Shown piece by piece: positions 1-21,810 of a stretch of 21,810 bases of DNA. The stretch lies in IMG/VR virus record IMGVR_UViG_3300009603_001160, positions 1-21,810 of that record; one strand, 5' to 3'. How positions within the stretch are numbered: position 1 is the first letter of the stretch; each line of letters opens with the position of its first letter. Both the position numbers and the translations under genes were made by a program. This DNA comes from a virus. The notes below the pieces were generated by a model that saw only the letters and a list, made by a program, of their open reading frames with translations, ran no database searches and had not been told where the DNA came from.

Positions 1-1305
1 GACTGGGCTTGCTATGTAATAAACAAGACGAGAGACGAGGTCAAGGCTCAGTACGGCAAGGATATACCGCAGGAATCATATACCGACGACGACAGGGGTA
101 TTGAGATATACGATTACTACGATTCTCAAATCAATATGACCTTTGCTGATGACGGAACGATACTCAAGAAGAGAACACCGCACGGCTCTCCGAGAACACC
201 TGTATTCCTAGGGATAGCAGGTTCTATGCCTCCTATACAGTCGGATACGCTGGATGATACCGCCAGAGATCACGGTGAAAGCATATTCGAGGCGTCTAGA
301 CAGTCATATAAAAGCTATAACTTGATCATGTCTATCGTTCTAGAGCTTGTGTCACGAGCTAGAAAACCGCCAATCATATTTGCCTCCAGGTCTGGTGAGA
401 AAACACTTGATGAATCTCCTTATGAGACTGGTGTTGTAATGTCTTTAGCAGAAGGAGAGAAGATTGAAGCGGTAAAACTGCTGGAGATGACTAGAGATGC
501 AGGTACGTTTATAGGCCTTGTTTCAGGGGAGATACAGCGTGGCACGATACCGCATAGCGCATACGGAGATATTGCCTTCCAGCTATCTGGTTTTGCCATA
601 ACGCAACTACGTCAGGGGATTGATACATCTATTCAGCCTGTACTCCAACTTATTCAACGTGTTTACAGACAGATAACTAATCTTCTGAGCGATCAGTACG
701 CTACAGGAGCGTTTGAAACGCTTAAAGTTAGTGGTCGTGATAACTCCAGAAAGTATTTTGAGCTTGAAGCAACACCTGAGATAATAAAAGAAGGTTGCGA
801 TCCTGAGATCAGCTTGGTGGGTAACCTACCTCAAGACGATATGAGCAATGCGGCGATGGCCCAGATGCTACGTGAGGGGCCAGTTCCACTGATGCCAGAC
901 AGATGGATCAGGGAAAACAAGTTAAAAGTACAGGATAGCGATATGATCGACGATGCCATTAAGGAACAACTCGGTGAGAGAATGGTTCCGATGGCAACAT
1001 TGTGGTCGTTAATGGTTGCGGCTGAGGAACAAGGTAGAGATGTTCTTGCTGAGATTCTCCTAGATGAACTACAGATGATGATGATAGAAAAGCAACAGCG
1101 TATCGCGTCGGCCAAAATAGCCGCACAGGGTATGGGAATGCCGCCGGGTATGGGCCAGGGTGGCCCTGGTGGTCCCCCTACAGCTAATCCACAGGCGGCT
1201 CCTAACGCTATGTTCGGTGCGCCGCCACCTATTCCAACGCCGCAAGGCGGGCCTAATGTACCGCCAGGATCACCACGTCCAGGAGCGCAGGTAAGAATAC
1301 CGTAG
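1..1305 (+). CDS. Portal-like head-tail connector protein, C-terminal part (5' end outside window)
   Basis: The reading frame is open from base 1, so the gene is 5'-truncated; 434 residues are visible. A portal forms the ring at the capsid vertex through which DNA is packaged and ejected. The call rests on a polar start with a YDYYD stretch, a segment with PVFLGIAG then PPIQ, then a GESIFEASRQSYKSYN helix followed by SRARKPP. This pattern resembles P22/T7-type podovirus portals. The middle is helical and Gln-rich (QLIQRVYRQITNL), as in the portal stem/wing region. The last ~55 residues are low-complexity Gly/Pro/Met/Gln, a tail that is probably disordered. The gene stops at TAG, and the next gene's Shine-Dalgarno overlaps that stop. 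Family assignment is from pattern only; a related connector is the main alternative. Confidence 0.72.
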   Translation, partial: DWACYVINKTRDEVKAQYGKDIPQESYTDDDRGIEIYDYYDSQINMTFADDGTILKKRTPHGSPRTPVFLGIAGSMPPIQSDTLDDTARDHGESIFEASRQSYKSYNLIMSIVLELVSRARKPPIIFASRSGEKTLDESPYETGVVMSLAEGEKIEAVKLLEMTRDAGTFIGLVSGEIQRGTIPHSAYGDIAFQLSGFAITQLRQGIDTSIQPVLQLIQRVYRQITNLLSDQYATGAFETLKVSGRDNSRKYFELEATPEIIKEGCDPEISLVGNLPQDDMSNAAMAQMLREGPVPLMPDRWIRENKLKVQDSDMIDDAIKEQLGERMVPMATLWSLMVAAEEQGRDVLAEILLDELQMMMIEKQQRIASAKIAAQGMGMPPGMGQGGPGGPPTANPQAAPNAMFGAPPPIPTPQGGPNVPPGSPRPGAQVRIP

Positions 1306-1318
1306 GAGAAGTTGAATT

Positions 1319-2713
1319 ATGGCTACCACACAAGACCCTTGGGCACTACAGGCACTAATAAACAAAGAACGGGCTGACAGGGCACAGGCATTAGAAGAAG
1401 CTCGTATCTTCGAAGCTAGGATGGCGGCACAGAGAGACCCAAACAGAGAAGTAACTGGCGTTAGAAGCTATATGTTGGACGGAAGACCCGTTAGGGTCTT
1501 TACTTATGCCGACGATCAACCAGAATTATTTGACGAAACGTCTGGCTCTACTACCCCCATGTTCCCCACGTCCACGAGTCGTGTTGCAACGACTCCCCAG
1601 GAAAAAGTACTGCAAATTCTTAATAGCCTTGCTACAGGGGCTATTGATGACCCTCAAGAAGCCATGAGGCTAATATCAGGTTTAGGGTTCGGCCTCAGAA
1701 CACTAGAAGAAGCACTAAGATTTGCATACACTCCTGTTTCTCCAACCCAAGAAGAAACAGAGAGCGAGATAAACGCATTCCAACGAATTGTACCAACCCA
1801 AAGAGGCATACAGAGCGAGCTAGACGCATTAAACGCAATAAGCTTAGCCAAAACTTTCCCAACCGAGCTTCCCTCTAACATAGATATCCCACGGCGAATT
1901 ATACCGTCCGTAGTCAAACCTCCTATTGGTGACACTGTTCCAGTCGAAGAGAGTACATATACGGCACCAATTCAGCACCTAGACATTAATGCACCTCCTG
2001 GCGCAGAAGTTAATATACCTTATGGTGGTGCTTTCGCTGGAGGAATGCCGTTTCGTACAACAGGAACTGATGGAAGAATGCCGTTGTCACGGGAAGAAGC
2101 GTTATTCGAGCAGGAGGTAAGCCCGTACAATGTATTTCAACAGTACCTTCTAGGGCAGCCAGGATATGGGCAACTAAGTCCTGCGGGTAGGTCTGCTCTT
2201 GGGAAAGAGTTTGGGCCTATGGAAACGGCCTTTCTGACAAGTCCTTTGGGTAAATCCAGAATGGCAGACATTCTTTCTGATATTTCTGATATTAGCCCAG
2301 ATGATCTATACGATGATCGGGGTAGGCTTAGCGAAGATGCATTAGGTATGCTATACGACGAAGAGGGTAGGTTTACTCCAGGCGTAGCTAGTACCTTTAG
2401 GGATTTTATAAGGCGAGAGGGGACTGACCTAGGACTACCTGCAACCTTCAGGAGATTCGGTGGTGTTGCTGATGCATTTACGACACTCGAACGGTTACGT
2501 TCTCCAGGGCAAGAGTTCCAAGTAGGGTTTTGGGATAATCCTCGAACAAAACAAAAATTTCTTCAGTCGGTGCTACCTCGTGTTAATCCAGTGTTCAGAG
2601 ACGCTTTCTCGGACTATTTTAATCGTCAGTTTCTAAAATTCCAAGCCGCAACTCCTGAACAGCCATTTGTTCGGGCATTGCCGCAGTTTAAAGGAATACT
2701 GGGGGTACAGTAA
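1319..2713 (+). CDS. Unrecognised 464-aa protein downstream of portal
   Basis: I do not recognise this family. The start is supported by TAGGAGA about 9 nt upstream, overlapping the portal stop. Residues ~1-45 are a charged Ala/Arg/Glu-rich helix likely to form a coiled coil. The middle (~80-220) is polar and rich in Pro, Thr and Ser, and includes two similar segments built on EETESEINAFQRIVPTQ and RGIQSELDALNA. The C-terminal third is aromatic and Phe/Arg-rich (for example FRDFIRREG and FNRQFLKFQ), which suggests a folded helical domain. No signal peptide or membrane segment is visible. Its place between portal and capsid genes suggests a virion-associated or assembly protein. The stop TAA overlaps the next ATG by one base (TAATG), so translation of the next gene is probably coupled. 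Confidence 0.6.
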   Translation: MATTQDPWALQALINKERADRAQALEEARIFEARMAAQRDPNREVTGVRSYMLDGRPVRVFTYADDQPELFDETSGSTTPMFPTSTSRVATTPQEKVLQILNSLATGAIDDPQEAMRLISGLGFGLRTLEEALRFAYTPVSPTQEETESEINAFQRIVPTQRGIQSELDALNAISLAKTFPTELPSNIDIPRRIIPSVVKPPIGDTVPVEESTYTAPIQHLDINAPPGAEVNIPYGGAFAGGMPFRTTGTDGRMPLSREEALFEQEVSPYNVFQQYLLGQPGYGQLSPAGRSALGKEFGPMETAFLTSPLGKSRMADILSDISDISPDDLYDDRGRLSEDALGMLYDEEGRFTPGVASTFRDFIRREGTDLGLPATFRRFGGVADAFTTLERLRSPGQEFQVGFWDNPRTKQKFLQSVLPRVNPVFRDAFSDYFNRQFLKFQAATPEQPFVRALPQFKGILGVQ

Positions 2714-3105
2714 TGGCTCGATTTTTTGATGGAAATCCATTTCGTTCTTACCTAGAGGACGTTCCACAGGCTGCTTATTTCTCGTTCCAAGACCAGTTTG
2801 GTCAAACTCCAAGAGGCGTGACTTCCCCTGGGCAGAGACAGTATTTCCAGAACCAGTTCCAGAATATCCACAATAGGTTCATGGGGCAACTGGGTCAGCA
2901 GCTACGAAGGGGAGAGGCTCCGACAAGACAGTTTACGGATTTCCTTTCGGAGCGACTACCGCAAGATAGAAGGACAGAAGGAGTGCCTATTGCTCCAACT
3001 AGGCCAATACCATTTGCGGAGCGATTCGCTTCTCTGCCTCCCGCTTTAAGGGGTGATTACTCAGCTAGCAGATTAAGTCCTAGAGGTAGGTTCCTCTTCT
3101 TCTAA
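2713..3105 (+). CDS. Unrecognised 130-aa protein
   Basis: A small basic protein rich in Phe, Gln and Arg (e.g. QYFQNQFQNIHNRFMGQLGQ). The family is not recognised. It begins at a TAATG junction with the gene before and ends at another TAATG junction with the large gene after, so the three genes are likely translated as a coupled set. The Gln/Phe-rich helical region (~residues 25-70) followed by a Pro/Arg-rich tail resembles the C-terminal composition of the preceding 464-aa protein, so it may be a partner or a split-off piece of it; that is inference. No membrane segment or catalytic motif is visible. Confidence 0.55.
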   Translation: MARFFDGNPFRSYLEDVPQAAYFSFQDQFGQTPRGVTSPGQRQYFQNQFQNIHNRFMGQLGQQLRRGEAPTRQFTDFLSERLPQDRRTEGVPIAPTRPIPFAERFASLPPALRGDYSASRLSPRGRFLFF

Positions 3106-6100
3106 TGACTCAGCCTAACCCATTCCTACGGCAACGGTTTGCTCCAACAGTAGGGGATCGGGAGCGTGAGAAACGTAGCTTTATTTCCCAGCAGCCTGTT
3201 CGGTCTTTGCCGTCTCTTCCAACTCTAGTTGAAGAATGGAAAGGTGAGAGACCAAAAGATATTGTTGAGGAACACCGAAGGAGAGCTAGGAAATTACGTG
3301 ATCTTGGATATCGTGATACCAAAGGTAATCTAATTAACGAAGAAAACTATATAAACCATGAGGTTGCCGAATGGGGGCTTGTTAATAAGCTTAAGATAAA
3401 CCCAAAACGAGTACATGATATTGTAAGTCGCTTTTACCCAGGTATGCGTTCTATCCAAGAAGAATATCAGGCAGTAAAAACCAAGCCTTCGCCAGTACCT
3501 CCCCGTAGTACACAAGAACTTATGGAGTCTGTCGGAAGAGTTCAGCGTCAGAGGCAGCCACTAGAAGGAGAACCCGTTGCCGATGTCCTAAGAAGGCAAG
3601 GGCCTGGCCCGTTAGCGGATGTGCCTAAATCTGCATTTGAAAAGTTTCAAAAAGGTATTAGGTCAGGCATTGGAGCTATCCCTCCCATATCTTATATCAA
3701 GCCCGCTAAGAAGTTGCTGCCTAGAATGGGGAGCCAGATTGCGGAAGAGTATAAACCCATTGAGGAGGCGTCGGTTATAGGATCGAAGTTATTTACAAGA
3801 GGTGCTCTAGGGATTGCGGCTAAGAATCTTGGGCCAATACTTCCTGGTAAATGGGGTGAGTTCGAGCCTGGACGTTTATGGGATGAGAGAAAGGAATTCC
3901 GTGAAATATCAGGTAAAGACCCATTTAGGAGTAGGCAGGGGTTTCTCGAATTCCTAGAGTATGGGGAATCTAAACAACCCAAATTACCTTGGGGAGTACG
4001 TGGCGCAGTAGAAGCTATACCTTGGTTAGTAAGCCCAACTGGCAAAGTGACAATGGTCAAAATGGGAATCCAGGCGGCTAAGATGGGGACACTAGCTGCA
4101 ACCAAAAAGGGGCCTATTAAGCTGGCATATCTAGCAGCTCAGAAGGCCCTTCAGGTTGGATCAGAGGGAGCAAGGCCAGTAGCAGAAGTTGAAGATGCTG
4201 TGGCAAAGGCTTTTGGGTTTGCTGGACGACAGTCCTTACTGGGGTTACGTAAAACGTATCCTGGCGTAGAACGTATATTAGCAGGAGAGCGAGGCGGTGC
4301 GAAGTTCCCAGGTAGAAAAAAGGTACCTGATGAGGATGTTATAGAAGATGTTAGTCCTATTACCGCAGCCCCCGCTGCGCCTGTTGTGGGGGAGACCCCA
4401 GCCATTATAGCCGCAAAGCCCCCCGTTTTGCCCGTTGTGGGGGAGACCCCATCCATTATAGGCAAAAAACCACCCGTTGCTCCTACTGTAGGCGATATAG
4501 GTCAAGGGGTTAGGCAACCATTCGGTGCTGGAGGGGGAAAACTGCCCCCTACGACTACGACTACGACACCTCCGACTCCTGGCGGGCCAGACGAGACATT
4601 AGCAAGAGTACTACGGCAGCGTATTCCTGGTGAAGAGGATGAGCCAGCGTTGACGTTGTTACGTCGCCATATATCAGAAATCCGATCAGCCGAGAATGAG
4701 GCAGGTATTGCCGTTAGACATGGCTCTCAAAGTCTCAGGGAAAAAGGAATAGGACAATTTCATCATGGTAGGCTGGTACTAAGAGAACGAGACTTGCCTA
4801 TTATGGATGATTTAAATAACTCCCTTCATAATCCTAGCCGTGTAGCAAGTGGAGAGGTAAAGATACCCAGAGGCTTCGAGGAAGACTATAGTATTATCAG
4901 GGGTAGGACGGACGTCGAGGAAGCAGCTAGGATTGACTTCGATCCTGAAAGGGCTACGGTTAACGACTATTTCTATCGTGGATGGCTTAGACCAAAGGGT
5001 ATGCCCGCTTCGGGTGCTCCTGGCCGAGTAGGTACTCGTCCTGCTTTCGATATGCCACGCGTAGATGCCAGCTATGAGGAAATGCGTGAGCTTGGATTTG
5101 AGCCTTTATTCCTAAATCCTTATGAACAAGAGAGATTCTCTCGGATGATGGGGGTAAAAACACGTCAACAAACACAGTTAATTGAGGATTTAAAAAACCT
5201 TAACTTGGCGGTACATGACGCTAGTGGGATGAGCATCCCTGGTTGGCGAACGCCACGTATAGGCCCAGCTTTTGAGGGAAAGCCATACGTTGCGCTTGCG
5301 TCTGACGGAACAGAGATTCGAGGTTTCAGAGGCCGATATGTTGTTGAAGACAAGCTCGCTACACGCCTAGAAAATATGTATGGAATACCTCCAAGTCTCG
5401 GAAATATTTACGTTGGTAGCAGAAAGATTGATATTATGAAAGCTGTTGATGCTGTGGTATTTCTACCAAAGCGGTCTAAGCTGTTCGGATCGATTTTCCA
5501 GCAACGTGACTTTTTACAAAGGAGCTTGGCGGGTACTTTCTCTGGTATGGTAGATGACCTACTGGCAGGTAAACCAATCTCGGCTATTAAGAAACCGATA
5601 CTGTGGCCCAGAGAGGCGTATAAAATCATCGAGGCGAATGTTAGTCCTAGTGCAAGGCTTCGCATTAGGGAAACTTTAAACAGTACCGAGCCGATTTTAA
5701 AGGATAGGCCAGGTGTTCACTTTTTAGGGATTATGAAGGCGGGCCTTTCTAACATAGACCCCACCATGTTACCTTCGGGGATTGATAAACTTCCACGAAT
5801 TATCGCCGAAGAAAATGGATTGATGAAAGTAAAGGCAGTTGCCCGTGCGGTTAGTCAGCTTGAAAGTGCCATGCGTCGTGCTCTCTTTGAAGGTACATAC
5901 CCTGCTGCTCAGATATCGACTATTAAGAATTTTGTTGCTCCTGCGATGGCCAGGAAGTGGCCCAATGCTACGGATGAAGCTCTTAATGGCATGATTGCGG
6001 AGGCAGCAAACTTCCTCTATTCAACAATTCCTGCTGAACAAAGCGTTTTCCAAAATAGGGCTGTCCGTGCCTTTTTAACGAGGTACTTCTTCTCTATTGG

Positions 6101-7511
6101 CGAAAATGAGGCGTTGCTGAGACAAGTTACAAAGGGAATACGTGGCCCCCATGCTTCGTTCTGGAGAACGCACTGGCTAGGGTCTTACCTAGCCGTTCTA
6201 GCTGTAGCTAACACAATCCACTTTGCTACAACGGGGGAGGTACTCCCATGGAAGCGATTTGTCCCATTATCAAAAGATTTTCATACTCTTAATCCATTAG
6301 GGTATAGGCAGGATTTCGCAGCACCCGATATACCTATAAAGGGCCGTGGGGGTGCCGATCTGACGCTAGACATTGTGGGGCAGATGGACACAGCGTTTCG
6401 TATACTTGACCCTATATCGTTTCTAACTGCAAGAGAGTCAGTACCTATGCGGGCTGGGAGAACTCAAATAACTGGCAAGACATTCTTCGGAGAGCCTGTT
6501 GGTAAAGTAGGCCCAGGTGGAGTGGTATCCCGTGTTACGCAGCTTATAGATGACTTATTTACACCAATAGGCTTCGGGCAGTCTGCACGGAATATATTGC
6601 AAGCAAAAGTCCCTGCTATTGGTAGGGTTCTACCTGAAGCCGAGGGACGTGTAGGTGCTATCGGTGAGGTGTTACAGGGTACTGGCGGTATAAATGTTAG
6701 GGCTGAGGGTACACGACAGTTTCTCGGTAGTGCCCTGGAGGATATTGGCCTAAAAATGCCAGACGGCAGCCCTATGAAAGAGTGGGACGATGCAGAGCCA
6801 TTCATAAAAGATATATCTATGGAAGCCCCACGGGTTAAAAAAGAGATGTCAAGAAGGCTGGCCACAGGAGTAAGAAGAGGTGGTGAATTTGCAATATATG
6901 GATTGCAGATGGATAACATTCAAGAGCAACGCTTGACGGAATTGAACGAGGTTATATCCAAAGGAAAACCCGACTACTTTTACATAAAAGCAATTGAGGC
7001 GAAATATAGAGGTATGCGTATACAGGCTGGACTTGAAATGGAGTTCGATCCACGTGACCTAAATGATCCCGACCCGAACAAACGTGCATACTCCGAGTAC
7101 CTATCCATATACGATATGCCTGGAGTTAAGGAAGTCTACGAGGACGAGGAAGGAAATGTGGTATTCGAGGAAATAAACTGGGATAAATTTGAAGAGGAAG
7201 AAGCTAAGTTAAGACGAACTTGGGGTTCAAAGCAGCAGGATTATATTCTTAGGAATACTAACAGACGCCCAACGCCTATGGACATAGTAGCTAACCTACC
7301 TCGTGCGCTGAAGTCGGAGATCAGAGCATCTCAGAACGCAAGGGAGCTATACCTTAAGGCGCAGGGAAGACCTGACTTGGCGGCTCTGTCCAATCAATTA
7401 TTCTATTATCCAAAAACTGAATCTAGGTTGCGTGGAGAAGTCCAAGACACTAGTAAAGAGCCAGTAAAACAAAGAAGTCTATTTCAACAGGCTAATATAC
7501 TTAGATACTGA
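3105..7511 (+). CDS. Very large virion protein, candidate internal/ejection protein (1468 aa)
   Basis: The longest gene in the window. The N-terminal ~150 residues are charged (RRRARKLRDLG), followed by Pro-rich linkers and, around 290-370, a hydrophobic Ala/Gly/Lys segment. Residues ~418-465 hold a degenerate 17-residue repeat (VVGETP-x-II), and ~481-487 a short Thr run. The C-terminal half (~500-1468) looks mostly folded. It has one clearly hydrophobic stretch near residues 1024-1041 (WLGSYLAVLAVANTIHF) and a highly charged C-terminus. No protease, lysozyme or polymerase motif was found by eye. Large helical proteins with linkers and a membrane-active segment, encoded in the head module, are often ejected internal virion proteins of podoviruses; that role is inference here. 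The start is a TAATG overlap. A polyvalent large protein carrying unrecognised domains is the alternative. Confidence 0.6.
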   Translation: MTQPNPFLRQRFAPTVGDREREKRSFISQQPVRSLPSLPTLVEEWKGERPKDIVEEHRRRARKLRDLGYRDTKGNLINEENYINHEVAEWGLVNKLKINPKRVHDIVSRFYPGMRSIQEEYQAVKTKPSPVPPRSTQELMESVGRVQRQRQPLEGEPVADVLRRQGPGPLADVPKSAFEKFQKGIRSGIGAIPPISYIKPAKKLLPRMGSQIAEEYKPIEEASVIGSKLFTRGALGIAAKNLGPILPGKWGEFEPGRLWDERKEFREISGKDPFRSRQGFLEFLEYGESKQPKLPWGVRGAVEAIPWLVSPTGKVTMVKMGIQAAKMGTLAATKKGPIKLAYLAAQKALQVGSEGARPVAEVEDAVAKAFGFAGRQSLLGLRKTYPGVERILAGERGGAKFPGRKKVPDEDVIEDVSPITAAPAAPVVGETPAIIAAKPPVLPVVGETPSIIGKKPPVAPTVGDIGQGVRQPFGAGGGKLPPTTTTTTPPTPGGPDETLARVLRQRIPGEEDEPALTLLRRHISEIRSAENEAGIAVRHGSQSLREKGIGQFHHGRLVLRERDLPIMDDLNNSLHNPSRVASGEVKIPRGFEEDYSIIRGRTDVEEAARIDFDPERATVNDYFYRGWLRPKGMPASGAPGRVGTRPAFDMPRVDASYEEMRELGFEPLFLNPYEQERFSRMMGVKTRQQTQLIEDLKNLNLAVHDASGMSIPGWRTPRIGPAFEGKPYVALASDGTEIRGFRGRYVVEDKLATRLENMYGIPPSLGNIYVGSRKIDIMKAVDAVVFLPKRSKLFGSIFQQRDFLQRSLAGTFSGMVDDLLAGKPISAIKKPILWPREAYKIIEANVSPSARLRIRETLNSTEPILKDRPGVHFLGIMKAGLSNIDPTMLPSGIDKLPRIIAEENGLMKVKAVARAVSQLESAMRRALFEGTYPAAQISTIKNFVAPAMARKWPNATDEALNGMIAEAANFLYSTIPAEQSVFQNRAVRAFLTRYFFSIGENEALLRQVTKGIRGPHASFWRTHWLGSYLAVLAVANTIHFATTGEVLPWKRFVPLSKDFHTLNPLGYRQDFAAPDIPIKGRGGADLTLDIVGQMDTAFRILDPISFLTARESVPMRAGRTQITGKTFFGEPVGKVGPGGVVSRVTQLIDDLFTPIGFGQSARNILQAKVPAIGRVLPEAEGRVGAIGEVLQGTGGINVRAEGTRQFLGSALEDIGLKMPDGSPMKEWDDAEPFIKDISMEAPRVKKEMSRRLATGVRRGGEFAIYGLQMDNIQEQRLTELNEVISKGKPDYFYIKAIEAKYRGMRIQAGLEMEFDPRDLNDPDPNKRAYSEYLSIYDMPGVKEVYEDEEGNVVFEEINWDKFEEEEAKLRRTWGSKQQDYILRNTNRRPTPMDIVANLPRALKSEIRASQNARELYLKAQGRPDLAALSNQLFYYPKTESRLRGEVQDTSKEPVKQRSLFQQANILRY
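4383..4501 (+). repeat. 51-bp in-frame tandem repeat inside the 1468-aa gene
   Basis: Two near-identical copies starting at 4383 and 4434 (GTTGTGGGGGAGACCCCA then CCATTATA) and a degenerate third near 4485. The period is 51 bp, or 17 codons, and encodes VVGETP-x-II plus a Lys/Pro spacer. The Pro-rich repeats probably form a flexible linker; the exact period suggests copy number could vary by slippage or recombination. Confidence 0.75.
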
Positions 7512-7539
7512 TTTATGGGAGAATGAGAGGGTTTAAATA

Positions 7540-7716
7540 ATGTGCCTTCCAGGCAATCAGACAATATATAGACAGTGTAGAGACGAGATATTCCGAACGA
7601 ATAACTATCAGCGTTTGAGGAATAGGGAGATGCGTTTCATTCTTGCTAAGCATGGTGGATGCATGAGTAAGCCTCTATTACTTGACAAGGAAAAGAAACC
7701 TATGCTAACGTCTTAG
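7540..7716 (+). CDS. Small 58-aa basic ORF between the large gene and the terminator
   Basis: ATG at 7540 is preceded by GAGAGG about 9 nt upstream; the frame stops at TAG. The peptide is basic, with Arg/Asn-rich helical content (NYQRLRNREMRF), three cysteines (positions 2, 13, 41) and no membrane segment. It fills most of the otherwise empty 277 bp between the large virion gene and the scaffold gene. Family and function are unknown. Support is the ribosome binding site, the spacing and the absence of competing genes, so this is plausible rather than certain. Confidence 0.4.
   Translation: MCLPGNQTIYRQCRDEIFRTNNYQRLRNREMRFILAKHGGCMSKPLLLDKEKKPMLTS
7682..7711 (+). promoter_or_regulatory. Weak sigma-70-like promoter candidate
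   Basis: A perfect TTGACA (7682-7687) lies 18 nt before TAACGT (7706-7711), which is preceded by TG in extended -10 position. The -10 box matches the consensus at only three of six bases, and the element lies within the small ORF. If active it would start RNA about 30 nt before the terminator stem. Host sigma preferences are unknown. Confidence 0.22.
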
Positions 7717-7743
7717 CCAGCGACATATGGTGGCTCATGGTCT

Positions 7744-7776
7744 AATGGCCCAAGGGATTCCCTTGGGTCATTTTTA
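7744..7776 (+). terminator. Intrinsic (rho-independent) terminator
   Basis: GGCCCAAGGG (7747-7756) pairs with CCCTTGGGTC (7760-7769) across a 3-nt ATT loop: ten pairs including one G-T. Three more A/T pairs can extend the stem into the following T-run (7771-7775). It ends the portal-to-large-protein transcript just ahead of the scaffold and capsid genes. The scaffold gene's GAGG ribosome binding site begins only a few bases past the T-run. Confidence 0.85.
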
Positions 7777-7788
7777 TTGAGGTTTTTT

Positions 7789-8571
7789 ATGACTAATGAA
7801 TATATTGAACCAGACGATACTCCGATAGCTACTGATGAAGATACAGCTACTGAGAGTATATTGGACGAGATAGAACGTCTTAATAAGGCAGGGGACAGAG
7901 CTGAAAGCCCTACGCCTACCGATCCGATAGGTGAAGCCCCTACTACTCCTGTAGCTGACGCTCCTGTAGCTGAAGCTCCTGTAGCTGAAGCTCCTGTAGA
8001 TAAAGCTCCCTCACCTGAACCCGATGCAACTAAGCAAGCAATCTTTCAGGCCCAAAGAGAACGTGATTTAGCTCTCGAACAAGCTAGAAGGCTCCAGGCT
8101 GAGGCTCAAAAGGCACAGACTCAAGCCCAGGCGATTGAGTATCGTGACAGTCTGGTTAACGAAGGCTATTCACTAGAAGAGGCCAATAGGGACACCCAGC
8201 AGCGTATTGATGCCTATAATAGAACCTTGCAAGAACAGCAAAGGGGGCAGAACCGCGAGGCTTTCTTACAAGGACAGTTCAGAGCTGCTCTGCATTTTGG
8301 CAGACAGTACGGTATTAATCCCGAAGACTTGATTCAGTATAGTACGCCTCAAGCAATGGAGCTTGCGGCTAAGAATGCAAAAGAGCTTAACGACTTGAAG
8401 AACCAAGTCAAGAAGCTAACTCAAGATAAAGTTCCCTCCCAGACATTCGACAATGGTGTGTCGTCTGGGCCTTCCCAGAGAGATGATGACTATTGGATGG
8501 ATAGGTATAGCAATAACGACAGGTCTGAAAGGGCCGTTGCCGCAGGAAGAAGAGCCGCAGGACTTTCATAG
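7789..8571 (+). CDS. Capsid scaffold-like protein
   Basis: 260 residues from ATG 7789. I prefer this start to an in-frame TTG at 7777 because GAGG sits 6 nt upstream. The N-terminal ~75 residues are acidic and low in complexity, with an Ala/Pro/Val repeat. Residues ~80-170 are Gln/Ala/Glu/Arg-rich with strong coiled-coil character (e.g. QARRLQAEAQKAQTQ), and a second coil includes NAKELNDLKNQVKKL. The C-terminus is basic (AAGRRAAGLS), as in scaffolds that touch the coat protein. Composition and position 13 bp before the major capsid gene match phage scaffolding proteins, which direct procapsid assembly inside the cell and are absent from mature heads. The call rests on architecture and context, since scaffolds share little sequence. 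Confidence 0.72.
   Translation: MTNEYIEPDDTPIATDEDTATESILDEIERLNKAGDRAESPTPTDPIGEAPTTPVADAPVAEAPVAEAPVDKAPSPEPDATKQAIFQAQRERDLALEQARRLQAEAQKAQTQAQAIEYRDSLVNEGYSLEEANRDTQQRIDAYNRTLQEQQRGQNREAFLQGQFRAALHFGRQYGINPEDLIQYSTPQAMELAAKNAKELNDLKNQVKKLTQDKVPSQTFDNGVSSGPSQRDDDYWMDRYSNNDRSERAVAAGRRAAGLS
7948..8007 (+). repeat. Four 15-bp tandem repeats in the scaffold-like gene
   Basis: Four copies of CCTGTAGCTGAAGCT with small changes (7948, 7963, 7978, 7993), encoding PVA(D/E)A units. In frame, so copy-number changes would lengthen or shorten the disordered N-terminal arm without a frameshift. Confidence 0.85.
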
Positions 8572-8584
8572 GAGGAAAGGATAA

Positions 8585-9463
8585 ATGGCACAGACAGCAA
8601 CAACTGGTAATCTGGAGAATGCCCAAAGGATCATTATCGCAGCGGCGAGGTATACAGAGGAGCATAATGCTCCAGCACTGGCACTTATTGAGCAATTCCA
8701 ATTGCCCAAAGGTTCCAAGCAAGTTACTGTCCCTAAGGTAGGGCAAATGACTATGTCCGACCTAGTAGACGGGCAGGACATTGTAGATGAAGAAGAAATT
8801 GGAATGACAACAGTCGATCTTACGGCAAGTGAGATCGGAGCCAAGGTTATTCTGACAGACAAACTTGTTAGGCAGAGTGCCGACAACGTATTCTCCATGA
8901 TCGGACGACAGCTTGGTGACGGCATGGCTCGGAAGAAGGACACAGACGTTATCGCCCTATGGCCTAACCTTAATGGCGGTACCGTACTCGGTGCTGACGA
9001 TCGGGATATGGATACAGCGAATACTCATGCTGTTATATCTAACGCCAAGGCGAACAAGTTCGGGAACCAACTGTATCTCATTCACCACCCTAACGCAGTC
9101 GCAACGCTCTCTAAGCAAGCGGCTACTACCGCTGATACGGCTGCGGCAGCAGGGCTTACCAGTGGATGGAGCGTAGACCTACTAAAGAATTTCTACAGCA
9201 ACCTACGTCCTATAAACAACGTTCCTATATTCGAAGACGGGAACATTGAAAAGATCGGCACCGATGACTCAGGGTACGGCGTTATAGCTGATAAGACAGC
9301 TATGGCAGCTTTGACAAGTGTCGCTACCAGAACAGAGCGACAGAGGGATGCCTCTCTCCGAGCCACCGAGGTCGTAATGACCTCAGACTATGGTGTGTTT
9401 GAGTTAGACGACACCCGTGGAGCAGCGATACAGTTTGAAATCGGCGACCTTGCGACTTCATAA
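8585..9463 (+). CDS. Major capsid (coat) protein
   Basis: 292 residues with a strong AGGAGG ribosome binding site. Features typical of HK97-fold coat proteins are an N-terminal helix (residues ~1-45), then an extended E-loop-like segment with a QVTVPKVGQM strand and the acidic DLVDGQDIVDEEE stretch. A P-domain helix follows (DKLVRQSADNVFSMIGRQLGDGMARKKD), then an A-domain with LYLIHHPNAVATL and NNVPIFEDGNI, and a C-terminal DYGVFELDD strand. The overall pattern resembles coat proteins of marine and environmental podo-/siphoviruses. The short length suggests no large insertion domain. It would form the icosahedral shell with the preceding scaffold-like protein. No cleavage site is evident. The call is confident from fold-like pattern plus gene order, not from an alignment. 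Confidence 0.82.
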   Translation: MAQTATTGNLENAQRIIIAAARYTEEHNAPALALIEQFQLPKGSKQVTVPKVGQMTMSDLVDGQDIVDEEEIGMTTVDLTASEIGAKVILTDKLVRQSADNVFSMIGRQLGDGMARKKDTDVIALWPNLNGGTVLGADDRDMDTANTHAVISNAKANKFGNQLYLIHHPNAVATLSKQAATTADTAAAAGLTSGWSVDLLKNFYSNLRPINNVPIFEDGNIEKIGTDDSGYGVIADKTAMAALTSVATRTERQRDASLRATEVVMTSDYGVFELDDTRGAAIQFEIGDLATS

Positions 9464-9476
9464 CCAGGGGTAAATT

Positions 9477-9905
9477 ATGGTAGGGATTACGGAACGTAAT
9501 AGGCAAAAGAATGAACTGGCACGCATAGGTTTTTCGCTGAAGTACGTAGACGAATGGCAGCCGAAGACAACGCTATATCTTCATAAGCCAAGCTACAATG
9601 TTGGTGGAGGGATATCTCAGAATGTTGGAGCGGCATTGAAAAACGTACCTGGGAACCCAGACTATGTGTTGCGTAAAGCACGTATAGGATTGTTCCCATG
9701 GGAGCCAGGGGGTACATGCACCTGTAGGTGGTGCTTAAAAAACCGTGATCCTATATTTGAACCGAAAGAGGCTATCGAAGGAACGCAGATACATAAATAC
9801 GGTCATAAGTTTGGCAAATATGACGGAGCAGTATGCAAGGTGAATGGTTGCGATGCAATCCGCACCGTACCATTCAAGAAGAGAAAAGAAGTTGTGCGGG
9901 TGTAA
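9477..9905 (+). CDS. Small Cys-rich, probably zinc-binding protein after the capsid gene
   Basis: 142 residues with AGGGGT about 6 nt before the start. Cysteines 81, 83 and 86 (CTCRWC) and 120 and 125 (CKVNGC), with His 106 and 110 between them, form a plausible zinc-ribbon-like site. The N-terminal 70 residues are basic. No enzyme motif is seen and the family is not recognised. Lying between the coat and decoration-like genes it may be a minor head protein, or a late regulator that binds nucleic acid; both are inference. It is followed by a 77-bp gap with a possible stem-loop. Confidence 0.6.
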   Translation: MVGITERNRQKNELARIGFSLKYVDEWQPKTTLYLHKPSYNVGGGISQNVGAALKNVPGNPDYVLRKARIGLFPWEPGGTCTCRWCLKNRDPIFEPKEAIEGTQIHKYGHKFGKYDGAVCKVNGCDAIRTVPFKKRKEVVRV

Positions 9906-9908
9906 AGA

Positions 9909-9944
9909 TAGCCGAGCCTGTAGCAACGAAAATAACATCGGCTA
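9909..9944 (+). other. Possible stem-loop in the 77-bp gap before the decoration-like gene
   Basis: TAGCCGA (9909-9915) can pair with TCGGCTA (9938-9944) over a 22-nt loop. There is no T-run after it, so it is not a standard terminator. It could be an RNA-processing or stability element lowering upstream read-through, or chance. The octamer GAGCCTGT also occurs twice in the gap (9914 and 9958). Confidence 0.25.
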
Positions 9945-9982
9945 ATCGCAGGACATAGAGCCTGTTATAGAAGGAGTTTGAA

Positions 9983-10732
9983 ATGGCATTTCCAAATACA
10001 ATTAGTGGAATGTATGGATGGGAAAAGGTTCAGACCTCTGCCCAGAAACACAAACTCGGAACGGAGATGGTGTTTGTGGACGGGAGAAAGTTTAGGTATG
10101 TAGAGAATGGCGGTTCAGCGATTACAGAAGGGTTGCTCGTCGCTAGTGAGGCTCCTGCTGGCAACCATGACGAAGACCTAGCGGTAGCAACAACTGCTGC
10201 TGGGTCTACCACAGTTGCAGTAACGCTCGGTGGTACCGCGGCTGCAAAGAATCTCTACGCAGAAGGGTACTTGTTCATCAACCTACCCATTTTGGGAACG
10301 TCTGCCAATCCTCACGAAATGTACAAGATTAAGTCACACGCAGTCGTTGCATCGGGTGGTGTATTAACAGCTAATCTTGATGAGCCAGATGGCTTGGTCA
10401 CAGCAATTACCAACGGAACAGAGACAGTAGGTTTGATAAAAAGTCCTTACAAGGATATCGTTGTCGCTCCTGCTGCTGTTGCTGGTAGGTTTGTAGGTGT
10501 AACTACGAGAAGCATGACCGCAGACTACTTTGGATGGGTACAGGTTGCTGGAATAGCCGTTGTGGCTATTGACGGAACTCCTGCGTTTGGAACTCTATTG
10601 GGTGCAAGCTCTAACCATGCAGGGCAGTTCCTTGCGGTTGGGGCCGATACTACACCAGCGGTTGCAAGGGTACACGGTAAAGCTGGCGTAGACAACGAGT
10701 ATCACACCGTCATGCTGATGAACCTATATTAG
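9983..10732 (+). CDS. Decoration-like / minor head structural protein
   Basis: 249 residues with AAGGAG 6 nt before the ATG. The sequence is almost wholly beta-rich with Ala, Gly, Thr and Val. An N-terminal stretch (GMYGWEKVQTSAQKHKLG) is followed by repeated strand-turn units (TTVAVTLGGTAAAKNLY, FVGVTTRSMTADYFGW). This composition, high expression signals and position after the capsid gene fit a capsid decoration or head-fibre protein, but the family is not certain. It has no enzyme motif, membrane segment or signal peptide. It is the last virion gene before the metabolic block, so it is one possible target of that block's glycan; that link is inference only. Confidence 0.6.
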   Translation: MAFPNTISGMYGWEKVQTSAQKHKLGTEMVFVDGRKFRYVENGGSAITEGLLVASEAPAGNHDEDLAVATTAAGSTTVAVTLGGTAAAKNLYAEGYLFINLPILGTSANPHEMYKIKSHAVVASGGVLTANLDEPDGLVTAITNGTETVGLIKSPYKDIVVAPAAVAGRFVGVTTRSMTADYFGWVQVAGIAVVAIDGTPAFGTLLGASSNHAGQFLAVGADTTPAVARVHGKAGVDNEYHTVMLMNLY

Positions 10733-10744
10733 AAAGCACGTTGT

Positions 10745-12379
10745 ATGATCCACGGACTCCAACGGGAACTGTCCTCTCCCGTGGAGTATATTCAAGGGGT
10801 GCCAGTAGGTGTTGTGCCGAAGGCACCCCTCGCCACGAGCGTTCTTATAGCCATAATGGGGCCACGTCCTTGGCATTACGGGGACGGGCGCACTACATTA
10901 GACGATATTCAGGAGATGGCCCTTACTCACGGTAATGCCGTAACTGTCTTTATCCCTGGCATGTTCACCCCACAGGAGGAGGCGAGTACAGGAATTATCC
11001 GTGGGATACGACTCCGCGGCATGACAGCTATGCGTAACTGGGCTGTCGAGCAAGCACTAGATAAAGGTTATTCATACTTACTGCTTATAGAGAACGATGT
11101 GCAGTGTACCCCAGGTCTATTAAATGACCTCCTCATGGCCAATAAGCCCATAATCATTCCCAATCTGCACTTTCCCACCTTCCCTCTGGCTGATCTAATT
11201 AATTACGCACCAAGACCTTCCCCTGACCAGCATGGCCTGATAGAACTCATATGGGCCTGTCATTCCATTATACTGTTCCGTAGAGATGCGCTTGAAGATA
11301 TGTCTAAGGTCTTCATGGGGTTTACCACAGAAGGTGCCGATCACCTGCACTGGCAGTCACAGAAATATCCTGCATGGATGGACTTGGACACGATGGTAAA
11401 TATACTAGAGGTTCCGATGGGTGAGAAGAGCTTGATAACAGACGTACCATTCGAAACCCATACACGCAACGGTATCTCCTGCCCAGGGCCAATGTATGAA
11501 GTGAGGAGGTGTAAGGGAGTGGGCCTTTACCAATGCTCGGTATCGACATGTGATTTCGAGCTTTGTTTTTATGCTCCTGACAAGACCAATCACAAGGTAA
11601 GTGGCGTCATTCCACATGATATGCAGCTAGAGTCTAGTTATCGGCAAGAACACTGGGCTATGAGGTCAAAGCATTATCAGGATTTAGAATGGGTTAACCG
11701 TAAGGATTACCTAAACCGTATTATAGATAGCGTTTCTTATGAAACTGACGAGGTTGTACTGGATGCGGGTTGTGGCGCAGGTGCTATTGCACACGCTCTC
11801 GCCTTCAAAGTAGGAAAGGTTGTGGGGCTAGATATATCTCCTGCTATGATTAAGCTTGCGGAGGAGAAATCCGTTGCCAGTGAGGAGTTCTTTAATGGAG
11901 ACATACGGCGTATACCCTTTCCTCAAGGATTCTTTTCCAAAGTATTCTCACGTATGGTCTTTCACTCGCTCACAGGCCACGTTGATATACACAAAGCTGC
12001 GGGAGAGTGCTATCGTGTGCTACAAGAAGGTGGAACTTTCATTCTGTCTGAGGGTGTTCCCCCAGAATCCTCTACGTATACCTGGTACAAGGAGATGTTT
12101 AAACTAAAAGAAGATAGACTAACTCTTTCGCAGGAAATCATGGAGGAGCTGCTTAGGGGGGCTGGGTTCAAAGAAGTGGAGTCAATTATCCACGTTACCC
12201 CACAGTGCAGTATTCAGAATTGGCTGAACAATAGCGGGTTGCCAAAGAGTATACAGAACAAGATATACCAAATGCACCGCAACATGGATGAAAATATTCG
12301 TAGAGCATACAACGCCACGTTTACAAACGATGATGTCCTGTGTGATTTCAAATTTGTAATTGTTAAAGGGGTAAAATGA
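10745..12379 (+). CDS. Glycosyltransferase-like domain fused to SAM methyltransferase
   Basis: 544 residues. The N-terminal half (~30-245) resembles a GT-A fold transferase. Strand TSVLIAIMGP is followed by a helix with GMTAMRNWAVEQALDKGY and by LLLIENDVQ (residues 112-120), where E116/D118 sit at the usual metal-binding DxD-like site. Four cysteines (256, 264, 269, 274) form a possible zinc knuckle linker. Residues ~310-544 are a class I methyltransferase: motif I VVLDAGCGAGA (337-347), acidic D363 in VVGLDIS, NGD motif II (384-386) and a typical post-motif EGGTFILSEG. It probably transfers a sugar and methylates an acceptor, possibly capping a glycan. Only weak AGAAAG precedes the start, 12 nt after the decoration gene, so coupling to upstream translation is likely. 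It overlaps the next gene by ATGA. The methyltransferase call is firm; the transferase half is less so. Confidence 0.72.
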   Translation: MIHGLQRELSSPVEYIQGVPVGVVPKAPLATSVLIAIMGPRPWHYGDGRTTLDDIQEMALTHGNAVTVFIPGMFTPQEEASTGIIRGIRLRGMTAMRNWAVEQALDKGYSYLLLIENDVQCTPGLLNDLLMANKPIIIPNLHFPTFPLADLINYAPRPSPDQHGLIELIWACHSIILFRRDALEDMSKVFMGFTTEGADHLHWQSQKYPAWMDLDTMVNILEVPMGEKSLITDVPFETHTRNGISCPGPMYEVRRCKGVGLYQCSVSTCDFELCFYAPDKTNHKVSGVIPHDMQLESSYRQEHWAMRSKHYQDLEWVNRKDYLNRIIDSVSYETDEVVLDAGCGAGAIAHALAFKVGKVVGLDISPAMIKLAEEKSVASEEFFNGDIRRIPFPQGFFSKVFSRMVFHSLTGHVDIHKAAGECYRVLQEGGTFILSEGVPPESSTYTWYKEMFKLKEDRLTLSQEIMEELLRGAGFKEVESIIHVTPQCSIQNWLNNSGLPKSIQNKIYQMHRNMDENIRRAYNATFTNDDVLCDFKFVIVKGVK

Positions 12380-13719
12380 CATTAGCAAAGGACATACGTG
12401 ATCGGCATTATGGAAGCACAATTGTTCACGCTCACGGGTGTTTTGACCTACTTCATCCAGGGCATATCACCTTATTAAAAGAAGCCAAAGAAGCTGGGGA
12501 CATACTGGTAGTATCGGTTACGGACGACAAGCACGTTAACAAGGGTTCTAATAGGCCGCTGATGACCCTGAAAGAGCGTATGAACGTATTAACTGCCTTG
12601 AGAGTCGTGGATTACGTCATACCTAGCTATGCGGAGGATTGTGAGGCGATCCTGGCCGATCTCAAACCCGACGTGTACGTCAAGGGAGACGACTACGACA
12701 TGTACTCGTTACTGCCTGGGGAACAGAAGTTTATGCGTAACGGAACGCAGTTCCTTCAGGTTCCCAGAACCCGTGACTCAACAACAGGTATTCTCGGACG
12801 GTTGAAAAGCACTAGAACTCCAGTTGTACAGGAGTGGATGGATGCCTTTAAGAAGCAACACAGTCTTGCGGAGATAGAGGACAAGTTGTCAGAGCTATCT
12901 GAAACGCAGATATTGGTCATTGGAGAGCAGATAAAGGACGTTTACACCTATGTGGAACCCCTGGCCAAATCTCCTAGGGAATACTTTATGTCCTCTCGTG
13001 CTATCCATACTGAGACTCATCAGGGTGGGGCCAAGGCTGTTATAAGGCACCTAAAGCCTTGGGTGTCCCAAGAATCAATGCTGGTAACAAACAAAATTGA
13101 GATTATGAAGCAGCGGTTTATACACATTGGAAGCGGCACTAAGCTCTTTGGGGTACAGGCGTTGCCTCAACAGATACTTACGGATGAAGAGCGGGTGAGG
13201 CTAATCTCTCATTTAGATGATCTGGCTACTGAGAGTGGGTGCGTCCTGGCCATGGATTACGGCCACGGTTTCTTTGATGACAACATGCGCCAAGCATTAC
13301 TGTTCAGCGGGACGTTCCTAGCGGTGAACAGCCAAACCAACTCGGCTAACTACGGGTACAATCTAGCTACTAAATGGCCGAGAGCTGATTACGCTTGCCT
13401 AGATGGCCCTGAGTATACACTGGCACTGGCCAATGGATGGAAGTCTATCTCGGTTAATCAGCTTATGCTTACAAAGGGTGCTGCTGGGTGCTACATCGGG
13501 ATGGATATACCTTCCTTTGTTGAGGACTATGTTGACGGCGTGGGAGCAGGTGATGCCCTATTTGCATTCTCTGCACCCCTACTAGCGTTAAAGGCTGCTC
13601 CAGAAGTGGCTGGATTCGTCGGTTCTTGTGCTGCGGCGATACAATGCAATATCATGGGCAACAGTAAGCCCATTAGCCCAGAGTCGTTGTGGTCGTTTAT
13701 TGAGGAACTAATGGCATGA
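12376..13719 (+). CDS. Cytidylyltransferase-PfkB sugar kinase fusion (HldE-like, domains reversed)
   Basis: 447 residues. The N-terminal domain (~14-145) is a nucleotidyltransferase of the glycerol-phosphate cytidylyltransferase/RfaE C-terminal type, with HGCFDLLHPGH (HPGH at 27-30), LKERMNVLTAL, KGDDYD and STTGI (135-139). The C-terminal domain (~175-447) is a PfkB/ribokinase-type kinase with a GG substrate motif (217-218), DYGHGFF, VNSQTNSANYG, and the anion-hole/catalytic DGVGAGDA with D393. It would phosphorylate a sugar or polyol with ATP, then make a nucleotide-activated form. E. coli HldE carries kinase first and transferase second; here the order is reversed, and the substrate need not be heptose. 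It overlaps both neighbours by ATGA. Substrate and nucleotide (CTP vs ATP) cannot be decided from sequence. Confidence 0.85.
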   Translation: MTLAKDIRDRHYGSTIVHAHGCFDLLHPGHITLLKEAKEAGDILVVSVTDDKHVNKGSNRPLMTLKERMNVLTALRVVDYVIPSYAEDCEAILADLKPDVYVKGDDYDMYSLLPGEQKFMRNGTQFLQVPRTRDSTTGILGRLKSTRTPVVQEWMDAFKKQHSLAEIEDKLSELSETQILVIGEQIKDVYTYVEPLAKSPREYFMSSRAIHTETHQGGAKAVIRHLKPWVSQESMLVTNKIEIMKQRFIHIGSGTKLFGVQALPQQILTDEERVRLISHLDDLATESGCVLAMDYGHGFFDDNMRQALLFSGTFLAVNSQTNSANYGYNLATKWPRADYACLDGPEYTLALANGWKSISVNQLMLTKGAAGCYIGMDIPSFVEDYVDGVGAGDALFAFSAPLLALKAAPEVAGFVGSCAAAIQCNIMGNSKPISPESLWSFIEELMA

Positions 13720-14630
13720 CATTAGACTTGGCAAGAGCATACGACCTTATGAGCTTCATCCGCTATACGGAGGAGAAGATAGCGGAAAAGTACGGGGGGT
13801 GGGATGACACGGTTCCTCACCCCATGAGAACACCAGTCCATTTGAGTATAGGCCAGGAGGCAGCTTCGGTAGGTGTTATTATGGCCTTACCTCAGGATGC
13901 CCACGTATTTGCTAGCCATCGCAACCATGCGGCTTATCTAGCCAAGGGTGGTGACTTAGATGCCATGATAGCAGAGCTATACGGTAAGGCAACGGGCTGT
14001 ACTGGTGGGCGTGGTGGCTCCATGCACTTGTGGGACAAGAATGTTAACGTGATGGGCCATCCTATTGTTGGCGATTCTATAAGTCTAGCTGTAGGGTCGG
14101 CCCTAGCAGCCAAGATGGAAGGTACCGACAGGGTAACGGCGGTGTTCTTCGGGGATGGTGCTGCTGAAAGTGGGCAGTTCTGGGAGGCTCTGAACTTCGC
14201 CGCTGTTCAGAAATTACCTATCCTCTTTGTATGTGAGAACAATGAATACGCCACTCACACACATATACGGCAGCGACAGCCTGATACTTATATCCGCAAA
14301 AGGGTAGCTCCGTGGTTGCCAATGGTTTGTTCGGCAGACGGGAACGAGGTAGGCAAAGTCTACGATGGTACCAAATCTCTGCTTAAAAGCCTACCCGCCT
14401 TTTTAGAAGTCCATACCTATAGGTACAAGGAACACGTTGGGCCAAATGATGATAGCGATTTAGGGTACAGATCGTTGGAGGAGGTCGAGTTTCATAAAAG
14501 CCTAGACCCTATCAGTCAAAAAGGGTTTTTCTACTTCACTAGTGACGTCTATGAGGGGTCTATGAAGTACAAGGTTGACAAGGCTTTTGTCAATGCTGAG
14601 ATGGCACCCTGGCCAGAGGTAGCGGTATGA
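13716..14630 (+). CDS. Thiamine-diphosphate 2-oxo acid dehydrogenase E1-type, alpha subunit
   Basis: 304 residues, near the usual E1-alpha size with a shortened N-terminus. Diagnostic motifs are RTPVHLSIGQEA (38-49), the SHRNHAAYLAKGGD loop (67-80), GKATGCTGGRGGSMHL (90-105) and the thiamine-diphosphate/Mg motif from GDGA (146-149) to NN (175-176). The 31-residue GDG-to-NN spacing is canonical. The C-terminal TYRYKEHVGP motif is also present. Known E1 enzymes decarboxylate a 2-oxo acid and pass the acyl to lipoyl-E2 (PDH, acetoin-type enzymes) or, alone, can carboligate. No E2 or E3 gene is visible, so a conventional complex would have to borrow host parts. It forms an alpha2-beta2 enzyme with the next gene, overlapping it by ATGA. 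Active-site residues look intact; the true acceptor is unknown. Confidence 0.9.
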   Translation: MTLDLARAYDLMSFIRYTEEKIAEKYGGWDDTVPHPMRTPVHLSIGQEAASVGVIMALPQDAHVFASHRNHAAYLAKGGDLDAMIAELYGKATGCTGGRGGSMHLWDKNVNVMGHPIVGDSISLAVGSALAAKMEGTDRVTAVFFGDGAAESGQFWEALNFAAVQKLPILFVCENNEYATHTHIRQRQPDTYIRKRVAPWLPMVCSADGNEVGKVYDGTKSLLKSLPAFLEVHTYRYKEHVGPNDDSDLGYRSLEEVEFHKSLDPISQKGFFYFTSDVYEGSMKYKVDKAFVNAEMAPWPEVAV

Positions 14631-15508
14631 AATACAAAGAAGCTATCTCTCAGTCCATAGTACAGGCAATGGAAAACGACCCGAAGGTTGTGCTTCTAGG
14701 CCAGATGGTTACAGACCCGAAGGGTGTATTCGGCACTACTCTTGAGGCTCACAAACGATTTCCAGATAGGGTTATAGAAACGCCTGTGTCGGAGACTATG
14801 ATTACTGGAGCTTGCGTTGGGCTGTCTATGGAAGGATGGAAGCCAATATTAGTACATGCCCGTGCCGATTTCTCACTGCTATCTTTTGAGCACTTAATAA
14901 ATACAGCCTCAAAAATGAAATTTTTACATAAAAAGCCCCTCCCTTTTGTGATGCGTGTGCTTGTAGGTCGTGGTTGGGGCCAAGGGCCAGTCCATTCACA
15001 GAGCTTTCATAATATGCTGTCGCAAGTACCTGGATTAACGGTACGAATACCCTTCGGTAATGCGAATTACGGGGATATTCTAGTCGAAGGATTGGCTAAC
15101 GGCCCGCTTGTTGTGGTTGAGCCAAGAAGACTTTACGAGGAATCCCTCCTCTGGCCAGAGAGCTTTCCCAATGAGGATATCTCAATATACTGCATTGGAG
15201 ACACGGCAATAGACGCTCTGGAAGCTCGACTTCAGCTATTCAAATACGGGGTTAAGGTTAACGTCATACCTAAAGACTCGGTTCCAATTATCCCGCACTC
15301 AACTCCTTATGTAATTCTTGATATGGCCCCTAACTTGAATGCAATATCACCGCCTTTTGTACCCCAAGGCTGTTCTCAAGCCTATGAGAAAGCGTGGTAT
15401 CCCACCGCTAATGACATCGTGAAGGCGGTACTGGATAAGTTAGGTGTGAAGATCCCTAAATTAAAGGAGACTAATGAGCAGTTCGCTCCTGTCGGCAGTT
15501 CTTTCTAG
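14627..15508 (+). CDS. Thiamine-diphosphate 2-oxo acid dehydrogenase E1-type, beta subunit
   Basis: 293 residues, about 30 shorter than usual PDH E1-beta (~325). It starts MKYKEAISQS, typical for the family. ETPVSE (51-56) carries the glutamate (E56) expected to activate the thiamine ring, and GPVHSQSFHN (120-129) carries the conserved H123. GACVGLSMEGW also matches. The shortening lies in the C-terminal, transketolase-C-like domain, which in PDH contacts E2. That fits an E1 that works without its E2, but this is inference. It partners the alpha gene before it. Its end overlaps the following small gene by 35 nt, whose ribosome binding site lies inside this coding sequence. Confidence 0.88.
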   Translation: MKYKEAISQSIVQAMENDPKVVLLGQMVTDPKGVFGTTLEAHKRFPDRVIETPVSETMITGACVGLSMEGWKPILVHARADFSLLSFEHLINTASKMKFLHKKPLPFVMRVLVGRGWGQGPVHSQSFHNMLSQVPGLTVRIPFGNANYGDILVEGLANGPLVVVEPRRLYEESLLWPESFPNEDISIYCIGDTAIDALEARLQLFKYGVKVNVIPKDSVPIIPHSTPYVILDMAPNLNAISPPFVPQGCSQAYEKAWYPTANDIVKAVLDKLGVKIPKLKETNEQFAPVGSSF

Positions 15509-15722
15509 GTTGCCCTCAAGCGTAAATCTTGTGAGCTTGTTCGGTCATCGACTGGTGATCAGAATGAACGAGAGCATGAAAACGGCAACACGGGGTCATA
15601 TGCTGTTGGAGCTGGAGAAGCAATTGCGCCGTGAAGTACACAGTCAAATGGAAGTCTTCTTGGAGCCACGAGGGGACATTAACAAATTAAGGATTAAGAC
15701 CAGGGGAGTGGTAATTATATGA
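15474..15722 (+). CDS. Unrecognised 82-aa protein coupled between E1-beta and radical SAM genes
   Basis: ATG 15474 has AAAGGAGA just upstream, inside the E1-beta gene. The gene ends TGA in an ATGA overlap with the radical SAM gene. A later in-frame ATG (15564, residue 31) lacks a good ribosome binding site, so I keep the longer form. The first 30 residues are Ser/Leu/Val-rich. Residues ~31-82 form a basic-acidic segment (ATRGHMLLELEKQLRRE, MEVFLEPRGD, LRIKTRGVV) that looks like a compact folded domain. Function is unknown. Its exact placement in the overlapping operon argues that it is a real part of the pathway, perhaps an accessory or carrier-binding protein. It is too small to be an enzyme I can name. 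Confidence 0.65.
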   Translation: MSSSLLSAVLSRLPSSVNLVSLFGHRLVIRMNESMKTATRGHMLLELEKQLRREVHSQMEVFLEPRGDINKLRIKTRGVVII

Positions 15723-16885
15723 CCGTTGGGTTGGAACAACTTCATAGGCAACCAGACTCAGTGATGTCAGTTGCCCAGGATGTGGCCTCTTTATCCAGAA
15801 TGGACGGTCATAAACTACCTTGGCATATGGACAGGGTTGAGGCTTGGGAGCGTGGGGAGAGAATAGCACCTGTGCTGATCGACATAGCCCTTACAAGAAA
15901 GTGCGATTACGCTTGTAAATGGTGCTACGCCATGCTTCAAGAGAATGACCGCAGTGTAATTACGAAGGAGGTTATTGAAGACTTCCTTGTGGATTGCGCC
16001 AGGATGGGCGTGAGGGCTATTAGCTTGCTCTCAGACGGCGAGAGTGTGCTGTCACCAGTGTTTACCTACACGGTCAATCGAGGTAAGGAGCTGGGAATGG
16101 CAATGGCGTCTGGAAGCAACTGCCGTATGTTCACGCCTGACAAGCAGGAGGAGTGCCTAAAGAACCTTAGCTACATTCGAATCAACTTTCCTGCGGGTAC
16201 TAGAGATAGGTACTGCGAGATTGTGGGCGCAAAGCCTAAAGCCTATGACCAGGTGCTGCGTAATATCAGGTACATGGTTGCCCTTAAAAAACGAGATAAC
16301 CTAGATATAAGTATAGGCTGGCAGATGGTCATGATGCCTGAAGATGCCGACCAGATAATCCCCTTCGTTGAACTAGGTAGGGAGCTTGGGGTAGACTTTG
16401 CCATTATTAAGCATACTGCTGACGACGAGTATGGCAGTTTGGGGGTAGAGTATGCAGCGTATGAGGACGTTGTACCCATTCTCAAAAGGGCTGAAACCTA
16501 CGCTACAGACACTTTTCATGTAAAAGCCATGTGGTCAAAGATTACATCTGGGGGCAAACGTAGCTATAAACGATGCTATGGGCCTCCATTTATCCTACAA
16601 ATTAGCGGATCGGGACTTGTGGCTCCGTGCGGTGACAAATTCAATGATCGCTACGCTGCGTTACACATTGGAAACATCTGCGAGGAGCGGTGGTGGGACA
16701 TCTGGAAGAGCGATAGATACTGGGAAGTGATGAACTACCTAGGTTCTGAGGAGTTCAACCCCCAGACCCGTTGCGGCCCTCTATGCAGACAGCACAAGAT
16801 CAACGAGGCTTTGGACAAGCATATACGAGGCGTCGAAAGGCTTGAGCCAGCAATGACAGACCTCCCACGTAAGGAGTTCCTGTGA
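15719..16885 (+). CDS. Radical SAM enzyme with SPASM-type C-terminal domain
   Basis: 388 residues. The 4Fe-4S radical SAM motif CDYACKWC gives C62, C66 and C69 in C-x3-C-x2-C spacing. SLLSDGESVLSP (102-112) matches the GGE-type SAM-binding strand. The C-terminal part holds cysteines 286, 304, 321, 352 and 356, including GLVAPCG and TRCGPLC, the arrangement of a SPASM/twitch domain binding auxiliary iron-sulfur clusters. Such enzymes run peptide, sugar or aminoglycoside chemistry by 5'-deoxyadenosyl radical; in a carbohydrate operon a sugar or polyol dehydrogenase/epimerase role is the likelier guess, while RiPP maturation is not supported by any precursor here. ATGA start and GTGA end overlaps tie it to both neighbours. 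Class is sure, substrate unknown. Confidence 0.88.
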   Translation: MTVGLEQLHRQPDSVMSVAQDVASLSRMDGHKLPWHMDRVEAWERGERIAPVLIDIALTRKCDYACKWCYAMLQENDRSVITKEVIEDFLVDCARMGVRAISLLSDGESVLSPVFTYTVNRGKELGMAMASGSNCRMFTPDKQEECLKNLSYIRINFPAGTRDRYCEIVGAKPKAYDQVLRNIRYMVALKKRDNLDISIGWQMVMMPEDADQIIPFVELGRELGVDFAIIKHTADDEYGSLGVEYAAYEDVVPILKRAETYATDTFHVKAMWSKITSGGKRSYKRCYGPPFILQISGSGLVAPCGDKFNDRYAALHIGNICEERWWDIWKSDRYWEVMNYLGSEEFNPQTRCGPLCRQHKINEALDKHIRGVERLEPAMTDLPRKEFL

Positions 16886-17427
16886 GTAACCGAGGGGATT
16901 TTAGTAATGAGGAGAATGTCAAACAGGCTGATCGGGCATTGCTCTCTTTCAAGGAAGTAGCGGACAAGCTGGGCGTTGAATGGTGCCTGTTTGCTGGTAC
17001 GGCACTAGGATTCTTTCGTAACAAGGGTTATATTAACTGGGATAATGACATAGATATAGCTCTTACAGGTGGCGAGGCCGCCCTAGACAAGGTGTCTACT
17101 GAGCTTTACCAGATAGGTTTTAACATTGGCCGTGACTGTACCAACAATGACGGAACCCGCAACCGACACTTATGGGGAGGTATGGAAACAGCCCACGATA
17201 CAGAGTCTGGTATACTTGTCGATGTGTTCTATACCTTTACAGATACAGAAAAACAGTTCTTGCATTCCTTTGAGGCCATTGACTACAAGGGCAGACTGTT
17301 TCTTATCCCAAGGCCAATCAAAAGATACTTGATAGAGACATACGGTAAAGGGTTTATGGTACCGCAGAAAGGAATTAAGGCAAAGTATGAGCCTGAACGG
17401 AAGATATCCTACGTCAACACTAGGTGA
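16882..17427 (+). CDS. LicD-like nucleotidyltransferase-fold transferase, short form
   Basis: 181 residues from GTG (GTGA overlap), with AAGGAG about 5 nt upstream. The signature GTALGFFRNKGYINWDNDID (39-58) matches LicD/fukutin-family transferases, with D56 and D58 the metal-binding DxD pair. LicD enzymes move phosphocholine or another phospho-polyol from a CDP donor to a glycan, which pairs well with the cytidylyltransferase upstream. It is shorter than typical LicD (~265 aa): after KGRLFLIPRPIKRYL it ends at KISYVNTR, and its last 41 nt are shared with the next gene. So it is either a small LicD type or 3'-shortened when the block joined the virion genes. A different sugar-phosphate transferase activity is possible. 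Confidence 0.8.
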   Translation: MSNRGDFSNEENVKQADRALLSFKEVADKLGVEWCLFAGTALGFFRNKGYINWDNDIDIALTGGEAALDKVSTELYQIGFNIGRDCTNNDGTRNRHLWGGMETAHDTESGILVDVFYTFTDTEKQFLHSFEAIDYKGRLFLIPRPIKRYLIETYGKGFMVPQKGIKAKYEPERKISYVNTR

Positions 17428-17779
17428 TCTATGGCTTCCAAACGGTGTTACCTATAGTCCACCCAAAGCTATAGGCCACAATAACGAGACAGGAGGAGCG
17501 ATAGTAGCGCACGTTTTCCATTTCCATGATAAAATGTCAGGTAGGCGTTCTAGATGTACAATACCCGCCGATGTCGGCGAGAGTCAGGCATACATAGAGG
17601 ACTTAGCTGGAACGGCCTTTGAGAACTGGCTTGTAGAAATACGAACAGATGGGAAAAAACGAGCACCAACTGCGGACGAGAGAAAGCAGATAGGAAAAGC
17701 TATACGAGATTTCCGTGCCTACGCAAACAAGCGTAGACAGAGTAGTAACTCCAGAATATACTACAAAGGCACCCAGTAA
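17387..17779 (+). CDS. Unrecognised 130-aa protein at the block's right border
   Basis: The frame overlaps the LicD-like gene by 41 nt. ATG 17387 is the only in-frame start near the 5' end, and its upstream TAAGG is weak. The protein has a beta-like N-terminus with Gly and Pro, a central HVFHFHDKMSGRRSRC stretch, and a basic helical C-terminus (ADERKQIGKAIRDFRAYANKRRQ). No family is recognised. The Shine-Dalgarno of the next gene overlaps its TAA stop. It is probably a small virion or DNA-binding protein that resumes the phage's own gene set after the metabolic block; that is inference. Confidence 0.55.
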   Translation: MSLNGRYPTSTLGDLWLPNGVTYSPPKAIGHNNETGGAIVAHVFHFHDKMSGRRSRCTIPADVGESQAYIEDLAGTAFENWLVEIRTDGKKRAPTADERKQIGKAIRDFRAYANKRRQSSNSRIYYKGTQ

Positions 17780-17789
17780 GGAGGATACA

Positions 17790-18482
17790 ATGGCAAGAAA
17801 ACCACAGGTGGCAGTGGAAATTGTAGATGAGGACGGTACTCAATACGGGACAGGGGGGCTATTAAAAGTACAAGGCCCAGTCGCACAGCATAGTACCGTC
17901 GCTGGAAATCCCCAAATGATGGGGTTCAGAGTCACTGATGCTGTTGGTGATGGCGGCGGTGGGTCGGCAGGTAAGATCAAGGATATACTGGGCGACAACG
18001 ATGGTGGAATCCTAACGATTCTTAAGCATTTTGCTGCTTCACGAGCGGCTGATGTTGTTTATTTAGCTGATGCAACTGCGTTAGGAACAGGTACAAATGC
18101 CGCACTGAAAGTTCTAGCGGCGCAGTTTGGTTATAACGGTGCCACGCTGGACATGATACGCACACCAACAACATTCAAGATGATTGACGCTGTATCTGTC
18201 ACTGCTGGATCTGGAGCTACCGTATGGACACCAGCTAGCGGTAAGAAGTTTAGATTGATGGGATGGTCTTTGTCTGTAGCTAGTGCCGCAGCCATAGAAT
18301 TCCATGACCATACTGTAGGAACAATTGTTCTTCAGACCCCGTTGCTTGCGGCAGGGGGAATTCATAACAGCCGTGGGGAGCTTGGTAACGGATTTATTTC
18401 CGCTTCGGCTAACAATGTACTGAAGCTGGACGTAACTGCCAATGCCGCTGTCAGCGGTATGGTTTGGGGCGTAGAAGAATAG
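17790..18482 (+). CDS. Beta-rich virion protein, fibre- or decoration-like
   Basis: 230 residues from ATG 17790, preceded by AAGGAGG (17778-17784). An in-frame GTG at 17715 is upstream but lacks a good site and would overlap the previous gene, so I reject it. The N-terminus is charged; the middle holds a Gly run and an ADVVYLADATALGTGTN linker. Residues ~155-230 are a beta-sandwich-like module (GKKFRLMGWSLSVASAA, IEFHDHTVGTIVLQTP, VSGMVWGVEE) of the kind found at the ends of phage structural proteins. Its place after the sugar block makes it a candidate carrier of a glycan or a receptor-binding element. The function is inference. Confidence 0.6.
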   Translation: MARKPQVAVEIVDEDGTQYGTGGLLKVQGPVAQHSTVAGNPQMMGFRVTDAVGDGGGGSAGKIKDILGDNDGGILTILKHFAASRAADVVYLADATALGTGTNAALKVLAAQFGYNGATLDMIRTPTTFKMIDAVSVTAGSGATVWTPASGKKFRLMGWSLSVASAAAIEFHDHTVGTIVLQTPLLAAGGIHNSRGELGNGFISASANNVLKLDVTANAAVSGMVWGVEE

Positions 18483-18495
18483 AGGAGGGCTTATT

Positions 18496-18711
18496 ATGGC
18501 AACTACAATAACATCAACACTCCGTGTGGGAACTACAGACGATATAATTATAACAGGTACCGTTGACTGGGAGGCAGATGCCGTAGAGGCTAAAGGCTGG
18601 AACAGTGCTTTAACAGGTAAGAGTAACAGCCAGAAGCTAGCGTATTGCAAAGCAGTGTTGGAGGAAAAGAACCCCCAGGTAACAACCACAGACCTTAATA
18701 TTAGCGGTTAA
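18496..18711 (+). CDS. Small 71-aa unrecognised protein
   Basis: ATG with GAGGAGGG upstream. The first half is Thr/Ile-rich beta sequence (TTITSTLRVGTTDDIIITG), the second a helix (AVEAKGWNSAL, NSQKLAYCKAVLEE). No family is recognised. It lies between two well-expressed small virion-type genes, so it is likely a minor structural or assembly protein. The stop overlaps the next gene's ribosome binding site. Confidence 0.6.
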   Translation: MATTITSTLRVGTTDDIIITGTVDWEADAVEAKGWNSALTGKSNSQKLAYCKAVLEEKNPQVTTTDLNISG

Positions 18712-18717
18712 AGGAGG
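18711..18717 (+). promoter_or_regulatory. Strong ribosome binding site for the 29-aa peptide gene
   Basis: AAGGAGG, a near-perfect Shine-Dalgarno, 5 nt before ATG 18723. It decides that the following tiny frame is a gene. Confidence 0.75.
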
Positions 18718-18722
18718 AGACA

Positions 18723-18812
18723 ATGCCTAAAGTAAAAATTACCGTTCGTATGCCATACGCCAAGACCAAGGCGACTAAGAAGCAAAAGAAAAAGAGGAAG
18801 GGTTCCTACTAG
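18723..18812 (+). CDS. 29-aa lysine-rich peptide
   Basis: Only 29 codons, but with the strong AAGGAGG site 5 nt upstream. Twelve of 29 residues are Lys or Arg and none is acidic; the C-terminal third is nearly all basic (KKQKKKRK). The stop TAG is directly followed by the GTG start of the next gene, so it could be a leader peptide that couples translation, or a DNA-binding or packaged basic peptide. It is too short for family assignment. Real translation is likely on signals alone. Confidence 0.6.
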   Translation: MPKVKITVRMPYAKTKATKKQKKKRKGSY

Positions 18813-20078
18813 GTGGCTGTCTTACAGGCACGAACCCGTGAGCAAATAAGAGTTGCCATCGGGCGGCATCTAGGGGCGGTCTACGTTTCCACAATATCAG
18901 GTCGTGGCACAGGGGCCAACATGAAGGACTTCAACGACAAGACTTTGTATGGCGGGGACGACGACCACAATGGCAAATACATACGCCTGACCTCTGGCTC
19001 CAATGACGGCTTCGATACTAGGGTTTTTGATTATGTAGCTGGTACGTCCCAGGCAGTTAGCGTTACCACTCAACGTGTTATTGTTAGGCCAGATGCCACG
19101 GGACTTAATTTCACCGCAGCTCAGACTTATGAGATGTGGGATGAACCCTTTCCACCTACGGACATCGACGATCTCATCAATCAGGCTATTGTCGAGTCAA
19201 CTGGAAGAGTCTATGATCCCGAAGAAAGTCTAGCCCTCTTTGCTGACGGCTTTCAAACACGCTTCGACATGCCCTCCCAGTTCTCTATGCTTCAACAGGT
19301 AGAGTGGCGTTCATCAGTGCAGTTTAAATCAATAGACACCGCTGAGAGTGCATGGACGGCGGGAACTAACGTCACCGTTAGCGTTGATAGCAAGATAAAG
19401 AAGCAGGGTGCTGGCTCTAATAAGATTGTGCTAGCGGCTGGGGTATCGTCAGGGGCGGTAGTGGCTTACAAAAACATTACCTCTATAGACATCTCTGGTT
19501 ACACGCACGTTGAATTCTGGATACGATGTACCAAGGCGACAACCTCGGCTGCTGATCTAAAGCTACTCTTAGATGATACCGCTGCTGCTGTGTCACCCAA
19601 AGAAACGCTGAGTATACCAGCCCTTAGTGGGGATACATGGACATTTGTCCGATTAGCCCTTTCCAACCCTCGTGATGACACCGCTATTATAAGCGTTGGC
19701 CTTGAGGATGATGTCGATATCGGTGCCGAAACAGTGTGGATAGACGACATTCGAGCGGTGCATAACGACACAGGTGTCTGGAAGCGTATGCCACGTCATC
19801 TATGGCATATTGACAAGCAGAGCCTCGATCTGGTGTTCACAAATGCAGGTCGTTCTCTGGTTGGTTATGCCCCTTTGAAGCTAATCGGTGGAGATAAACC
19901 TGCACTGCTAACGGCAGACGGAACCTCTTCTGAGGTAAACGACTGGTATATAGAATCCAGGGCAACGGAACTAGCGTTCATTGCAGCAGAGATGTTCGAT
20001 AAAGCAGCGTACTGGCACCAGTTCGCAGAGGAGGCCAAGAGGAATCTCCCCGTACTAGTAGATGTAAGGACAGTTTAA
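18813..20078 (+). CDS. Candidate head-tail adaptor with inserted lectin-like module
   Basis: 421 residues from GTG 18813, right after the stop of the tiny gene; its AGGAAGG site lies within that gene. The ends look like one fold split by an insertion. Residues 1-170 begin with RTREQIRVAIGRHLG and include PPTDIDDLINQAIVESTGRVYD. Residues ~318-421 end in the helix WYIESRATELAFIAAEMFDKAAYWHQF, typical of adaptor/tail-tube-like head completion proteins. Residues ~173-316 are a beta-sandwich of carbohydrate-binding-module type (HVEFWIRC, WTFVRLALSN, ETVWIDDIRA). The protein would sit at the portal-tail junction and display the lectin-like module on the virion. TAATG overlap with the next gene. The adaptor role is a moderate guess; the insertion pattern is clearer. 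Confidence 0.58.
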   Translation: MAVLQARTREQIRVAIGRHLGAVYVSTISGRGTGANMKDFNDKTLYGGDDDHNGKYIRLTSGSNDGFDTRVFDYVAGTSQAVSVTTQRVIVRPDATGLNFTAAQTYEMWDEPFPPTDIDDLINQAIVESTGRVYDPEESLALFADGFQTRFDMPSQFSMLQQVEWRSSVQFKSIDTAESAWTAGTNVTVSVDSKIKKQGAGSNKIVLAAGVSSGAVVAYKNITSIDISGYTHVEFWIRCTKATTSAADLKLLLDDTAAAVSPKETLSIPALSGDTWTFVRLALSNPRDDTAIISVGLEDDVDIGAETVWIDDIRAVHNDTGVWKRMPRHLWHIDKQSLDLVFTNAGRSLVGYAPLKLIGGDKPALLTADGTSSEVNDWYIESRATELAFIAAEMFDKAAYWHQFAEEAKRNLPVLVDVRTV

Positions 20079-20389
20079 TGCGGTTCGATGCTGGAGAAAC
20101 GGCTGTTGCTAGCACTGGTACTGCTGTTGCGTTATCGGCCACTGGGGGTATAGACGCCAACGACAGAATTATCTGGGCGCAGTTCAAGGCTGACCCTGAC
20201 AACTCTAACGATGCCTATGTTGGTGTTTCGGATGTGTCGGTTACCCACGGGTTTGTCCTAGAAGCGTCTGACTCGATAGGGTTGGCTCTAAACCCTGGTA
20301 AATATGGGGGAACTATCCCAGCAGGTGATATCTATTTCGATGTAACGACAAACGGTGAGAAAGTCTCCTGGGCAATACTCTTTAAGTAA
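20078..20389 (+). CDS. Small beta-rich virion protein (103 aa)
   Basis: It starts at a one-base TAATG overlap with the gene before, so it is probably translated by coupling. The sequence alternates short strands and Gly/Asp turns (AVALSATGGIDANDRI, YVGVSDVSVTHGFVLE, YFDVTTNGEKVSWAIL), like a small beta-sandwich. It could be a tail or head-completion accessory, or a fibre tip domain. No known family is recognised. Confidence 0.58.
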   Translation: MRFDAGETAVASTGTAVALSATGGIDANDRIIWAQFKADPDNSNDAYVGVSDVSVTHGFVLEASDSIGLALNPGKYGGTIPAGDIYFDVTTNGEKVSWAILFK

Positions 20390-20394
20390 AAATC

Positions 20395-21810
20395 ATGAGT
20401 CCTGAACGAGTTCTTGATAAAGGCGAGGTAAGCCTAGACAAAACTAGGTATAAGCTGCGTGAGGGGACTCAGGTTCAGTCCTTCCTTAGCTCTATTTACC
20501 CCCCTAAGATCGTCATAGGTGATACGACCAGGGATAGCGGCACAGGAGCCTCGGTCTTTGCAATGTCCGACTGGCGAGGAGGCTTGGGTAAGTACGAGTA
20601 CAAGGCCAATGAATCAATAGACAAGTCCTGGCGCATGTTCGGACAGGGTAGGCAGGGGCATTTCGTCAAGCCAAAAGAAGTCGTCACTACAGGGAGCAAC
20701 CCTTCCTTCACAAGGATCGGGGCAATCGGTGAGCTAGGAGACTCAGTCTACGCTGCCTTTGATACGGAGGTACATGCGTACAATGACAGTAGCGATACAT
20801 GGGGCAGCAGCTTACGCACATTGGCTAACGATGCAACCGATATGATCCAGCTTCGAATGCCCAATGGAACCGACTATCTCGTTATAGCAACGACGAACGA
20901 TTATGATTACTTACAAGGTACCACTTACGCTCGTAGTACCAAGAATGTAAAATACCTAGCCTCCTGGGACGACCGTCTTTGGGGAATAGATGATACTGGG
21001 CAGCTATGGTACTCCTATACCATTGGTACTGAAACGAATGACGCCAAGCTGCCCCTGCCAGATGGGTACGTTACCGATCTGTTCACTGGTCGGGATGCGT
21101 CGGGAGCAAGAGTTCTCTACGCAGCTACCAAGGTGGGGCTTTGGGTTCATGACGCTGTTAATGCGAAATTCATACAGACAGCCCTCACCGTTCCTCGGAA
21201 CGACAATGCGGGGAAGGGAACTGTCGAGTGGCGAGGGGATATCTATTACCCAGTTGGCATGGCGATCTACAAGTACAGTGTGGGCGGTGGCGGTGCTGTG
21301 ATTTCTCTCATTGGGCCTGACCGAGATGACGGGTTGTCTCAAATGTATCGTGGGTACATTCAGCAACTCATACCAACGCATACCGATTTGATCGCCAGCA
21401 TAACAGGCACGGTCTCTAACGACGTGCTTGCCTTTTGGGACGGTATAGGCTGGCAGTTAAAAATACCTAATCTATATGCCAATAACCAGATAGACACGTT
21501 TGCTTTTGCAAGTTACGTGTATAGTAAATACCGACTGTACTTCGGAAGATACGCAGGTGCTGGCCAAGGGATACGATATACCGCTCTTGATACGCAGATT
21601 GTTAACCCGACGGAGGATACAACGCAACGGTACGATTCTAATAATGGCCAGTTGATAGCACCCTGGTTTTCTGCTGGACAGGCAGAGGTGGATAAACTAG
21701 CCCTACGATTGAATGTGGACACCGCTAGATGCACCAGCAACGAAACTATACAAGTGTTATATTATCTTAATTTCGACACTAGCTCTGCCACGTCTCTTGG
21801 AACTATAACC
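20395..21810 (+). CDS. Large tail protein, beta-propeller-like (3' end outside window)
   Basis: The frame from ATG 20395 stays open for 472 codons to the window edge, so the C-terminus is missing. There is no clear ribosome binding site; translation may be coupled to the gene ending 6 nt before. The N-terminus is an arm (residues 1-45), followed by strand repeats with WRGG, LASWDDRLWGIDD, LWYSYTIGTETNDA, RVLYAATKVGLWVHD and WRGDIYYPVGM. The regular Trp/Gly/Asp pattern every ~40-60 residues resembles a beta-propeller tail tube or nozzle protein, as in T7 gp12-type podovirus tails. Position downstream of the adaptor gene fits. It would be a virion tail component that contacts DNA exit or receptor. 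Tail role is fairly likely, exact family uncertain. Confidence 0.65.
   Translation, partial: MSPERVLDKGEVSLDKTRYKLREGTQVQSFLSSIYPPKIVIGDTTRDSGTGASVFAMSDWRGGLGKYEYKANESIDKSWRMFGQGRQGHFVKPKEVVTTGSNPSFTRIGAIGELGDSVYAAFDTEVHAYNDSSDTWGSSLRTLANDATDMIQLRMPNGTDYLVIATTNDYDYLQGTTYARSTKNVKYLASWDDRLWGIDDTGQLWYSYTIGTETNDAKLPLPDGYVTDLFTGRDASGARVLYAATKVGLWVHDAVNAKFIQTALTVPRNDNAGKGTVEWRGDIYYPVGMAIYKYSVGGGGAVISLIGPDRDDGLSQMYRGYIQQLIPTHTDLIASITGTVSNDVLAFWDGIGWQLKIPNLYANNQIDTFAFASYVYSKYRLYFGRYAGAGQGIRYTALDTQIVNPTEDTTQRYDSNNGQLIAPWFSAGQAEVDKLALRLNVDTARCTSNETIQVLYYLNFDTSSATSLGTIT

Follow-up and report, generated by a model that had tools for sequence, protein, structure and literature searches.

We present a 29-residue lysine-rich gene of an ocean phage, lying directly before a candidate head-tail adaptor gene, and propose, at roughly even odds (a probability of about 0.5), that it encodes a small peptide that binds DNA and takes part in packaging or in completing the head. 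The best explanation as a whole, to which we give the same weight, is that the ORF is translated as a phage gene and constitutes this phage's version of a tiny cationic peptide that is encoded once per genome beside the packaging and head-completion genes. This proposal draws together the signals around the gene, its position relative to comparable genes in related phages, the narrow range of net charge of their products, and the mutual exclusion of two unrelated families of such peptides.

The small gene and its surroundings in the window

The stretch of DNA analysed here, called the window throughout, is the 21,810-base record of an uncultured virus (Table 1). The original prediction had described a 29-aa gene with twelve basic and no acidic residues, a strong AAGGAGG at the right spacing and a stop touching the GTG of the next gene, and each of these can be read directly in the sequence. 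The basic residues are 10 lysines and two arginines, aspartate and glutamate are absent, and the net charge is +12. The AAGGAGG shares one base with the stop codon of the 71-aa ORF before it, and there is a gap of 0 nt between the TAG and the GTG of the 421-aa candidate adaptor. The best ribosome-binding sequence for the adaptor, AGGAAGGG, lies 10 nt before that GTG, in arginine-lysine-glycine codons of the small ORF.

Table 1. Positions of the features discussed; coordinates are those of the window except in the last three lines.
Feature	Coordinates	Strand	Remarks
Major head protein	8585..9463	+	PHROG match, E 5e-8; used to gather relatives
Gene cassette: Anp1-like plus methyltransferase, cytidylyltransferase-like, two E1 dehydrogenase/transketolase-like subunits, radical SAM/SPASM, LicD	10745-17427		non-structural; between head genes and adaptor
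Radical-SAM/SPASM enzyme gene	15719-16885		1.8 kb upstream of the 29-aa ORF, amid sugar- and lipid-like enzymes
Acidic 71-aa ORF	18496..18711	+	just upstream of the 29-aa ORF
Shine-Dalgarno AAGGAGG of the 29-aa ORF	18711..18717	+	5 nt 5' of the ATG
29-aa lysine-rich ORF, MPKVKITVRMPYAKTKATKKQKKKRKGSY	18723..18812	+	read from sequence; ATG at 18723, TAG at 18810-18812
Likely ribosome-binding sequence of the adaptor, AGGAAGGG	18795..18802	+	within the 29-aa coding sequence
Candidate head-tail adaptor, 421 aa	18813..20078	+	GTG start at 18813
103-aa gene downstream of the adaptor	20078..20389	+	conserved; matched in 35 of 82 loci, including the window's own
Tiny pelagiphage ORF, L083	28828-28905
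Tiny pelagiphage ORF, L084	30023-30106
Tiny pelagiphage ORF, L086	29606-29674

A gene of merely 29 codons, for which no profile match was found, might be a chance ORF. We gauged this against 300 dinucleotide shuffles of the whole window, counting ATG-initiated ORFs of 25-60 aa with at least 33% lysine plus arginine and neither aspartate nor glutamate. The window has one such ORF; any at all was found in 10 of the 300 shuffles, and one preceded by AGGAG or GGAGG in none of them (0/300). The ORF also fills a slot in which relatives have similar genes. A chance origin is thus very improbable and was rejected on the shuffles with a ribosome site; the ORF is very probably a real gene.

The GTG start of the downstream protein is credible because it aligns with the starts of 12 relatives (MAVLQARTRE as against MPVIQGRTRA). 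The position of this protein points to a head-tail adaptor. It has no PHROG match at E<=0.001 (weak ones appear only at E<=1) and no match in named phages, and a profile of its family (A2) matched none of the solved structures. Its predicted structure is of middling quality (mean pLDDT 63), and the sole part with clear matches is a predicted jelly-roll insert at about residues 165-320, which in the model resembles carbohydrate-binding modules (best Z 12.2, rmsd 3.2 over 139 residues). A Foldseek match of the model to a chain of the cyanophage A4 portal-tail complex (probability 0.47) is too weak to name the protein by structure, and no head-tail adaptor was found among the 50 structural matches listed in a second comparison.

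As to the remainder of the window, it begins inside a gene resembling, by eye, the gene that follows terL in the related stretch L165 (presumably the portal); neither that gene nor its L165 look-alike has a PHROG match. The DNA of the cassette was matched, among the relatives compared, only by L003 (its start) and L004 (to about 16.4 kb). Two records with 99.8-99.9% DNA identity to the window end at about 11.1 and 16.4 kb of it, and no closely related record was found over 16.4-21.8 kb. Between the cassette and the 71-aa ORF lies a 255-aa ORF (17715-18482). As the beginning of this frame runs over a 130-aa ORF at 17387-17779, its true start is probably an ATG further inside (MARKPQVAVEIV...). 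Among the 82 loci, the 255-aa ORF has no relative, and the 71-aa ORF has none other than the window's own copy.

Tiny basic genes before the adaptor in related phages

Relatives were gathered with the major head protein, which gave at least 597 confirmed relatives among at least 599 stretches, the best 80 being used, and with A2, an alignment of 13 adaptors, for which the best 80 of 288 confirmed loci were taken, few of them overlapping the earlier set. Loci with an adaptor start number 129, including the window, and comprise 85 that are distinct over the first 250 residues. Upstream of 50 of these 85 adaptors, on the same strand, we found an ORF for a tiny lysine-rich peptide (MPKVGKKKFPYT..., phrog_33179, with no function named in PHROGs v4), henceforth the K-type; this count takes in a longer variant (L093, L094) and a weak one (L111). 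The gap to the adaptor is 9-660 nt, with 32 cases at no more than 30 nt, seven at 142-171 nt and 11 at 421-660 nt, and a Shine-Dalgarno-like 4-mer is present at 49 of the 50 genes. The 44 distinct K-type peptides have 31-69 residues (median 36.5) and net charges of +11 to +16. They are without acidic residues in 39 cases, begin with MP.V in 43, carry [F/Y][P/A/S]Y in 43 and end in tyrosine in 41.

Three of the 85 distinct adaptors (L103; L115/L118; L140) are preceded, at 11-13 nt, by a peptide unrelated to the K-type (MPxGKGTYGxxVGRPPKKKK), henceforth the G-type. These slot peptides, which take the form MP[S/K]GKGTYG..VGRPPKKKK or a longer one, are likewise tiny, basic and without acidic residues; the net charge of seven G-type peptides is +10 to +15, and the three slot members scanned have no PHROG match at E<=1. 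In an adaptor tree of 78 of the 85 adaptors, seven cut-short ones being left out, the G-type loci L103 and L115 are sisters of the K-type locus L100, all with the small gene at 11 nt.

Neither type occupies the slot in L002 and in 30 other distinct adaptors. By our count, 22 of these 30 have an acidic ORF of 53-77 aa there instead. The 30 loci are AT-rich (36-46% GC), and the 26 of them present in the adaptor tree form one clade together with L140. In this clade the adaptor keeps its start though the slot lacks a K- or G-type gene, and the small gene is found where the terminase region is present. The window itself sits on a long branch and its position in the tree is unsure. Six named phages have a related head protein, at 26-30% identity; the five viewed (the HTVC111P group and DSL-LC06) have siphovirus-like tail genes as annotated and a different layout.

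The window's own peptide stands at the K-type position, 0 nt before the same adaptor family, and like the K-type it is tiny, rich in lysine, begins with MP.V and ends in tyrosine; this start and end arise together in 84 of 200,000 shuffles, though the features were picked after the sequence had been seen. It differs in that it carries MPY but lacks the [F/Y][P/A/S]Y motif followed by a G..AAK stretch, that is, the [F/Y]-P-Y-T...G...AAK core. Against the K-type profile (A1), which was built without it, it scores 13.3 bits; among 5000 shuffles of the peptide, 255 reach this score, and 705 of 5000 do so when MP and the final tyrosine are held fixed. It has no match to phrog_33179 at E<=1, whereas 14 of 15 A1 members do, and a profile scan of its record (G000) returned neither an A1 nor an A5 (G-type) match. 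With the G-type of this group (the same slot in 3/85) and of T7-like marine phages it shares tiny size, basicity and a place by packaging and head genes; unlike them it has neither MPxGxGTYG, nor the GTYG within it, nor GRP. A degenerate DNA pattern for its first 12 residues matched nothing in viral contigs. At the level of sequence, a relationship of the window's peptide to the K-type is unproven.

Terminase-side copies, mutual exclusion and occurrence in other phages

In the 17 stretches from AT-rich records that contain the terminase region, the small gene lies before terS in 14 and before terL in three, being the K-type or its variant in nine and the G-type in eight; TerS and TerL were named by PHROG in L165, and by similarity to L165 in the other stretches. 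In nine of the 17 its stop and the next start share one base; in two they abut, in four they are 1-7 nt apart and in two 274 nt apart. The join in L308, where the stop lies beside the GTG of terL, resembles that of the window. For two records the distance between this place and the adaptor was measured, and it is about 16 kb. One peptide of this region (MPTGKGSYGKKIGRPPKKNAKKTGKKMTRKKK; L304 3017-3115, minus strand), directly before terS, joins a G-type head to a tail like that of the K-type (AKKTGKKMTKKKK) and is possibly a hybrid of the two.

With the A1 and A5 profiles applied to whole records, both states are known for 80 records, the K state of 46 K-type records being taken from the locus search. 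The K-type alone is present in 54, the G-type alone in 13, both in none and neither in 13; as the records are related, the Fisher's test value for this exclusion, 3e-8, is descriptive only. A TerL match is found in just two of the 13 records counted as having neither type, G020 and G042, and these have weak A1 matches (E 0.0014 and E 0.0005, respectively). On reading, each proves to have a K variant that lacks both the FPYT core and [F/Y][P/A/S]Y, directly before terS in G020, where the stop abuts the ATG of terS, and directly before terL in G042. Therefore, no TerL-bearing record of the set is without a K- or G-type gene. In the remaining 11 records, among them that of the window, TerL was not matched, and these may be truncated; as the window's record is without the terminase region, a K- or G-type gene may lie there.

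The K-type amino-acid sequence is under purifying selection. Over 82 pairs with at least 75% protein identity the pooled pN/pS is 0.20, and pN is below pS in 81 of the 82, though these pairs are not independent. Because members recur among the pairs and synonymous sites have changed a great deal (mean pS 0.70), the ratio is to be read as constraint and not as a rate.

Outside this group, at least 120 stretches of viral contigs contain a DNA pattern for the start of the K-type, and 119 ORFs were read in them. In 84,980 species genomes, it was found in one contig of 4 kb, which has tail-fibre-like ORFs and looks phage-like by eye. Downstream, 92 distinct neighbours have at least 100 aa, of which 11 match the adaptor and three the TerL of this group; for the other 78, the matches listed, which cover 25 of 71 families, include nine to portal phrog_1216, two to portal phrog_156, up to three to a terminase family, six to glycosyltransferases, five to endonucleases, three to holins and two to endolysins. 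For the 98 upstream neighbours, two TerS-like ones being left out, the matches listed, which cover 25 of 75 families, include up to 10 to terminase large-subunit and up to four to small-subunit families, and six to endolysin or lysozyme families; these families overlap and their counts are not additive. A1 gave weak and inconsistent matches to Pfam and none to NCBIfam.

Genes of the G-type are encountered between the scaffold and capsid genes in the T7-like marine phages CRP-171, MedDCM-OCT-S28-C3 and SS120-1; in S45-C4 the gene is close to that for capsid assembly, and in HTVC115P it follows the portal gene. The alignments leading to them are weak (E 0.2-8), but the motif is plain by reading. 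In seven of the 11 marine-type named records with such a match, no feature is annotated beneath it. Twelve of the 23 records are Proteus, Salmonella and Enterococcus phages, matched at E 7-10; these were set aside as chance, the one inspected, in PM87, lying inside a larger gene. Our K-type consensus, the window's peptide and other K-type peptides gave nothing in named phages bar one match at E 7, and a longer K-type relative gave no match there; these negatives are weak ones because the low-complexity filter of BLAST masks part of such queries.

A DNA-handling role and its alternatives

We propose that the peptide would bind phage DNA via its lysines and act during filling or closure of the head, whether by condensing the DNA inside the capsid or by working at the portal or terminase end. 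It would probably be made in step with the product of the following gene, as its stop touches the next start both in the window and in many terminase-side relatives. The K-type and G-type appear to substitute for each other at similar net charge despite being unrelated, which argues for charge rather than a specific contact; the data fit a role in which net charge may matter more than sequence, and the simplest reading is that DNA is bound during packaging or in the filled head. The window's peptide would share this job with both types. We infer its DNA binding from its charge only, and its presence in the virion and step of action are equally conjectural. The GRP core of the G-type is reminiscent of the AT-hook, a DNA-binding element, and the A/K-rich stretch of the K-type of the tails of histone H1. 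What counts against the reading is that the window's peptide matches neither type and that, outside this phage group, the K-type also has glycosyltransferase, endonuclease, holin and endolysin genes for neighbours. Among the three roles that the original prediction had offered, that of a packaged DNA-condensing peptide is the best supported: the position, the narrow range of net charge and the K/G exclusion speak for it, with DNA binding and packaging as its conjectural part.

A different possibility, which we hold to be unlikely, is a structural connector or capsid peptide that binds protein rather than DNA, for instance as a short cationic strap linking the portal to the adaptor or lying beneath the capsid. 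The same neighbours (adaptor, portal, scaffold) would suit such a role, and the C-terminal tyrosine, present in 41/44 K-type peptides, could be a protein contact; against it stand the apparent interchangeability of two unrelated sequences of similar net charge and the likeness of the GRP core to the AT-hook. Unlikelier still is the second role in the original prediction, a translational leader whose product is unimportant and whose translation sets ribosome access to the start of the next gene. The stop and start codons abut and the best ribosome site of the adaptor is inside the small ORF, an arrangement that makes it easier for ribosomes that have just terminated to restart; in 11/17 terminase-side stretches, too, the stop is in contact with the following start or overlaps it. 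Nevertheless, the next gene varies, being the adaptor, terS or terL; the adaptor of the AT-rich clade manages without a K- or G-type gene upstream; and selection acts on the K-type amino-acid sequence. A leader for the adaptor is disfavoured for the group because the K-type is 142-660 nt away in 18/50 loci, and about 16 kb away, before terS or terL, in the two records of the AT-rich clade that were measured, and we reject such a role for the group as a whole. What stands of the idea is the recurrent contact of stop and start, which makes a coupling of the small gene to whichever gene comes next plausible, in the window too; what does not is a downstream gene conserved across relatives.

The strong charge, an almost virus-only distribution and the presence of the K-type near endolysin and nuclease genes in other phages could be accommodated by a host-directed effector, early or late, that binds host DNA, RNA or membrane. 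However, in this phage group the gene remains with the packaging and head genes even as its place differs, and we regard this reading as quite improbable. The last of the three earlier suggestions, a substrate for modification, found no comparative support. The radical-SAM/SPASM enzyme gene upstream and the C-terminal tyrosine would be in keeping with a modified-peptide precursor. Yet, a match to the enzyme is found in 1/38 records, that of the window, while the other 37 carry the K- or G-type, and the enzyme sits in a cassette of sugar- and lipid-like enzymes; we therefore reject this as hardly credible.

If the DNA-handling reading is extended, marine tailed phages would encode, once per genome and with their terminase, portal or adaptor genes, an interchangeable tiny cationic peptide for packaging or compaction inside the capsid, of which the K-type, the G-type and that of the window would be three forms; this broader proposal we offer only tentatively, and with rather more doubt than the reading for the window itself. 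The nearest known parallels come from other viruses. Protein J of phiX174 is very small and basic, and belongs to a single-stranded DNA virus that has neither terminase nor tail. This microvirus DNA-packaging protein binds and coats DNA, apparently guiding it within the capsid (PMC13386984). It serves as a working comparison only; the K-type profile A1 matches no solved chain at E<=10. Protamine-like proteins of large eukaryotic DNA viruses, which are alike by description in being small and basic, are said to condense viral DNA (PMC6163548). In open-licence papers, searched by titles and the starts of abstracts, we found neither a protamine- or J-like function described for tailed phages nor any description of, or experiment on, the K- and G-type peptides.

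Were the proposal true, a group of marine phages that is common, and for the most part uncultured, would have a dedicated tiny peptide to handle packaged DNA. Gene callers skip such genes, as in the seven unannotated records above, and trypsin-based virion proteomics would presumably tend to miss peptides so rich in lysine. The mutual exclusion of the K- and G-types makes the function testable by swaps in cultured phages.

In other phages (L174, L270 and others), K-type genes are often followed by further tiny basic genes (e.g. MSAKKKSSSKYHTTKDGRRAKKGLWYNINK...), as if several such peptides were clustered there. The pelagiphages HTVC111P, HTVC026P and HTVC202P have unannotated tiny ORFs, such as MPYHTGSGMKKKKKKKNKKSKMGKRKR, after a lysozyme or peptidase M15 gene. 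Finally, proteins of 127-155 aa in L183, L187, L226, L229, L253 and L286 begin with a K-type-like MPRVGKK.FSYD and have a tail like TMRGMGAATRGGKFSGTF, which suggests that the K-type start can form part of longer proteins.
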